DNA of 64,000 bases from Lentilactobacillus otakiensis DSM 19908 = JCM 15040 (GTDB lineage: Bacteria > Bacillota > Bacilli > Lactobacillales > Lactobacillaceae): the NCBI RefSeq assembly GCF_001434145.1, contig NZ_AZED01000014.1, forward strand, positions 62,001 through 126,000, read 5' to 3'. The notes below the pieces were generated by a model. It was not told the origin of the DNA and did not search any database. It was given only the letters and a program-made list of their open reading frames with translations. Every line of letters starts with the position of its first letter. Position 1 is the first letter of the stretch. This document shows, one piece after another, positions 1-64,000 of this stretch. A program made the translations under genes and the position numbers.

Positions 1-37
1 GTTTTTGTTCCACCCGCGATGGTGTTTGATTTTGCAT
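1..37 (-). CDS. 5' end of an unidentified gene (partial)
   Basis: A minus-strand ATG at 37 follows a good ribosome binding site (GAGGGGG) and a promoter-like -10 box, and opens a frame of 12 codons (MQNQTPSRVEQK) that runs off the window. Too little is visible to name the product. The start is supported only by the RBS and promoter. Confidence 0.45.
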   Translation of the reverse strand, partial: MQNQTPSRVEQK

Positions 38-69
38 TATCTGTTCCCCCTCGAACAATTTACGAGACG

Positions 70-96
70 AGTATAACATTTCTGATTATGAATCAG
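70..96 (-). promoter_or_regulatory. Promoter and operator-like dyad of the gene leaving the left edge
   Basis: Reading leftward, TATACT (complement of 70-75) is a -10 candidate preceded by TG. Just upstream lies a perfect inverted repeat, CTGATT-ATG-AATCAG (82-96), where a -35 box would sit. A repressor or activator site is inferred; no recognisable -35 is present. Confidence 0.4.
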
Positions 97-286
97 TGCA
101 GGGGACGCGCGAAGAACAGCATTTTAAAAGTTTCTTTAAACAAAAAAATGGCAAGCAGCTTCGACCTTCTGAACGCTTGCGCGCCGATCGTTACTTACTC
201 ACCGTGGTTTGGCACCAAAAAGAATTGTAGCATGAAAACTGAAATGCAGCAAGTTTCAGCAAATCTTTTCCATGTTCGTTCACTCT

Positions 287-314
287 ATGACAGAAAGCCA
301 GACTAATGTATAAT
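287..314 (+). promoter_or_regulatory. Promoter of the MFS remnant
   Basis: ATGACA (287-292), a 16-bp spacer and TATAAT (309-314) form a near-consensus vegetative promoter. It lies 38 bp before the MFS fragment and survives although the gene is broken. Confidence 0.55.
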
Positions 315-351
315 CATTTTTCATGAATTTTTTTGACTGTAGGAGAAAATA

Positions 352-644
352 ATGAGATCACTTAAAGCTCAAAGCTTTATCCTAATTTCAATTGGATTTA
401 TTTTGGGGATGAACGAATTTATTATCGTCGGTATTATTAATGATTCGGCAGGCACGTTTCAAATATTGGCTTTTGGGTGACCGTGTTTACAATTTCCAAC
501 GTGATGACGGCGGTGACTGCAACTGGTGGCATTTTGGTTAATCACTTAGGGTTGAAATCTTTGGGGTATAGCGGCGCTGTTTATACGGCCGTTGCCTTGG
601 GAATATTATTGGTTTTGAACAAGGTACGAAAAGGGTTTGATTGA
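352..644 (+). pseudogene. MFS transporter remnant (internal deletion and frameshift)
   Basis: A good RBS (AGGAG) precedes ATG 352. The first frame reads like the N-terminus of an AraJ-type major facilitator, including the stretch GMNEFIIVGIIND, and stops at 478-480. The next frame (about 459-644) continues with GFWVTVF and a glycine-rich segment ending in VALGILLVL, which resembles the last helices of the same kind of protein. About 95 codons remain of a family usually near 390 residues, so most of the central region is missing and the ends are out of frame. It is very likely non-functional. Substrate unknown. Confidence 0.7.
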
Positions 645-680
645 TATTTGACTACGAATTTTTGAATTGTAATTAAAATA

Positions 681-734
681 AAGAAGACAGTCACCACAAC
701 GGTTATAAAAGTTGTAGTGACTGTCTTCTTTTTT
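681..734 (+). terminator. Rho-independent terminator after the MFS remnant
   Basis: A 20-bp stem (681-700 with 711-730, one mismatch) around a 10-nt loop is followed by a T run. It also has an A run on the other side, so it may act both ways. Confidence 0.85.
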
Positions 735-861
735 ACTTGATTTTGCGTTGAAAGTAATGAAATCGATAAGGCAATAAAGTAATGCCGCTCTGGGATTGGG
801 CAGAATTTAAAGAACGAAAGAAGCCAACCAGCAGATTGCCCAATGGTTAACTTCTTAATAA

Positions 862-1103
862 CTAACTTAGGTTAGCGAACGATCGAATCGTTCTTTCCTT
901 ACTCCCAAGCTTTCCTGCTAATACGCGAAGCCTGGGCTCTGATACTGACTGTTTACTTTTGAAAAATTCTTTCGATAAGATGTCAACTCGAAATAATAGT
1001 TCTTTTGTTAAAGTGTCAGCTTAGGTTGTTGTTCACTGGCGATTTTAAATGTAAAGCCCTTTTCTTTCATGAGTGATCCAAACAGCATGCTAGCTTTTAA
1101 CAT
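862..1103 (-). pseudogene. Unidentified decayed frame
   Basis: On the minus strand an ATG at 1103 with a weak RBS opens a 31-codon frame. It stops at 1008, and a shifted frame then reads on to a stop at 862 with plausible, charged, helix-like protein sequence (for example SEPRLRVLAGKLGSKERT). This looks like one gene broken by a frameshift. No family is recognised, and chance open frames are not excluded. Confidence 0.25.
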
Positions 1104-1125
1104 CCTTTAGGAATGGGCGGAATGT

Positions 1126-1539
1126 TTAACGATAGTACACTCTGGAGAAATGTTTATCTGCATAGTTTGGAGTAATGATACGTTCTTTTAATTTGTAATG
1201 AGTTGCTCTTAATTTAACGTAATTCCATTTATGTGAGTACACATACTCCACTCCCCGCAATAGGTAGGTATAACGTCCGTAGTGTTTATAACTAACTCGA
1301 TTCATGGAAAACGGATCGCCTAACCCGAAAGCTGTGTATGTTCTTCGAGTCATTTGCACGCCTTCTTTATAATTGAAGGCATATTTACCTCCGACATGTC
1401 GAGTCACTTTGTAAGTTCCTCTCAGTATCTTTGGTGTGCCATAGTGCCAGACGGCTGCGTGACTTTGGACTGTGTTTGCAGTTGTCGCAAATGTGATGCT
1501 AGATAATGCTAATAAACCATATTTTGTAATTCTGTTCAT
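1126..1539 (-). CDS. Small secreted protein of unknown function
   Basis: A 137-residue protein with an N-terminal signal peptide: positive MNRITKYG, a hydrophobic core, and a likely cleavage after QSHA near residue 28. The mature part is basic and very rich in Tyr, Arg, His and Lys, with no cysteines and no catalytic motif that I recognise. Small exported basic proteins of this kind are common in lactobacilli. RBS GAGGGG precedes the ATG. It is monocistronic, and its downstream side faces the eroded region. Possible roles (cell surface binding, peptide-like function) are guesses. Confidence 0.7.
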   Translation of the reverse strand: MNRITKYGLLALSSITFATTANTVQSHAAVWHYGTPKILRGTYKVTRHVGGKYAFNYKEGVQMTRRTYTAFGLGDPFSMNRVSYKHYGRYTYLLRGVEYVYSHKWNYVKLRATHYKLKERIITPNYADKHFSRVYYR

Positions 1540-1594
1540 AGTTACATCCCCTCAAAAGACTGAATACCAATCAGTGAAATTTGCGAACTGATTG

Positions 1595-1637
1595 TAAAAA
1601 AATCAGTCATATCATCGCGTTAAGCGATAACATGACT
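1595..1637 (-). terminator. tmRNA terminator
   Basis: Downstream of ssrA on the minus strand, a 14-bp stem closing a short TTAA-type loop (1605-1637) is followed by a run of T (complement of 1595-1602). Confidence 0.8.
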
Positions 1638-1653
1638 AAATATTTGTTACTAA

Positions 1654-2017
1654 TGGAGTCGGCGGGAGTTGAACCCGCGTCCGAGCATATCGCCACCTAG
1701 ATATCTACGTTCATAGATCTATTATTTAAATTTCACCAACTGAAACGCCATAAATCAAGGCACCCACAGCAGGCTAACCTGATTAGTCTCTTCAGTCCGC
1801 TTCAGGTGGGAGCAAACTGCGTGAGCCCATTAAATTTAAGACCCAGATCTAACCCATGGGCGAAGTTAGGAGGATCTACGTTAAGCGCTTATTAGGCAGC
1901 TAAAGCGTAAGAATTGTTATTATTTTTTGCAGTTATAATAAACTGGGCGGTTTTACGTGGCGCTGCACGAAACGCAATCCAGACTCAACCTATACCCGTC
2001 GAATCCATAACGACCCC
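1654..2017 (-). ncRNA. ssrA: Transfer-messenger RNA (tmRNA)
   Basis: The 5' end GGGGUCG pairs with the 3' CGACUCC to give a 7-bp acceptor stem with discriminator A at 1654, so the CCA end is not encoded. The 3' T arm (GCGGGTTCAACTCCCGC type) and the 5' D-like arm have the usual tmRNA form. The tag reading frame is the complement of 1895-1930, encoding AKNNNNSYALAA, followed by two stop codons (1889-1894). tmRNA with SmpB rescues stalled ribosomes and marks the peptide for ClpXP-type proteolysis through the C-terminal ALAA. Length is 364 nt, normal for the group. A terminator lies downstream. Confidence 0.97.
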
Positions 2018-2068
2018 GATACATATAATATCTTATCATAAACTATCTAAACTTAGAAGGATTCTGTC

Positions 2069-2842
2069 TTACAGCAGGTCAAAATGCTTCAGACCATTGA
2101 CAATTCCATGGTCGATATTCTTGGTAGTGATGAATTCTGCATATTCTTTGACTTGCGGCAAGCCATTTTCCATCACAACTGGGTGATCGACAAAGTCCAG
2201 CATCGGGATGTCATTGTTGCCATCACCAAATGCATATGTTGGAATGCCTTGCAATTTTGCGTTGGCAATTAATTCTTGAATACCTTTTTTCTTGGAACTG
2301 CCAGAATGGACAATATCCATACTGAAGGGCGTGTTTCTGAAAAACGTGAGAGTATCCTTGAAGCGATCAATATACTTTTCGTCTGGCCCCTTGGTGTTGA
2401 TTAACATCATGACAACTTCCTGTTTTTCAATGAAGTCATCAACACCCAGGTTTGGCATCCGTGAGTTGATAAAGTTGTAATTTCCGCGAACAATATCGTT
2501 AATAAAATTAATTCTGGCTCCGGTGCTGTTCATGACGGTTGTGGCTTCATGATTGGATTTGGCGAATTCTACGAAGTCTTTGACCACTTGTTTGTCCAGC
2601 AAGGCTTTATAAACCGGCTTGCCTTCAAAGATCACGTAGCTTCCGTTTGCGGACACGACGGTATCAATGCCAGTTTGACGCATGGTGTTTGGAATTTCAA
2701 ATAAATTTCGGCCCGTTGAGATAACAGGTAAGATATTGTTTCTTTTTAATTGGTGCATCGCATCGGCCACTTCGGGATCGACACGAGTTTGTTCGTTATA
2801 CAAAGTATGGTCAAGGTCAAAGAACGCAATTCCTTTATACAT
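2069..2842 (-). CDS. HAD superfamily phosphatase, Cof subfamily
   Basis: A 257-residue cytoplasmic Cof-type (class IIB) HAD hydrolase. Motif I is FFDLDHTLYN (residues 8-17), with the nucleophile and acid/base Asp in DLDHT. Motif II is VISTGR (about 40-45). Motif III Lys lies near SSKKKGI, and motif IV is AFGDGNNDIPML. The cap domain fills the middle. Family members dephosphorylate sugar phosphates, flavin or cofactor phosphates; the substrate cannot be read from sequence. RBS AAAGGATGG precedes the ATG. It diverges from the C39-like gene and ends about 50 bp before the tmRNA 5' end. Confidence 0.9.
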   Translation of the reverse strand: MYKGIAFFDLDHTLYNEQTRVDPEVADAMHQLKRNNILPVISTGRNLFEIPNTMRQTGIDTVVSANGSYVIFEGKPVYKALLDKQVVKDFVEFAKSNHEATTVMNSTGARINFINDIVRGNYNFINSRMPNLGVDDFIEKQEVVMMLINTKGPDEKYIDRFKDTLTFFRNTPFSMDIVHSGSSKKKGIQELIANAKLQGIPTYAFGDGNNDIPMLDFVDHPVVMENGLPQVKEYAEFITTKNIDHGIVNGLKHFDLL

Positions 2843-2965
2843 AGTAAGCCATCCTTTTCGTTATTAATTTGATAATCATATACTTTACTATCATAACAAT
2901 ATTGCGAGTTTCCAAGCAAGTTTCTGCAATTATTGGTAAAATGGAGTATATATGGGGTGAGACGA

Positions 2966-3664
2966 TTGGAAAAGACAACCATTGCGAATGAAAAAACCAG
3001 CCGATTCTTTGTCCGGCTACGCAGAATTCCCGGCGAACATTGGTACTTGGCAAACGGTAACGAAAAAAATGTTAATCCAAAAAATAAAATTAAAGTTCCT
3101 GATAGCATTAAGGCCCAAGATTTCTTAATTGATGAAATTAGTTTCTTCAATAAATTAGTCTGGTATCACTTCACATGTGGTGATCTTGAAGGTTGGCTGC
3201 CCAAGCGTAATATTCGAAAGACATTTAGGCGATTGGATGTTGAACCAATCAAGCAGGCAACCCAATCCGACATTGATAATCAGTGCACGGCGATTTTAAT
3301 GATGCTCAAGAGTTCTGGAGCGGACGTGACCACTGATGATATCAAAGAAGCCGTTGAAAAATGGCACAATGAATCAGGAACGTTGATGGACTTAACGGAA
3401 CTAATTATTTCGCAAACCCACTCAATTCGCGATTTAAATAGCGTTGATTTTAGAAAGTTAGATAAACAATTAATCCGTAGACGGCCTATTTTAGTAAAGG
3501 TTTCAGGAATTGATAATTTAAAATCAAGTCTGATTTTATTGACCGGATTTAACCGGAAAATATATTACTACAATGATCCATGGACTGGACGACTCGAATC
3601 AATTTCCCAAAACCATTTAAGAAAGCATTGGAAACGTGGGAACTTAGAAGCAATTAGTTATTGA
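2966..3664 (+). CDS. C39-like (papain-fold) family protein, possibly inactive
   Basis: About 232 residues from a TTG at 2966, chosen because GGGGTGAG lies 5 nt upstream; an earlier in-frame TTG at 2933 has no RBS. The fold is suggested by DNQCTAILMMLKSSG (Cys107 at the usual nucleophile position) and the C-terminal LILLTGFN...YYNDPWTG pattern of C39-like peptidases. In active relatives a His comes before the ITGYD-like stretch. Here the corresponding residues are Ser187-Ser188, so catalysis is doubtful. No signal peptide is seen. It lies 15 bp before a response regulator gene and is probably co-transcribed, which hints at a link to that signalling system. Confidence 0.6.
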   Translation: MEKTTIANEKTSRFFVRLRRIPGEHWYLANGNEKNVNPKNKIKVPDSIKAQDFLIDEISFFNKLVWYHFTCGDLEGWLPKRNIRKTFRRLDVEPIKQATQSDIDNQCTAILMMLKSSGADVTTDDIKEAVEKWHNESGTLMDLTELIISQTHSIRDLNSVDFRKLDKQLIRRRPILVKVSGIDNLKSSLILLTGFNRKIYYYNDPWTGRLESISQNHLRKHWKRGNLEAISY

Positions 3665-3679
3665 AGGCGGGGCTTTATA

Positions 3680-4408
3680 ATGAAACTGTTAATGATTGAA
3701 GATAACAAATCAGTATCAGAAATGATGCAGATGTTTTTCCAGAAGGAAGGGTGGGACGTCACCTTTGCTTATGACGGCATTGAAGCAATGGACAAGTTCA
3801 ACGAAGATCCTGAAAGCTGGGATATGATAACGTTGGATCTCAATTTACCCAAAAAAGACGGTATGGAAGTCGCCAAGGAAATTCGAGCAAAATCACAAAC
3901 TGTGCCGATTATCATGTTAACGGCGCGAGATTCTGATAGTGATCAAGTGTTGGGATTTGAAATGGGTGCTGATGATTATGTCACCAAACCATTTTCCCCA
4001 ATCACCTTGGTTGCGCGAATTAAGGCACTTCAAAGGCGTGCTCACACTGAAAGTGATGAAGAAGAAACTGAGGAAAACGCAAAAAACGTCTTTGATATTC
4101 AAACTGACCATTTTAAATTGAATTCAAGCACCCGTGAAGTGTATTTGGATGACAAGCGGCTTTCTGATCTGACGCCGAAGGAGTTTGAACTCTTGAAAAC
4201 GTTGGCCCAAAAGCCACGCCAGGTCTTTTCACGTGAGCAGTTGTTGGAAACCGTTTGGAACTATGAATATTATGGAGACGAACGAACCGTTGATGCGCAC
4301 GTCAAAAAGTTGCGTCAGAAGATTGAACAGATTGGCCCCCAAGTGATCCAAACAGTTTGGGGTGTCGGTTACAAATTTGATGATAGTGAAGTGGACAAGA
4401 AGAAATGA
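3680..4408 (+). CDS. OmpR-family response regulator
   Basis: 242 residues. The receiver domain (1-120) has the acidic pair E7/D8, the phosphoacceptor D53 in TLDLNLP, T81 and K103 in DDYVTKPF. A short acidic linker (about 124-136) leads to an OmpR/PhoB winged helix (about 138-235) with LTPKEFELL and the C-terminal VWGVGYKF signature. Phosphorylated by the adjacent histidine kinase, it would bind DNA as a dimer. The stop overlaps the kinase start (ATGA), showing translational coupling. Target genes are unknown; the upstream C39-like gene is a candidate partner. Confidence 0.93.
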   Translation: MKLLMIEDNKSVSEMMQMFFQKEGWDVTFAYDGIEAMDKFNEDPESWDMITLDLNLPKKDGMEVAKEIRAKSQTVPIIMLTARDSDSDQVLGFEMGADDYVTKPFSPITLVARIKALQRRAHTESDEEETEENAKNVFDIQTDHFKLNSSTREVYLDDKRLSDLTPKEFELLKTLAQKPRQVFSREQLLETVWNYEYYGDERTVDAHVKKLRQKIEQIGPQVIQTVWGVGYKFDDSEVDKKK

Positions 4409-5868
4409 AAATGATTTATCAGCAGCTATTGGCATTCTTTTTGGTAATTGCCTGCACCATCCTTCTGCTTGGATTTTCATTCGGACGGATGTCGAAAACG
4501 TTTGTTTACGATACGACGTGGCATAATTTAGAGAAGTATTCCGATAGTTTGATTCAACAATCATTGACAATTAGTTCAAAGAATAAGGCTAAGGTCACTT
4601 TTGATGAAGAAAAACTGAAAAATTCTGAAGCATTGTTAGAAAATCAGGCCGTCCATTTCACGGTTTTTAGTCCCCAAGATCAAGTCATTTATCCTAACAA
4701 TGGCGTTGCCCCGCGGATCACTCAGAATGATTGGAAACATTTGCGACGCAACCAAATTGTCCGAAAAGTGAATAACAAGAACTTTAAGATGAGTAACGGC
4801 AAGACGCGGCCAGCAATGATTGAAGTTCTTAAGCCGTATTACTATAAGAAAAAATTAGTCGCTGCTGTAACAGTGGGGGCGTTTATTTCGGATGTTAACT
4901 CAAACGTTAAGCGAATTAATCGTGATTTGTTGAAGGCATTATTTGTTGCCTTAATTATTTCGATGTTTGTCAGTTACTTTATCGCTAGGAGATTGAACCG
5001 ACGGATTAGTAAGCTGCGAAGCGCAGCCAATCAGGTTTCCAACGGGAATTACAAAATTCGTTTGAAACCGGGTGGTAAGGATGAGATTGGTGAGTTGATT
5101 GTTGATTTCAATCATATGACCCGATCACTTCAACAGGCTAATAACGAAATTCAGCGACAAGAGGAACGACGGCAAGAGTTTTTGGCTAATGCCGCCCATG
5201 AGATGCGGACGCCATTGACAACTATTTCAGGAATTCTTGAAGGCATTAAGTACGACGTCATTCCTCAGGAGTCTCGAGCAAAGAGTATTGACTTGATGAG
5301 CAGTGAAACGCAACGGCTCATTCGGCTGGTAAATGAGAACTTGGATTATGAAAAGATCCGATCGAACTCCATTCAGCTCGACAAGCGCCATTTTAACGCT
5401 GCTAAGGTTCTTGAAAACGTCATCGACCAATTAGGCAGTAAGGCAGAAGAATCGCAAGACAAGCTTGTTTTGAACGCTCCTAAGGACTTGTCAATTTATG
5501 CTGATTACGATCGATTTGTTCAAATTGTTTTTAACATTGTGACCAACGCTATTCAATTCACCAACAAAGGGACCATTACGGTTGTTGGTGAGCGGGGGTA
5601 CAATGAAACGATCATTAAGGTTTCCGATACCGGAATTGGCATGTCTGACGATCAACAGAAAAACATCTTTGAACGGTATTACAAAGCTGATGCTTCCCGG
5701 AGAACCGGTAAGTACGGCGAATCAGGGTTGGGGCTCGCAATTGTCCATCAGTTGGTCAAATCACATGGTGGTAAGATTACAGTTTCATCCAAGCTGGGTA
5801 AAGGAACAACGTTTACAGTCATTATTCCCGATGCAACAGCTGCCGAAAAAGATCAGGAAAATAATTAA
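4405..5868 (+). CDS. Sensor histidine kinase
   Basis: 487 residues. TM1 is at about 6-26, an extracellular sensor region of about 145 residues follows, and TM2 is at about 172-195. Next come HAMP (about 195-247), HisKA with the phosphoacceptor H265 in HEMRTPL, and HATPase_c with the N box (NIVTNAIQF), G1 DTGIGM, the F box and G2 GLGLAI. It autophosphorylates and passes phosphate to the response regulator encoded just upstream. The extracellular domain has no recognised ligand fold by eye. A hairpin terminator follows the gene. Confidence 0.93.
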   Translation: MKMIYQQLLAFFLVIACTILLLGFSFGRMSKTFVYDTTWHNLEKYSDSLIQQSLTISSKNKAKVTFDEEKLKNSEALLENQAVHFTVFSPQDQVIYPNNGVAPRITQNDWKHLRRNQIVRKVNNKNFKMSNGKTRPAMIEVLKPYYYKKKLVAAVTVGAFISDVNSNVKRINRDLLKALFVALIISMFVSYFIARRLNRRISKLRSAANQVSNGNYKIRLKPGGKDEIGELIVDFNHMTRSLQQANNEIQRQEERRQEFLANAAHEMRTPLTTISGILEGIKYDVIPQESRAKSIDLMSSETQRLIRLVNENLDYEKIRSNSIQLDKRHFNAAKVLENVIDQLGSKAEESQDKLVLNAPKDLSIYADYDRFVQIVFNIVTNAIQFTNKGTITVVGERGYNETIIKVSDTGIGMSDDQQKNIFERYYKADASRRTGKYGESGLGLAIVHQLVKSHGGKITVSSKLGKGTTFTVIIPDATAAEKDQENN

Positions 5869-5871
5869 ATT

Positions 5872-5933
5872 AAAAGCCATCACTTTGTATGATTGGGAAT
5901 TTCCCAATTTCATCCAAAATGATGGCTTTATTT
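5872..5933 (+). terminator. Convergent (bidirectional) terminator
   Basis: AAAGCCATCA pairs with TGATGGCTTT around an inner hairpin that includes ATTGGGAATTTCCCAAT. T-rich tails on both sides serve the histidine kinase gene and the converging small gene at 5938. Confidence 0.75.
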
Positions 5934-5937
5934 GTGT

Positions 5938-6171
5938 CTAGTTACTCGATTCTTTAGCGGCATGCTCTTCATAGGCTTTCGTGCCCTTGTCGGTCAAGCC
6001 GTTGATTTCGTTATGGTCAGTTACAATGTAGCCTGCATCCACCAATGGCTTTGGGTTGCCGCCAATCACGTTGTCACAATAATCAACAAAGTGGTTGACA
6101 GGTGTGCCGGATGATACTCGGCCAGTGTAAATTGCTTTTAAAATTTCATAGTCAGTTGAAGTTAATTCCAT
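5938..6171 (-). CDS. Small cytoplasmic protein, winged-helix-like, unknown function
   Basis: 77 residues beginning MELTSTDYEILKAIY, with RBS AGGAGG six to eight bases before the ATG. The pattern (a helix, a helix containing NHFVDYC, then KPLVDAGYIVTDHNEINGLTDKG) resembles small winged-helix proteins in which a short beta wing follows the recognition helix. No transmembrane segment. Function is unknown; a small DNA-binding role is only a structural guess. It is conserved-looking and has its own RBS, so it is likely real. Confidence 0.65.
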   Translation of the reverse strand: MELTSTDYEILKAIYTGRVSSGTPVNHFVDYCDNVIGGNPKPLVDAGYIVTDHNEINGLTDKGTKAYEEHAAKESSN

Positions 6172-6253
6172 TTTGAAACCTCCTAATCTTGATGATTTAA
6201 TGATACCACCTAGAATGAGATAGGCGTTTAAATTTGTTTCAATGAAATTTATC

Positions 6254-6277
6254 TAGACAATTTATCGAAACTGTCTA
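6254..6277. promoter_or_regulatory. Dyad-symmetric site
   Basis: TAGACA (6254-6259) and TGTCTA (6272-6277) are perfect inverted arms, extended inward by TTT/AAA. It lies about 80 bp upstream of the small gene starting at 6171 on the minus strand. An operator is possible; no known regulator motif is assigned. Confidence 0.35.
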
Positions 6278-6301
6278 ACGAATTTGTGGAAATTTTTGGA
6301 T

Positions 6302-6333
6302 AAAAAAAGATGTTGGCTAAATTAACCAACATC
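6302..6333 (-). terminator. Terminator of tRNA-Glu
   Basis: A stem GATGTTGG/CCAACATC with a short A/T loop is followed on the minus strand by seven T (complement of 6302-6308). Confidence 0.85.
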
Positions 6334-6362
6334 CTCGCTTATCATTGTCGTATCAACGATTA

Positions 6363-6436
6363 TCACCCGCACGGGGCTCGAACCCGTAACTCCGCCTTGA
6401 GAGGGCGACGTCTTAAACCAGTTTGACCAGCGGGCA
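6363..6436 (-). tRNA. tRNA-Glu (anticodon CTC)
   Basis: The cloverleaf folds by hand. The acceptor pairs positions 1-7 with 66-72, the first two pairs being G-U wobbles. The D arm is GTC/GAC with a 12-nt loop, the anticodon stem is TCGCC/GGCGG with loop CTCTCAA, the variable region is short, and the T arm is ACGGG/CCCGT with TTCGAGC. The anticodon is CTC, decoding GAG. Body sequence resembles bacterial tRNA-Glu. The discriminator is A and CCA is not encoded. It is transcribed away from tRNA-Gln. Confidence 0.88.
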
Positions 6437-6458
6437 ATGCTATCAAACTCACTATAAT

Positions 6459-6487
6459 AGTTTATCTAACTCAGACCTGTTTGTCAA
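6459..6487 (-). promoter_or_regulatory. Promoter of tRNA-Glu
   Basis: On the minus strand TTGACA (complement of 6482-6487) and TAAACT (complement of 6459-6464) are separated by 17 bp. Confidence 0.7.
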
Positions 6488-6509
6488 CAAGGGAAACTTA
6501 AATATAAAG

Positions 6510-6538
6510 TTGACAAAACGCCGAAAAATCTTTAATAT
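6510..6538 (+). promoter_or_regulatory. Promoter of tRNA-Gln
   Basis: TTGACA (6510-6515), a 17-bp spacer and TAATAT (6533-6538), with the tRNA starting 19 bp after the -10. Nearly consensus, as expected for a stable RNA. Confidence 0.85.
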
Positions 6539-6557
6539 ATTTAGTTGTGATATTCAT

Positions 6558-6629
6558 TGGGTATTCGCCAAATGGTAAGGCAACGGACTCTGAATCCGTA
6601 ATTTACTGGTTCGACCCCAGTATACCCAA
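6558..6629 (+). tRNA. tRNA-Gln (anticodon CTG)
   Basis: 72 nt with a complete cloverleaf: acceptor TGGGTAT/ATACCCA, D arm around CGCCAAATGGTAAGGC, anticodon stem ACGGA/TCCGT with loop CTCTGAA, and T arm ACTGG/CCAGT. Anticodon CTG decodes CAG. Discriminator A; CCA is not encoded. Confidence 0.93.
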
Positions 6630-6641
6630 TATCGAAGCTTT

Positions 6642-6690
6642 GCCCGGTTGCATAGGTTGTTTTAAAGCCTGTGATGCCGGGCTTTTTTTG
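6642..6690 (+). terminator. Terminator of tRNA-Gln
   Basis: GCCCGG pairs with CCGGGC around an inner CATAGG/CCTGTG hairpin, followed by seven T. Confidence 0.85.
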
Positions 6691-6780
6691 TTTTTCGAGT
6701 TTTATTGATTGAAACTAAGCGTTAGCCAAGTACAGTGGAACAGTAGTGAAGAAAATCATTCTTCACCGCTGGTATGTACA

Positions 6781-6812
6781 ACAGGCACATCCTCCGGGCA
6801 AAGGATGTGCCT
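6781..6812 (-). terminator. Hairpin terminator of the Ltp lipoprotein gene
   Basis: A perfect 12-bp stem (ACAGGCACATCC with GGATGTGCCTGT) closes a 10-nt loop 8 bp after the stop codon. It lacks a clear T run, so efficiency is uncertain. Confidence 0.6.
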
Positions 6813-6819
6813 GTTTAGC

Positions 6820-7278
6820 TTAGTCTAAATGATTAATTGCATATTGTGCCTGTGAGGCAGTAAAACTTTCACCATAACTCGAAGTTAATTGGTCATAAAT
6901 AGCATTTTTTGACATTGACATGTCATCTCGGTATGATTTCGCTTTTTCTAAAGCATTTTGATTCCAATTAATGCCTGACAAATGTGTTGCTGCCCAGTAG
7001 GCAACTTTTGGCGAAAAATTTTCGCCTGATGCGGACTTCAATTGATCATAGATACCTCGTTTGGACATCGACATGGTTCTCGCATAGCTGTCAGCTTTAT
7101 TGAGAGCTGCCTGATACTCAGCCGGAATTTTTTTGGCAGACTCCGAAGTAGCGGCAGCACTCGTGTGAGATGTCTGTTCACTGGGACTACCACTCTCAGT
7201 GGATGAACTGTCAGTTCCACAACCGGATAGCAGTAGTGTTGCTGCCAATCCGATGCTAATCAATGCAATTCGTCTCAT
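6820..7278 (-). CDS. Ltp-type surface lipoprotein with two repeats
   Basis: 152 residues. A lipoprotein signal peptide ends in LLLSGC, with C20 the lipidated residue. A Ser/Thr-rich linker (21-52) leads to two repeats of about 45 residues (54-100 and 106-151), each with Y/K-A-x-SYxxxMSMSKxxIYDQL then a second helix ending in AxxHL. This is the Ltp-like repeat (Pfam PF07553), known from the phage TP-J34 lipoprotein that blocks superinfecting DNA entry, and also from many host lipoproteins of unknown role. It lies 21 bp downstream of the TM2-protein gene on the same strand, so an operon is likely. Phage exclusion is a hypothesis here. Confidence 0.82.
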   Translation of the reverse strand: MRRIALISIGLAATLLLSGCGTDSSSTESGSPSEQTSHTSAAATSESAKKIPAEYQAALNKADSYARTMSMSKRGIYDQLKSASGENFSPKVAYWAATHLSGINWNQNALEKAKSYRDDMSMSKNAIYDQLTSSYGESFTASQAQYAINHLD

Positions 7279-7299
7279 ATGGAAATTCCTCCGGTAAAA

Positions 7300-7716
7300 T
7301 TAGTCTTTTTGATCTTCATTGACAACGTCTTCAATTATTTGGTCATGGCCATTTTGATCATCACCAACTTGTTCTGGTGCTGATTCTTTTAATTTTCGCC
7401 GGCCAAAGATTGTTTGTGCGGCTTCAGATTCAATGGTTTTAAGATCCTCTTGTAACCAGCCGTTAATTAAAAATAAATCAACAAGCGCCCAAATCCCAGT
7501 GATACCGATTCCAAGCCCCAATGTCAAAACGGTGATTAAAGTCATTGCAACTGCACTACCGGTTTTTCCCATGTAATACCGGTGACCACCAACAAATCCG
7601 GCAAAAAGGGCAAGCAGATACGCAACAGCAGGTGACTTCTGTCGTTTCTCGACTTCGGAATTAACCAACATCATCTCCTCAGTGGTCAATTGACTCACAA
7701 AATAATCATTATTCAT
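7300..7716 (-). CDS. TM2-domain membrane protein
   Basis: 138 residues from ATG 7716; an ATG two codons earlier directly abuts the GGAGG, so the later one has better spacing. A cytoplasmic helix (about 10-28) precedes the TM2 domain: helix 1 LLALFAGFVGGHRYYMGK, the conserved GGHRYYxG turn, and helix 2 ending in GIWALVDLFLI. The C-terminal tail is acidic. TM2 proteins are small two-helix membrane proteins of unknown biochemical role. Here it is paired with the Ltp-type lipoprotein. Confidence 0.85.
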   Translation of the reverse strand: MNNDYFVSQLTTEEMMLVNSEVEKRQKSPAVAYLLALFAGFVGGHRYYMGKTGSAVAMTLITVLTLGLGIGITGIWALVDLFLINGWLQEDLKTIESEAAQTIFGRRKLKESAPEQVGDDQNGHDQIIEDVVNEDQKD

Positions 7717-7896
7717 AAACATCCTCCAATAATTTCAGCTTTTAATGACATCAGTATTTGGTCAGACCGTTTAACGTCACAATAATTAAATACGCAAAAA
7801 TAAGCAGAAATTCCTTAAAATATTTGAACTAAATTAGTCGACGACTGCACAGGTTGATTTTTCACCCATGAGAACTTGCACCTTTTATTTTTTCTA

Positions 7897-7914
7897 TCAC
7901 AAATGTTATTGTGA
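7897..7914. promoter_or_regulatory. Perfect dyad upstream of the MmcQ/YjbR gene
   Basis: TCACAA-N6-TTGTGA lies 36 bp before the start codon of the MmcQ/YjbR gene, within the expected promoter zone. An operator is inferred. It does not match the usual FNR-like or GlnR boxes that I know. Confidence 0.4.
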
Positions 7915-7949
7915 ATATTAAAGGAAGTTTGCAAAGGGAAAATTAGAAA

Positions 7950-8303
7950 ATGGATTGTAAAGAAGTCGTCAAGTACGTGGACCACAAGTATCAGACACAA
8001 CCAGAATATCTTTGGAAAAAATACCCGACTTACGCAGTGCTTAGGCATGCTGACAACCGCAAATGGTATGGATTGATTATGACTGTCGAAAAAGCCCAAC
8101 TCGGATTGGACGGTAATGGTACTGAAGAGATCATGGATGTGAAACTCGATCCCAAGGAAGTTGAGTTCAGGCAGTCCACCCCAGGCTTCTTACCTGCATA
8201 CCATATGAACAAAAACAGCTGGTTGTCGATTCGACTCGCTTTAGTTGATTCAAAGCAGATTCATGATCTGATCGACACCAGTTATCAATTAACTGAAAAA
8301 TAA
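7950..8303 (+). CDS. MmcQ/YjbR family protein
   Basis: 117 residues, about the family's normal length. Features of the MmcQ/YjbR fold (DUF419, CyaY-like, double wing): a start helix with QPEYLWKKYPTYAVLRHADNRKWYGLIM, then a central LKLDPKE-like segment (VKLDPKEVEF) and PGFLPAYHMNKNSWLSIRL, in which the HMNKxxW motif is typical. Members are small cytoplasmic proteins, some suggested to bind DNA. Function unknown. Monocistronic, with a terminator behind it. Confidence 0.85.
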   Translation: MDCKEVVKYVDHKYQTQPEYLWKKYPTYAVLRHADNRKWYGLIMTVEKAQLGLDGNGTEEIMDVKLDPKEVEFRQSTPGFLPAYHMNKNSWLSIRLALVDSKQIHDLIDTSYQLTEK

Positions 8304-8334
8304 AAAGCAGCCGCGAATTTTCGCAGCTGCTTTT
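8302..8334. terminator. Bidirectional terminator
   Basis: AAAAGCAGC.GCGAA pairs with TTCGC.GCTGCTTTT around a tight loop. It separates two converging genes and has T runs in both directions. Confidence 0.85.
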
Positions 8335-8341
8335 AAAGTCT

Positions 8342-8965
8342 TTATTTATTTTCGTAATAATGATCTGCTTTGGATTTTAATTGAGTGGTTTCCAGTTTGT
8401 TCAAATTTAATTTCTTTAAATTCTGTTTGGTAAACGTGCTTCTGACAATCGTCTGTTTTTTCCCGTTACCAACATTTCGATTAAAGATTATATTAAACCT
8501 CTCATACTGGTCATATTTAGAATCCTTGATGGCCTTCAAAATGGCCACGGTGGTTAATTTAAATGACTCGGTAGTATCCCGTTTATCGGTTACTTGAACC
8601 GTGAAAGCTGATTTCGATGACCGCAATTGATCTTGATGGTCGAACAGCAAAGCATGTGTGGTATCCAATTTGTGCTTAACCGCCGATTCAGTGGACTTCG
8701 TTGGCACTTTGGTTGGTTTCTTGACTGACTTTTCTGTGCGTTCAGCCTGTTCAGCGTTTCCTTTGCGGATCACTTCTTTACCTTTAGGAGAGTTAAAGAA
8801 TAAGGTGCCAAAGACTGCCATTAAGACCAGAGAAATTAGAGCATATTTGCCATAAGGGTACTTGCCGTGTTTGCCGGTAACCTTAAAATACACAAACATG
8901 GCGAAAAAAATCACCATCGCATATGACGACAGTTTGGTGATCACATCAAACAACGTGCTAATCAA
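8342..8965 (-). CDS. Membrane-anchored protein of unknown function
   Basis: 207 residues from a TTG start (RBS AAGGAG). Two N-terminal transmembrane helices (about 11-30 and 40-58) are followed by a Lys/Thr-rich spacer (about 62-95) and a C-terminal extracellular-type domain (about 100-205) with many Lys and Thr and a conserved-looking RFNIIFNRNVGNGKK stretch. No catalytic motif is recognised. It follows a small cytoplasmic gene by 27 bp and is probably in the same transcript. Confidence 0.7.
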   Translation of the reverse strand: MISTLFDVITKLSSYAMVIFFAMFVYFKVTGKHGKYPYGKYALISLVLMAVFGTLFFNSPKGKEVIRKGNAEQAERTEKSVKKPTKVPTKSTESAVKHKLDTTHALLFDHQDQLRSSKSAFTVQVTDKRDTTESFKLTTVAILKAIKDSKYDQYERFNIIFNRNVGNGKKQTIVRSTFTKQNLKKLNLNKLETTQLKSKADHYYENK

Positions 8966-8992
8966 AGTGTATGTCTCCTTTAACCCTGGCCA

Positions 8993-9322
8993 TTATTCAA
9001 ATGACAGGTCGACTAAGTATTTGTGTTGATCCACCAAATGTGAGGTGGTAATCCACAACTCGTGATAATTGGCGTCCTTAACTTGGGTCATGTCATGGAA
9101 ATAGTCCAGCAAATCACTATACATCGACATGAAATCAGACGACATCCGGTTAACCTCAAGTTTTTGCTGTGGGAAATAAATTTCTGGATTACCTAACTTG
9201 ACTGTATCATCCAAATACATTTCGACAACGTTGTCGTAGGCGTCAGGCTTGGTGAGGACCTTGTCTGGGTGTGCTTTAATATATGATAGAACATGATAAA
9301 TTGTATCTGAGTTACTTGCCAC
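8993..9322 (-). CDS. Small cytoplasmic protein of unknown function
   Basis: 109 residues from a GTG start at 9322 with RBS GGAGGAA. The sequence is hydrophilic and helical, rich in Asp, Tyr and His (for example YHVLSYIKAHPDKVLT, LLDYFHDMTQV), with no membrane segment. It looks like a compact helical protein, without a family that I can name. It is first of a probable two-gene unit with the membrane protein at 8342-8965. Confidence 0.65.
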   Translation of the reverse strand: MASNSDTIYHVLSYIKAHPDKVLTKPDAYDNVVEMYLDDTVKLGNPEIYFPQQKLEVNRMSSDFMSMYSDLLDYFHDMTQVKDANYHELWITTSHLVDQHKYLVDLSFE

Positions 9323-9448
9323 TTGAGTTTCCTCCGATCTTAAAAGTCTTACGTGTCCTATTGTAACAAATCTGGACTCACTAGGCAGAAAGTTTTGGAA
9401 CCATTGAGGTTGGATAGATTCTTTAAACCACCAATTTTTAGCGGTACA

Positions 9449-9480
9449 ATTAATTCAATTCATGTACATAATGAGAGGAA
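9449..9480 (+). promoter_or_regulatory. -10 region and RBS of the serine hydrolase gene
   Basis: TACAAT (near 9455-9460) lies 17 bp after TTTAAA, a weak -35. AGAGGAAG (9473-9480) is the RBS and fixes the ATG at 9488 rather than the longer upstream frame. Confidence 0.5.
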
Positions 9481-9487
9481 GCTGTCG

Positions 9488-10504
9488 ATGGAATATTTAA
9501 AAACAGTTGCGAAGATGCATCAATTTGTGGATGCCGGGATCGTTCCCGGAGTGAGTTATGCGATTATTGATGACGATGGCATTCAAACCGATGTTTTCGG
9601 CAAACAAGAATTGCTTCCAGAACGGCTGGCACTTCACAAAGGCGAGTTGTATGATCTGGCGTCGCTAACCAAAGTCGTCGGGACAACTAATTTGATTTTG
9701 AAACTACTTGTATTAGGCGAAATTTCCTTGGACGATTCTTTTAGCAAATATTTTCCTGAGTGGCACTCTCCCCAAGTCACTATTAGGCATTTACTGACAC
9801 ATACCTCTGATATTGTTGGGTACATCCCCAACAGGAATCAACTTCCTAAATCCGAACTCATGGCAGCTATCCTAAGTTTAAAAAGTGGGCCTGACCTTGG
9901 TAAAGTGGTTCACTATCAAGATTATAACTTCATCTTCTTGGGCTGGGTCGCTTCTCGAATCATGGGGGAGCCGGTTCAACAATTGATTAGTAAGCTGGTT
10001 CTTCGGCCGCTGGAACTCCAACATGCCACGTTCACCCCAGATCAGATCGATAATGTTGTCCCAACCGAATTGATCCCCAGCAAGGGACTAATTCGCGGAA
10101 CAGTTCATGATCCTAAAGCCAGAATTCTAGGGGCTGACTGTGGTTCTGCCGGCCTGTTTGCAACGCTTGATGACTTGATTCATTTTTCTCAGTGGCTTTT
10201 GGGGGATGTTAAGTATCCCGAATTTTTACCAAATGACTGGCTAGACCAGCTATTTGTTGATCAAACGCCAGGCCACATGAAGAATCGTTCATTTGGCTGG
10301 ATTCTTAGACATTTCGACGGCCATCCGTATATTCTGCATACTGGATATACCGGAACGCTAATTGTCGTGGATCGAGTGACGCATAAAGCGCTCATCTTCT
10401 TGTCAAATCGCGTTCATCCGGATCCGAGTAACAAATTATTTTTACCGAACCGAAGTGAGCTGATTCGGACGTTCGTAACTGAAAATAGTCGTACAGTTAA
10501 TTAA
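9488..10504 (+). CDS. Beta-lactamase family serine hydrolase
   Basis: 338 residues. The fold is that of class C beta-lactamases and DD-peptidase-like esterases. Motif 1 is S59-L-T-K62 in YDLASLTKV, motif 2 is Y143-Q-D145 (the Y-x-N/D site) and motif 3 is the HTGYTG near the C-terminus (KTG-like). No signal peptide or transmembrane helix, so it is likely cytoplasmic or non-classically exported; many LAB homologues are esterases or uncharacterised. There is no reason to infer antibiotic resistance. It is monocistronic and diverges from the preceding gene pair. Confidence 0.85.
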   Translation: MEYLKTVAKMHQFVDAGIVPGVSYAIIDDDGIQTDVFGKQELLPERLALHKGELYDLASLTKVVGTTNLILKLLVLGEISLDDSFSKYFPEWHSPQVTIRHLLTHTSDIVGYIPNRNQLPKSELMAAILSLKSGPDLGKVVHYQDYNFIFLGWVASRIMGEPVQQLISKLVLRPLELQHATFTPDQIDNVVPTELIPSKGLIRGTVHDPKARILGADCGSAGLFATLDDLIHFSQWLLGDVKYPEFLPNDWLDQLFVDQTPGHMKNRSFGWILRHFDGHPYILHTGYTGTLIVVDRVTHKALIFLSNRVHPDPSNKLFLPNRSELIRTFVTENSRTVN

Positions 10505-10517
10505 TTGTCAATACCAA

Positions 10518-10551
10518 AAAGGGAGCCGCAACTGATGTTGTGACTCCCTTT
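10518..10551. terminator. Bidirectional terminator
   Basis: AAAGGGAG..GCAAC pairs with GTTG..CTCCCTTT around TGAT. It lies between two converging transcription units. Confidence 0.85.
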
Positions 10552-10558
10552 AATATTC

Positions 10559-11263
10559 TTAAAATGTAGCACCAACTTTAAGTTCTTCTTGCGGTTCCAA
10601 ATCTGCATCGGGATATTTTCGTTTTAAAGCATTGACCAAAACGTGTTTAGCGATGTCATTGTTTCTTGCTAGAATTGGGCCGTGAAAATATGTGCAGTAA
10701 ACGTTCTTGTAAATGGCACCTTCGGTTTTATCCTGCCCATTGTTGCCGTGGCCTTCTAAAACTTTACCGAGTGGCCGTTCGCCTTTACCCAAGAACGTAA
10801 TTCCCTGGTGATTTTCGAAACCGTGGTATTTTTCACCGGTTTCTTCATTTTCAATGACCACGTTGCCGATAAACCGATGATCCTTTTGCTTATCGGTGTA
10901 ATGATCCAACGCACCAATGCCCATGAGTTTTTCGCCATTGGCACCGATGTAGTAATGACCCAAAAGTTGATAGCCACCACAAATTGCAACGACCGAGCCA
11001 TTATCTTCGATGAAATCAGTTAATGCTTGTTTTTTAGATTGGATATCTTTTGAAATAATGGACTGTTCAAAATCCTGACCACCGCCAAATACGACAATGT
11101 CATATTTATCCGGGTCAAATTTCTGGTCCAAACTAATAACCTCAGAGGTTAATTCGACGCCCATTTTGTTAGCCAAATACTTGAGCACTAAAATATTTCC
11201 AAGGTCACCATAAGTGTTCATCAAATCACCATACAGGTGACAAACCTTTAACGAATATGCCAT
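10559..11263 (-). CDS. gatD: Lipid II isoglutaminyl synthase, glutaminase subunit GatD
   Basis: 234 residues of the CobB/CobQ-like class I glutamine amidotransferase family. The nucleophile Cys lies in AICGGYQLLG and the catalytic His in TYFHGPILARN. It releases ammonia from glutamine for MurT, which amidates the D-Glu of lipid II to D-isoglutamine. This permits efficient peptidoglycan cross-linking. Its start overlaps the murT stop by one base (TAATG), showing tight coupling and a two-subunit enzyme. Confidence 0.95.
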   Translation of the reverse strand: MAYSLKVCHLYGDLMNTYGDLGNILVLKYLANKMGVELTSEVISLDQKFDPDKYDIVVFGGGQDFEQSIISKDIQSKKQALTDFIEDNGSVVAICGGYQLLGHYYIGANGEKLMGIGALDHYTDKQKDHRFIGNVVIENEETGEKYHGFENHQGITFLGKGERPLGKVLEGHGNNGQDKTEGAIYKNVYCTYFHGPILARNNDIAKHVLVNALKRKYPDADLEPQEELKVGATF

Positions 11264-12609
11264 TAGCCCATGCCTCCTTTGATGAAGCCCTTTGCTGCAA
11301 ATACTTTTCTTAAGTGTAGCATAGCTGTGTAAGTTGCGAGGATATAAACCTTTTTGGTTGGTGCTTGTGGGATCATCTCAACAACCTTGTCCAAATCTGG
11401 TTCGACTAAATGCTTACTTGGGTCCACACCGGCTACCTGTAAACGGTAGGTGATGTCTTTGTAACGCTCGCCTCCGGTAATAAATTGTTTGATGTTCATC
11501 TTCGGCAGTCGTTCAAAGTCGCCATCCCAGATCCAACTGGTGTCGATCCCATCAGCATAGTTGGCATTCAGCAAGCCGATAAATGTGAATGGATCTTTGT
11601 CGGTTGAAATCATGTCGATGACTTGGTTTAAACCGACCGGATTCTTCACTAAAATTAAGGTGACTTGTTTTCCGTCAACGTTAATTTCTTCTTGCCGGCC
11701 AAAAATCCGCTTACCTTTTTCAAATGCTTTCTTTGTCTGAGCAGGGGAGACACCCATGAAACGACCAACCGAATAGGCTGCTAACGCGTTGTATATGTTA
11801 TAAACGCCGCCAATGCCAATCTTGATCGGCTCACCATCAATTTCAAATGTGGATGACTTGGGGGTCAGTTCGCTGATCTTGTTCAAGGCGAAGTTTAGCT
11901 CTGGGCGTTCAAAGCCACAGTTGGGGCAGAAGTATTTGCCCAGATTTGAATAACTAATGAAGTGATAGTGCAATACATGTTGGCATTGGGGACATAAGAC
12001 GCCGTCGGTATTAGGAGTGGCCTTGATGTCGCCATCTTTTTGGTTATCGAATCCGTAATAGACGATTGGATTTGGCAACTGCTTTGAATGGAAAATTGGC
12101 GCATCACCATTGGCGATAATCGTGGCGTTGGGTGCCAGTGCCACACCATTTAAAATTTTATTGTAGGTTGTGTAAATTTCACCGTAGCGATCCATCTGAT
12201 CACGGAAGATGTTGGTGAAGACAAATGCTTTGGGCTTGATATATTTGGTGACCATGATCACGTTGGCTTCATCAACTTCCAAAACAGCCAATGGCCGTTT
12301 ACCTTTTGACTTTGGCGCGTGGAGGAAGGTCGTGATGATTCCCTGCTCCATGTTCGAGCCGGTGGGGTTGGTCAAAATGTTATCGTATTTTTCTTTGAGG
12401 ACTTGAACGGTCAACGCCGTGGTCAACGTCTTACCATTAGTTCCGGTAATCACGATGACATCATAGTCACGCCCAAGAGTGGCTAAAATTTCTGGATCGA
12501 GTCGCTTGGTAATTTTACCGGGAAGCGAACTGCCGCCCTTGAAAAATGTATGCAGAAACCAATAAGAAGACTTACCGGCTGCAGTAGCAATTGAACTTTT
12601 TAATGACAT
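11263..12609 (-). CDS. murT: Lipid II isoglutaminyl synthase, ATPase subunit MurT
   Basis: 448 residues of the Mur ligase family. The N-terminal ATP-binding part has VIVITGTNGKTLTT. A MurT-specific zinc ribbon is seen as CPQCQHVLHYH...YFCPNCG (about 203-228). The C-terminal DUF1727 domain holds NPVGLNQV and the conserved NANYADGIDTSWIWD. It activates the lipid II glutamate carboxylate with ATP and works with GatD, encoded next. ATG with RBS GGGAG. Divergent from tdk across about 220 bp. Confidence 0.95.
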   Translation of the reverse strand: MSLKSSIATAAGKSSYWFLHTFFKGGSSLPGKITKRLDPEILATLGRDYDVIVITGTNGKTLTTALTVQVLKEKYDNILTNPTGSNMEQGIITTFLHAPKSKGKRPLAVLEVDEANVIMVTKYIKPKAFVFTNIFRDQMDRYGEIYTTYNKILNGVALAPNATIIANGDAPIFHSKQLPNPIVYYGFDNQKDGDIKATPNTDGVLCPQCQHVLHYHFISYSNLGKYFCPNCGFERPELNFALNKISELTPKSSTFEIDGEPIKIGIGGVYNIYNALAAYSVGRFMGVSPAQTKKAFEKGKRIFGRQEEINVDGKQVTLILVKNPVGLNQVIDMISTDKDPFTFIGLLNANYADGIDTSWIWDGDFERLPKMNIKQFITGGERYKDITYRLQVAGVDPSKHLVEPDLDKVVEMIPQAPTKKVYILATYTAMLHLRKVFAAKGFIKGGMG

Positions 12610-12789
12610 AAGCTTTACTCCCTTAAATGAAGTACATAATGGTACTAATCAATCATTAAGTTTAGCATACGCCAAACCGTTTGAACATACATACGCTCAC
12701 AGCTTAAGGCTTCGATAAAAAATTGGATTCCGAAAAATGTGTGATCGTGACAATTTTCTCATTATTATCGATTTTCAAAACTTTTTCTG

Positions 12790-12832
12790 TATAATAGAAG
12801 AGAAGCTCTTAAGGAAAAAGGTGGATATTTTG
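12790..12832 (+). promoter_or_regulatory. tdk -10 box, RBS and TTG start
   Basis: A perfect TATAAT is at 12790-12795, with no convincing -35. AAGGTGG (about 12818-12824) lies 5-6 nt before TTG 12830, which supports that start over an upstream ATG at 12737 located before the promoter. Confidence 0.6.
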
Positions 12833-13402
12833 GCTCAACTATTTTATCGGTACGGCGCAATGAATAGCGGCAAAACAATCGAAATTATTAAGGTTGCTCA
12901 CAATTATGAGGAGCAAAACAAAAGTGTTATTATTATGACCAGTGCGTTGGACACCCGCGAGAAGCAGGGGATGATCGAATCGCGAATTGGCCTGGAACGC
13001 AAAGCCGAACCAATTCACGAAGACACCAATGTTTATGACCTGGTGCAAGAACTCAATCCACATGCCAGCTGCATCTTAATTGATGAGGCCCAGTTTTTGA
13101 AGAAAAAACATGTCATGGAGTTGGCAAAGATTGTCGATGAGCTCAACGTGCCGGTCATGGCATTTGGCTTGAAGAATGATTTTCAGAACAATCTATTCGA
13201 AGGCTCCAAATACCTATTGCTGTATGCTGATAAGATAGAAGAAATGAAGACAATTTGCTGGTTCTGTGGCAAGAAAGCCATCATGAACCTGCGTTTCCAT
13301 GACGGTGAGCCGGTATACGAAGGCGAACAAATTCAAATGGGCGGCAATGAATCCTATTACCCCGTCTGCAGAAAGCACTATTACAATCCACCTATTAAGT
13401 AA
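12830..13402 (+). CDS. tdk: Thymidine kinase
   Basis: 190 residues from TTG 12830. The P-loop is YGAMNSGKT near the N-terminus, the Walker B-like region is [11 protein letters not shown], and structural zinc ligands are CWFCGKK and CRKHY. It phosphorylates thymidine to dTMP with ATP in nucleotide salvage. Size and zinc site mark it as the type II (TK1-like) enzyme. The longer frame from 12737 would start upstream of the promoter and is rejected. prfA follows 18 bp downstream. Confidence 0.95.
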
Positions 13403-13420
13403 CAAAGTGAGGAATATTAA

Positions 13421-14503
13421 ATGGACGAAATTTTCGATAAATTACAATCGGTCGTTGATCGATATGATGAATTAAATGAGTTAATCAGTGATCCTGAAGT
13501 GATAGCTGATACCCAGAAGTTCATGAAACTCTCTAAGGAAGAAGCCGATCTTCGAGATACCGTGGCTGCCTTTAAGAAATACCAAAAAGTCAGTAAACAG
13601 CTCGACGATGATAAGGAAATGCTTCGCGAAAAGATCGATGCAGATCTTGAAACCATGGTTAAAGATGAAATTTCCAGCTTAACTGACGAAAAGCAAAAAC
13701 TGGAAGACCAGATGAAGGTAATGTTGCTGCCAAAGGATCCCAATGACGAAAAAAACATTATTATGGAAATTCATGGTGCCGCTGGTGGAGACGAAGGAAG
13801 CTTATTTGCTGCCGATTTATTCAGCATGTACTCCAAATACGCCGAGCGTCAGGGATGGAAAGTTGAAATCATTGATAAGAACGAAACCGAAGTTGGTGGT
13901 TTCAAAGAAATCGTCTTGATGATTACTGGCGATAAGGTCTTTTCAAAGCTGAAGTACGAAAATGGTGCCCATCGTGTTCAACGGGTGCCAGTTACCGAAT
14001 CAGCCGGGCGGGTTCACACTTCTACTGCGACAGTCGGTGTGATGCCTGAAGAAGAGGACGTTGATATTGATATTGATCCAAAAGACATCCGGGTTGACGT
14101 TTACCGTTCATCCGGAGCCGGTGGTCAGCATATTAACAAGACCTCTTCAGCTGTTCGAATGACTCATTTACCAACTGGAATCGTGGTTGCCATGCAGGAT
14201 GAACGTTCCCAGCAACAAAACCGTCAAAAGGCCATGAAGATTTTGAAGGCCCGGGTTTACGATTATTATGCACAACAAGAACAGGACCAGTATAATGCTG
14301 AACGAAAATCAGCAATTGGAACTGGTGATCGGTCCGAACGAATCAGAACGTATAATTATCCTCAAAACCGGGTAACCGATCATCGAATTGGGTTAACCTT
14401 GAATAAATTGGATCGAATTATGAACGGTGAATTAGACGAAATTATTGATGCATTGATTGTGTCTGATCAAGCTAAGAAACTCGAGAATTTGACTAATGCT
14501 TAA
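13421..14503 (+). CDS. prfA: Peptide chain release factor 1
   Basis: 360 residues, the normal RF1 length. The GGQ motif (234-236, in [12 protein letters not shown]) catalyses peptidyl-tRNA hydrolysis. The codon-recognition region lies near residues 180-190, in the [13 protein letters not shown] stretch, rather than RF2's SPF. It reads UAA and UAG. The end overlaps prmC by 8 bp, and PrmC methylates this GGQ glutamine. Confidence 0.97.
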
Positions 14504-15344
14504 CGAAAAAAACGTCACCTACTTTGAAGCCCGGAAGTGGGCTTCTTTTCGTATTAAGGATTCAGCGGACTTAGATATGTACGCAGTGGACTTTTTACTG
14601 GAGAAGTTGTTTGGTTTATCGCCAACTGAGCTTTTGATCAATTACCAAACTAAAATGTCTGATGCGCAGTGGCAACAATTTCAAGCAGCCATCCAACAGT
14701 TACTGAAGGGTGTTCCACCCCAATATATTGCTGGCAAGGCTGATTTTTACGGTTTGACAATCGAGGTAACCCCGGCAGTTTTGATCCCACGGGTCGAAAC
14801 TGAGGAACTGGTGGATTGGATTCTTGCAGAGAACTCACCGACTCATTTGACTGTCTTGGATATTGGCACCGGTAGTGGGGCAATCGCAATTGCATTGAAG
14901 AAGCAGCGACCAGATTGGGCAATTACCGCCAGTGACATTTCAGGGGCAGCAATTGACATTGCCCGTCAAAATGCAGAAGCTAATCACACACAGATCAGCT
15001 TTGTTCTCAGCGACATTTTTGACAATATCGACGATACTTATGACATCATCGTGTCCAATCCGCCATATATCGCCAAAGATGAGAAGGCAGATATGGACCA
15101 AAGTGTCATCAATAACGAGCCTGATCTCGCTTTGTATGCTGAAGATCAGGGACTTGCTATCTACAAACGAATTGCTGTGGGGGCATCTGAACACCTAAAT
15201 TCATCAGGGAAATTATTTTTGGAAATCGGGTTTCATCAGGAAAAGCCTGTGACTCAGATTTTCCAACAAGCACTTCCGGAGGCTCAAGTAGTTCCAAAAC
15301 ACGATGTCTCTGGGCATCAACGAATGATTCAAGTAAAGAAATGA
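14496..15344 (+). CDS. prmC: Release factor glutamine methyltransferase
   Basis: 282 residues. An N-terminal helical domain binds the release factor (1-85). The SAM-binding domain has [15 protein letters not shown], and the catalytic NPPY is in [14 protein letters not shown]. It methylates the Gln of the GGQ motif in RF1/RF2. It overlaps prfA, a conserved pairing. Confidence 0.96.
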
Positions 15345-15356
15345 AGGTTATATAAT

Positions 15357-16379
15357 ATGGAAACTTTAATCTTAAAAGGGAATCAACTAGATAAGGCTGC
15401 TCAATTTATTCGCCAAGGTGAACTGGTTGCCTTTCCAACGGAAACTGTCTACGGGCTTGGAGCTGACGCGACGAACGAGGCTGCCGTCAAAAAAGTGTAC
15501 GCAGCTAAGGGACGTCCAAGTGACAATCCTTTGATCGTGACTGTCTCTGACATTGCCATGGTTGAGAAGTACACGCAACCATTTTCAGATGAGGCTAAAG
15601 CATTAATGAAAAAGTTCTGGCCGGGTTCTTTGACCATGATTTTTAAATTAAAACCCAATGCTCTGTCGAAAACGGTCACCGGTGGTTTGGACACGGCTGC
15701 ATTTAGATTTCCCAACAATCAGATGACACTTGATCTCATTTCGAAGGCAGGCGTACCAATTGTTGGCCCATCCGCGAATACGTCTGGCAAACCCAGCCCG
15801 ACCACAGCCAAGCATGTTTATCATGACTTGAACGGAAAAATTGCGGCAATCGTCGATGATGGACCAACCACAGTTGGCGTGGAGTCAACCATTCTTGACA
15901 TGTCCGTGGCAACACCGTCTATTTTGCGTCCAGGGGCCGTTACCAAAGAAGATATTGAAGCAGTGATTCATCGTCCGGTAATCGATGAACTTCATCACGT
16001 TGGCGCTAAACAGACTCCTAAGGCACCAGGAATGAAGTATAAGCATTATGCGCCCAACGCCCAAGTTTACATTGTGGATCCTGATGATGATTGGCACGAT
16101 GTGGTCGCTTGGATTAAGCAGCATCCACAACCAATTGGCATCATGGCATTTGACGATGTAATCAAATCCATCAACTGGCCTGATGACGTTGATGTTATTT
16201 CGCTTGGAAAGGATGCGCAAACTGCTGCTCATGATTTATTTGCCGAGTTACGGGATTTTGATAACCACCCTGCATATAAAATTATTTTTACTCAAGGAAT
16301 TGATCCAAAGGGAATTGGTGAGGCTTACATGAATCGGCTGAATAAATCAGCTGGGCAAATGCATTTCAAGCAGTTATGA
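15357..16379 (+). CDS. L-threonylcarbamoyladenylate synthase (Sua5 type)
   Basis: 340 residues. The YrdC/Sua5 domain (about 10-200) has FPTETVYGLGADA, the KGRPSDNPL motif and the STILD signature. A linker and a C-terminal Sua5 domain (about 225-340) make it the long form. It makes threonylcarbamoyl-AMP from threonine, bicarbonate and ATP, used to form t6A37 in ANN-decoding tRNAs. It sits between prmC and glyA in the usual Firmicutes order; ywlC and tsaC are used for homologues. Confidence 0.94.
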   Translation: METLILKGNQLDKAAQFIRQGELVAFPTETVYGLGADATNEAAVKKVYAAKGRPSDNPLIVTVSDIAMVEKYTQPFSDEAKALMKKFWPGSLTMIFKLKPNALSKTVTGGLDTAAFRFPNNQMTLDLISKAGVPIVGPSANTSGKPSPTTAKHVYHDLNGKIAAIVDDGPTTVGVESTILDMSVATPSILRPGAVTKEDIEAVIHRPVIDELHHVGAKQTPKAPGMKYKHYAPNAQVYIVDPDDDWHDVVAWIKQHPQPIGIMAFDDVIKSINWPDDVDVISLGKDAQTAAHDLFAELRDFDNHPAYKIIFTQGIDPKGIGEAYMNRLNKSAGQMHFKQL

Positions 16380-16415
16380 TTTATTTGTACCAAATAAATT
16401 AGTGAGGTGTTGCAG

Positions 16416-17657
16416 TTGAACTACGATTATAAACAGCAGGATCCAGAACTTTGGGATGCCATTGCCAACGAAGAGAACCGTCAGGAACATAATATCGAAC
16501 TGATTGCGTCTGAGAATATCGTATCAAACGCTGTTCGAGCCGCTCAGGGTTCCGTGCTTACCAACAAGTACGCTGAAGGATATCCTGGCCGTAGATATTA
16601 TGGCGGTTGTGAATATATTGATGTCGTTGAACAATTGGCGATTGACCGTGCCAAGGAATTATTTGGTGCCGAATATGCTAACGTGCAGCCTCACTCAGGT
16701 TCACAAGCGAATCAAGAGGTTTACGCAGCATTGCTGAAGCCTGGTGACCGAATTTTAGGAATGGGACTAGATGCCGGTGGCCATTTAAGCCACGGTGCCA
16801 AAGTTAGCTTCTCCGGTAAGCTGTATGATTCATTCTCATACGGTCTTGATCCAAAGACCCAATTGATTGACTACGATGAGGTCGCAAGAATTGCCCAAAT
16901 CGTTCAACCAAAACTGATCATTGCGGGTGCTTCTGCATACAGTCGAATTATCGACTGGCAAAAGTTCCGCGACATTGCTGATTCTGTCGGTGCTTATCTG
17001 ATGGTCGACATGGCTCACATTGCCGGTTTAGTGGCAGTTGGTCTTCATCCAAGCCCAGTGCCGGTTGCCGATGTTGTGACCACGACGACCCACAAGACTT
17101 TGCGTGGACCACGTGGTGGATTAATCCTGGCTAAAGAAAAATACGCCAAGAAACTTAATTCAGCTGTCTTCCCAGGTAGTCAGGGTGGTCCATTGGAGCA
17201 TGTGATTGCCGGAAAAGCCGCTGCCTTTTATGAAGATTTACAACCTGCATTCAAAGAATACGGCGAGCAAATCATCAAGAATGCCAAAGCAATGGCAGAA
17301 GTATTCCAGAATTCTGGAACTGTTTCTGTTTTAACTGGCGGAACTGACAATCATTTGATGACTCTGAACTTAACCAAGACGTCTTTGAACGGAAAAGATT
17401 TGCAAAACGTTTTGGATTCGGTTCACATTACCACTAATAAAGAGTCCATTCCAAATGATCCTTTGCCACCTTCAAAGACCAGCGGATTGCGGTTGGGAAC
17501 GCCAGCTATTACAACCCGTGGCTTTAAGGAAGACGATGCCAAAGCAGTTGCTAATTTGATTTTGCAAGTAATCGCTAATCCAACTGATGAGAATAACTTA
17601 AAAGATGTTTCTGCTAAAGTTGAACAACTGACTGAAGAACATCCAATTAATAAATAA
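16416..17657 (+). CDS. glyA: Serine hydroxymethyltransferase
   Basis: 413 residues from TTG 16416, chosen because GAGGTG lies 6 nt upstream; the GTG at 16407 is inside the RBS. The PLP lysine is in [15 protein letters not shown], and the substrate-binding [15 protein letters not shown] is near residue 50. It is a cytoplasmic PLP enzyme that converts serine and tetrahydrofolate to glycine and 5,10-methylene-THF. A strong terminator follows. Confidence 0.96.
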
Positions 17658-17664
17658 TTATCTT

Positions 17665-17699
17665 AAGGCTTGAAACTAATTGTGGTTTCAAGCCTTTTT
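17665..17699 (+). terminator. Terminator after glyA
   Basis: AAGGCTTGAAAC pairs with GTTTCAAGCCTT, followed by a T run. It ends the tdk-glyA unit. Confidence 0.9.
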
Positions 17700-17723
17700 G
17701 TGTGATTTTACATGCCTCATATG

Positions 17724-17732
17724 TGATACAAT
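17724..17732 (+). promoter_or_regulatory. Extended -10 promoter of upp
   Basis: TGA-TACAAT lies 33 bp before the upp start codon, with no clear -35, which fits an extended -10 promoter. Confidence 0.5.
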
Positions 17733-17764
17733 TATTCTGGAATATAAAAAGGAGTTGGAAGATA

Positions 17765-18394
17765 ATGGGTAAGTTTCAAGTTATGGATCATCCGTTGATT
17801 CAACACAAGTTATCGTTGATTAGAGATAAGAATTGTGGAACAAAAGAGTTTCGGGAAATTGTGAACGAAATTGCCACATTGATGGCCTTTGAAGTTTCTC
17901 GTGACATGCCTCTGGAAGATGTTGATATCGAGACACCTGAAGGCATTGCTCACGCTAAACAGATTTCCGGGAAAAAGGTTGCCATTGTTCCTATCTTACG
18001 TGCCGGTATCGGAATGGTTGATGGAATTTTGGATTTAATTCCTGCAGCCAAAGTTGGCCATATCGGGATGTATCGTGACGAAATGACATTGGAACCTCAT
18101 GAATATTTTGTCAAACTGCCTTCCGACATTGATCAACGTCAGATTTTTGTTGTTGACCCAATGCTTGCAACCGGTGGTTCTTCCATTATGGCAATTGATG
18201 CTTTGAAGAAGCGGGGCGCATCAAACATCAAATTTGTTTGTTTAGTTGCCGCACCAGAGGGTGTCAAAGCACTTCAAAAAGCTCATCCTGATGTCGACAT
18301 CTATACTGCTGCACTCGATGAGAAATTAAACGATAAGGGTTATATCGTCCCTGGACTCGGTGACGCTGGTGACCGTTTGTTTGGAACAAAATAA
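17765..18394 (+). CDS. upp: Uracil phosphoribosyltransferase
   Basis: 209 residues from ATG 17765, with RBS AAAGGAG; the longer in-frame start at 17702 precedes the promoter. The PRPP-binding region is [12 protein letters not shown] and the uracil-binding C-terminus is [16 protein letters not shown]. It converts uracil and PRPP to UMP (pyrimidine salvage). Length is standard. Terminator downstream. Confidence 0.97.
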
Positions 18395-18402
18395 TTAATG
18401 AC

Positions 18403-18439
18403 AGGCTGAGGCAAATGAAAAATTTGCCATCAGCTTTTT
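18403..18439 (+). terminator. Terminator after upp
   Basis: AGGCTGA.GGCAAAT pairs with ATTTGCC..TCAGC around GAAA, followed by T-rich sequence. Confidence 0.8.
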
Positions 18440-18468
18440 ATTTTATTTACCAGAAGATTCTAGTTTTG

Positions 18469-18761
18469 ATGATGAATAGATTAAGTCACATCAAAGAAAC
18501 ATGGCTCGCATTCATCCAACATGCCGTTCAACACTACTAATCATAGGCAGTTGCCTTGTCAATATTGCTTTGAATTTTGTAATGATTGGTGGTATGATTT
18601 CAATTGTATTTGAACACTGCTCTGTGTTCAGTACCATCGCAATGTTTCACTTTGGTATTAATGTCTTCTGGACCAAAACCAGATTGATTTGCATGCGTGA
18701 TTATGTCGAGGAAAGAGGTGAGATTTTGTGGGAGAACCTGCTTCTACTTTTAAATTCTTAG
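18469..18761 (+). pseudogene. Possible frameshifted atpI-like gene
   Basis: Just upstream of atpB, ATG 18469 opens MMNRLSHIKETWLAFIQHAVQHY and then stops at 18540. The next frame, open from 18480, continues with a hydrophobic helix (LLIIGSCLVNIALNFVMIGG), a second hydrophobic segment (about residues 40-58 of that frame) and a basic tail reaching into atpB. Joined, they resemble the short membrane protein AtpI usually encoded at this position (subunit I, an Fo assembly helper). A one-base indel near 18530-18540 would explain the break. A sequencing error or coincidence is possible. There is no strong RBS for the second frame. Confidence 0.4.
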
Positions 18762-19438
18762 GACTAACGTTTAACGTGGGTAATATGATTTCTATATTAT
18801 TGGCTTGTTGTGTCGTGTTAGCCCTAGTATATGCGTTGTCCAGGCATCTAACTTTGAAGCCAGGCAAGGCACAAAACGTTTTAGAATATGCGGTGGACTT
18901 TACTAATGGTATTGTCCGAAGCTCAATTTCCGGTGAAACAAGTAGAACTCTAGGTTTATGGGGCTTTACACTGTTTATGTTCATCATTATTGCGAACTTG
19001 CAAGGACTCTTCTTGCATATCGATATTTCTGGTGTAACATATGTCAAAAGTCCAACTTCTGATCCGGTTATTACTATGACTTTGTCTCTTATGACTCTAA
19101 CGCTTGCCCAATTCCTGGGAATCCGTCAATTAGGGTATAAGGGACATTTTGAGAATTATCTGAAGCCATTCGTATTTTTCCTACCAATCAATTTATTCGA
19201 AGAGTTTACTAATTTCTTAACGTTAGGTTTGCGACTATTTGGGAACATCCTTTCAGGTGAAATGCTTCTCGGAATCATTATTGGTATGTCGCATGGTGGA
19301 GCAGTTATGTGGATTGTTTCATTCATCCTTGAGCTGGTCTGGACAGGTTTCTCGGTCTTTATTGGATGTATTCAAGCCTATGTTTTCGTCACTTTATCAT
19401 CCGTTTATATTTCACGAAAACTAGAGCTGGAAGATTAG
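18728..19438 (+). CDS. atpB: F1Fo ATP synthase subunit a
   Basis: 236 residues from GTG 18728 with RBS AGAGGTG. Five to six transmembrane helices. The essential arginine is in LRLFGNILSGEMLLG (about residues 160-175). It forms the proton half-channels next to the c ring. First undisputed gene of the eight-gene atp operon (BEFHAGDC). In lactobacilli the complex mostly works as an ATP-driven proton pump for acid tolerance. Confidence 0.97.
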   Translation: MGEPASTFKFLGLTFNVGNMISILLACCVVLALVYALSRHLTLKPGKAQNVLEYAVDFTNGIVRSSISGETSRTLGLWGFTLFMFIIIANLQGLFLHIDISGVTYVKSPTSDPVITMTLSLMTLTLAQFLGIRQLGYKGHFENYLKPFVFFLPINLFEEFTNFLTLGLRLFGNILSGEMLLGIIIGMSHGGAVMWIVSFILELVWTGFSVFIGCIQAYVFVTLSSVYISRKLELED

Positions 19439-19461
19439 CAAAAAATTTTGGAGACTATTAA

Positions 19462-19689
<228 letters not shown>

Positions 19690-19731
19690 TAACTGGTTTA
19701 GTCAAATATACAAAGAAGGAGGTGCCAATTG

Positions 19732-20241
19732 ATGTTTTCATATTCAGTAGTTGGAGCTCAGCTTTACGTTGGTGATATGCTGTTTGTCATGATCACATTC
19801 CTTGTATTAATGTGGTTGGTCAAAATCATTGCATGGAAGCCAATTACGAAGATGATGCAAGACCGTTCAGATAAAATTGTTAATGATATTGATTCTGCTA
19901 AGGAATCACGAACAAAGGCAGCTGAACTTGCACAAAAACGTCAGGCTGAATTAGACAAGACTCGTGATGACGCGAACAGCATTATTAACAATGCAAAACA
20001 GAATGGACAAAGACAACAAGAACAAATTGTTGAAGATGCTCGAAATGAAGCATCTAATCTTAAGAGTTCTGCTGAAAAGGATATTGAACAACAGCGACAA
20101 GAAGCTTTGGCTAATTCTCGAAAAGATGTGGCAAGTCTTTCTATTGAAATTGCATCCAAGATTATTTCAAAAGAATTAAACGAAGATGATCAAAAAGGAC
20201 TTGTAGATTCTTACATTGAAGGGTTGGGTAAGCAGAAATGA
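19732..20241 (+). CDS. atpF: F1Fo ATP synthase subunit b
   Basis: 169 residues from ATG 19732; TTG 19729 lies closer to the AAGGAGG and is an alternative. One N-terminal helix (about 14-32) is followed by a long charged coiled coil rich in Lys, Glu, Gln and Ala. It is the peripheral stalk subunit. The end overlaps atpH (ATGA). Confidence 0.96.
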
Positions 20242-20780
20242 CATTAGATGATATTAGCGCTTCAAAAAAATATGCAAAAGCCATGTTTGAAGTTCTAAGC
20301 GACTCTAATGAACTTGAAACTGGTTACGCTGATTTGCTTGAACTACGTAAGATTTTTGCTGCTAATCCGAAGTTGATTGATATTCTCGATGATATGCGAG
20401 TTGCAGATGACGAAAAGAAGTCACTACTGGCTCCAATCACCAAAGATGCATCAGATTTTATTAATAACTTTTTAAAGGTTGTTACCAGCTATCGGCGTTT
20501 TCCAGAGATTCTGGACATTATTGATCAGTTCCAGAAGGTCTACGAAGACGATAAGAAGATTGTCCGGGCACAGGTTGTTTCAGCAACCCCGCTTGATGAC
20601 GATCAACTTGATCGGTTGGCAAAAGCTTTTGAAAAACGAGTTGGTGCGGTTAAAGCCATTTTTGATACCAAAGTTGATAAATCATTGATCGGTGGTATTG
20701 TCATTCGATCATCAGATGTGATTATTGATGGTAGTGTTCAAACTCGAATTAATAAAGTTAAAGAATTATTGTTGAATTAA
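20238..20780 (+). CDS. atpH: F1Fo ATP synthase subunit delta
   Basis: 180 residues. An N-terminal helical domain (about 1-105) and a C-terminal region with [21 protein letters not shown], the family signature. It links the b stalk to the alpha subunits. Translationally coupled to atpF. Confidence 0.96.
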
Positions 20781-22364
<1,584 letters not shown>

Positions 22365-22385
22365 TTTTAAGGAGGGTGAGATTAC

Positions 22386-23297
22386 ATGGGTGCTTCGCTA
22401 AACGATGTTAAACATCGGATTACTTCTACTAAGAAGACGCGACAAATTACCAATGCGATGGAAATGGTTTCTCAGGCAAAACTGAACCAGATCCAAAAGC
22501 ATACGGTTAGTTATGCCGAATATGCAAGCCAAATCAAATCTGTTGTATTGCATTTAGCCCAATCTCACATTTTAGATGGGCTAAACAAAACCTCAGGTCA
22601 TTCAGCTGACAAAGATCAGTCTAAGACTAAGAGAAGCGCATATTTAATTATCACCTCTGATCGTGGAATGGTTGGTAGTTACAATAGTAACGTTATCCGT
22701 GAAGCCAATGAGTTTATTGAAAAGCATTCGGGTTCGAATGATTATCAAATTCTCGCCGTTGGTGGAACTGGATCTGATTTTTATAAGAAGCGTGGCGATA
22801 ACGTTGCTTATGAATACCGGGGTGTCAGCGATGTGCCAACCTTTAACGAGGTTCGTCAAATCGTCAAGATGGTTACATCAATGTATGATAAGGACCAATT
22901 CGATGAATTGTACGTTTGCTATGAGCATTTCGTTAACCGCCTGATTTCACGATTCAGAGCTGAAAAAATGCTTCCAATCGATGACGAAGCTATTGCATCT
23001 GCTGCCAGTCAAGACATTGTTGTGAAGCCAATGAGTGCTGAATACGATGTTGAACCTTCTGAAAAAGAAGTTCTGGATGTTGTGTTACCTCAATACTCTG
23101 AAAGTTTGGTTTATGGTGCAATTCTTGATGCCAAGACTTCAGAACATGCTTCAAGTTCTACCGCAATGAAGTCAGCATCTGATAATGCTGATGATTTGAT
23201 TTCATCGTTGGAATTGAAGTACAACCGTGCACGACAGGCTGCAATTACCACTGAAATTACTGAAATCACTGGTGGTCAAGAGGCTCTTAGTCATTAG
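22386..23297 (+). CDS. atpG: F1Fo ATP synthase subunit gamma
   Basis: 303 residues. The N-terminal coiled coil ([21 protein letters not shown]) and the C-terminal [19 protein letters not shown] form the rotor shaft inside the alpha/beta ring. RBS GGAGGGTG. Confidence 0.97.
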
Positions 23298-23308
23298 AAA
23301 AGATTTGA

Positions 23309-24763
<1,455 letters not shown>

Positions 24764-24776
24764 GGAGGGATTCTAA

Positions 24777-25193
24777 TTGGCTGATAATTCAGTTATTACC
24801 GTTAGTATCGTTACTCCCGATGGAAAAGTTTACGAGCATACTGCTAGTATGATAGTTGTTTCAACTCAGTCGGGACAACTAGGAATCATGGCAAATCACG
24901 TTCCGATTATTGCAACACTTGACGTTGATGAGACGAGAGTCAAATATGACGACAAGGAAGACGATATTGCCGTCAACGGTGGCTTTATCGAATTCTCCAA
25001 CAACGTTGCAACAATTGTTGCTGATAGTGCCGAAACTCAAAATGATATTGATATCGCTCGTGCTGAAAAAGCAAAGAAGAACGCGCAACAGAGAATTGCT
25101 GATGCCCGTCAACGACAGGATAAAGCTGCTCTTGATCGTGCTCAAGTTGCTCTTCGCCGTGCGGTTAACCGTATCAATGTTGCTGGAAAATAG
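24777..25193 (+). CDS. atpC: F1Fo ATP synthase subunit epsilon
   Basis: 138 residues from TTG 24777 with RBS AAGGAGGG. The N-terminal beta sandwich (about 1-85) precedes a helical hairpin (about 88-135) with RAEKAKKNAQQRIADA. It inhibits ATP hydrolysis and couples the rotor. Last gene of the operon; a terminator follows. Confidence 0.95.
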   Translation: MADNSVITVSIVTPDGKVYEHTASMIVVSTQSGQLGIMANHVPIIATLDVDETRVKYDDKEDDIAVNGGFIEFSNNVATIVADSAETQNDIDIARAEKAKKNAQQRIADARQRQDKAALDRAQVALRRAVNRINVAGK

Positions 25194-25239
25194 TCGATCA
25201 CTTTTGATCGTGGTTTCCGGAAACTTATCAAGATACTTC

Positions 25240-25274
25240 AAAAGCTGCAGCCTCAATCAGGTTGCAGCTTTTTT
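25240..25274 (+). terminator. Terminator of the atp operon
   Basis: AAAAGCTGCAGCC pairs with GGTTGCAGCTTTT, followed by T. Confidence 0.9.
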
Positions 25275-25520
25275 GATTGGTGAGAGTTATTCCTTGAAAT
25301 CTTAGGTGAATCGGGTTAAGATTCCATTATCGTTATTTGTGAATGATGTATTTATGTTTCCACTTTGCCCCAATTTATTGGTTCTTTATGTGCTCTTAAT
25401 TATGCAATTGCCTAAATACTATAGCAATTCATACTTATAATTTGGTAAAAGAAACCGAAAAGTTAAGACAAGTTCGCGTCTTTATGATATAGTTGTCTGT
25501 GAATTGGGGGAAGACTCAAA
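25275..25520. other. Intergenic region with a promoter
   Basis: No gene is seen. Near its end AAGACA (25465-25470), 17 bp, and TG-A-TATAGT (25488-25493) form an extended -10 promoter for the DUF1146-murA unit. The rest is AT-rich with no clear structure. Confidence 0.55.
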
Positions 25521-25751
25521 ATGAATACAATTGGCATTCAAGCGCTGATTACATTGATTACATATTTTTTGTTTATCGCGATGGCGTTTTGGACAGTTCA
25601 AGAAATCCACATCGAGCGTTATATCCCATTGAGGGCAATGCCGGGGAAGTTGCTAATCGTGCTCGTTTCAATCGCAATCGGGTATGCATGCAGTTCATTT
25701 TTCCTCTCAGTAATATTTAACATTCAGAATTTGATGTACCTAATTAAGTGA
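25521..25751 (+). CDS. DUF1146 family membrane protein
   Basis: 76 residues with two transmembrane helices (about 7-26 and 42-65) around an [13 protein letters not shown] loop, the pattern of DUF1146 (YwzB-like). Function unknown. It lies between the atp operon and murA, as its homologue does in Bacillus. An RBS (GGGGGAAG) lies ahead, and murA starts 16 bp after its stop. Confidence 0.85.
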
Positions 25752-25767
25752 TGTAGGAGGCGTTCTT

Positions 25768-27078
25768 GTGGAAAAAATTATTGTACATGGTGGGAAACCA
25801 CTGCGCGGAACAGTACATATTGATGGGGCTAAGAATGCCGTTTTACCGATTCAGGCTGCAACGATCCTTGCGGGCGAGGGAAAGACGGTTATTTCCAACG
25901 TACCATTATTGTCTGACGTGTATACCATGAATAAAGTATTGCGTTTCTTGAATTTAAAAGTCGACTTTGATGAAGCAAACAACCAAATTACGTTTGACGC
26001 TTCCAAAGATATCTCGAGTGAAGCGCCTTTTGAATACGTATCAAAAATGCGGGCTTCAATTGTCGTTATGGGACCACTTTTGGCCAGACTAGGCCACGCA
26101 AAGGTTGCTTTACCCGGTGGGTGTGCGATTGGTTCGCGACCAATTGATTTACATCTCAAGGGATTTGAAGCTTTAGGTGCCAAGATTGAGCAACACGATG
26201 GCTACGTCGAAGCCTATGCCCCAGATGGATTGACAGGTGCTGAAATATACTTGGACTTCCCAAGCGTTGGCGCAACTCAAAATATCATGATGGCTGCTAC
26301 TTTAGCTCAAGGTAGAACTGTTATTCAAAACGCAGCTCGAGAACCTGAAATCGTTGATTTAGCAAACGTCTTAAACAAGATGGGCGGTAAAGTTGTCGGT
26401 GCCGGAACCGAACAAATCCGGATCGAAGGAGTCCCAGAACTTCATGGGACTGAGCACGCCGTTGTCCAAGACCGGATTGAAGCCGGAACCTTTATGATCG
26501 CTGCCGCCGTTACTCGTGGCGACGTCATGATTGATGGTGCAATTCCTGAACACAACAAGCCACTTATCCTTAAAATGCGTGAGATGGGTGTGACAATTGA
26601 CGAAAGTGATGATGGCGTCCGCGTGATCGGCCATGACAACCTCAAACCGGTTGATGTTAAGACCATGCCTCATCCAGGTTTCCCAACTGATATGCAGCCA
26701 CAGATGACAATTCTTCAGTTAACTGCCAATGGCAGTAGCTCAATGACTGAAACCGTCTTTGAAAACCGCTTCATGCATATGGAAGAATTACGTCGGATGA
26801 ATGCCCAATACACCATTTCCGGCCGAACAGTTGTGATGGATGGACCGACAGATTTCAATGGCGCTGAAGTTGCTGCTACTGATTTACGTGCTGCTGCTTC
26901 ATTAGTGATTGCCGGTTTGGCTGCCAGCGGGTACACCACCGTTACAAACCTTCAATACTTGGATCGTGGTTACCACGATTTCCACAAAAAGCTTGCAGGC
27001 TTAGGTGCAGAAATTAAACGCGTTAACGTTGAGGATGATTCAATCGTCTTAAACGAATCGCTCAAGAATCGTTCATAA
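25768..27078 (+). CDS. murA: UDP-N-acetylglucosamine 1-carboxyvinyltransferase
   Basis: 436 residues from GTG 25768 with RBS TAGGAGG. The catalytic Cys is in [15 protein letters not shown], where fosfomycin would bind. It transfers enolpyruvate from PEP to UDP-GlcNAc, the first committed step of peptidoglycan synthesis. Gram-positives often carry two MurA paralogues; only one is in this window. Confidence 0.96.
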
Positions 27079-27086
27079 TTTTTCGG

Positions 27087-27118
27087 GGTTGGGATCGTTA
27101 CTTGATCTCAACCTTTTA
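27087..27118 (+). terminator. Terminator after murA
   Basis: GGTTGGGATC pairs with GATCTCAACC (one G-U), followed by TTTTATT. Confidence 0.75.
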
Positions 27119-27133
27119 TTGTTTGGAGTCTTA

Positions 27134-27162
27134 TTAGAAACGCAAACTTTATGTGGTATAAT
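27134..27162 (+). promoter_or_regulatory. Promoter of the mbl-rodA unit
   Basis: TTAGAA (27134-27139), 17 bp, and a perfect TATAAT (27157-27162). Confidence 0.65.
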
Positions 27163-27202
27163 TATTTTTTGAGATTAAAGTTTTTCAGGAGGAAGTACAC
27201 AG

Positions 27203-28213
27203 ATGGCAAAAGACATTGGAATTGATTTAGGAACTGCCAACGTACTCATTTACGTTGCCGGGAAGGGAATTGTATTAAACGAACCATCAGTTGTTGCGGT
27301 CGATACTCGGACTGGTAAGGTCTTGGCGGTCGGTTCAGAAGCATACCGGATGGTTGGTCGGACACCAAGCAACATACGTGCGATCCGTCCATTAAAAGAC
27401 GGTGTTATTTCAGATTTTGATATTACTGAAGAAATGCTGACATACTTCATCAACAAGCTGGATGTTAAAGGATTCATGTCCAAGCCTAAAATTATGATCT
27501 GTGCACCTACAAACGTTACCGAGATCGAACGAAACGCCATCATGCAAGCTGCTGAAAAAGCCGGTGGTGGCCAAGTTTACCTCGAGGAAGAACCTAAAGT
27601 TGCTGCTGTTGGTGCCGGGATGGACATTTTCCAGCCTCGCGGTAACATGGTCATTGATATGGGTGGTGGAACTAGTGATATCGCGATCATTTCCTTAGGT
27701 GATATCGTTGCCAGCAAGTCAATTCGAGTTGCCGGTGATAAGATGAATACCGAAATTGCCAGTTATATCAAGCAAAAACACAACTTGATTATTGGTGAGC
27801 ATACCGCTGAAAAGATTAAAATTGAAATTGGAACTGCCAAAAAAGATGATTCAGACGTTAAGACTATGGAAGTTCGTGGTCGTGATGCGGTTTCTGGTAT
27901 GCCCCGTGCTGTCACAATTGACAGCAATGAGATTGCCGAAGCCATTCACGATACCGTTCAACTGATTATCAGCGGTGCTAAAGAAGTGTTGGAAGTCATT
28001 CCACCTGAATTAGCCTCAGATATCGTTGACAGAGGGATTATGTTAACCGGTGGTGGTGCCTTATTACGCAACATTGATCAAGTTGTTGCCGATGCACTAA
28101 CTGTCCCTGTCATTATTTCAGAAAATCCTTTGGATAATGTTGCCAAAGGTGCCGGAATTCTTCTGGAACACTATATTAAGAATCCTAAATTGAAGGCCAA
28201 AGATCAAAAATAA
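27203..28213 (+). CDS. mbl: MreB-family actin homologue (Mbl-like)
   Basis: 336 residues. Phosphate 1 motif [13 protein letters not shown], phosphate 2 [13 protein letters not shown], and adenosine motif [13 protein letters not shown]. It forms membrane filaments that guide lateral wall synthesis. The Mbl name is inferred from its place after murA, as in Bacillus; a second MreB at 56615 heads mreBCD. The YidD, DUF2969 and RodA genes follow, so it sits with partners in elongation. Confidence 0.88.
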
Positions 28214-28224
28214 CAGGAGTCAAA

Positions 28225-28500
28225 GTGAAAAACATTCTGATTAGTCTTGTTCATGGTTATCAGCGGTTTATTTCGCCCTTATTTCCACCCACGTGCCGTT
28301 ATTATCCAACTTGCAGTAGTTATATGGTAACTGCACTCAAAAAGCATGGCGCGTTTAAGGGAGCCATTATGGGCATCGCCCGGATTTTACGCTGTCACCC
28401 ATTTGTTAAGGGGGGCTATGATCCGGTTCCTGATCACTTCACGATTTTTAGAAATAAAGATGCCCGTGATGAGTATCGAAAATCCATGCATCTAAAATGA
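28225..28500 (+). CDS. yidD: Membrane protein insertion efficiency factor YidD
   Basis: 91 residues from GTG 28225. It contains the family core [21 protein letters not shown] and [18 protein letters not shown] small membrane-associated protein linked to YidC-mediated insertion. Length is normal. Confidence 0.94.
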
Positions 28501-28521
28501 TCTTTGAACAAGGAGAATACA

Positions 28522-28746
28522 ATGAGTAAAGCAAATAAAAGTATTAATGTTGAAATTAAGGACCGAACAGATTCAAATGGAGATAGCATCTCCGAATTAT
28601 TTATCGGCAAAAAATTGATTGGCTCAATCAAACAATTGAGTGACGATAAATTTCAAGCCGTTAACACCCACGATGAAGAATTTCACATCAAGACTTTTGA
28701 TGAGGGTGTCACACAATTAATCAAAGATTTTCATCTTCACCATTAA
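28522..28746 (+). CDS. DUF2969 family protein
   Basis: 74 residues from ATG 28522, with AAGGAG upstream; the TTG at 28504 is too early. It is a small, soluble, mixed alpha/beta protein with GxxIGSIKQLSDDKFQAV and a C-terminal helix rich in His. DUF2969 proteins are found in lactobacilli between yidD/mbl and rodA. Function unknown. Confidence 0.8.
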   Translation: MSKANKSINVEIKDRTDSNGDSISELFIGKKLIGSIKQLSDDKFQAVNTHDEEFHIKTFDEGVTQLIKDFHLHH

Positions 28747-28776
28747 TTTGGCGATCATGAACGAGGAGGATCTATT

Positions 28777-29979
28777 TTGGATACCAGTCGCAGAACCTCT
28801 AAAGACGACCAATCACGAATCGACTGGGGAATTATTTTCTGTGTCCTAATGCTGGCGTTGATTGGTTTAGCATCAATTTACGTTGCAGCCACGCATGATT
28901 CCAGCTCTACTAGTGTCTTGAGACAGGTAGTTTCTCAATTGGTCTGGTATGTGATCGGAATTATCGCCGTCGTGATTATCATGCAGTTTGACTCAGAGCA
29001 ATTATGGAAAGTGGCTCCGATTACCTATTGGTTGGGGATTGCGCTGCTAGCCAGTGTTTTGGTGTTGTACAGTCGAACCTATTATCTTAATACGGGTGCC
29101 AAAAGTTGGTTCTCATTATTTGGACTCACGTTTCAGCCGTCTGAGGTGATGAAGCCGGCATACATTTTGATGATGGGCAGAGTGATCGTTCAACACAATG
29201 ATACTTATCCGATCCGGACAGTCCGAAGTGATTTTCTTTTGATTGGGAAAATGCTTCTGTGGACGATTCCAGTGGCCGTCTTATTAAAGTTACAAAATGA
29301 TTTTGGAACAATGTTGGTTTTCTTCGCTATTTTAGGCGGACTGATCATTGTTTCTGGCGTGACTTGGAAAATTATATTGCCATCGGTGGTTACCATATTT
29401 GGATTAGCGGGTACTGTTTTGGCGCTGGTTATTCCAGAATCCGGGCGGCATTTACTGGAAAAGTTTGGTTTCCAAGCTTATCAGTTTGCTCGAGTGGATA
29501 CCTGGCTGAACCCATCGGCTGACACTTCCAACCAAGGATATCAGTTGTGGCAAAGTATGAAAGCAATCGGGTCAGGTGGTATTTTTGGAACCGGATTTGA
29601 CCAGTCACATGTGTATGTGCCAGTTCGTGAATCTGATATGATCTTCTCTGTCATTGGGGAGAATTTCGGATTTATTGGCAGCTGTATTTTGATTTTGCTG
29701 TATTTTTTGTTGATTTATCAAATGATAAAGGTTACATTCGATACGAGAAATGTTTTTTACGCTTACATTTCAACCGGCGTCATTATGATGATTTTGTTTC
29801 ATGTTTTTGAAAATGTCGGTATGAGTATTGGTCTGTTACCATTAACCGGTATTCCATTACCATTTGTCAGCGCCGGAGGATCGGCACTGATTGGGAACAT
29901 GATTGGGATTGGTTTAATTATGTCGATGCAGTATCATAATAAGAGTTACATGTTTGGAGAAGACAAAGAATTCTCCTAA
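28777..29979 (+). CDS. rodA: Rod shape-determining SEDS glycosyltransferase
   Basis: 400 residues from TTG 28777 with RBS GAGGAGG. About ten transmembrane helices. SEDS motifs include SWFSLFGLTFQPSEVMKPAY, the loop with the conserved Asp (KLQNDFGTMLVFF), and the C-terminal LPLTGIPLPFVSAGGSAL. It polymerises lipid II during side-wall elongation with a class B PBP. RodA rather than FtsW is chosen from its cluster. Confidence 0.92.
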   Translation: MDTSRRTSKDDQSRIDWGIIFCVLMLALIGLASIYVAATHDSSSTSVLRQVVSQLVWYVIGIIAVVIIMQFDSEQLWKVAPITYWLGIALLASVLVLYSRTYYLNTGAKSWFSLFGLTFQPSEVMKPAYILMMGRVIVQHNDTYPIRTVRSDFLLIGKMLLWTIPVAVLLKLQNDFGTMLVFFAILGGLIIVSGVTWKIILPSVVTIFGLAGTVLALVIPESGRHLLEKFGFQAYQFARVDTWLNPSADTSNQGYQLWQSMKAIGSGGIFGTGFDQSHVYVPVRESDMIFSVIGENFGFIGSCILILLYFLLIYQMIKVTFDTRNVFYAYISTGVIMMILFHVFENVGMSIGLLPLTGIPLPFVSAGGSALIGNMIGIGLIMSMQYHNKSYMFGEDKEFS

Positions 29980-30000
29980 AAAATACAAAAGGTGGAATTA

Positions 30001-30297
30001 ATGATGGATACAAAATATTATTGGACTGAAGACAACAACGGGGAAGTTACAGTTGGTTTGACCGAAGCAGGCAAAAACGAATTGGGCAACATCACTTTTG
30101 TTTCTCTTCCTAAAGTCGGCGCCCAATTAACTACCAGCGATACTTTATTGAATGTTGAAGCTGATAAAGCTGTCTCTGACATTCCCAGCCCAGTTGCTGG
30201 AAAAGTCACCGCAGTAAACAGCAACGCAGTCAATGATCCTTCAGTTTTGAACGGTGCCGACAAAGCAACTTCATGGATTGCTAAAATCCAAAAGTAA
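30001..30297 (+). CDS. gcvH: Glycine cleavage H-protein-like lipoyl carrier
   Basis: 98 residues from ATG 30001 (RBS AAGGTGG). The lipoyl domain carries the acceptor Lys in VEADKAVSDIPSPVAGKV, and the start YYWTEDNNGEVTVGLT matches H proteins. It is shorter than the standard H protein, which is about 125 residues. No other glycine cleavage genes are nearby, so it may act in lipoate handling for other enzymes. It lies just before the methionine T-box. Confidence 0.85.
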   Translation: MMDTKYYWTEDNNGEVTVGLTEAGKNELGNITFVSLPKVGAQLTTSDTLLNVEADKAVSDIPSPVAGKVTAVNSNAVNDPSVLNGADKATSWIAKIQK

Positions 30298-30303
30298 AAG
30301 CCC

Positions 30304-30332
30304 TTGACGGTTGAGCCGTTTTTAGGTAAACT
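30304..30332 (+). promoter_or_regulatory. Promoter of the methionine T-box transcript
   Basis: TTGACG (30304-30309), 17 bp, and TAAACT (30327-30332). It starts only 7 bp after the gcvH stop, overlapping a small stem that could end gcvH. Confidence 0.75.
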
Positions 30333-30338
30333 ATCTAA

Positions 30339-30620
30339 TAGTTTGATGATAGAAAAATTACAAGATGAGTAGACAATTAGAGGTTGTCAAGAGAGCCCGG
30401 ATGGTGTGAAAGGGTGAATTAAATTTGTCGAAGATGGTCTTGATTAAAAATGTATCGGTGAGCTAATGTAAGCCGATAATGGGTAACGACCATTATTTCG
30501 TTGAGTATAAACATACTCATGAGGTTATTATTGAAAAATAATAACGAATAAAGGTGGTACCGCGAGCTTTTCGTCCTTTATAAGTCGTTTACGATTTATA
30601 AAAGGATGAAAAGCTTTTTT
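30339..30620 (+). ncRNA. T-box leader, methionine specific
   Basis: The T-box sequence AGGTGGTACCGCG is at 30552-30564. Its UGGU bulge matches a tRNA with discriminator A. Stem I is seen with GACAA/TTGTC above the specifier loop and a 3' strand GAAG-ATG-GTC. The likely specifier is ATG (30434-30436), fitting methionine. The terminator (30565-30620) is a long stem ending AAGCTTTTTT. Uncharged tRNA-Met stabilises the antiterminator, so metNIQ is expressed when methionine is short. Confidence 0.92.
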
Positions 30621-30641
30621 GTATATTAAGGGGTGAAAAGA

Positions 30642-31676
30642 TTGATTCGATTTAAAAATGTATCCAAGCAATACAGCACCAAAGACGGTGGTCTAACTGC
30701 CGTCAATGACGTTAATATTGAAATTAACGATGGCGAGATTTTTGGAATCGTCGGTTATTCCGGTGCTGGGAAAAGCACCTTGGTGAGAATGCTCGACGGA
30801 CTGGAAGCACCATCTACCGGTGAAATTGATATTAATGGGACCGATGTCGCCAAGCTGCAAGGCAGTCAGTTACGTAAACAGCGTCAAAAGATCGGAATGA
30901 TCTTCCAACATTTCAATTTATTGTGGTCCAGGACCGTTTTGGACAACATTGCATTACCACTTGAGATCGCTAAAGTTCCCAAGGCCAAGCGAAAGCAGCG
31001 GGCTGAAGAACTAATCAAATTAGTCGGTTTACAAGGACGTGAGCATTCTTATCCTTCAGAATTATCTGGTGGTCAGAAACAACGGGTTGGGATTGCCAGA
31101 GCATTGGCCAACGAACCAACTATCTTAATTTCTGATGAAGCAACTAGTGCTTTGGATCCCGATACTACTAATGAAGTGCTGGATTTACTGTTGAAGATCA
31201 ACAAAGAAATGAACTTGACAATTTTGCTCATTACCCACGAAATGCACGCGATCGCTAAAGTTTGTGAGCGCGTGGCTGTCATGGATAGCGGCAGTGTGGT
31301 TGAGACTGGTTCGGTGTTTGAAGTCTTTCGTCATCCACAACAAGAGATCACCAAGAAATTTGTTAGCGAAGAATTCACACCGCAACAAAGTGACAACACA
31401 ATGACGTTGGATGAATTAGTTCAGAAATATCCGGAAGGCCAAATTATTCGGTTGGTCTTTCATGGCCCACAGGCCGAATTGCCAATTGTTTCAGATGTTG
31501 TGAAACGTTTTCCAGACTTAACCGTCAGCATTATTTCCGGAGCGATTCATCAAACTCAGGAAGGGGCTCTGGGATCGTTGGATCTTCAATTTGTTGGTGA
31601 TGAGGGCCAAATCAATGACGCCCTGGCATATCTTAAAAAGATGCGTGTTGGAACCGAGGTGATTCATCATGGGTAA
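30642..31676 (+). CDS. metN: Methionine ABC transporter ATP-binding protein
   Basis: 344 residues from TTG 30642, just after AGGGGTG. Walker A GYSGAGKST, signature LSGGQKQR, Walker B ILISDEATSALD. The C-terminal ACT-like NIL domain (about 260-344) binds methionine and gives feedback. Overlaps metI by 8 bp. D- and L-methionine import. Confidence 0.95.
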   Translation: MIRFKNVSKQYSTKDGGLTAVNDVNIEINDGEIFGIVGYSGAGKSTLVRMLDGLEAPSTGEIDINGTDVAKLQGSQLRKQRQKIGMIFQHFNLLWSRTVLDNIALPLEIAKVPKAKRKQRAEELIKLVGLQGREHSYPSELSGGQKQRVGIARALANEPTILISDEATSALDPDTTNEVLDLLLKINKEMNLTILLITHEMHAIAKVCERVAVMDSGSVVETGSVFEVFRHPQQEITKKFVSEEFTPQQSDNTMTLDELVQKYPEGQIIRLVFHGPQAELPIVSDVVKRFPDLTVSIISGAIHQTQEGALGSLDLQFVGDEGQINDALAYLKKMRVGTEVIHHG

Positions 31677-32364
31677 TACAACCGGATTTAAATCATATTT
31701 CCAATTTAATAATGTGGATTGGGGTTCGATGATGTCGGCGACTTGGGAAACAGTTTGGATGACCCTGCTATCAATGGTTGCAATTGTTATTTTAGGGATT
31801 ATTCTTGGGCTCATCTTATACGAAACTCGCAATAAGCCTGGAATTGGCTATCGGATTTTGAACTGGATTGTCGGATTATTTGTCAACATTTTCCGGTCAA
31901 TTCCATTTATCATTCTGATTATCTTGTTGCTGCCAATTACCATGAAACTGGCTGGAACGATTATTGGTCCGCGGGCCGCATTACCATCGTTGATCATTTC
32001 TGCTGCACCATTTTACGCACGGATGGTTGAATCTTACTTCCGAGAAGTCGATTCAGGCGTTTTGGAAGCTGCTGAATCCATGGGTGCTACTACCTGGGGA
32101 ATTATTACCAAGGTGCTGCTACCGGAGAGTAAGCCGGCGTTGATTGCCGGTGCGACGGTGACCACGATTTCACTGATTGGGTACACCGCTATGGCTGGTG
32201 CTATCGGAGCCGGTGGCTTGGGAAACTTAGCGTATCAAGATGGCTTCCAAGCCAGTAACAATACCGTGACTCTGGTCGCAACTGTCATCATTTGTTTATT
32301 TGTCTTTATCGTTCAGTTTATCGGCGATGTTTTTGTTAAGATCACTGATAAACGGACACTATAA
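31669..32364 (+). CDS. metI: Methionine ABC transporter permease
   Basis: 231 residues with five to six transmembrane helices and the EAA coupling loop EAAESMGATTWGIITKVLLP. It forms the channel with MetN. Confidence 0.95.
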   Translation: MGNTTGFKSYFQFNNVDWGSMMSATWETVWMTLLSMVAIVILGIILGLILYETRNKPGIGYRILNWIVGLFVNIFRSIPFIILIILLLPITMKLAGTIIGPRAALPSLIISAAPFYARMVESYFREVDSGVLEAAESMGATTWGIITKVLLPESKPALIAGATVTTISLIGYTAMAGAIGAGGLGNLAYQDGFQASNNTVTLVATVIICLFVFIVQFIGDVFVKITDKRTL

Positions 32365-32382
32365 TATTTGGGAGGGTTTCAA

Positions 32383-33213
32383 ATGAAGAAGAAATTATTG
32401 AGTTTATTCGCAGTTGTCTTTACGGCCTTTTTGCTGGTTGGCTGTTCATCATCATCAAATTCTGGTAAAAAGATGACCACTTTAAAGATTGGTGCTTCCG
32501 CTGTTCCACACGCCCAGATTTTACGGCATGTTGCTCCTGAACTGAAAAAGGAAGGGGTTAACCTTAAAATCACCACGTTCCAAGATTACGTAATGCCTAA
32601 CAAGGCACTTGCCAATGGTGAACTGGATGCCAACTACTTCCAGCACGTTCCTTTCTTGGAACAATGGAATAAGCAAAATCATGGTACCTTAGTTAATGCC
32701 GGTGGCGTTCATTTGGAACCAATCGCTGTATTTTCGAAGAAGGTTAAGAAGCTTCAAGACCTCAAGAAGGGTGCTACCATTATTGTCAGCAGCAACGTTC
32801 CTGACTATGGCCGAATCCTCCAGATCTTCAAGGATGCAGGCTTGATCACACTGAAGAAGGGCATTGATATTACGACAGCCAACTTTAGTGATATCGCTTC
32901 AAACCCACGTGACTTGAAGTTCAAGCATAGTTACGAGCCAAAACTTTTACCAACCATTTACAAGAACGGTGAAGGTGATGCGGTCGTCATTAACGCCAAC
33001 TATGCTGTTGGTGCTGGCTTGAACCCAATCAAGCAATCAATTGCCATTGAAAAACGAGACTCACCATACGTCAACATTATTGCAACTCGCAAAGGTGACC
33101 AGAAGAAGCCAGCTATTAAGAAGCTAGTTAAAGTTCTCCAATCAACCAAGACACAAAAATGGATCTTGCATCACTACAAGGGTGCTGTGCTTCCAGAAAA
33201 GAATGTTAAGTAA
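32383..33213 (+). CDS. metQ: Methionine-binding lipoprotein
   Basis: 276 residues from ATG 32383 (RBS GGGAGGG). Lipobox LLVGCSSSS. The mature NlpA/MetQ domain contains IGASAVPHAQIL and DANYFQHVPFLEQW. It delivers methionine to MetNI at the cell surface. Third gene of the T-box-controlled unit. Confidence 0.95.
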   Translation: MKKKLLSLFAVVFTAFLLVGCSSSSNSGKKMTTLKIGASAVPHAQILRHVAPELKKEGVNLKITTFQDYVMPNKALANGELDANYFQHVPFLEQWNKQNHGTLVNAGGVHLEPIAVFSKKVKKLQDLKKGATIIVSSNVPDYGRILQIFKDAGLITLKKGIDITTANFSDIASNPRDLKFKHSYEPKLLPTIYKNGEGDAVVINANYAVGAGLNPIKQSIAIEKRDSPYVNIIATRKGDQKKPAIKKLVKVLQSTKTQKWILHHYKGAVLPEKNVK

Positions 33214-33225
33214 TTAATATCAATT

Positions 33226-33296
33226 AAAGGCTGTCCGCTATATACTTGAGTTAGTAGAACCATTACTAATTCGCTTATATAGGGGGCGGCTTTTTT
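33226..33296 (+). terminator. metQ terminator, overlapping the next RBS region
   Basis: A 19-bp stem with one mismatch (33226-33244 with 33275-33293) runs into a T run. The 3' arm includes GGGGGC, the RBS of the following gene, and the T run contains its TTG start. Confidence 0.75.
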
Positions 33297-34164
33297 GAAA
33301 GAAAAAAATGTATTTCATGTGAATGGTTATCTCGGATTAATTGCGGTCATCATATTATTGGGTGTTGGAGGTTATCTGCTCTGGGCCGGTAGTGAGAGTG
33401 GCTCGGTCATGTCCATTGTTTTGGGGAGTGTCATCATTATCCTTGATTTGTTGTTTGCCAGTTCTCTGACAATTATTCAACCCAACGAAGCCAAGGTGCT
33501 TACTTTCTTTGGTAACTATATTGGTACCATTCGGGCACCGGGTTTGTTTATGACTGTGCCATTGACCAGCAAACAAACAATCTCATTGCGAGTTCGAAAC
33601 TTTAACAGTCAGATTATCAAGGTTAATGATTCAAAAGGTAATCCTGTCGAAATTGCGGCTGTGATTGTCTACAAGGTTGTTGATTCAGCCAAAGCCATTT
33701 TTAACGTGGAAGATTATGAACAATTTGTCGAGATTCAAAGTGAATCAGCAATTCGACATATTGCCAGTCAATATCCATACGATAGTTTTGATGAAAAAAC
33801 CGATATTTTGACGTTGAGAGGTAATGCGACAGAGGTATCGGAAGCGCTGACTGCTGAACTGCAGGATCGACTTGAAGTTGCTGGATTGACTATCTTGGAG
33901 ACTCGACTAACCCATTTGGCATATGCAACCGAAATTGCCAGTGCCATGCTTCAGCGTCAACAAGCAACGGCGATCTTGTCCGCTCGTAAAATAATTGTCC
34001 AAGGAGCCGTCGAGATATCCAAGGCAGCTGTTTCCCAGCTGCAGCACGATATCAGTATCGATATTCCAGACGAAAAAAAGATTCAAATGATTAACAATGT
34101 GCTAGTTTCGATTATTACCGAACGGGGAACCCAGAATGTGATTAACACGGACAATATCAAATAA
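33295..34164 (+). CDS. SPFH/Band 7 domain membrane protein
   Basis: 289 residues from TTG 33295. Two hydrophobic segments (about 9-30 and 38-58) precede an SPFH domain (about 60-250) starting with TIIQPNEAKVLTFFGNYIGT. A coiled-coil-like region follows, with LQRQQATAILSARKIIVQGAV. Such proteins form membrane scaffolds. The role here is unknown; it is encoded between the methionine and bacitracin-type transporter loci. The start lies within the preceding terminator. Confidence 0.85.
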   Translation: MKEKNVFHVNGYLGLIAVIILLGVGGYLLWAGSESGSVMSIVLGSVIIILDLLFASSLTIIQPNEAKVLTFFGNYIGTIRAPGLFMTVPLTSKQTISLRVRNFNSQIIKVNDSKGNPVEIAAVIVYKVVDSAKAIFNVEDYEQFVEIQSESAIRHIASQYPYDSFDEKTDILTLRGNATEVSEALTAELQDRLEVAGLTILETRLTHLAYATEIASAMLQRQQATAILSARKIIVQGAVEISKAAVSQLQHDISIDIPDEKKIQMINNVLVSIITERGTQNVINTDNIK

Positions 34165-34184
34165 ATTAGAAATTGGCACCTACT

Positions 34185-34218
34185 AAAACCAGCAACTTCA
34201 AAATGTTGCTGGTTTTTT
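34185..34218 (+). terminator. Terminator after the SPFH gene
   Basis: AAAACCAGCAAC pairs with GTTGCTGGTTTT, followed by T. Confidence 0.9.
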
Positions 34219-34219
34219 C

Positions 34220-34272
34220 TTGACAATTTGATTAGTTACTCATATAGTTAGTTACACAAGTAATTAACTAAC
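34220..34272 (+). promoter_or_regulatory. Promoter with overlapping operator of the double ABC locus
   Basis: TTGACA (34220-34225), 17 bp, TATAGT (34243-34248) is a strong promoter. Overlapping and just after the -10 is a dyad GTTAGTTA (34247-34254) / TAACTAAC (34265-34272). The same TTAGTTAC motif occurs at 34232-34239 and 34248-34255. Binding by the GntR-family repressor encoded downstream is inferred. Confidence 0.75.
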
Positions 34273-34287
34273 ACACGGAGGAAAACA

Positions 34288-35040
34288 ATGACAACTAAAA
34301 TCGTCCAAACAGAAGATTTACACAAAACATATGACAAAGACAGTGCCAAGCCTTACGAAGCTTTGAAGGGCATTAGCTTGTCGGTTAACGAAGGGGAGTT
34401 TGTTGGTATTATGGGTGCGTCTGGGTCCGGTAAGACCACTTTGTTGAATATTCTGGCCACTCTTGACCAACCAACCAGTGGTTCTGTTGAAATTGATGGT
34501 CAAGATGTCACTCATTTGACTGCTAACCAGATGGCCGATTTCCGTTCAAAAAAACTGGGCTTTATTTTCCAAGACTTCAACTTACTTGAAACCTTGACTG
34601 CCCAAGAAAACATTGCCTTGCCGCTATCATTACAGAATGCCAAGGCTGCCACTATTCAGACAGCAGTTAAAACCGCCGCCGGCAAGTTGGGGATTGAAGA
34701 CCTGCTTGGAAAATACCCAACCCAATTATCTGGCGGCCAAAAGCAACGAGTCGCTGCTGCCAGAGCACTGGTGTCCAATCCGTCGATTATCTTTGGTGAC
34801 GAACCAACTGGAGCTTTGGATTCGACAAATGCTCGCGAACTGCTTGATACTTTAACGAATATCAATCAGCAGGGCGTTTCTATTTTACTGGTAACCCACG
34901 ATCCGTTCTCTGCCAGTTTCTGTAAGCGAATTTTGTTCATTAAGGATGGCAAAATTGGGGATGAAATCGACGCTGGTGACAAGAGTCGAAACGAATTCTA
35001 CCAGGAAATTCTTGAAAAATTAGGAACGTTTGAACAGTAG
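34288..35040 (+). CDS. ABC transporter ATP-binding protein (BceA/LolD-type)
   Basis: 250 residues. Walker A GASGSGKTT, signature LSGGQKQR, Walker B IIFGDEPTGALD. The closest family is the ATPases that partner FtsX-type permeases in antimicrobial peptide detoxification. RBS GGAGG. First gene of a five-gene unit; the permease follows 17 bp later. No BceRS-type two-component system is adjacent. Substrate unknown. Confidence 0.88.
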   Translation: MTTKIVQTEDLHKTYDKDSAKPYEALKGISLSVNEGEFVGIMGASGSGKTTLLNILATLDQPTSGSVEIDGQDVTHLTANQMADFRSKKLGFIFQDFNLLETLTAQENIALPLSLQNAKAATIQTAVKTAAGKLGIEDLLGKYPTQLSGGQKQRVAAARALVSNPSIIFGDEPTGALDSTNARELLDTLTNINQQGVSILLVTHDPFSASFCKRILFIKDGKIGDEIDAGDKSRNEFYQEILEKLGTFEQ

Positions 35041-35057
35041 TCAATCAAAGGAGCTTA

Positions 35058-36887
35058 GTGATGTTATTTAAAATTTCAATTTCAGGAATCAAGGCTCGTT
35101 GGAAAGATTATCTGGTGTTATTTTCTGGGATGATCATCACCACCGCCATTTTTTATATGTTTGAAGCCATTTCGACTAATGATAAGTTCACCACCAGCAG
35201 TCCGGTCGGGCAAAATGCCAAGATTGTTTTCATCTTCGGCTCAATTTTGTTGGCAATCATTACGTTGGTGTACGTGTTTTATGCCAACAATTTTCTGATG
35301 AGCATGCGGAAACACGACTATGGCTTGTTTATGATGCTGGGTGCCAAATCTGGCATCATCAGCAAGTTGATCATATTGGAAACAATTGCAATTGGTTTAA
35401 TCTCATCAGTTGTTGGAATTATTATTGGCATTGGTTTCACTCAGGTTCTCAGTCATTTTCTAGCAAAACTGATTCACATGTCATTAACTAATTTCTCGGC
35501 ATTCTACATGCCGGCAGTTTGGACAACGATCATCATGTTCTTGGTGCTGTTCATTGTCGCTGGCTTCTTGAACGCTAGAACTTTCGTCAAGACATCAGCT
35601 CTTGAACTATTACATTCTGGCCAGCAGAGTGATTGGAAGCAGCCTAAGTCACTGACCCTTTGGATTCAAGCAATCTTAGGAGTGGGCTTATTAGCTGGTG
35701 GTTACTATGCGATGTACGACATTCAACGCCTTAAATTAATGGCGATTGCGATTGGCTTGTTCACAATTGTTTTAGGAACTTACTTCGTGTTCAACTCATT
35801 TTTTGTGATGTTACTACAGGCATTCCAGCGTTCAAGCCTGAGTACCAAAGGGTTGAATAGTTTTACCCTGGCACAACTCAAATTTAGAATTCGGGATTAC
35901 ACCAAAATTCTCTCAGTTGTCTCACTGCTGTTTGCGTTGGCACTTGGAGCAATTACCGTTGGAACCGGTTTTCAAAACATGGTTCCCAAATTAGCCTCCG
36001 GGAATGGTTACTATTCAGTCGCCATTACTAATCCCAACGACCGGATGAACTCATTGGTCAATCAAATTAAAGATAAATCAACGATCACTTATCAACAAAA
36101 AGTTGATCCACAGGCCAAGCGAGTCTATTACCGTGCCGATCAGCTGCAACAACAACCTTTGAAGTATTCTGAGTTTGTCGATCGGGCAGCTCTGAAATCT
36201 AAAGTATCCACTTCAAAGCTTGCCGAATTTAAGCACGTTGATTCAGAGGCCTATCAGGAACTATCGAGTTTGCAGATACCTAAGGTAAAAGCCTACCAAA
36301 TTAAGGTTGTGAGCGCCCAGACCTTTAACCAAATCAACACCCGAACCAACAAATTGCTGCTGGTTCGCGCAAATAACATGGACGCTGCCGCAACGCCATT
36401 GACTAAAATCACTAACATTCAATCTAAACAATATGGTGATCAAAACGGCCAATTGGTTGGTGGTTCATTCACGATGTACCAATTGTTAAAGAGTGTCTTC
36501 GGAAGTCTTGAGTTTATGGGGATTTTCTTGGGGATTGCCTTTCTTGCCATGCTTGCCAGCTGCTTGATGTTTAAGATTTTGAGTGGGGCAGCTAGTGATA
36601 AGGTTCGTTTTGACATGTTAAACAAGATTGGAACCCGGCGGGCAGTCTTGAATCGTTCAATTATTGTTCAGATTCTTGGCTTGTTTGCCCTTCCAGGAAT
36701 TTTGGGGATCATCGATGTTGCCTTTGGCCTTCAAATGTTTTCACGTGGTGGATTACTGGTGGGTGGTGCTTACCAAACCTTTGGCATTACCACACTTGGT
36801 TTCTTGATTCTTTACCTGATTTATTTTGCGGTCACTGTATTGATCTATTCAAGAATTGTCGTCCCAAAGACAAAGGTGGAGCGTTAA
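35058..36887 (+). CDS. FtsX-type ABC permease (BceB-like)
   Basis: 609 residues with about ten transmembrane helices. The large extracellular segment between residues about 310 and 475 is typical of BceB-like permeases that sense or move cell-wall-active peptides. FtsX domains flank it. RBS AAAGGAGC. It works with the preceding ATPase. Its TAA stop abuts the ATG of a 13-codon frame. Confidence 0.88.
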   Translation: MMLFKISISGIKARWKDYLVLFSGMIITTAIFYMFEAISTNDKFTTSSPVGQNAKIVFIFGSILLAIITLVYVFYANNFLMSMRKHDYGLFMMLGAKSGIISKLIILETIAIGLISSVVGIIIGIGFTQVLSHFLAKLIHMSLTNFSAFYMPAVWTTIIMFLVLFIVAGFLNARTFVKTSALELLHSGQQSDWKQPKSLTLWIQAILGVGLLAGGYYAMYDIQRLKLMAIAIGLFTIVLGTYFVFNSFFVMLLQAFQRSSLSTKGLNSFTLAQLKFRIRDYTKILSVVSLLFALALGAITVGTGFQNMVPKLASGNGYYSVAITNPNDRMNSLVNQIKDKSTITYQQKVDPQAKRVYYRADQLQQQPLKYSEFVDRAALKSKVSTSKLAEFKHVDSEAYQELSSLQIPKVKAYQIKVVSAQTFNQINTRTNKLLLVRANNMDAAATPLTKITNIQSKQYGDQNGQLVGGSFTMYQLLKSVFGSLEFMGIFLGIAFLAMLASCLMFKILSGAASDKVRFDMLNKIGTRRAVLNRSIIVQILGLFALPGILGIIDVAFGLQMFSRGGLLVGGAYQTFGITTLGFLILYLIYFAVTVLIYSRIVVPKTKVER

Positions 36888-36929
36888 ATGAAAGAAATTA
36901 TAGAATGGGTTGATAAATATGAAATTTGA
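36888..36929 (+). CDS. 13-codon leader frame
   Basis: ATG 36888, directly after the permease stop, opens MKEIIEWVDKYEI and ends inside the following GntR gene. There is no separate RBS. It might couple translation from the permease to the regulator gene, which itself has a weak RBS. It may also be chance. Confidence 0.25.
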   Translation: MKEIIEWVDKYEI

Positions 36930-37287
36930 ATTTAACAGTTCGGAGCCCATCTACCGCCAAGTTGCTGAACAAATTGAGGACGCAATTGCTTCGGGCGGAT
37001 TCGCTGAGGGCGATCAAATTCCATCTACAACCGAAATCTCGAAAGAATTTCACATTAATCCGGCGACCGTTTTGAAGGGTATGAACATTGTCGTTTCAAA
37101 GAATTTAATTGAAAAACGTCGTGGTCTGGGGATGTTTGTTCAAGCTGGGGCTCAAAAACGGATTCTGGCTGAGAAACGTGATACCTTTTTTGATGAATTT
37201 GTTGAAAATTTAGTTCGGGAAGCCCAGAACTTGGATATTTCTGAGGATGAGTTGTTAACATTAGTGAAAAGAGGGTACCAGCAATGA
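36919..37287 (+). CDS. GntR-family regulator, YtrA subfamily
   Basis: 122 residues from ATG 36919. The winged helix (about 8-75) has EPIYRQVAEQIEDAI and the GntR signature QIPSTTEISKEFHINPATV. A short C-terminal helical region (about 85-120) in place of an effector domain marks the YtrA subfamily, usually linked to ABC transporters. It overlaps the next ATPase gene (ATGA). Likely represses the promoter at 34220. Confidence 0.92.
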   Translation: MKFEFNSSEPIYRQVAEQIEDAIASGGFAEGDQIPSTTEISKEFHINPATVLKGMNIVVSKNLIEKRRGLGMFVQAGAQKRILAEKRDTFFDEFVENLVREAQNLDISEDELLTLVKRGYQQ

Positions 37288-38165
37288 GTGTATTGGAAGT
37301 GAACCACATCTCAAAATCTTTTGGATCAAAACATGTCTTATCAGACATTAATTTGACCTTTGAAGATAACAAAATCTATGGGTTGCTCGGTCGAAACGGT
37401 GCCGGTAAAAGCACGTTATTGAGCATTATGACCAACCGGAATTTTGCCGACAACGGCGAAGTTAAAATTGATTCAGAAGATGTTAGCGATAATGACTCCA
37501 AGCTGGGCCTGATGTATTTGATGAGTGAAGTAAATCTGTATGCCGATGGCTGGAAATTGACGCAGATCATGAAAGATTCCGAATCATTATATGGCGGCTT
37601 TGATCATCAATTGGCCGATCATTTGATTCAGGAGTTTGGATTGGATGTTAATCAGAAGTTCGGTAAGTTATCTACCGGGTATAATTCAATTTTTAAATTA
37701 ATTTTGGCATTGTGCCTTCCGGTGCGGTTTGTTCTTTTGGACGAACCGGTGTTGGGATTGGATGCAAATCATCGCGAGCTGTTTTATAGCGAGTTGATTC
37801 AGTCATATTCAGATAATCCACGGACCTTTATCATCTCGACTCATCTGATTGAGGAAGTTGCCAATATCATTAGCGACGTTATTGTCCTTGACCAGGGACG
37901 GGTGATTTTAAACCAGCCGGTAGAGGATGTCTTGGCAAAGACTCATTCAGTGGTTGGCCCACAAAAAGATGTTGAGCAGTATACCAAGGGCTTGAATGTC
38001 ATTGGTCACGATATGATGGGCACAATCCGGGCCAACTATGTCTATGGCGATTTGGACGACCGCATTCTTCCCGACACCGTTCAGCTGTCAAACTTTGATT
38101 TACAAAAGTTGTTTATTTTCCTAACCAATCAATATGAGGGGAGTGGCAAGAATGAAAACAAATAA
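37284..38165 (+). CDS. ABC transporter ATP-binding protein
   Basis: 293 residues. Walker A GRNGAGKST, a degenerate signature LSTGYNSIFKL, and Walker B VLLDEPVLGLD. This is typical of ATPases paired with YtrA regulators. The C-terminal third is an accessory region. It overlaps its permease gene by 14 bp. Confidence 0.9.
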   Translation: MSVLEVNHISKSFGSKHVLSDINLTFEDNKIYGLLGRNGAGKSTLLSIMTNRNFADNGEVKIDSEDVSDNDSKLGLMYLMSEVNLYADGWKLTQIMKDSESLYGGFDHQLADHLIQEFGLDVNQKFGKLSTGYNSIFKLILALCLPVRFVLLDEPVLGLDANHRELFYSELIQSYSDNPRTFIISTHLIEEVANIISDVIVLDQGRVILNQPVEDVLAKTHSVVGPQKDVEQYTKGLNVIGHDMMGTIRANYVYGDLDDRILPDTVQLSNFDLQKLFIFLTNQYEGSGKNENK

Positions 38166-38925
38166 AGTTACTAAATTTTTGTTTCGCCGACAAGTCATCG
38201 GTTTGGCAGAAATGTACTTATTCTTGTTTGCTGCCTTCTTAATCCTGCCGTTTCTCTTTTCCGCTATTTCAGGCTCTTTAGACGACTATTCATTGTCACA
38301 ACAGATGCAGGGATCTTGGGTGACAGCCGCCTTTGGTGTGTATATGTTTGCCATTTCAACACTTTCCTACGAAAACTTTAAATTCTTAATTCAAAACGGC
38401 ATATCACGGCCGACGTTCTTTAATGCTCAAATTGTTGTCAATGGTTTGCTGATTTTGATTGGAAATACGTTTAACCTGGTCTACCAGTATTTGGTATTGA
38501 TGCCGCTGGTTCACGCCCGCAACACCAACATTTTTATGTCTTCGTACTCTGGATACATTCATAATTCAATTCTGGACTTTATCGCAAACTTCATTTTTAG
38601 CGGCCTCTTATTAGTGGTGGGGGCGCTCTTTGGAATGGTAATCGGTAATTTCTTAACGCTTTTTTCAAAGTTTGTCCAACGGATTATCCTGATCGCCACA
38701 CCGGTAATCGGCTATATTACATTGATGTATACTGCCTCCAGAGTGATTTTAGACCGTAATTTTCAAATGACCTGGGTCGCTAATTTTGCCAAATTTATTC
38801 TAGGCTATCGGGCCACAGGATCCTATGATCCATTTCCAATGATTGTTGCAATGGTTGTGATCGCAGTGGTCATGCTGCTGATTACCCGCTATCTGTTCAG
38901 TAAGAAGCAGTTAAAACGTGAATAA
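38152..38925 (+). CDS. ABC transporter permease
   Basis: 257 residues from ATG 38152, within the end of the ATPase gene, with RBS GAGGGGAGTGG. Six transmembrane helices (for example near residues 15-40, 55-75, 95-115, 135-165, 175-195, 220-240). No family motif beyond an ABC-2-like topology. Partner of the preceding ATPase. Last gene of the locus. Confidence 0.82.
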   Translation: MKTNKVTKFLFRRQVIGLAEMYLFLFAAFLILPFLFSAISGSLDDYSLSQQMQGSWVTAAFGVYMFAISTLSYENFKFLIQNGISRPTFFNAQIVVNGLLILIGNTFNLVYQYLVLMPLVHARNTNIFMSSYSGYIHNSILDFIANFIFSGLLLVVGALFGMVIGNFLTLFSKFVQRIILIATPVIGYITLMYTASRVILDRNFQMTWVANFAKFILGYRATGSYDPFPMIVAMVVIAVVMLLITRYLFSKKQLKRE

Positions 38926-38958
38926 TTGGTAACTATGAGGTCAAACTAAAAAAGCAAT

Positions 38959-38972
38959 GAGAAGCGTTTGCA
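38959..38972. promoter_or_regulatory. cre-like site upstream of ddl
   Basis: GAGAAGCGTTTGCA resembles the CcpA cre consensus with two mismatches at the 5' end. It lies about 80 bp before ddl. Low confidence. Confidence 0.25.
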
Positions 38973-39049
38973 AATGTTTTCAACTATGAACTTCCGTGAT
39001 ATACTTAAGTTTCTGGAAACTATACGAATTTATAAAAGGATGAGAATTC

Positions 39050-40186
39050 ATGGAAAAAAACAAAAAGCTTCACATTGGCTTAATCTTTGGTGGTAACTCC
39101 TCAGAACATGATGTCTCCAAACGTTCTGCCCATAACATTTACGATGCAATGGACAAAGATCGCTACGATGTCAGCTTGTTTTTGATGACTAAGAACGGCT
39201 ACTTTTTGGACCATGACGCTTCTTCTCGCGTTTTCGACGGAGAACCTGAAGACGAAGTTGCCAAACAAGAATTAGCCAAACTGGATACCAAAAATCCGCT
39301 GGCTCGAATCATTAATTTAGCGGAAGAATCTGATATTGACGTTTTCTTCCCAATCATTCATGGTAACTTTGGTGAAGATGGGACGATTCAAGGGCTATTG
39401 CGCTTGCTGCACAAGCCATATGTTGGGACGGCTATTTTAGGCTCAGCAATGTCATTTGATAAAGACATTACCAAGAAAATTGTGAAGTTGGCCGGTGTGC
39501 CGACAACTCGTTATGAGGTTGTGACCCCTCTGACTGCAGAACAGTATTCATATGAAGGCCTCAGTGATGAATTGGGGAAGATCCTGTTCATCAAACCCGC
39601 CAACCAGGGGTCCTCAGTCGGTATTCATAAAGTTGAAAACGCTGAAGAATACGCTGAAGGACTTCGAGACGCCTTTCGATACGACAGCAAAGTGTTAATC
39701 GAAGAAGCAATTGAAGGCCCAGAAGAGTTGGAGATTTCAATTCTCGGTAACGATCATCCAATCGCTTCAAAGATTGGTGCCATCAGAGTACCTGCTGATG
39801 ATGCCTTCTATACTTATGACAATAAGTTTGTCGATGCCAGCCAAGTTCAGTTTGACGTGCCGGTTGATATTTCAGACGCCTTGGCTCAACAGATTACCGA
39901 GATGGGCTTAACGACATACCGGGCTCTTGGATTAAAGGGGATGGCACGAATTGATTATCTGGTTTCAAAAGATGACAAGCCATACATGAGCGAGGTCAAC
40001 ACTTTACCCGGATTTACCAATATCAGTCTGTACCCACAATTGTTTGCAGCTTCCGGCATTTCATATTCGGAATTGATTGATCGATTGATTCAGTTGGCAA
40101 TTGACGAGTTTGAGCGTCAATCAAAGATTTTATATGACTTCAAGCCATTGCCACCACGTGATCAGAACATTAATAAAAATAAATAA
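39050..40186 (+). CDS. ddl: D-alanine--D-lactate ligase (Ddl, Phe type)
   Basis: 378 residues of the ATP-grasp Ddl family, with GGNSSEHDVS near the N-terminus, HGNFGEDGTIQG and the C-terminal EVNTLPGFTNISLYP. The omega loop reads FYTYDNKFVDAS, with Phe260 where D-Ala-D-Ala ligases have Tyr (E. coli DdlB Tyr216). In Leuconostoc and many lactobacilli this Phe makes a D-Ala-D-lactate ligase and gives intrinsic vancomycin resistance. RBS AAAGGATGAG. It is the substrate-level partner of the peptidoglycan genes in this window. Confidence 0.93.
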   Translation: MEKNKKLHIGLIFGGNSSEHDVSKRSAHNIYDAMDKDRYDVSLFLMTKNGYFLDHDASSRVFDGEPEDEVAKQELAKLDTKNPLARIINLAEESDIDVFFPIIHGNFGEDGTIQGLLRLLHKPYVGTAILGSAMSFDKDITKKIVKLAGVPTTRYEVVTPLTAEQYSYEGLSDELGKILFIKPANQGSSVGIHKVENAEEYAEGLRDAFRYDSKVLIEEAIEGPEELEISILGNDHPIASKIGAIRVPADDAFYTYDNKFVDASQVQFDVPVDISDALAQQITEMGLTTYRALGLKGMARIDYLVSKDDKPYMSEVNTLPGFTNISLYPQLFAASGISYSELIDRLIQLAIDEFERQSKILYDFKPLPPRDQNINKNK

Positions 40187-40194
40187 ACACAATT

Positions 40195-40227
40195 AGACTG
40201 GGGCAGAATTCTGCTGCCGGTCTTTTT
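40195..40227 (+). terminator. Terminator after ddl
   Basis: AGACTGGGGCAG pairs with CTGCTGCCGGTCT around AATT, followed by T. Confidence 0.85.
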
Positions 40228-40243
40228 GCATACAGGGAAGTAT

Positions 40244-41764
40244 ATGATGGGGAAAAACGAAACCAAACTTTATTATTATCTGACAGGTGCACTGATTTGT
40301 CTGATTCTATTGATGAGAAGATTTTTGAGCACCTACCAACAATTCGCAGTCGTTGTATTTTGCTCACTGATGATGTTTTTACTGTTAGTGGCACTCTTTT
40401 ACTATGGGCTGACACGGACGGCTCACAAGACAATTCAGGGCCGACTGTGGTCGTTGATGGCATCGCTTGGAAGTGGGATCTATTTATTTGTCCTGATGCT
40501 GCCGTTGGGGTTATTTGGTTTTTCAAATTACATCAAGTTTTCGGTGCCGATTTCAGGCGCTCAGTTTACTTGGATCACTGTGAACCGTTACCCAATTGCG
40601 ATCTCGGCCGTTATCGTTTATTTTGTGTTGGCGATGATTGGTATTTATTTTTCCGGCTATGCTCGTCAGGTGATTGAAGCTGACGGTGATCGGCCAATTC
40701 AAGTTTTGAGAGACACCGTCATGACAATGACCGGCAAAGCTTTTTTCTTGAAGGTTGTCATGGTATTAGGGATGCTCTTTGGGGTCTGCATCCTGATTCT
40801 TGGCTTGGGATGGCTGAATCAATCTGTTCAAAACGATGTCGTATTCTTTTTGTCCCAAGGAATTATTGATATTGTCGCGCCTTTTGCCGAAATCGTGATC
40901 ATCAGTCGATTGTTGAACATCGAATTTGACCATCTGGGACGTGACTATTTGTTCGGGGGCTTTGCCATGCTGTTGATCGTTTTTGCTGGGCTAATTGCTG
41001 GTCTAAATCCCAGTTTTTATCATCAACCAACTGACAAACCAACAATTATCGTCCATCGAGGAGTGATCAATCAGAATGCCCAAGCGAACACGATTGCCGC
41101 TTTGAAGCGTAATAGTCAATACCACTTTCCATTTATTGAAATGGATATTCAAGAAACCAAGGATCACCATTTTATTTGTGCTCATGATGATGATGTTCAT
41201 ATTCCAGGGCAGGGAGAACGAGAAATTAATCAGCTGGACCTTTCGACCATTCGAAAATATCATCATGTGGATATGTTCGGGGATTACCTTTCTACTGCTA
41301 ATCAGCTGAAGCAGCCCTTAATCATTGAGTTAAAAGTGACCAACAGCAGTGATCGATTAATGGGTACTAGATTTGCAAATCAATTCCATTCTCAACTAAC
41401 CGTTTTACCTGATCGCGTTCATTCGGTTGGCTATCCTTATCTCAGACAAATCAAGCAGCAGGTGCCGCAAGTGAAAGTCGGTTTGGTGACGATGCTTAAT
41501 TTTGGTAATATCGGTCGATACCACGTTGATTTTTACACCCTGCAACATTTAACTGCCAATCCATTTTTGATTGCCTCGGTGGGCAAAACCGGCAGACCAG
41601 TCTATTCCTGGACCGATGATAGCAAGTTGGCAATGATTCGGATGGAGATGCTGGGAACCACTGGCCAAGTGACCGATCAAGCATTTCGATTGCAACGGCT
41701 TCACGTGAACCCACGACGTGATCGCTGGATTTTGCTGCTAAATTCGTTGCAGAATTATTTGTAG
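40244..41764 (+). CDS. Membrane glycerophosphodiester phosphodiesterase
   Basis: 506 residues from ATG 40244 (AGGGAAG upstream; a second ATG follows directly). The N-terminal 260 residues hold about eight transmembrane helices. The C-terminal GDPD domain begins IIVHRGVINQNAQANTIAA, with HRG, then FIEMDIQ and CAHDDD as metal and catalytic residues. It may hydrolyse glycerophosphodiesters from lipid or teichoic acid turnover at the outer face. Topology is inferred. Confidence 0.88.
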   Translation: MMGKNETKLYYYLTGALICLILLMRRFLSTYQQFAVVVFCSLMMFLLLVALFYYGLTRTAHKTIQGRLWSLMASLGSGIYLFVLMLPLGLFGFSNYIKFSVPISGAQFTWITVNRYPIAISAVIVYFVLAMIGIYFSGYARQVIEADGDRPIQVLRDTVMTMTGKAFFLKVVMVLGMLFGVCILILGLGWLNQSVQNDVVFFLSQGIIDIVAPFAEIVIISRLLNIEFDHLGRDYLFGGFAMLLIVFAGLIAGLNPSFYHQPTDKPTIIVHRGVINQNAQANTIAALKRNSQYHFPFIEMDIQETKDHHFICAHDDDVHIPGQGEREINQLDLSTIRKYHHVDMFGDYLSTANQLKQPLIIELKVTNSSDRLMGTRFANQFHSQLTVLPDRVHSVGYPYLRQIKQQVPQVKVGLVTMLNFGNIGRYHVDFYTLQHLTANPFLIASVGKTGRPVYSWTDDSKLAMIRMEMLGTTGQVTDQAFRLQRLHVNPRRDRWILLLNSLQNYL

Positions 41765-41796
41765 CTTATCGTATGTTTAAGGTAGGAGGTGCAGAT

Positions 41797-42375
41797 ATGG
41801 TTAAACGATGTGCGTGGGCAACTGACAGTCCGGAATTATTAGTCTATCATGATACGATTTGGGGTCGGCCGGAAAAAGATCCCCATAAATTATTTAAGGC
41901 TTTATGTCTGGAAACGATGCAGGCAGGATTATCGTTTTCGACGGTTCTAAAATTTGAAGACGGGATGGATCAAGTGTTTCATCACTTCTCCATCGACTAT
42001 TTAGCAAAATGTGGACCAGCCGATGTAGAAAGGTTTTGTAATGACAAACGAATTATTCGCAATCATGCGAAAGTTGCTGCAGTCATTGCCAATGCCAAGG
42101 TTCTCCAACCGGATCCCACGGCTTTGGTAAAAGCAACTTGGGCGCCTGTGAATTATGTCCAAATGGATCATTTGCTGACAGAGGCACCGAAGCCAGCAAC
42201 TTATAAAAAGTTTACCGAAAAGTTTGTGAACAGCTTTAAAAATATGGGGCTGAAACGGGTTGGCCCAATCACTGTATACAGTTATTTGCAAGCGGTTGGC
42301 GTAGTTAATGATCACTTGATAACTTGTGAATTTCATGAGGAATTACCCGTGAAAAATGAGGAAGAATCTTCTTGA
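41797..42375 (+). CDS. tag: DNA-3-methyladenine glycosylase I
   Basis: 192 residues from ATG 41797 (RBS TAGGAGGTG; the ATG at 41773 is upstream of it). N-terminal RCAWATDSPELLVYHDTIWG has the zinc Cys and His. The mid region LCLETMQAGLSFSTVL corresponds to the family's LxLExxQAGLSW. It excises 3-methyladenine. The C-terminal part has YLQAVGVVNDH, with the final zinc ligands. Confidence 0.93.
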   Translation: MVKRCAWATDSPELLVYHDTIWGRPEKDPHKLFKALCLETMQAGLSFSTVLKFEDGMDQVFHHFSIDYLAKCGPADVERFCNDKRIIRNHAKVAAVIANAKVLQPDPTALVKATWAPVNYVQMDHLLTEAPKPATYKKFTEKFVNSFKNMGLKRVGPITVYSYLQAVGVVNDHLITCEFHEELPVKNEEESS

Positions 42376-42445
42376 TTGTTTATTACGGATATAATATGAT
42401 ACTCGAGTTGTATGTTAAGCAGGTTAACTATAGGGGAGTAGTTGT

Positions 42446-43357
42446 ATGGCAATGGTGATTACTGGGTCTTTGATCCGGAATGCAAGAAAAAATAAAGGGA
42501 TGTCCCAAGTTCAGCTCGCTGACGGGATTTGTACCCAAGCAACCATCAGTTCAATTGAAAATCAAAATGCGTGCACGAGTGTCGAAATTTTATTTGCAAT
42601 TTGTAAAAAGTTGGACGTGAAAATTACTGACGTTACCAAAAATACTCGGTATGGTGACAAAGTGTTTTCGTATATTGAAGAAGATATGCGCAACCATCTA
42701 TATGCGGATGCTAACAAGCATATTGATCAAATTGATTGTAAGAAATTAAATACCCGCTACTTGAAGGGGAAATATCATTGTTACCGCGGCTTTATTGAGC
42801 TGTATATCAACGATGATATCAACGAAGCAATTTACAATTTTAATCTTCAATTGACTCAATATGCTGCTGAAGAATTCACGTTTTATCAAGCTTGGTCGAA
42901 CCTTGGGATCCGTTTGGCATACCAGAAGTTGGGAAAATTGAATCGTGCGGAAGGCTTTATTGACTCCAGCGCCAAGATTTTAGCGAAAGTCAAAAAAGCC
43001 GGTAAGCACGACATGATCGTGATTGTCGACTTATATGTGGATATCATTGCAGCATATGCAGAATTGGAAAAATATGATCGCGCCTTGATGCTGATTCATG
43101 AGATTTTACATGAACTGACTCAACGGGATTTAATTTACAAGGTCGATGTCTTGGCAGAATTGGAATCTAAATGTTTGTACGCCAAGGGTGAGGTCGTTCA
43201 AGGAACCATGAAGCAGTTTGCGGCGATGTTTATTGCTGAACTGCGTGGGAATACCGAATTAGCGGAGAAAATTCTGAAACGAAACCAGGTCCACATTGTG
43301 GAAATGGTGAAAAATGAGTTGGCCAAAAATGAGGGCCATCCAACCTTTGTTAAGTAG
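42446..43357 (+). CDS. Xre-type regulator with TPR-like C-terminus
   Basis: 303 residues. An HTH domain (about 8-62) with MSQVQLADGICTQATISSIE is followed by a helical region of about 230 residues with TPR-like pairs. This plan matches RRNPP-like (PlcR/Rgg-type) peptide-sensing regulators. No obvious secreted peptide gene lies beside it. RBS GGGGAG. Targets unknown; a terminator closes the gene, so it is monocistronic. Confidence 0.8.
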   Translation: MAMVITGSLIRNARKNKGMSQVQLADGICTQATISSIENQNACTSVEILFAICKKLDVKITDVTKNTRYGDKVFSYIEEDMRNHLYADANKHIDQIDCKKLNTRYLKGKYHCYRGFIELYINDDINEAIYNFNLQLTQYAAEEFTFYQAWSNLGIRLAYQKLGKLNRAEGFIDSSAKILAKVKKAGKHDMIVIVDLYVDIIAAYAELEKYDRALMLIHEILHELTQRDLIYKVDVLAELESKCLYAKGEVVQGTMKQFAAMFIAELRGNTELAEKILKRNQVHIVEMVKNELAKNEGHPTFVK

Positions 43358-43388
43358 TTTCTAGTCAGCCAATTTAATTTTGATACAT

Positions 43389-43429
43389 AAAAACCAAAGA
43401 TTAGCTGAAAGGCTTTTCTTTGGTTTTTT
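43389..43429 (+). terminator. Terminator after the Xre gene
   Basis: AAAAACCAAAG pairs with CTTTGGTTTTT around a loop of about 18 nt, followed by T. Confidence 0.85.
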
Positions 43430-43434
43430 GTTGG

Positions 43435-43478
43435 AAACAAAACAGCAGTAATCGCTAAAACTGCGGTTACTGCTGTTT
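43435..43478 (-). terminator. Terminator of the universal stress protein gene
   Basis: AAACAGCAGTAAC.GC pairs with GC.ATTACTGCTGTTT; the minus-strand tail is T-rich. Confidence 0.8.
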
Positions 43479-43528
43479 ATGGATTAAAGTAATGTTCAGA
43501 ATCACCCAAGGGCTTTCCGTTCACTATT

Positions 43529-44011
43529 TTAGACGTGTTTACTAGGATTTACTGCTGGTTTGTTATCCAAGTCGGTTCTAACAACTAAGACATCACAAAC
43601 CGCTGTTCTGGTTACGTACTCAGTAACCGAACCAATTAATAGTCGTTCTACGGCATTTAAACCAGTAGCACCAATCATGATTAAGTCGATGTTGAGATTT
43701 TGTGGAATATCTCTTGCGATTACCGTCTTTGGTGCCCCGTATTCGATTGAATAATCAACGTCGTTAAGGCCTGCACTCTTAGCATCCTCGATGTATTTAT
43801 CTAAAGTTTCCTTCGCGGTATCGGTTACTTGTTCAACCATTGATGTGTCAAAGCTTGAAATATTTTGAAATGCTCGAGTATCAACAACGTGAACTAAGTG
43901 AAGAGATGCATTATTACGGATTGCAACTGCGACACCTTTTTTGAAAGCTAATTCAGCCTCGTAGGAACCATCAACCGGCACCAAAATTTGTTTATATTGT
44001 TGTTGTAACAT
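43529..44011 (-). CDS. Universal stress protein family
   Basis: 160 residues from the ATG at 44011, chosen because GAGGGTGG lies 5-7 nt ahead; the longer frame starts before it. The UspA fold has LVPVDGSYEAELAF at the N-terminus and the ATP-binding MIGATGLNAVERLLIGSVTEYV (G-2x-G-9x-G-S/T type). Cytoplasmic; roles in stress survival. Confidence 0.93.
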   Translation of the reverse strand: MLQQQYKQILVPVDGSYEAELAFKKGVAVAIRNNASLHLVHVVDTRAFQNISSFDTSMVEQVTDTAKETLDKYIEDAKSAGLNDVDYSIEYGAPKTVIARDIPQNLNIDLIMIGATGLNAVERLLIGSVTEYVTRTAVCDVLVVRTDLDNKPAVNPSKHV

Positions 44012-44082
44012 TATGCCCACCCTCATTTCTATCTGTTTAACTTAATTGTACTTTACTTTCCATAAAATACAAAGAAATAAAT

Positions 44083-44376
44083 TCACCGCTGTTTATGATT
44101 GATGACATTGAGAATTGCAAACTCAACGACCAATCCATGTGCAGTCATCCACAAAAGAACGGCCAAAATTAGAATGTCGTTTTGAATGATGAGGGCAACG
44201 ATTCCTAAAATTGCTAAGATGATGAACATTATCCCACCATTTTTGGCAGCGCCTTTCAAACGAGGATCGTCTTGAACGGAAATGTTGAACATTATTTTGT
44301 GAAGATGTGACAGCAGGTAGTAGCCGATGTATAGGGCGATTAAGACGGCTACGCCCACCAAAATATTAATTATCAT
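44083..44376 (-). CDS. Small membrane protein of unknown function
   Basis: 97 residues with three transmembrane helices (about 3-22, 47-65 and 67-90) and a charged loop (QDDPRLKGAAKNGG). No family named. RBS GGAG. It follows rarA by 15 bp on the same strand. Confidence 0.7.
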   Translation of the reverse strand: MIINILVGVAVLIALYIGYYLLSHLHKIMFNISVQDDPRLKGAAKNGGIMFIILAILGIVALIIQNDILILAVLLWMTAHGLVVEFAILNVINHKQR

Positions 44377-44391
44377 AGTTATACTCCAATA

Positions 44392-45669
44392 TTATTTATG
44401 ACCGGCAGATTTTCTGAGCTTGTCATACTGTGCCTTAAGTGCAGTTTCAATCCGGCCGTTTTCTTTCGGGTGGTAATACTGTGCATTTTTGATTTTATCA
44501 GGTAAATACTGTTGTTTGACCCAATCATTTGGAAAGTCGTGAGGGTATTTGTATGTGACGCCCCGGCCCAGCTTCTTGGCACCTTTATAGTGGGCATCCT
44601 TGAGATGTAAGGGGACATCGCCATAATTACCGGTCCGGATATCACTTAACGCGCCATCAATGGCGGTCATTGCGGAGTTGGACTTTGGACTTAAGCAAAG
44701 TTCAATAATCGCATTTGCAAGTGGAATTCGGGCTTCCGGAAGGCCCAACTGGCGGGCGGCGTCAACCGCTGCAACCGTCCGTTGGCAAGCACTGGGGTTG
44801 GCCAAGCCTACATCTTCATACGCAATTACCAACAAGCGGCGCATGATTGAGACCAGATCGCCAGATTCAATAAGCCGTCCGGCATAATGTAAGGCGGCGT
44901 CTGTATCCGAGCCTCGAATTGATTTCTGGAAAGCTGAGATGACATCATAATGGGCATCGCCATCTTTATCTGAATTTAAGGCTTTTCGTTGGAGGCATTC
45001 TTCCACAATTGCTTGGTTGACTTCGATTTTGCCCTGGTCATTTTTCGGTGTTGATTTAACAGCCAATTCCAAGGCATTCAGTGACGAACGTAAATCACCG
45101 TTGGTAGCAGTTGCCAGAAAGTTTATGGCAGCATCGGAAATAGCCACAGGATAGCTGCCCAAACCTTTTTCCTTGTCAGTTAACGCACGGGTAAGGGCTT
45201 TTTTGATATCATCTGCTGATAGGGGATGAACCTCAAAAATCTGGGTTCGTGATCGAATGGCAGGATTGATATTAATGTATGGATTCTCAGTGGTGGCACC
45301 AATCAAGATAATTGTGCCACTTTCAAGCAGTGGCAACAGAAAATCCTGTTTCGTTTTATCGAGTCGATGAATTTCATCCAGCAACAAAACGACAGTACCA
45401 CTCATCTTGGCTTCCTCAGCAACGACCTGTAAGTCCTTCTTAGTATCAGTCGCAGCGTTAAGCATTCTAAACGCATATTTGGTTGAACCGGCAATCGCAC
45501 TGGCAATACTGGTTTTCCCAGTGCCAGGTGGACCGTAGAGGATCATTGACGATAGCATCTTTGCACGCACCATTCGGTCAATAATCTTTCCGTGCCCAAC
45601 CAAATTTTGCTGGCCAACAATTTCTTCAAGCTTAGTTGGTCGCATTCTGTAGGCAAGGGGTTGTTGCAT
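44392..45669 (-). CDS. rarA: Replication-associated recombination protein A
   Basis: 425 residues from the ATG at 45669 with RBS AAAGGAGG. AAA+ ATPase with Walker A GPPGTGKTS and Walker B LLLDEIHRLDK, sensor 1 GATTEN, and a C-terminal tetramerisation region. Acts at stalled replication forks (MgsA/RarA family). Confidence 0.95.
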   Translation of the reverse strand: MQQPLAYRMRPTKLEEIVGQQNLVGHGKIIDRMVRAKMLSSMILYGPPGTGKTSIASAIAGSTKYAFRMLNAATDTKKDLQVVAEEAKMSGTVVLLLDEIHRLDKTKQDFLLPLLESGTIILIGATTENPYININPAIRSRTQIFEVHPLSADDIKKALTRALTDKEKGLGSYPVAISDAAINFLATATNGDLRSSLNALELAVKSTPKNDQGKIEVNQAIVEECLQRKALNSDKDGDAHYDVISAFQKSIRGSDTDAALHYAGRLIESGDLVSIMRRLLVIAYEDVGLANPSACQRTVAAVDAARQLGLPEARIPLANAIIELCLSPKSNSAMTAIDGALSDIRTGNYGDVPLHLKDAHYKGAKKLGRGVTYKYPHDFPNDWVKQQYLPDKIKNAQYYHPKENGRIETALKAQYDKLRKSAGHK

Positions 45670-45781
45670 GTTGCGCCTCCTTTCAAATCGATTTGCTAAA
45701 AATTTAAACCTCATAAATTATAACATGATAATTGAGGGTACAAAAAAAGCGCTTTGCATAAGCAAAACGCTCGCTGAATGA

Positions 45782-46393
45782 TTAACCCAACTTGTTGTAG
45801 TATTCAACAATAAGTGATTCGTCAATATCAGCATCAAGTTCTTCACGTTGTGGAAGACGTACCAATGAACCTTCAAGCTTGTCTGCATCGAAGCTAACGT
45901 ATTGTGGACGACCCACAACAGCTTCAACAGCATCCTTGATAACTTGGAGATCTTTGGACTTCTCACGAACAGAGATTACTTGACCAGGTTGTACTTCATA
46001 TGATGGAATATCAACACGTTTGCCATCAACAGTGATGTGACCATGATTTACTAATTGACGAGCTTGACGACGAGTAGTAGCCAAACCTAAACGATAAACC
46101 ATGTTATCCAAACGCTCTTCAAGTAAGATCATGAAGTTAACACCATGCTTACCTTCACGGATCTTACCGGCACGAACGAACAAGTTACTGAATTGACGTT
46201 CAGTAAGTCCGTACATGTAACGAAGCTTTTGCTTTTCGTGTAATTGCAAACCATATTCTGAAAGTTTTGAACGACGGCCTTGACCGTGATCACCAGGAGC
46301 ATAAGGACGACGTGAGAGTTCTTTACCAGTACCTGATAAAGAGATACCCAAACGACGTGAAATTCTCCAACTTGGACCTGTATATCTTGACAT
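45782..46393 (-). CDS. rpsD: 30S ribosomal protein S4
   Basis: 203 residues from the ATG at 46393 (RBS GGAGG). [18 protein letters not shown] start, with the S4 domain at about residues 93-155 ([27 protein letters not shown]). Binds 16S rRNA early in assembly and, in Bacillus, represses its own mRNA. A leader of about 170 nt precedes it. Confidence 0.97.
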
Positions 46394-46563
46394 AAGTAAT
46401 CCTCCAATATTTTTTTGGAGTAAAATAAGCCATTGCAGACTTAGTATTCGTGCATGTTGCTTTGCTCTTTCGCTCAAGCAGCCGATTGAGTTACTTGCAG
46501 AACCAATTGAATGGCAACAACATGTTGACGAGCTTACCGTCTACTGCTGCGTTATTTTACACA
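46394..46563 (-). ncRNA. rpsD leader (candidate S4-responsive mRNA element)
   Basis: About 170 nt lie between the inferred start near 46563 and the rpsD ATG. In Bacillus, S4 binds such a leader for autogenous control. I could not confirm the consensus fold by hand. Confidence 0.5.
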
Positions 46564-46569
46564 AACACC

Positions 46570-46598
46570 ATTGTATAAAGATTTCTACACTAAGTCAA
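46570..46598 (-). promoter_or_regulatory. Promoter of rpsD
   Basis: On the minus strand TTGACT (complement of 46593-46598), 17 bp, TACAAT (complement of 46570-46575). The -35 lies inside the 3' end of the GAF-domain gene. Confidence 0.8.
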
Positions 46599-47049
46599 CA
46601 TGTTTAACGAAGATATTGGCAAACTCATTTAGAATTTGTTCGTCTTCTTCGGAAAAACGACCCAATGTAGGGGAGTCAATATCCAAAACACCAATTGCTT
46701 GACCGTCCTTAAATAGTGGGACAACCAGTTCGGAATTTGAATTGGCATCGCAGGCAATATGGCCTGCAAATTGATGAACGTCAGCGACCCTTAATGAATG
46801 TTGCTGTTTAAGTGCTGTACCACAAACCCCGTCACCATTTTTGATGTGCATGCAGGCAACATTTCCTTGAAAGGGCCCCAAGATTAATTCGTCGTTAGCC
46901 GGTACATAACGGTAAAAGCCAACCCAGTTAATATCTTCCAAACTAACTTGTAACAACGCAGCTGCATTAGCCATGTTTGAAATCAAATCAGTTTCACCTT
47001 CCAAGAGGGCATCGAGTTGTTGATTCACTAAATTAGTAACGTTTTGCAT
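46585..47049 (-). CDS. Free methionine-(R)-sulfoxide reductase-like GAF protein
   Basis: 154 residues from the ATG at 47049; the longer frame begins upstream of GTGAGGAA. GAF fold with three conserved Cys in NVACMHIKNGDGVCGTAL and GHIACDANSNSELVVPL, the fRMsr pattern. It would reduce free Met-R-sulfoxide with thioredoxin. The name msrC is used for homologues. Confidence 0.9.
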   Translation of the reverse strand: MQNVTNLVNQQLDALLEGETDLISNMANAAALLQVSLEDINWVGFYRYVPANDELILGPFQGNVACMHIKNGDGVCGTALKQQHSLRVADVHQFAGHIACDANSNSELVVPLFKDGQAIGVLDIDSPTLGRFSEEDEQILNEFANIFVKHVDLV

Positions 47050-47213
47050 AATTGTTTTCCTCACTTCAAAAATAATATGGTCAAAGGGACCTACTATGAT
47101 ATAATTCAACTTAGAGCACATTAATTGACTATTCATACATATTAAATTGTTTTGGGCAATTTTACTACAATAATGTACAATTTTATATCTTTATTTCTGA
47201 AGGATGGGATCGA

Positions 47214-48950
47214 ATGCTTACTTTGTTGATTGGAATTATCGTGTTGGTTGGGGCGGGTTACCTCGGATTTGTTTTCTATCAAAGAAGAACGATCAAGATG
47301 GCAACCGATGTATATGAGAACAAGCGGGATTTAAACAAAATTCCACTGGATGATGAGTTTGCACTGGCCAAGAAAATGAACTTAACCGGGGAATCTCACA
47401 AGAAGTATGACCAGTTGTACAACAAGTACCAGCACTACAAAAATCAGATGCTGCCAAATATCGATGAGGGGATCGAGGCAGTTAAAGAAGATGGCAAGGG
47501 AATCAACTTTTTGAAGACTAAGAGTGATTGGCAAACCGCCAACCAGGCCATTTCCGATGCCGATTCAACTTTAAAAGAGATTCAAGCCGGCTTGGCACAG
47601 CTTTATGATCTCAATAAGCAGCATAAGTTAGCTCTTGAAGAATTGGAAAAGAAATACAAACGTTTGCGAGAAGATATTCTCAACAAGAACCAATCCTTTG
47701 GGCCAAGTATTGATAATTTGGAAAAAATGTTATCTGATATTGAAGGTACTTTTGATGAATTTACCCAGCTTACCAAAAGTGGTGATCCCAACAGTGCCGA
47801 AGATGTTTTGAGTGATTTAAACACTTCAACGAACAAATTGGAATCATACATGGATCGGATTCCCAAGTTGTATCAATTATTATCCAAGGAATTCGTTGAT
47901 CAGGTCAATGAAATTGAAGCCGGCTATCAAGAACTTAAAGGTAAGCAGTACAACTTTCCAAACGATAAATTTGCTGAGAACATTCAAGGCCTTCGCGACC
48001 AGCTCAAAGTCAACACAAATAAACTGAAGACTTTAGAAGTGGATTCAGTTGAGAAAGCCACAAAGGACATTGCTGATCGAATCGACAAACTCTACGATGC
48101 GATCGACAACGAGTTTAAGGCGCGCCCCAACGTTGAGAAAAACACCCAAGTTATTGGCGAGTATGTTGAACATGTTCGTAAGCAGAACAATGACTTGCAG
48201 CTCAGATTGGAATCCCTTAACAAAAGTTATGTTCTAAATCACCAGGAAATTGAAAATAATCATCAATTTGATCAACAAATTTCGACAATCGAAAAGAAAT
48301 ATCAAGATGAAGTGACCGCAATCCAAAACGGAGCAGCCATCTTTTCTAAGATTGACGCTGATCAAAAACAGATGATCAAGGATCTGGGCCAGATCGAGTC
48401 AGAGCAAAAGAACCTCTTTCAGGCAACTGTGAAGCTGCCCCAACAGGAACAGTCTGCTCGAAATGCGTTGGCTAAGTTTGACCTGGAAATGCGTAATAAG
48501 AAGCGCAGAATCGATAACCATAATTTGCCAGGTTTGTCAGACGACTACCAAGATGCGTTTACGGCAGTGATTCGTGAAATTAACCACTTGGATGATGCCA
48601 TGAACCAGCCGCAGATTGATATTGACGACATCTCCAAGCAACTGATTATTATTCAATCTGACATGGATACTCTGGAAGAAAAGACTGACCAATTGATTGA
48701 CGATGCAACGTTAGCTGAGCAGACAATTCAATATGCCAATCGATTTATCGGCAGCAACTCTGAAATTGCCGCTGCCAGCAAAACCGCGCAGATGTATTTT
48801 GACCAAAAGTACGATTATGAACAAAGTTTGAGTATTATTTCCAAGGCATTGGAAAAGCAATCATCAGGGATGTTTACCAAAATTAAGGACGATTACTTCA
48901 ATGCCAAAAAACGTTTCAAGTCGGAAAAATCCGATGCAGACGACCAATAA
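47214..48950 (+). CDS. ezrA: Septation ring formation regulator EzrA
   Basis: 578 residues. A single N-terminal helix (about 2-21) is followed by a very long coiled-coil spectrin-like region rich in Lys, Asp, Gln and Leu, the usual EzrA design and length (about 560-575). It anchors at the membrane and controls FtsZ ring placement and division wall enzymes. RBS AAGGATGGG. Confidence 0.95.
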   Translation: MLTLLIGIIVLVGAGYLGFVFYQRRTIKMATDVYENKRDLNKIPLDDEFALAKKMNLTGESHKKYDQLYNKYQHYKNQMLPNIDEGIEAVKEDGKGINFLKTKSDWQTANQAISDADSTLKEIQAGLAQLYDLNKQHKLALEELEKKYKRLREDILNKNQSFGPSIDNLEKMLSDIEGTFDEFTQLTKSGDPNSAEDVLSDLNTSTNKLESYMDRIPKLYQLLSKEFVDQVNEIEAGYQELKGKQYNFPNDKFAENIQGLRDQLKVNTNKLKTLEVDSVEKATKDIADRIDKLYDAIDNEFKARPNVEKNTQVIGEYVEHVRKQNNDLQLRLESLNKSYVLNHQEIENNHQFDQQISTIEKKYQDEVTAIQNGAAIFSKIDADQKQMIKDLGQIESEQKNLFQATVKLPQQEQSARNALAKFDLEMRNKKRRIDNHNLPGLSDDYQDAFTAVIREINHLDDAMNQPQIDIDDISKQLIIIQSDMDTLEEKTDQLIDDATLAEQTIQYANRFIGSNSEIAAASKTAQMYFDQKYDYEQSLSIISKALEKQSSGMFTKIKDDYFNAKKRFKSEKSDADDQ

Positions 48951-48963
48951 TTTTATTCATTAG

Positions 48964-49003
48964 ACGAGGCTGAACGATTTATATCAGCTTCGCCTTTTGT
49001 TTT
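48964..49003 (+). terminator. Terminator after ezrA
   Basis: GAGGCTGA pairs with TCAGCTTCGCC around an A/T loop, followed by TTTTGTTTT. The base of the stem is imperfect. Confidence 0.6.
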
Positions 49004-49115
49004 CTCATCAACGGCCCTGGTCCACAATGCTTGTGAGACACATGGTTTGGGTGTATCATCATGAGAGTTATATTTGTTGGAGTCGAACCAATAAATTTAG
49101 AGAAGAAGGTTTCAA

Positions 49116-50261
49116 ATGATTTATTTTGATAATAGTGCCACCACAAAAGTCTTACCAGAAGTTCTTGACACTTATAATAAAGTGAGTGAGCAGATTTGGG
49201 GCAACCCCTCAAGCCTGCACAATTTTGGTGAACAGGCATTTAATTTACTGGAACAGTCCAGAAAGCAAATTGCCGGTTTATTAAATGTGCATCCGGACGA
49301 AATCTACTTTACGAGCGGTGGAACAGAGGGTGACAACTGGGTCATTAAGGGTACCGCAATTGAAAAACGTGAGTTTGGGAAACATTTGATCACGACTTCG
49401 GTCGAACATGCCGCTGTTCGAAATTCGTTTGAGCAGCTCAAACAATTGGGATATGAAGTGACCTACCTGCCAGTTGATAATGAAGGCCGAATTTCAATTG
49501 CTGATTTGAAAGCTGCCATTCGTCCCGACACAACGTTAGTTTCCATTATGGCCGTGAACAATGAAATCGGTACGATTCAGCCGATCCAGGAAGCTGCCGA
49601 ATTATTAAAGAACTATCCGAAAATTCATTTCCATGTTGACGCGGTTCAAGGGCTTGGTAAAGGTATTCAAGATCAGATTTTTAATGATCGAACTGATTTT
49701 GCCGCCTTTTCCGGCCATAAGTTCCATGCACCTCGCGGGACTGGGTTCATCTATGGTCGCCGTGGTCGCCGGATTGCACCATTAATGAATGGTGGCGGTC
49801 AGGAAAAGAACCAGCGTTCAGGAACAGAAAATCTACCAGGAATTGCCGCAATGGCTAAAGCGATTCGGCTGGTGCTTGAAAAAGAGCCCAGTGCCGTCGA
49901 AACTGAACGCCAGATTAAACAGTTAATTATGGATCACATTAGTAAGTTTGATAAAGTGACGATTTTCTCAAAGAATGATGACACCTTTGCACCACACATC
50001 CTTTGTTTTGCAATTAAGGGTGTCCGTGGTGAGACGATCGTTCATGCCTTTGAAAAACAGGGGATTTATATTTCTACCACCAGTGCTTGTTCATCAAAAG
50101 ATCATGCAGAATCCGGTACGTTAAATGCCATGCAGGTTCCAGATGATATCGCCACCAGCGCAGTTCGAATTTCACTTGGAGATCACAATACACTTGATGA
50201 AGCCAAACAATTCGTAAAAGTATTTGACACGTTGTATGAAGAATTTGACAAATTAAGTTAG
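49116..50261 (+). CDS. Cysteine desulfurase (ThiI partner)
   Basis: 381 residues, class V aminotransferase. PLP lysine in [15 protein letters not shown] and the active Cys in [10 protein letters not shown]. It sits 8 bp before thiI. In Firmicutes this pair (NifZ-ThiI) makes 4-thiouridine in tRNA. That reading is inferred from context; Fe-S use is less likely without isc genes nearby. Confidence 0.92.
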
Positions 50262-50269
50262 GAGCAACT

Positions 50270-51487
50270 ATGCACTATACAGAAATCATGGTTCGTTACG
50301 GCGAACTGTCCACAAAGGGCAAAAATAAAAAAGACTTTATTAAGCAGTTGGGTAAGAACGTCCGCGCTGTCCTTCATCCATTTCCCAAGTTGGAAGTCAA
50401 AGCTCAGCGTGACCGCCTTCACGTTGCTTTAAATGGTGAAGATGACAAACAGGTGATTGAAACTTTAAAGGGTGTTTTCGGAATTGAAAACTTTTACCCT
50501 TCTGTTCAGCTTGACAAGGATATGGACGTCATTAAACAAACTGCCTTGGAAATGGTCAAGGAACAGTATCACGATGGGGCAACCTTTAAGATCAACACTC
50601 GCCGCCAGGATAAACATTTTGAATACGATACCAACCAGATCAACAATATGTTGGGTGATTATATCCTTGAAAATGTTGACGGCATTACGGTTGACGTTAA
50701 GAACCCGGATATCTCAATTCGAGTTGAAATTCGAATGAACGGGGCTTTCTTATCTTCTGAGAAGATTCACGGTGCCGGGGGTCTGCCAGTTGGTACTGGT
50801 GGTCGGGCAACAATGATGCTTTCGGGTGGAATTGACTCACCCGTGGCGACTTACCTGGCAATGAAACGTGGCGTCAAAATTGATATGATTCATTTTTATA
50901 GCCCGCCATATACAGGTGAACAGGCTTTGAATAAAGCCAAGCAGTTAACGGCTGTCCTGGGTAAATATTCAGGCAACATTCAATTCATCCAAGTACCGTT
51001 TACTGAAATTCAAGAAACCATCAAGGAGAAAGTGCCTGAGGGTTATTTGATGACGATTCAACGGCGGATGATGTTGAGAATTGCTGCCCAAATCACCAAG
51101 AATCGTCACTGTGATGGTGTCTTTACCGGAGAAGCATTAGGTCAGGTCGCTTCACAGACGCTGGAAAGTATGATGGCAATTAACGACGTGACGACGATGC
51201 CAGTCCTGCGGCCACTCGTGTCGATGGATAAGACCGAGATCATCAAGATTTCTGAAAAGATTCATACTTATGATCTGTCAATCCTGCCATTTGAAGACTG
51301 TTGTACCATTTTCACCCCGCCAGCACCGAAGACCCGTCCTAATTTGGAAAAATCTCGTAAATTTGAACAATATATCGACGTTGAAGGACTCATGAAAAAA
51401 GCAATCGACAACATCGAAATCACTAATATCAAACCTGGTGAAGAATTTTTGAACCAAAATCAAGATGTTTTTGCGGAACTGCTTTAA
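50270..51487 (+). CDS. thiI: tRNA 4-thiouridine synthase
   Basis: 405 residues. Ferredoxin-like and THUMP domains (about 1-165) precede the PP-loop [12 protein letters not shown]. There is no C-terminal rhodanese domain, as in Bacillus. It adenylates U8 of tRNA and uses sulfur from the desulfurase encoded upstream. RBS AGGAGC. Confidence 0.95.
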
Positions 51488-51562
51488 TCATTTGGATACT
51501 TGCGTATTTTGCTGGTTTAGGCTACATTATGTATAAAGTCGTTAGACCAAGGGAGTGCTTTT

Positions 51563-52072
51563 ATGAAAATCACTATCAATGGTAAAGAAGAAAGTATGTT
51601 TGGTAATCCACCCGAAGTTGGGGAACAATTGCCAAAGTTTAAGCTTGAGGATGCAGATGGCAACAAAGTGAAAACTGCTGACATTATTGGCAGAATCACA
51701 TTGATTTCAACTGTACCTGATATTGATACACCGGTTTGTTCTGTTGAGACCCGCAAATTCAATCAAGAAGCTGACAAGTTTCCAGATGTCCGTTTCTTAA
51801 CGATTTCTAACAACACCATTGAACAGCAAAAGAATTGGTGTGCGGCTCAAGGCGTTGAAAATCTCCAAATGCTTTCCGATGAAAATCTGTCGTTAGGTTA
51901 CGCAATGAAACTTTACCTGCCTAACTTTGGTGCTTTGGCACGGACAATTTTTATTGTGGATGCGACTGGTAAGATCATTTATCGCCAGGTTGTTCCAGAA
52001 ATTGGCAACGAACCAGATTACGACGATGCACTGAATGCTTTAAAAAAAGTTGCTCAGCGTATTGACGATTAG
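51563..52072 (+). CDS. tpx: Thiol peroxidase
   Basis: 169 residues. Peroxidatic Cys in PDIDTPVCSVET and resolving Cys in QKNWCAAQG, the atypical 2-Cys Tpx pattern. Reduces peroxides with thioredoxin. RBS AGGGAG. Its end overlaps the promoter of the valine T-box. Confidence 0.96.
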   Translation: MKITINGKEESMFGNPPEVGEQLPKFKLEDADGNKVKTADIIGRITLISTVPDIDTPVCSVETRKFNQEADKFPDVRFLTISNNTIEQQKNWCAAQGVENLQMLSDENLSLGYAMKLYLPNFGALARTIFIVDATGKIIYRQVVPEIGNEPDYDDALNALKKVAQRIDD

Positions 52073-52090
52073 CCAATATTTGGTTAAGAT
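52062..52090 (+). promoter_or_regulatory. Promoter of the valS T-box transcript
   Basis: TTGACG (52062-52067), 17 bp, TAAGAT (52085-52090). It overlaps the tpx stop codon. Confidence 0.75.
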
Positions 52091-52095
52091 TAAAA

Positions 52096-52329
52096 TTAAA
52101 TTAAAGTGTTGAGCAAGAGAGTAACCGGTCAGTTGATTTCAGAAAGAAAATCATTGCTGTGAGATTTTTATCACTGATTGTGTGAAGGTAGCTTGTGAGC
52201 TGCTCGTTCGAATCTGAGAGCGAGTCGGTATTATCAGACCGTTATTATGATATTAAGTGGGGCTTTTAGCCCAATTTAGGTGGTACCGCGAACACTTCGT
52301 CCTAATTTATAGGATGGAGTGTTTTTTTG
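52096..52329 (+). ncRNA. T-box leader, valine specific
   Basis: T-box sequence AGGTGGTACCGCG at 52278-52290 (UGGU bulge, discriminator A). The specifier strand GAAG-GTA-GC gives GTA (Val) at 52188-52190. The terminator (52292-52329) pairs ACACTTCGTCC with GGATGGAGTGT. Expression of valS rises when tRNA-Val is uncharged. Confidence 0.93.
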
Positions 52330-52368
52330 TTACATAAAATCGATTAGACCTTTGAAAGGGGCGACGTC

Positions 52369-55029
52369 ATGTCAGACAAGAAGCAAGAAATGTCAACGAA
52401 GTATGATCCAACTGCTGTTGAAAAGGGCAGGTATAACGAATGGCTGGATGAAGGGGTATTTTCACCCAGTGGGGATAAGAAAGCCAAACCATTTTCAATC
52501 GTTCTGCCACCGCCAAATGTTACTGGTAAGCTGCATTTAGGCCATGCCTGGGATACCACGCTCCAGGATATGATTATTCGGCGTAAACGGATGCAGGGAT
52601 ACGACACACTTTGGTTGCCAGGGATGGACCATGCTGGTATTGCTACCCAAGCAAAAGTTGAAGCCAAATTACGCAAGCAGGGCATTTCCCGCTATGATCT
52701 AGGTCGCGAAAAGTTTGTTGAAAAGGTTTGGGAATGGAAAGATGATTTTGCCCGAACTATCAAGGAGCAATGGGCCAAGCTTGGCTTATCACTGGATTAC
52801 AGTCGTGAACGATTTACCTTGGATAAAGGCCTTTCGAAAGCTGTACGTAAAGTCTTTGTGAGTCTGTACAACAAGGGTTTGATTTACCGTGGTGAATATA
52901 TTATCAACTGGGATCCCCAAGCGCGAACGGCTTTGTCTGATATTGAAGTTATCCATAAGGATGATAAAGGTGCGTTTTATCACGTCAAATATCCATTTAC
53001 TGACGGCTCAACTTTCAATGGTAAAGATTACATTGAAATTGCCACTACCCGTCCTGAAACGATGATGGGTGATACTGCGGTTGCCGTTAATCCTTCTGAC
53101 AAACGATATAAGGACATCGTCGGCAAGAAGGTCTTAGTACCTTTGATCAACCGTGAAGTCCCAATTATTGCCGATCAATACGTTGATCCTGACTTTGGAA
53201 CTGGAATGGTAAAGATTACCCCAGCCCATGACCCTAACGATTTTAAAGTTGGAAACCGTCATGATCTCAAACGGATCAATACGATGAATGAAGACGCAAC
53301 CATGAACGAAAATGCTGGCAAATACAAAGGCATGGATCGTTTCGAAGCGCGTAAAGCGATGGTTAAGGATCTTGAAGATGAGGGCTTGATGCTTTCAATC
53401 GATCCCATCGTCCATTCAGTTGGTCATTCCGAACGGACCGGTGTCCAAGTTGAAGCCCGGTTATCAACTCAGTGGTTTGTTAAGATGAAGCCACTCGCTG
53501 AACAAGCAATTAAGAATCAAGATACCAATGACAAAGTCAACTTCTTCCCAGACCGATTTGAAGGGACCTTTGAGCAATGGATGGGAAACGTTCATGACTG
53601 GGTTATTTCCCGTCAGCTCTGGTGGGGACATCAAATTCCTGCCTGGTATAACAAAAAGACCGGCGAAACTTATGTTGGCATGGAAGCACCTAAAGATGCC
53701 GAAAATTGGGAACAAGATCCCGATGTTTTGGATACTTGGTTCTCATCTGCCCTCTGGCCATTTTCAACGATGGGTTGGCCTGATGATACTGAAGATATGA
53801 AACGTTACTTCCCAACCGATACACTGGTTACCGGCTATGACATTATTTTCTTCTGGGTTTCTCGAATGATTTTCCAAAGTTTGGAATTCACTAAAGAACG
53901 CCCATTTAAAGATGTTTTACTGCATGGCCTTATTCGAGATTCCCAAGGCCGGAAGATGTCCAAGTCACTTGGAAATGGAATTGATCCAATGGATGTCATT
54001 GACAAGTATGGTGCCGATGCCCTTAGATGGTTCCTTTCAATTGGTGGGACACCAGGTCAAGATCTGAAGTTCAGTTACGACAAGATGGATTCGGCTTGGA
54101 ACTTTATTAATAAGATCTGGAATGCCAGTCGTTACGTTATCATGAATCTCGATGGCATCGACAAGCCGCAATTACCTGATCAGTCTGAATGGCAATTATC
54201 TGACAAATGGATTTTGAGCCGGTTGAACTCGACGATTAACCGTGTTTCAGAGTTGTTTGAAAAGTACAACTTCGGTGAAGCCGACCGCTACTTGTATGAT
54301 TTTATTTGGAATGACTTCTGTGACTGGTACATCGAAATGAGTAAGGAAGCTTTGAACAGTGATGATGAGAAGCTGAAGAAGAACACCCAAAATATTTTGG
54401 CTTATGTTTTGGATCAAACACTTCGTTTACTCCAACCAATCATGCCATTTGTGACCGAATATATTTGGCAGATGATGCCTCATGAAGGTAAGTCATTGGT
54501 AACTGCAGCCTATCCAGTAGATCACAAAGAATTTGACGACCCAACATCTGAGCATCAGATGCAGTCATTAATTGATCTGATTACGGCTGTTCGAAACATT
54601 CGAAATGAAGCGAATGCACCATTGTCTTCACCAATTGATATGTTAATTCAAACGGATAATGATACGCTTAAAGACATTTTCGAATCTAATCGTGAATACA
54701 TTGATCGCTTCTGTCATACACAGGAGCTTAAAATTGGCAAAGACATTGAAGCGCCAAAACTATCAATGTCAGCTGTAATCACTGATGCCACGATCTATGT
54801 ACCATTGGCAGAATTGGTTGATTTGAAGGATGAACAAGCTCGAGTTCAAAAAGACGTTGATAAATTTGAATCCGAGGTTGCCCGTTCAGATAAGAAGCTT
54901 GCTAACAAACGCTTCGTGGATAATGCACCAGAGGCCGTGGTTGAAGAAGAAAAGACCAAACAGGCTGATTACCAATCCAAACTGGATGCAGCTAAGGAAC
55001 GGCTTCAACAAATTTCCAGTGAGATGTAA
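52369..55029 (+). CDS. valS: Valyl-tRNA synthetase
   Basis: 886 residues, class I. HLGH of the HIGH motif in [10 protein letters not shown], an editing domain in the middle, KMSKS in [10 protein letters not shown], and a C-terminal coiled-coil tRNA arm (about 815-886). Length is normal. Preceded by a valine T-box. Confidence 0.97.
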
Positions 55030-55057
55030 AGGTGAATGATTAGACTGACTTTAATTT

Positions 55058-55130
55058 AAAAAAACGTGGGACGAAATGCTGTTTCCTAGCGAAGGTTAGG
55101 ATCCGAACCGCATTTTTGCCCACGTTTTTT
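55058..55130 (+). terminator. Long branched hairpin terminator after valS
   Basis: AAAAAACGTGGG pairs with CCCACGTTTTTT; inside, AAATGC pairs with GCATTT and CCTA with TAGG. A long nested hairpin of 70 nt. The folC RBS follows directly. Confidence 0.8.
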
Positions 55131-55142
55131 AAGGAGAAAAAG

Positions 55143-56474
55143 ATGATTAACACATACGATGAAGCCTTGAGTTTTATTCATGGCCGGACCAAATTCAAGA
55201 AAATTCCAACCTTGAAGCGAATGCGGCGATTCTTAGATGAGCTTGGTGCGCCAGACAAACAGATCAATGCCATTCATATTGCCGGCACAAATGGCAAGGG
55301 CTCAACTTTGGCATTTTTGCGCAATATTTTTCAAGCAGAAGGGAAAACCGTCGGCAGTTTCACCTCGCCATTCTTGATCAAATTCAACGAACGGATCAGT
55401 GTCAATGGAGAAGGAATTTCCGACAATGAGATTTTACGACTGACGCAAGCAATCTATCCCACAATTATGAAACTTGATGCTGAGCTTCCTGAGGGTGGGC
55501 CGACAGAGTTTGAAATTGTAACCGCAATGATGTTCAAATACTTTGCTGAAGGACATGCGGATATTGTTTTGATCGAAGTGGGCCTTGGTGGGCTGTTTGA
55601 TTCCACCAATGTTGTGATGCCGAAAGTGTCGGTGATCACATCGATTGGCTGGGATCACATGCACATTTTAGGTGATACCCTGCCCAAAATTGCTTTTCAA
55701 AAGGCTGGCATTATCAAGTCAGGCGTTCCAGTTGTTGTCGGCGGGGTTGACCCGGAACCGTTAGCAGTCATTGTTAAGCAAGCCCAAAAGAAACACAGCC
55801 CAATTAAGATTCTTGATCAGGATTTCAAGGCGGTCGATCTTGGCGAAAAAGACTGGCAGCAACATTTCGATTTCACATCAGATGATCTTCATCTTAAGGA
55901 TGTGTCGACGGCCTTAATTGGTGATTACCAGGTTCATAACGCCGCTTTGGCGATCCAAGCGTATATTGAGTATCAGCAGCTTAATGAGCAGCACGTGGAC
56001 GCGAGTGTGGTTCAAAACGGTATTCAGGCCACTAGGTGGGCTGGAAGATTTGAACGAATTTCCACTCATCCGACGATCGTACTGGATGGTGCTCATAATA
56101 TTTCTGCAGTTAACTTGATTGTTGATACCTTGGAAAATGATTTTTCTACCGGACACGTCTACATTCTCATGGGGATTTTGGCCGACAAACAAGCGGATAG
56201 GATGGTTGAAAAAATTGCAACCGTTCCAAATGCATCAATTGTGTTAACTCAGTTTGCCGGACCGGGTAAACGGGCAGCAGCCAATCCGGAAACGTTGGAA
56301 AACAAACTGGAAACTCGACCGAAAAATGTGTCCGCAGTTGATGATTGGCAAGATGCTATTCAACAACTCAAACGGAAACTAACGGACGCTGATATATTAT
56401 TAATTACTGGATCGTTATTTTTTATTTCGGATGTTCGAAAATATCTGAAGAATCAAAATCATAATTTCAAATAA
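55143..56474 (+). CDS. folC: Folylpolyglutamate synthase / dihydrofolate synthase
   Basis: 443 residues from ATG 55143 with AAGGAG upstream; the in-frame ATG at 55116 lies within the terminator. Mur-ligase-like ATP site HIAGTNGKGST and the omega-loop GSFTSPFLIKFNERI. It adds glutamate to folates. Whether it also makes dihydrofolate cannot be told from sequence alone. Confidence 0.93.
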   Translation: MINTYDEALSFIHGRTKFKKIPTLKRMRRFLDELGAPDKQINAIHIAGTNGKGSTLAFLRNIFQAEGKTVGSFTSPFLIKFNERISVNGEGISDNEILRLTQAIYPTIMKLDAELPEGGPTEFEIVTAMMFKYFAEGHADIVLIEVGLGGLFDSTNVVMPKVSVITSIGWDHMHILGDTLPKIAFQKAGIIKSGVPVVVGGVDPEPLAVIVKQAQKKHSPIKILDQDFKAVDLGEKDWQQHFDFTSDDLHLKDVSTALIGDYQVHNAALAIQAYIEYQQLNEQHVDASVVQNGIQATRWAGRFERISTHPTIVLDGAHNISAVNLIVDTLENDFSTGHVYILMGILADKQADRMVEKIATVPNASIVLTQFAGPGKRAAANPETLENKLETRPKNVSAVDDWQDAIQQLKRKLTDADILLITGSLFFISDVRKYLKNQNHNFK

Positions 56475-56614
56475 TCTATTAAATCAGCTTACGTTTCTCT
56501 TGATTTTATTTATTTTTGGACGCGTTATGATATACTTGTTTCGTTAAACAATAATAAATTAATCAATAAAAATCGAACTAAATTAAATTGATAGACAACG
56601 AAGGGATGGATAAC

Positions 56615-57622
56615 GTGTTTGGATTTGGGGAAAAAAACATAGGAATTGATCTTGGAACCGCTAATACGATCGTTTACGTCGAAGGCAAGGGCATTGTACT
56701 TCGCGAACCTTCAGTGGTTGCTAAGAGCATTAAAAGTGGCGAGGTAATCGCTGTTGGTGCGGAAGCTCGTGCGATGATCGGACGGACACCAGCCAGCATT
56801 CAAGCCGTTCGGCCAATGAAGGACGGTGTGATTGCCGATTACGACACCACTGTTGCAATGATGAAATACTTTATCCAAAAGGCCCTTGGCCATTCATCCG
56901 GCAAACCGTATGTGATGGTTTGTGTGCCAACTGGCATTACTGCTGTTGAAAAGCGGGCTGTTATCGATGCCACTCGAGTAGCTGGTGCCCGTGACGCATA
57001 CGTCATTGAGGAGCCCTTTGCGGCCGCAATTGGTGCCGGCCTTCCAGTCATGGATCCAACCGGTAGCATGGTCGTTGATATTGGTGGTGGGACAACAGAT
57101 GTTGCCACCATCTCTTTGGGCGGCATCGTTTCGAGCCGTTCCGTTCGAATGGCCGGAGACAAGCTCAACGAAGCCATTGCGCAATACGTCCGTCAAAAGT
57201 ACAATCTTTTGATTGGTGAGCGGACTTCAGAGCAACTCAAAATTGATATTGGTTCAGCTTCTGCCAAAGAAGCTAAAGAAATTAAAGCCGTTCCGGTTCG
57301 CGGTCGTGATTTGGTAACCGGTTTACCAACGACCGTTGAAATTAGCGGTACAGACGTCAATAAAGCCATCAATGAATCAGTGTTGGCAATTATTGCAACC
57401 ATTAAGGAAACTCTTGAAGAAACATCGCCTGAAATTGCAGCCGATGTGATTGATCATGGAATCGTGTTGACTGGTGGCGGTGCTTTGCTCAGAAACATCA
57501 CAGACGTGATTGCCGAGGCGACCCAAGTGCCGGTTTCAATTGCCTCAGACCCACTTGATTGTGTTGCCATTGGTACTGGAGAATCATTGAAGAGTATTAA
57601 CGTAATGAAGAAAAAACAATAA
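56615..57622 (+). CDS. mreB: Rod shape-determining actin homologue MreB
   Basis: 335 residues from GTG 56615, giving [17 protein letters not shown] as in other MreB proteins; AAGGGATGG is upstream. Phosphate motifs [13 protein letters not shown] and [12 protein letters not shown], adenosine motif [12 protein letters not shown]. It heads the mreBCD-minCD unit. Paralogue of the Mbl-like gene at 27203. Confidence 0.96.
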
Positions 57623-57668
57623 TCAATTGTTTGACAGTTCGATTATTGAATAACGAATGGAGGCAATT

Positions 57669-58517
57669 ATGCAAAAATTTTTCTCCAGTCGAAAGCTTGT
57701 AATTGTCGTTGTGTGTTTGATTGTGAGTTTTGGTTTAATGTCATTATCGGTGGCCATTCGAGACCGGCGCAGCACACCACCGTTAGTCCAACAATTCGGA
57801 AACGATATTGTTGGTTTTGCTGACAGAATTGTGGCAGCACCAATGAATGGGATTCATCACGGATTTGTTTCAACTAAAAATCTGCTAAACACATACCAAG
57901 AGAACGAACGCCTTAAGTCAAAGGTTGATCAGTTAACGCAAACACAAGTTAAGGATCAGGTTTTGTCACGTGAAAACAAACAATTAAAGCGTCAGTTAAA
58001 TGTCGGCAGTACTTTGACGGGATATGAAAAAATTAACGCAGCTGTGATTACCCGGACACCATCGTCATGGGCAAGTCAAATCATTATTAATAAGGGCCAA
58101 GCATCCGGAATTAAGAAAAATATGCCGGTAATTGCTGGACCTGGTTTGATTGGAACAGTTGCTGAAGTCAACAAAACCAACAGTAAGGTTGTTTTAGTTT
58201 CAAATACGGCTGAAAATTCCAACCGATTTGCGATTCAAGTTCTCGGTGATAATTCGAAGGTTGTCAACGGGATTATTACCTCATATGACTCATCTTCCAA
58301 CCGAATCATTATGGGAAACATTACTTCAAAAGCAAAACTGTCAGTGGGTAACCGGGTAACTACGAGTGGACTCGGCGGCGTAATTCCTAAAGGGATTTAT
58401 GTCGGGACAGTTTCTAAAGTTACTCAAGATGATTATGGCCTTGCTAAAAAAGTATATATTAAACCAGCTGCTAATTTAAATGACATCGAAGTTGTTTCAG
58501 TAGCGGTTAGAGATTGA
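57669..58517 (+). CDS. mreC: Rod shape-determining protein MreC
   Basis: 282 residues from ATG 57669 with RBS GGAGG. One N-terminal helix (about 8-28), a coiled coil (about 65-110) and two beta domains (about 120-280) with MPVIAGPGLIGTV. It lies outside the membrane and links MreB to wall enzymes. Confidence 0.95.
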   Translation: MQKFFSSRKLVIVVVCLIVSFGLMSLSVAIRDRRSTPPLVQQFGNDIVGFADRIVAAPMNGIHHGFVSTKNLLNTYQENERLKSKVDQLTQTQVKDQVLSRENKQLKRQLNVGSTLTGYEKINAAVITRTPSSWASQIIINKGQASGIKKNMPVIAGPGLIGTVAEVNKTNSKVVLVSNTAENSNRFAIQVLGDNSKVVNGIITSYDSSSNRIIMGNITSKAKLSVGNRVTTSGLGGVIPKGIYVGTVSKVTQDDYGLAKKVYIKPAANLNDIEVVSVAVRD

Positions 58518-58533
58518 TGGGAGGGACAATTAG

Positions 58534-59058
58534 GTGAAACGAAAAGTTCCCATTGCAATATATTTTGTAATCGGTCAATTCATTGCGTTCTTTCTTGATG
58601 GCTCTCTCAGCCAAGCCATGTCTGGGGTCCTATTCAAGTATCCCAATTCAATGGTGCCGTATTTAACAGTTCTCTGGCTGATTTTAGCGGCATTCTTTGG
58701 CAACGTTAAGAAACTGCACTTGTACACGTGGGCTGCAATCATTGGCTTTATATTTGATATGTACTATACAGGCTTGCTTGGCGTATATGTTTTTATTTTT
58801 CCATTAGTTGTTTATTTATGCCAAATGGTATACCAAATTTTGCCACCAAACTTTATGAGTGGTTTTTTGGTGTATTTTTTAGGAATTACAGTTTTAGTTA
58901 GCCTAGGATACATGGCCAATGCGTTTATTGGGGAAACAGATTCATCTGTCGCTCAATTTTTAGTTAACACGTTGGCACCTACACTGGCTCTCAATCTGGT
59001 GTTACTTGCAATTGCATACTTTCCGATTGAGGCACTCTATAGGACTCATAGGCAATAA
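58534..59058 (+). CDS. mreD: Rod shape-determining protein MreD
   Basis: 174 residues from GTG 58534 with RBS GGGAGG. Five to six transmembrane helices and the conserved GFIFDMYYTGLLGVYVFIFP. Membrane partner of MreC. Confidence 0.93.
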   Translation: MKRKVPIAIYFVIGQFIAFFLDGSLSQAMSGVLFKYPNSMVPYLTVLWLILAAFFGNVKKLHLYTWAAIIGFIFDMYYTGLLGVYVFIFPLVVYLCQMVYQILPPNFMSGFLVYFLGITVLVSLGYMANAFIGETDSSVAQFLVNTLAPTLALNLVLLAIAYFPIEALYRTHRQ

Positions 59059-59073
59059 GAAGGGGAGTAGACA

Positions 59074-59757
59074 ATGCAAGATGCAGCCGTTTTAAAGGGC
59101 ACAAAGGATGGCTATGAAATCATTCTGGATGAAAATGCCAATCTAAAGGATATTTTCTCCTCACTTCGAAAGCTTCTGGACAATTTGAAAACCCAGACAG
59201 CTTCAACCAATCCACAAACCATCGCTTTTGATATTTATACTGGTATGCGCTTATGGCCAGCAGATGATCGATCAGAACTTGAAAAGATTTTTTCCGATTA
59301 TTCATACTTTTCAGTTCACAAGATTACTTCTGATGTGATCACCAAGGAAGAATCCAATCGGATCATTGAACAATCAAGTGTCCATATCGTTGATAAGGTG
59401 ATTCGAAATGGTCAAGAAGAGCATATTCAAGGTGATGTGTTATTTCTCGGAACGGTTCATGAAGGCGGCAAGTTATTTGTCGGTGGTAACATTTTCGTCC
59501 TTGGCAATGTTGAGGGAATCATTCAAGCTGGTGCGCCTGATCTTGAGGACAAGATGATTATTGGGGATGTACATAATGCTCAGCAGGTTCGGATCGGTGA
59601 GCAATTTGAAATTCTGGCAGATAGCAAACATGAGATGAACAGTGGCACAGTGATCTATGTCAATGATCTACATGTGTTGGACTATGGCAAAGTTGAGGAT
59701 CTCAAACAGATTAATCCCAAGTTTTACAATCAGATAGGAGGAGTCATCAATGGGTAA
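59074..59757 (+). CDS. minC: Septum site-determining protein MinC
   Basis: 227 residues. N-terminal FtsZ-binding domain (about 1-105) and C-terminal beta-helix with GDVLFLGTVHEGGKLFVGGN and IFVLGNVEGII. It inhibits FtsZ polymerisation away from midcell together with MinD. Overlaps minD by 8 bp. Confidence 0.94.
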   Translation: MQDAAVLKGTKDGYEIILDENANLKDIFSSLRKLLDNLKTQTASTNPQTIAFDIYTGMRLWPADDRSELEKIFSDYSYFSVHKITSDVITKEESNRIIEQSSVHIVDKVIRNGQEEHIQGDVLFLGTVHEGGKLFVGGNIFVLGNVEGIIQAGAPDLEDKMIIGDVHNAQQVRIGEQFEILADSKHEMNSGTVIYVNDLHVLDYGKVEDLKQINPKFYNQIGGVING

Positions 59758-60556
59758 GGCTTACGTTATAACATCAGGTAAAGGGGGAGTTGGTAAGACA
59801 ACTTCGTCAGCTAATATTGGGACTGCACTTGCCATGCTTGGTAAGAAAGTGTGTCTCCTCGATCTTGATATTGGTCTGCGTAACTTGGACGTTGTGTTGG
59901 GACTCGACAACCGGATCATGTACGATATTGTTGACGTTGCAGCCGGTCGGGCAAAACTTAGCCAAGCGCTTGTTAAGGATAAGCGGTTTGATGATTTACT
60001 TTATCTATTACCAGCAGCTCAAAATACTGACAAGACCGCTTTAAACGAAGACCAGGTCCGCGAGATCGTTGATGAATTGAAGCCTGACTTTGACTTCATT
60101 CTGATTGATTGTCCAGCTGGAATTGAACAAGGATTTATGAACGCCATTGCTGGTGCTGACAGTGCGATTATTGTCACCACACCAGAAATTTCGGCTGTTC
60201 GTGATGCCGATCGCGTGGTTGGATTGCTGGAACAACATCCACTCCAAGAACAACCACATTTAATTATTAACCGAATTCGTCAGCATATGATGAAGGATGG
60301 ATCGGTCATGGATGTCGATGAAATTACGCATCATCTAGGTGTCGAATTGCTGGGGATTGTGTTCGATGACGATGCTGTCATCACGACTTCCAACAACGGT
60401 GAGCCGGTGGTGCTTCAAGCGGAAAATCCTGCTGGTCAGGGTTATCGCGACATTGCTCGTCGGTTAGTTGGCGAATCGGTTCCTTTGATGGAAATCAAGG
60501 ATGAACAGCAGCCATCATTCTGGCAAAAAGTAACCCATTGGTTCCGTAAAGGATAA
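59750..60556 (+). CDS. minD: Septum site-determining ATPase MinD
   Basis: 268 residues. Deviant Walker A SGKGGVGKTT, and LLDLDIGLRNLD. A C-terminal amphipathic tail (PSFWQKVTHWFRKG) would bind the membrane. RBS GGAGG inside minC. No minE is present, as in many Firmicutes. Confidence 0.96.
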   Translation: MGKAYVITSGKGGVGKTTSSANIGTALAMLGKKVCLLDLDIGLRNLDVVLGLDNRIMYDIVDVAAGRAKLSQALVKDKRFDDLLYLLPAAQNTDKTALNEDQVREIVDELKPDFDFILIDCPAGIEQGFMNAIAGADSAIIVTTPEISAVRDADRVVGLLEQHPLQEQPHLIINRIRQHMMKDGSVMDVDEITHHLGVELLGIVFDDDAVITTSNNGEPVVLQAENPAGQGYRDIARRLVGESVPLMEIKDEQQPSFWQKVTHWFRKG

Positions 60557-60562
60557 AAAGCC

Positions 60563-60591
60563 TTGACGTGAAGCCAAATTAATATTATTAT
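60563..60591 (+). promoter_or_regulatory. Promoter of the tandem T-box transcript
   Basis: TTGACG (60563-60568), 17 bp, TATTAT (60586-60591). Confidence 0.75.
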
Positions 60592-60597
60592 AAATTT

Positions 60598-60880
60598 AAC
60601 TTAATTAAAGATTTTTAAAGACGTTGATCAGAACCGGTTATTCATTCAAATTACAGAGAGCTCATCAAGGTGGAAGTTGGGCATTTGATGATTAATCGTC
60701 ACATCTGTGAGTCATTTTTCTGAATTTAGTAGGAAAAAGCGGTAAGCACGTTATTGCTGAAGTTTAGTGTTATCGAATACTAAACCCATTGAGGCTTTTC
60801 ATGTGAGTGGAGAGCAAATCAGAGGTGGAACCGCGAAATAGTCGTCCTCTTAAGTCATTTATGGCTTAAGAGGATTTTTT
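60598..60880 (+). ncRNA. T-box leader, first (complete) copy
   Basis: Full T-box with T-box sequence AGGTGGAACCGCG at 60823-60835 and terminator GTCCTCTTAAG.. at 60844-60880. The UGGA bulge calls for a tRNA with discriminator U, which in Firmicutes suggests Cys or Gly, unlike the UGGU of the other two leaders here. Upper Stem I pairs CGGTTATTC with GATTAATCG. The specifier is not settled: CAC (60700-60702) or ATC (60703-60705) fits by position, TGT (60706-60708) by discriminator. It controls a polar amino acid ABC transporter. Confidence 0.88.
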
Positions 60881-60900
60881 ATTTCTAAGAGGTAATTCTA

Positions 60901-61000
60901 AACTTCATGAGGCGGCGGGTGTGAACCTGTTGCGAATTGAGGTGGAACCGCGAAAACCATCGTCCTCTTGAGTAGTTAGAGTACTCAAGGGGATTTTTTT
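60901..61000 (+). ncRNA. Second T-box antiterminator/terminator without Stem I
   Basis: A second AGGTGGAACCGCG lies at 60940-60952, 117 nt after the first, with its own terminator (60962-61000) of stem GTCCTCTTGAGTA/TACTCAAGGGGAT and seven T. Only about 60 nt separate it from the first terminator, which leaves no room for Stem I. It looks like a partial duplication of the 3' half. Confidence 0.8.
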
Positions 61001-61015
61001 ATGGAGGGATGTCAA

Positions 61016-61660
61016 ATGATTCAATATATTCAAGAAATTTTACCTGCTTTATTGTCCGGAACCAAGATGACTTTATCAATTTTCTTCTGGACACTGATTT
61101 GTTCGATTCCATTAGGTGCTTTAGTCGGATTAGGACTGATTCAAAAGTTCAAACCGCTGACTTGGCTGTTGAACTTTTACGTTTGGATCATGCGTGGAAC
61201 GCCATTGTTACTGCAATTAATCTTTGTCTTTTACGGCCTGCCAATTATTCATATTGTGTTCCAACGTTATGATGCTGCGATGTTTGCCTTTATTTTGAAT
61301 TACACGGCTTACTTCGGTGAGATTTTTCGGGGCGGCTTCCAGTCAGTTCCAAAAGGTCAGTTTGAAAGTGCCAAGGTGTTGCGGCTGAGTTATGGTCAAA
61401 CAATTCGCAAGATTGTGATTCCCCAAGTTTTCAAGATTGTCTTACCCTCAATTGGGAATGAGGTCATTAACTTGGTAAAGGATTCATCCTTGGTATACGT
61501 TATCGGTTTAGGTGATCTGCTAAGAGCCGGAAATGTTGCCACTGCACGTGATGTGACGCTGCTTCCGTTGATCTTAGTTGGAATTATTTACCTTGCACTG
61601 ACGGCGGTATGTACGATTGTGTTGAAACTGATTGAAAAACGCGAAAATGTTTGGCGATAG
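61016..61660 (+). CDS. Polar amino acid ABC transporter permease
   Basis: 214 residues from ATG 61016 with RBS GGAGGG. HisMQ/GlnP-type permease with about five transmembrane helices and the EAA-like loop QFESAKVLRLSYGQTIRKIVIPQ. First gene of a three-gene importer unit. Cystine or another polar amino acid is the likely cargo. Confidence 0.92.
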   Translation: MIQYIQEILPALLSGTKMTLSIFFWTLICSIPLGALVGLGLIQKFKPLTWLLNFYVWIMRGTPLLLQLIFVFYGLPIIHIVFQRYDAAMFAFILNYTAYFGEIFRGGFQSVPKGQFESAKVLRLSYGQTIRKIVIPQVFKIVLPSIGNEVINLVKDSSLVYVIGLGDLLRAGNVATARDVTLLPLILVGIIYLALTAVCTIVLKLIEKRENVWR

Positions 61661-61672
61661 GAGGGGATTACA

Positions 61673-62308
61673 ATGTTAGAAATTAGGAATTTAACGAAAC
61701 GTTTTGGCAGTCGGACCATTATTGATGATCTGTCAATGACCGTCAAAGACAACGAAATTGTGGCAATTGTTGGTCCTTCTGGAGCTGGTAAAACGACACT
61801 TTTGAGATGTATCACTGGGCTGGAATCCGTTAATACCGGCGAATTTTACTGGAATGGGACTCAGTTTGATCCAACTAATACCACACAAAAAGATACCATC
61901 ATCGGGGTTGTCTTTCAGGATTATCAGCTTTTCCCTAATTTAACCGTTCTGGGAAATATTACCTTGGCACCAACGATGGTTAAAAAAGAACCAATGACTG
62001 AAGTCAAAAAATACGCTCGTGAATTATTGAGTCGTTTGGGATTGGAAGGTAAGGAAGATCTTTACCCCTACCAACTTTCCGGTGGCCAAAAGCAACGGGT
62101 AGCGATTGTTCGGGCACTTGCGATGCGACCAAAGATTCTTTGTTATGACGAACCAACTTCTGCCCTTGATCCCGCATTACGAGACGAAGTTGCCCAAATT
62201 ATTCTTGACCTCAAGAAACAGGAAATGACTCAGATTGTCGTCACTCATGATATGGACTTTGCCAAAAATGTTGCTGACGAAATCCAACAGGTTAAACAAA
62301 TTCAGTAG
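61673..62308 (+). CDS. Polar amino acid ABC transporter ATP-binding protein
   Basis: 211 residues, shorter than the usual 240. Walker A GPSGAGKTT, signature LSGGQKQR, Walker B ILCYDEPTSALD. The C-terminal tail ends soon after the H-loop (VVTHDMDFAKNVAD), so the terminal segment normally found is reduced. RBS AGGAGGGG. Confidence 0.9.
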   Translation: MLEIRNLTKRFGSRTIIDDLSMTVKDNEIVAIVGPSGAGKTTLLRCITGLESVNTGEFYWNGTQFDPTNTTQKDTIIGVVFQDYQLFPNLTVLGNITLAPTMVKKEPMTEVKKYARELLSRLGLEGKEDLYPYQLSGGQKQRVAIVRALAMRPKILCYDEPTSALDPALRDEVAQIILDLKKQEMTQIVVTHDMDFAKNVADEIQQVKQIQ

Positions 62309-62318
62309 GAGGGGTAAA

Positions 62319-63182
62319 ATGTTAAAATCATTTAAACGTTTATTATTGATTGCCAGTCTCCTACTGGTAACAATTGGCCTTTCGGGATGCGGCGTGCGGT
62401 ACGTCAGCCGTCAGGGCTCTCAAGAAAATCCTGACACATGGTCGACTGTTTCTAAACAAAAAAAGATTGTCGTCGGTCTGGATGACAGTTTTGTGCCAAT
62501 GGGTTTTCAAACCAAAAGCGGTAAAATTGTCGGGTATGATGTTGACCTTGCTCGAGCAGTATTCAAGCAATATGGTATTAAAGTCGATTTCCAGCCAATT
62601 GACTGGTCCATGAACGTCACTGAGTTGAGAAATGGCACTATCGATTTGATTTGGAATGGTTTTTCAGTTAATCCCCAAAGAGCTAAGAAAATTACGTTCA
62701 GCGAACCTTATCTCATTAACGACCAAGTGTTGGTTTCTAAAAAGAGTCAGCATATTAAGAGTTTTGCCGACATGAAGGGGAAGGTCGCCGGCGTTCAAAA
62801 TGGTTCGGCCGGTGCGATGGATATTGATAACCAGCCAAAGCTCCTTAAAGATCGGATTAAGGGCCATGAACCGATTTTGTATGATACATTTACCGATGCA
62901 TTTATCGATTTGAATGCCAATCGAATTCAGGGGCTCTTAATTGATAGCATTTATGCCGGTTATTATTTGGAGCATCAATCCAACCAATCAAGCTTTACTT
63001 CGGTTCCAAGTGAATTTCCTAAGGAGCAATATGGTGTTGGTATGCGAAAAGGTGACACCGTTTTGAAGAAAAAGATTGACCAAGGTTTAAACCGATTGGC
63101 TAAAAATGGTGAACTTCACAAAATTAACATGAAGTGGTTTGGAACCGATCGAGATAGTCCTTTAATGAAAAATGCTAAATAA
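62319..63182 (+). CDS. Amino acid-binding lipoprotein
   Basis: 287 residues from ATG 62319 (RBS TAGGAGGGG). Lipobox GLSGCG near residue 20-26. Family 3 solute-binding fold with GYDVDLARAVFKQYGI and the signature GTIDLIWNGFSVNPQRAKK. Delivers substrate to the ABC importer. Ends the unit. Confidence 0.92.
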   Translation: MLKSFKRLLLIASLLLVTIGLSGCGVRYVSRQGSQENPDTWSTVSKQKKIVVGLDDSFVPMGFQTKSGKIVGYDVDLARAVFKQYGIKVDFQPIDWSMNVTELRNGTIDLIWNGFSVNPQRAKKITFSEPYLINDQVLVSKKSQHIKSFADMKGKVAGVQNGSAGAMDIDNQPKLLKDRIKGHEPILYDTFTDAFIDLNANRIQGLLIDSIYAGYYLEHQSNQSSFTSVPSEFPKEQYGVGMRKGDTVLKKKIDQGLNRLAKNGELHKINMKWFGTDRDSPLMKNAK

Positions 63183-63190
63183 TTTTTTTG

Positions 63191-63220
63191 AAAACTCTCA
63201 CTGAATTTGAGAGTTTTTTT
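63191..63220 (+). terminator. Terminator after the ABC operon
   Basis: AAAACTCTCA pairs with TGAGAGTTTT, followed by T. Confidence 0.9.
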
Positions 63221-63349
63221 ATTTGAAGTTTTTGGTGGGCGCAAAGTGGGAAACAAATCTCTATTTTTCCTTATTATTCCCGGATTATATTGAGATTTTA
63301 ATGATTTTATTTTATGATAAAATTTGTGACTAATTGAGGAGGAAACTCA

Positions 63350-64000
63350 GTGAAATACGAGATTGCAAAAGGGATTCGCTTGACGACGATCCCGACAACC
63401 AAATTTAAGAATACTAAAATAGTAATCAACTTTACTTTTCCGGCTCAACATCAGAATTATGCCAAGCTGGCGCTGCTAGCTGAACTACTTGAAAATTGTT
63501 CAGCTCAATATAACAGTGAGCTGCTGGTTTCCCGCCAACTCTCCAAGATGTATGGGGCAAGCTTTGGCGTCACCGTTTTGCGGTATGGAAATCAACATAC
63601 ACTTCAAGTTTCGATTACTTTTCCGAATGACAAATATTTGCCTCCCAAAAGTGAATTAACCAACGAGGTCTTAGCGTTTCTGAAGGAAATGATTGAGGAT
63701 CCATTTGTTGATGGTGATCAATTTGATCAAGAATATTTCCGCATTCATCAAAGTAATATGGTTAATTATCTGGATTCTATTCAGGACAACAAAGAATTTT
63801 TCTCGACCCTTGAATTACAACGTTTGTACTACCCAAATGATCCAGACCATGGGGACTTTTTAATGGGAAACCAGCAGGAGATGGGGCAGATTTCATCTCC
63901 AGAATTGTATACCTTCTATCGACACGTCTTGGCGACTGCTAAAATTTCGATTTTAGTTGGTGGTGATTTGCCTGAAGCTGATGTTCTCAAAGGATTCAAA
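63350..64000 (+). CDS. M16-family peptidase-like protein (YfmF-like), partial
   Basis: 217 codons from GTG 63350 with RBS GAGGAGG; the gene runs past the window end. It begins MKYEIAKGIRLTTIPTTKFKNT and has the M16 N-terminal layout. The HxxEH zinc motif is absent, with LLAELLENCSAQY at its place, so this is the catalytically inactive partner type. In relatives it is paired with an active M16 enzyme just downstream, which would lie outside the window. Confidence 0.85.
   Translation, partial: MKYEIAKGIRLTTIPTTKFKNTKIVINFTFPAQHQNYAKLALLAELLENCSAQYNSELLVSRQLSKMYGASFGVTVLRYGNQHTLQVSITFPNDKYLPPKSELTNEVLAFLKEMIEDPFVDGDQFDQEYFRIHQSNMVNYLDSIQDNKEFFSTLELQRLYYPNDPDHGDFLMGNQQEMGQISSPELYTFYRHVLATAKISILVGGDLPEADVLKGFK

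Follow-up and report, generated by a model that had tools for sequence, protein, structure and literature searches.

A conserved T-box leader with one tRNA-His sensor and two gates before a transporter operon of Lentilactobacillus otakiensis, with a docking strand apparently common to both gates

Complete tandem T-boxes, of which thrZ is an example, are known. T-boxes of the transcriptional class (RF00230) consist of a Stem I with a specifier, an F-box region, a Stem III, a UGGN bulge, and an antiterminator/terminator switch. The leader described here, which precedes an amino-acid uptake operon of Lentilactobacillus otakiensis DSM 19908 = JCM 15040, has all of these elements and shares with complete tandems the presence of two antiterminator/terminator gates in series. 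It differs from the canonical T-box in that a second discriminator and terminator come without a sensor of their own. Partially tandem T-boxes, in which a half copy likewise lacks Stem I, are treated in section 18 of a 2020 review (PMC7583486); its available text gives their mode of action as unknown and supplies no anatomy, mechanism, or shared strand. Tandem T-boxes have also been reported for histidine transporter leaders of five Enterococcus species, most other regions having a single T-box (PMC9413887). The available text of that study names tandems only in those five species; the half copies of Lactobacillaceae described below seem to have gone unnoticed. The operon order and the specifier of our leader are like those of the hisYZ*X histidine T-boxes of Lactobacillales covered there. 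Unequal numbers of sensors and switches are also found in the tandem glycine riboswitch, which, in the available text of PMC9481103, is the mirror image of our case, with two sensors and one expression platform.

The window, that is, the whole 64,000-nucleotide stretch of DNA that was analyzed (contig NZ_AZED01000014.1, positions 62,001 to 126,000), contains the leader near its end. As listed in Table 1, a full-length match to RF00230 (model positions 1-219) was detected with a score of 89.8 bits (E 2.4e-20), 3.2 bits below the gathering score of 93. A second match, at 60899-60967, covered only model positions 151-216 of 219 (24.9 bits, E 0.0013), and because of this restriction we regard the second copy as devoid of Stem I. 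A sequence-only reading of the window had already noted that this copy cannot hold a specifier loop, which agrees with the extent of the match, and had located two AGGTGGAACCGCG elements (60823-60835 and 60940-60952), which were recovered here with an intrinsic terminator after each. Two intrinsic terminators, at 60844-60875 and 60962-60994, were found in the leader, compared with 0.3 expected in shuffled sequences, and ~60 nt separate terminator 1 from the second motif. The half copy spans 60908-61000 and includes a Stem III, an antiterminator, and a terminator of its own. A complete tandem would have a Stem I and a specifier of its own in the second copy; here, a second antiterminator/terminator occurs without a second Stem I, so that the leader is a member of the partially tandem type. 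Among the 41 RF00230 matches in the genome, the second copy was the sole partial one. Two further T-box leaders in the window (L019 at 30349-30581 and L001 at 52100-52307) are single; both have UGGU in the bulge, and the first has a linker hairpin.

Table 1. Features of the leader and the downstream operon (positions in the window)
Feature	Position	Strand	Basis or remark
minD-like gene	59750-60556		upstream of leader
Promoter-like site TTGACG-17-TATTAT	60563-60591	+	behind minD
Complete T-box leader including gate 1	60615-60852	+	RF00230
Specifier CAC (His), then purine A	60700-60702	+	sequence
CGUUA, taken to be the F-box of Stem IIA/B	60749-60753	+	sequence
Strand A, linker-hairpin 5' arm and loop, assigned to both gates	60758-60773	+	
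Strand C, linker-hairpin 3' arm, partner of strand A in gate 1	60776-60785	+	predicted fold
Gate 1: UGAG, Stem III (60794-60815), antiterminator 1 (60822-60849), bulge UGGAACC	60790-60849	+	
Terminator 1	60844-60880	+	intrinsic terminator search
Strand B, candidate partner of strand A in gate 2	60892-60907	+	
Gate 2 (half T-box): UGAG, Stem III (60912-60933), antiterminator 2 (60939-60967)	60908-60967	+	
Terminator 2	60962-61000	+	intrinsic terminator search, covariation
hisY-like ABC permease	61016-61660	+	start picked for GGAGG at 61003-61007; listed open frame from 61001
ABC ATPase (hisZ*-like)	61673-62308	+	
Substrate-binding protein SBP_bac_3 (family 3, hisX-like)	62319-63182	+	start by eye after purine-rich stretch; listed frame from 62235

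The promoter-like site behind the minD-like gene is weak by itself, as one such pattern was found and 1.3 are expected by chance. Downstream of the leader, a permease, an ATPase, and a family-3 substrate-binding protein follow one another in the order of hisYZ*X, described in PMC9413887 as a T-box-regulated histidine transporter of Lactobacillales. No NCBIfam equivalog cut-off was reached among the matches listed (for the ATPase, 25 of 193), and the substrate is for this reason deduced from the CAC specifier and the gene order of PMC9413887, according to which it is probably histidine. Over the matched segment, the permease is 100% identical to that of L. parakefiri and L. parabuchneri.

Conservation of the leader was analyzed by a permease scan of one genome per species (84,980 species), which confirmed 379 relatives. 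We retained the best 80, all of them Lactobacillaceae, which represent the nearest relatives rather than a random sample; according to their record titles, they come from genera including Lentilactobacillus, Levilactobacillus, Companilactobacillus, Pediococcus, Lactiplantibacillus, Limosilactobacillus, and Lactobacillus. In the window and in all 80 of these loci (best 80 of 379), the permease gene is preceded by two T-box motifs at a distance of 101-131 nt from each other, and at least five consecutive T residues follow both gates in all 81 leaders. In 33 representative leaders of the 81, 97.0% of the cells of gate-2 Stem III and antiterminator were paired, with 138 double changes; for gate-2 Stem III and terminator, 89.9% of cells were paired, with 191 double changes. 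Neither value was reached by any shuffle (0/500). The conservation of the second copy in close relatives, which the sequence-only reading had named as a check, was thus confirmed, and its suggestion that this copy might be a decayed duplicate was contradicted; chance was likewise rejected as an explanation. The architecture does resemble a partial duplication, as expected if the 3' half had been duplicated and the copy were decayed or neutral; however, retention of the half copy in every orthologous locus and covariation in every gate-2 helix counted leave this explanation a negligible chance. Judged from sequence comparison, the leader is a conserved, covarying T-box with one sensor and two gates. 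In gate 2, UGGNACA replaces the bulge sequence UGGNACC in 10 of the 81 leaders, all titled Levilactobacillus (L068, L072, L074, L075, L077, L078, L080, L081, L082, and L084).

Strand A belongs to the linker hairpin, which separates the F-box from Stem III of gate 1, and strand B, which opens the half copy, is complementary to both the arm and the loop of strand A. In the window, UGAAGUUUAG (60758-60767) can pair without mismatch with CUAAACUUCA (60898-60907), and five further pairs are possible past one mismatch. We calculated A-B duplex energies for 81 leaders with 75 distinct A/B combinations (L056 was parsed separately), using genus groups taken from the record titles; 10 records with no more specific title than Lactobacillus sp. 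or Lactobacillaceae bacterium were assigned by resemblance or as "other." The mean energy was -14.8 kcal/mol with the leader's own strand compared with -6.2 with strand B of other genera. The former value was reached in 0/2000 permutations, the true assignment was the best among all 5040 permutations of the seven genus groups, and the own strand B surpassed every strand B from other genera in 58 of the 75 combinations. Furthermore, when 14 columns and 58 distinct rows were compared in a fixed register, 86.7% of the cells were paired with 213 double changes, and either value was reached in 0/1000 shuffles, while slid registers gave 31-48% paired cells. Two measures were unsupportive: the number of pairs with a double change was reached by 174 of 1000 shuffles, and that of further pair types by 654 of 1000.

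A duplication of gate 1 is the probable origin of gate 2, and the A-B match could therefore be an inherited by-product, in which strand B descends from strand C, the strand that pairs with strand A anyway. The positions of A in the 5' arm are in line with such descent, as they match even strand B of other genera at 78.2%. However, apical-loop positions of A matched B in 206 of 222 cases (92.8%) compared with 38.9% (maximum 46.8%) for B of other genera (62 distinct leaders), and positions of A in the 3' arm of the gate-1 hairpin matched in 77 of 87 cases (88.5%) compared with 30.0% for other genera (60 distinct leaders). Descent from C gives neither of these matches, and we consider the by-product explanation very improbable. 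When all unpaired positions of A were counted, the match was 215 of 231 (93.1%) compared with 42.4% (maximum 50.6%) for other genera (60 distinct leaders). Because loop positions of A that are unpaired in the gate-1 hairpin also match B, strand B appears to be more than a copy of C, and the matched loop could serve as an entry point for strand exchange. The assignment of strand A to both gates is well supported by these complementarity patterns.

On this basis, we consider it reasonably probable that a single Stem I/tRNA-His platform serves two gates in series by partner exchange of the docking helix. Stem I would read tRNA-His once through the CAC specifier, and strand A would first pair with strand C, thereby docking gate 1 to the sensor. 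Uncharged tRNA-His would stabilize antiterminator 1 and let the polymerase pass terminator 1. Once gate 2 has emerged, strand B would invade from the hairpin loop and displace strand C, and the A-B pairing would bring gate 2 to the Stem I/tRNA platform already used by gate 1; passage of terminator 2 would then require a second recognition of the free NCCA end. By checking one tRNA twice in series, the leader would make readthrough less leaky, a form of proofreading. From the arrangement of the strands, we infer an exchange during transcription, a second use of one tRNA, and a benefit for regulation, and the tRNA itself may be handed over from gate to gate. Of the three options in the sequence-only reading (the others being a decoy and a decayed duplicate), the second gate that needs the same uncharged tRNA without codon reading is supported in a modified form: gate 2 has no specifier of its own but carries a strand with which it could dock on the platform of gate 1. 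No account of a shared strand was found in the T-box literature searched, including the available text of PMC7583486, PMC12452182, PMC2494555, PMC9481103, PMC7778990, PMC9413887, and PMC3766115; earlier descriptions of half copies are possible. A shared, exchangeable strand provides a concrete mechanism that is testable by point and compensatory changes, may explain how a half copy works without a specifier, and indicates to annotators where missed second gates may lie. If true, it would provide a naturally occurring example of a single RNA sensor that proofreads serially.

As a control, histidine T-boxes were collected by a pattern search in 246 genomes of the order, which gave 51 sites in 50 genomes. 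The seven sites from the same family were all half tandems; most genomes of this family escape the strict pattern. Of the 51 sites, 49 were examined; the window and L048, which are half tandems, make up the remaining two. Seven of the 49 leaders were single-gate, L177 among them at a contig end. In 27 leaders, the gates were within 160 nt, and the mean A-B energy was -14.0 (range -22.1 to -5.6); the exception among the close-spaced leaders was L178, with only -5.6 (-10.6 when another stretch was compared). Two leaders (L179 and L180) with a spacing of 256-259 nt contain an insertion in which no Stem I was recognized, and the shared strand is kept in them, with an A-B energy of -14.6. In the other 13 (L187-L193, L204-L208, and L212), which are histidine transporter leaders, the second gate was 273-541 nt away and the mean A-B energy was -4.6 (range -7.8 to -2.2). 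These distant second gates were preceded by a local hairpin (-7.2 compared with -1.9 in the close-spaced leaders). In the five distant-gate leaders that we read (L187, L191, L192, L204, and L206), the second gate comes with a Stem I of its own, as in complete tandems, whereas in our leader Stem I and one helix strand are predicted to be shared.

These comparisons bear on the explanation that gate 2 is an independent half sensor: any free uncharged tRNA would be bound in trans through its acceptor end, with no codon being read, and strand B would merely melt the gate-1 hairpin. Gate 2 does possess a complete Stem III, antiterminator, and terminator without a specifier. However, a strand B matched to the loop of the gate-1 hairpin would then be needless, and distant, complete second T-boxes should not lack the A-B match, yet they do. 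In addition, a tRNA held by nothing but its acceptor end should be bound weakly and unspecifically. We regard an independent half sensor as improbable.

Strand A was also compared with the same downstream stretch in single T-boxes of the genome, of which 25 of 29 could be parsed. The mean energy was -7.4 and the best -13.7, while the 81 half tandems gave a mean of -18.7 with -11.8 as the weakest value, so that the ranges overlap. The linker hairpin was rejected as a marker of half tandems, since it is also present in some single T-boxes of the genome (by eye, L019, L024, and L025) and in single histidine leaders. Its retention in single-gate histidine leaders implies that the hairpin has some other role too. 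A hairpin like GGUAUCGG..CC.GUACC lies between the F-box and Stem III in many T-boxes (L024, L025, and L248-L276), single ones included, and is not a separate element of RF00230.

Folding energies, which leave out the tRNA, tertiary docking, and kinetics, gave a predicted A-B probability above 0.5 in 71 of the 81 leaders when both gates were transcribed; the pairing is most stable in Lactiplantibacillus and Levilactobacillus. The window's leader was among the other 10, with a Boltzmann probability of 0.005 for A-B compared with 0.60 for the local hairpin; forcing A-B costs 2.4-2.8 kcal/mol, the unexchanged hairpin being favored. In this fold, strand B can alternatively pair with the antiterminator strand of gate 2, a pairing that seems not to be kept in other genera (by eye only). 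The A-B pairing might be a reset or lock that acts once gate 1 has been passed, with strand B drawing off strand A to dismantle the gate-1 complex or holding gate 2 off, and with terminator 2 acting as a damper instead of checking the tRNA a second time. The dominance of A-B without ligand in most leaders and the alternative pairing of strand B in the window would both suit such a role. By contrast, gate 2 retains the helices and the UGGN bulge for tRNA binding, and distant second gates fill the same position with their own hairpin, which suggests that the helix is a normal component of a functional discriminator. A reset or lock is in our judgment unlikely, albeit with a chance that deserves consideration, and we retain the docking of both gates on one platform as the preferred reading.

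The specifier CAC (His) followed by a purine was identified in all 81 leaders, in 75 by regular expression and in 6 by eye. The tRNA-His of the genome (L228, from 734), located through RF00005 and ARAGORN, starts with GGCGGTAT and ends with ATACCGCC. Its acceptor stem has 8 bp, in which C73 is paired with G-1 (numbered by eye from U8, A14, and the T arm); ARAGORN, with its generic 7-bp stem model, places the end (808) one base later, with U as the last base. The sequence-only reading was correct that both copies have UGGA, as opposed to UGGU in the other two leaders of the window, but the U73 tRNA (Cys or Gly) that it predicted from UGGA is rejected by the CAC specifier and by a tRNA-His with C73. 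Because C73 pairs with G-1, the N of UGGN does not report U73 here, and a histidine exception in which this N is free is allowed in the available text of PMC7778990. Across the 81 leaders, UGG is present in the bulges of both gates, while N was A in 61, U in 18, G in 1, and C in 1 at gate 1, and A in 44, C in 25, U in 10, and G in 2 at gate 2.

A strict two-motif pattern was also searched in samples of the class, family f11, and the phylum, which overlap. Half-copy candidates were found in 11 of 398 class genomes (including the own genome and one coding repeat), in 16 of 41 genomes of family f11, and in 33 of 398 phylum-sample genomes (the own genome included); the earlier remark that a half copy is unusual was thus too strong. 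The coding repeat, L153 (G129), was rejected as a T-box because the pattern matched a repetitive, apparently coding stretch. Of the 17 loci in family f11, 14 have the specifier context GAAGUUCAC, corresponding to Phe, and gate 2 apparently has no 5' arm for Stem III but matches that of gate 1. For the Phe-type leaders, the match energy was -16.7 with the own strand compared with -12.0 with other leaders and -8.5 with mononucleotide shuffles, a difference reached in 0/5000 permutations; the own strand ranked first in only 3 of the 17 leaders.

Across the 29 phylum-sample loci other than the own one, gate 2 matches the linker hairpin, whose sequence is often GGUAUCGG..CC.GUACC. Long stretches gave -33.5 compared with -26.6 (26 of 29 parsed; 0/5000 permutations), and the hairpin alone -19.0 compared with -12.1 (22 of 29 parsed; 0/5000 permutations), with the own strand first in 7 of 22. 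Without alignment, loop positions matched in 79 of 108 cases (73%) compared with 49.8% (maximum 67.6%; 22 of 29 parsed). In a fixed register, where 15 of 29 were parsed and several were misanchored, the loop match of 51 of 98 (52.0%) compared with 39.2% (maximum 53.1%) was within the control range. As far as complementarity can tell, the shared-strand design recurs in unrelated half tandems. That half T-boxes across Bacillota form a single class of riboswitch with one sensor and two gates, in which the platform is handed over by loop-initiated strand exchange and the same tRNA is proofread twice, is a tentative proposal to which we assign slightly less than an even chance. In half tandems of the Phe type, the N of UGGN agreed between the gates in 15 of 16 loci compared with 15.0 expected, which is uninformative; in the non-His half tandems of the phylum sample, for which this base is expected to be relevant, it agreed in 25 of 26 compared with 18.5 expected.
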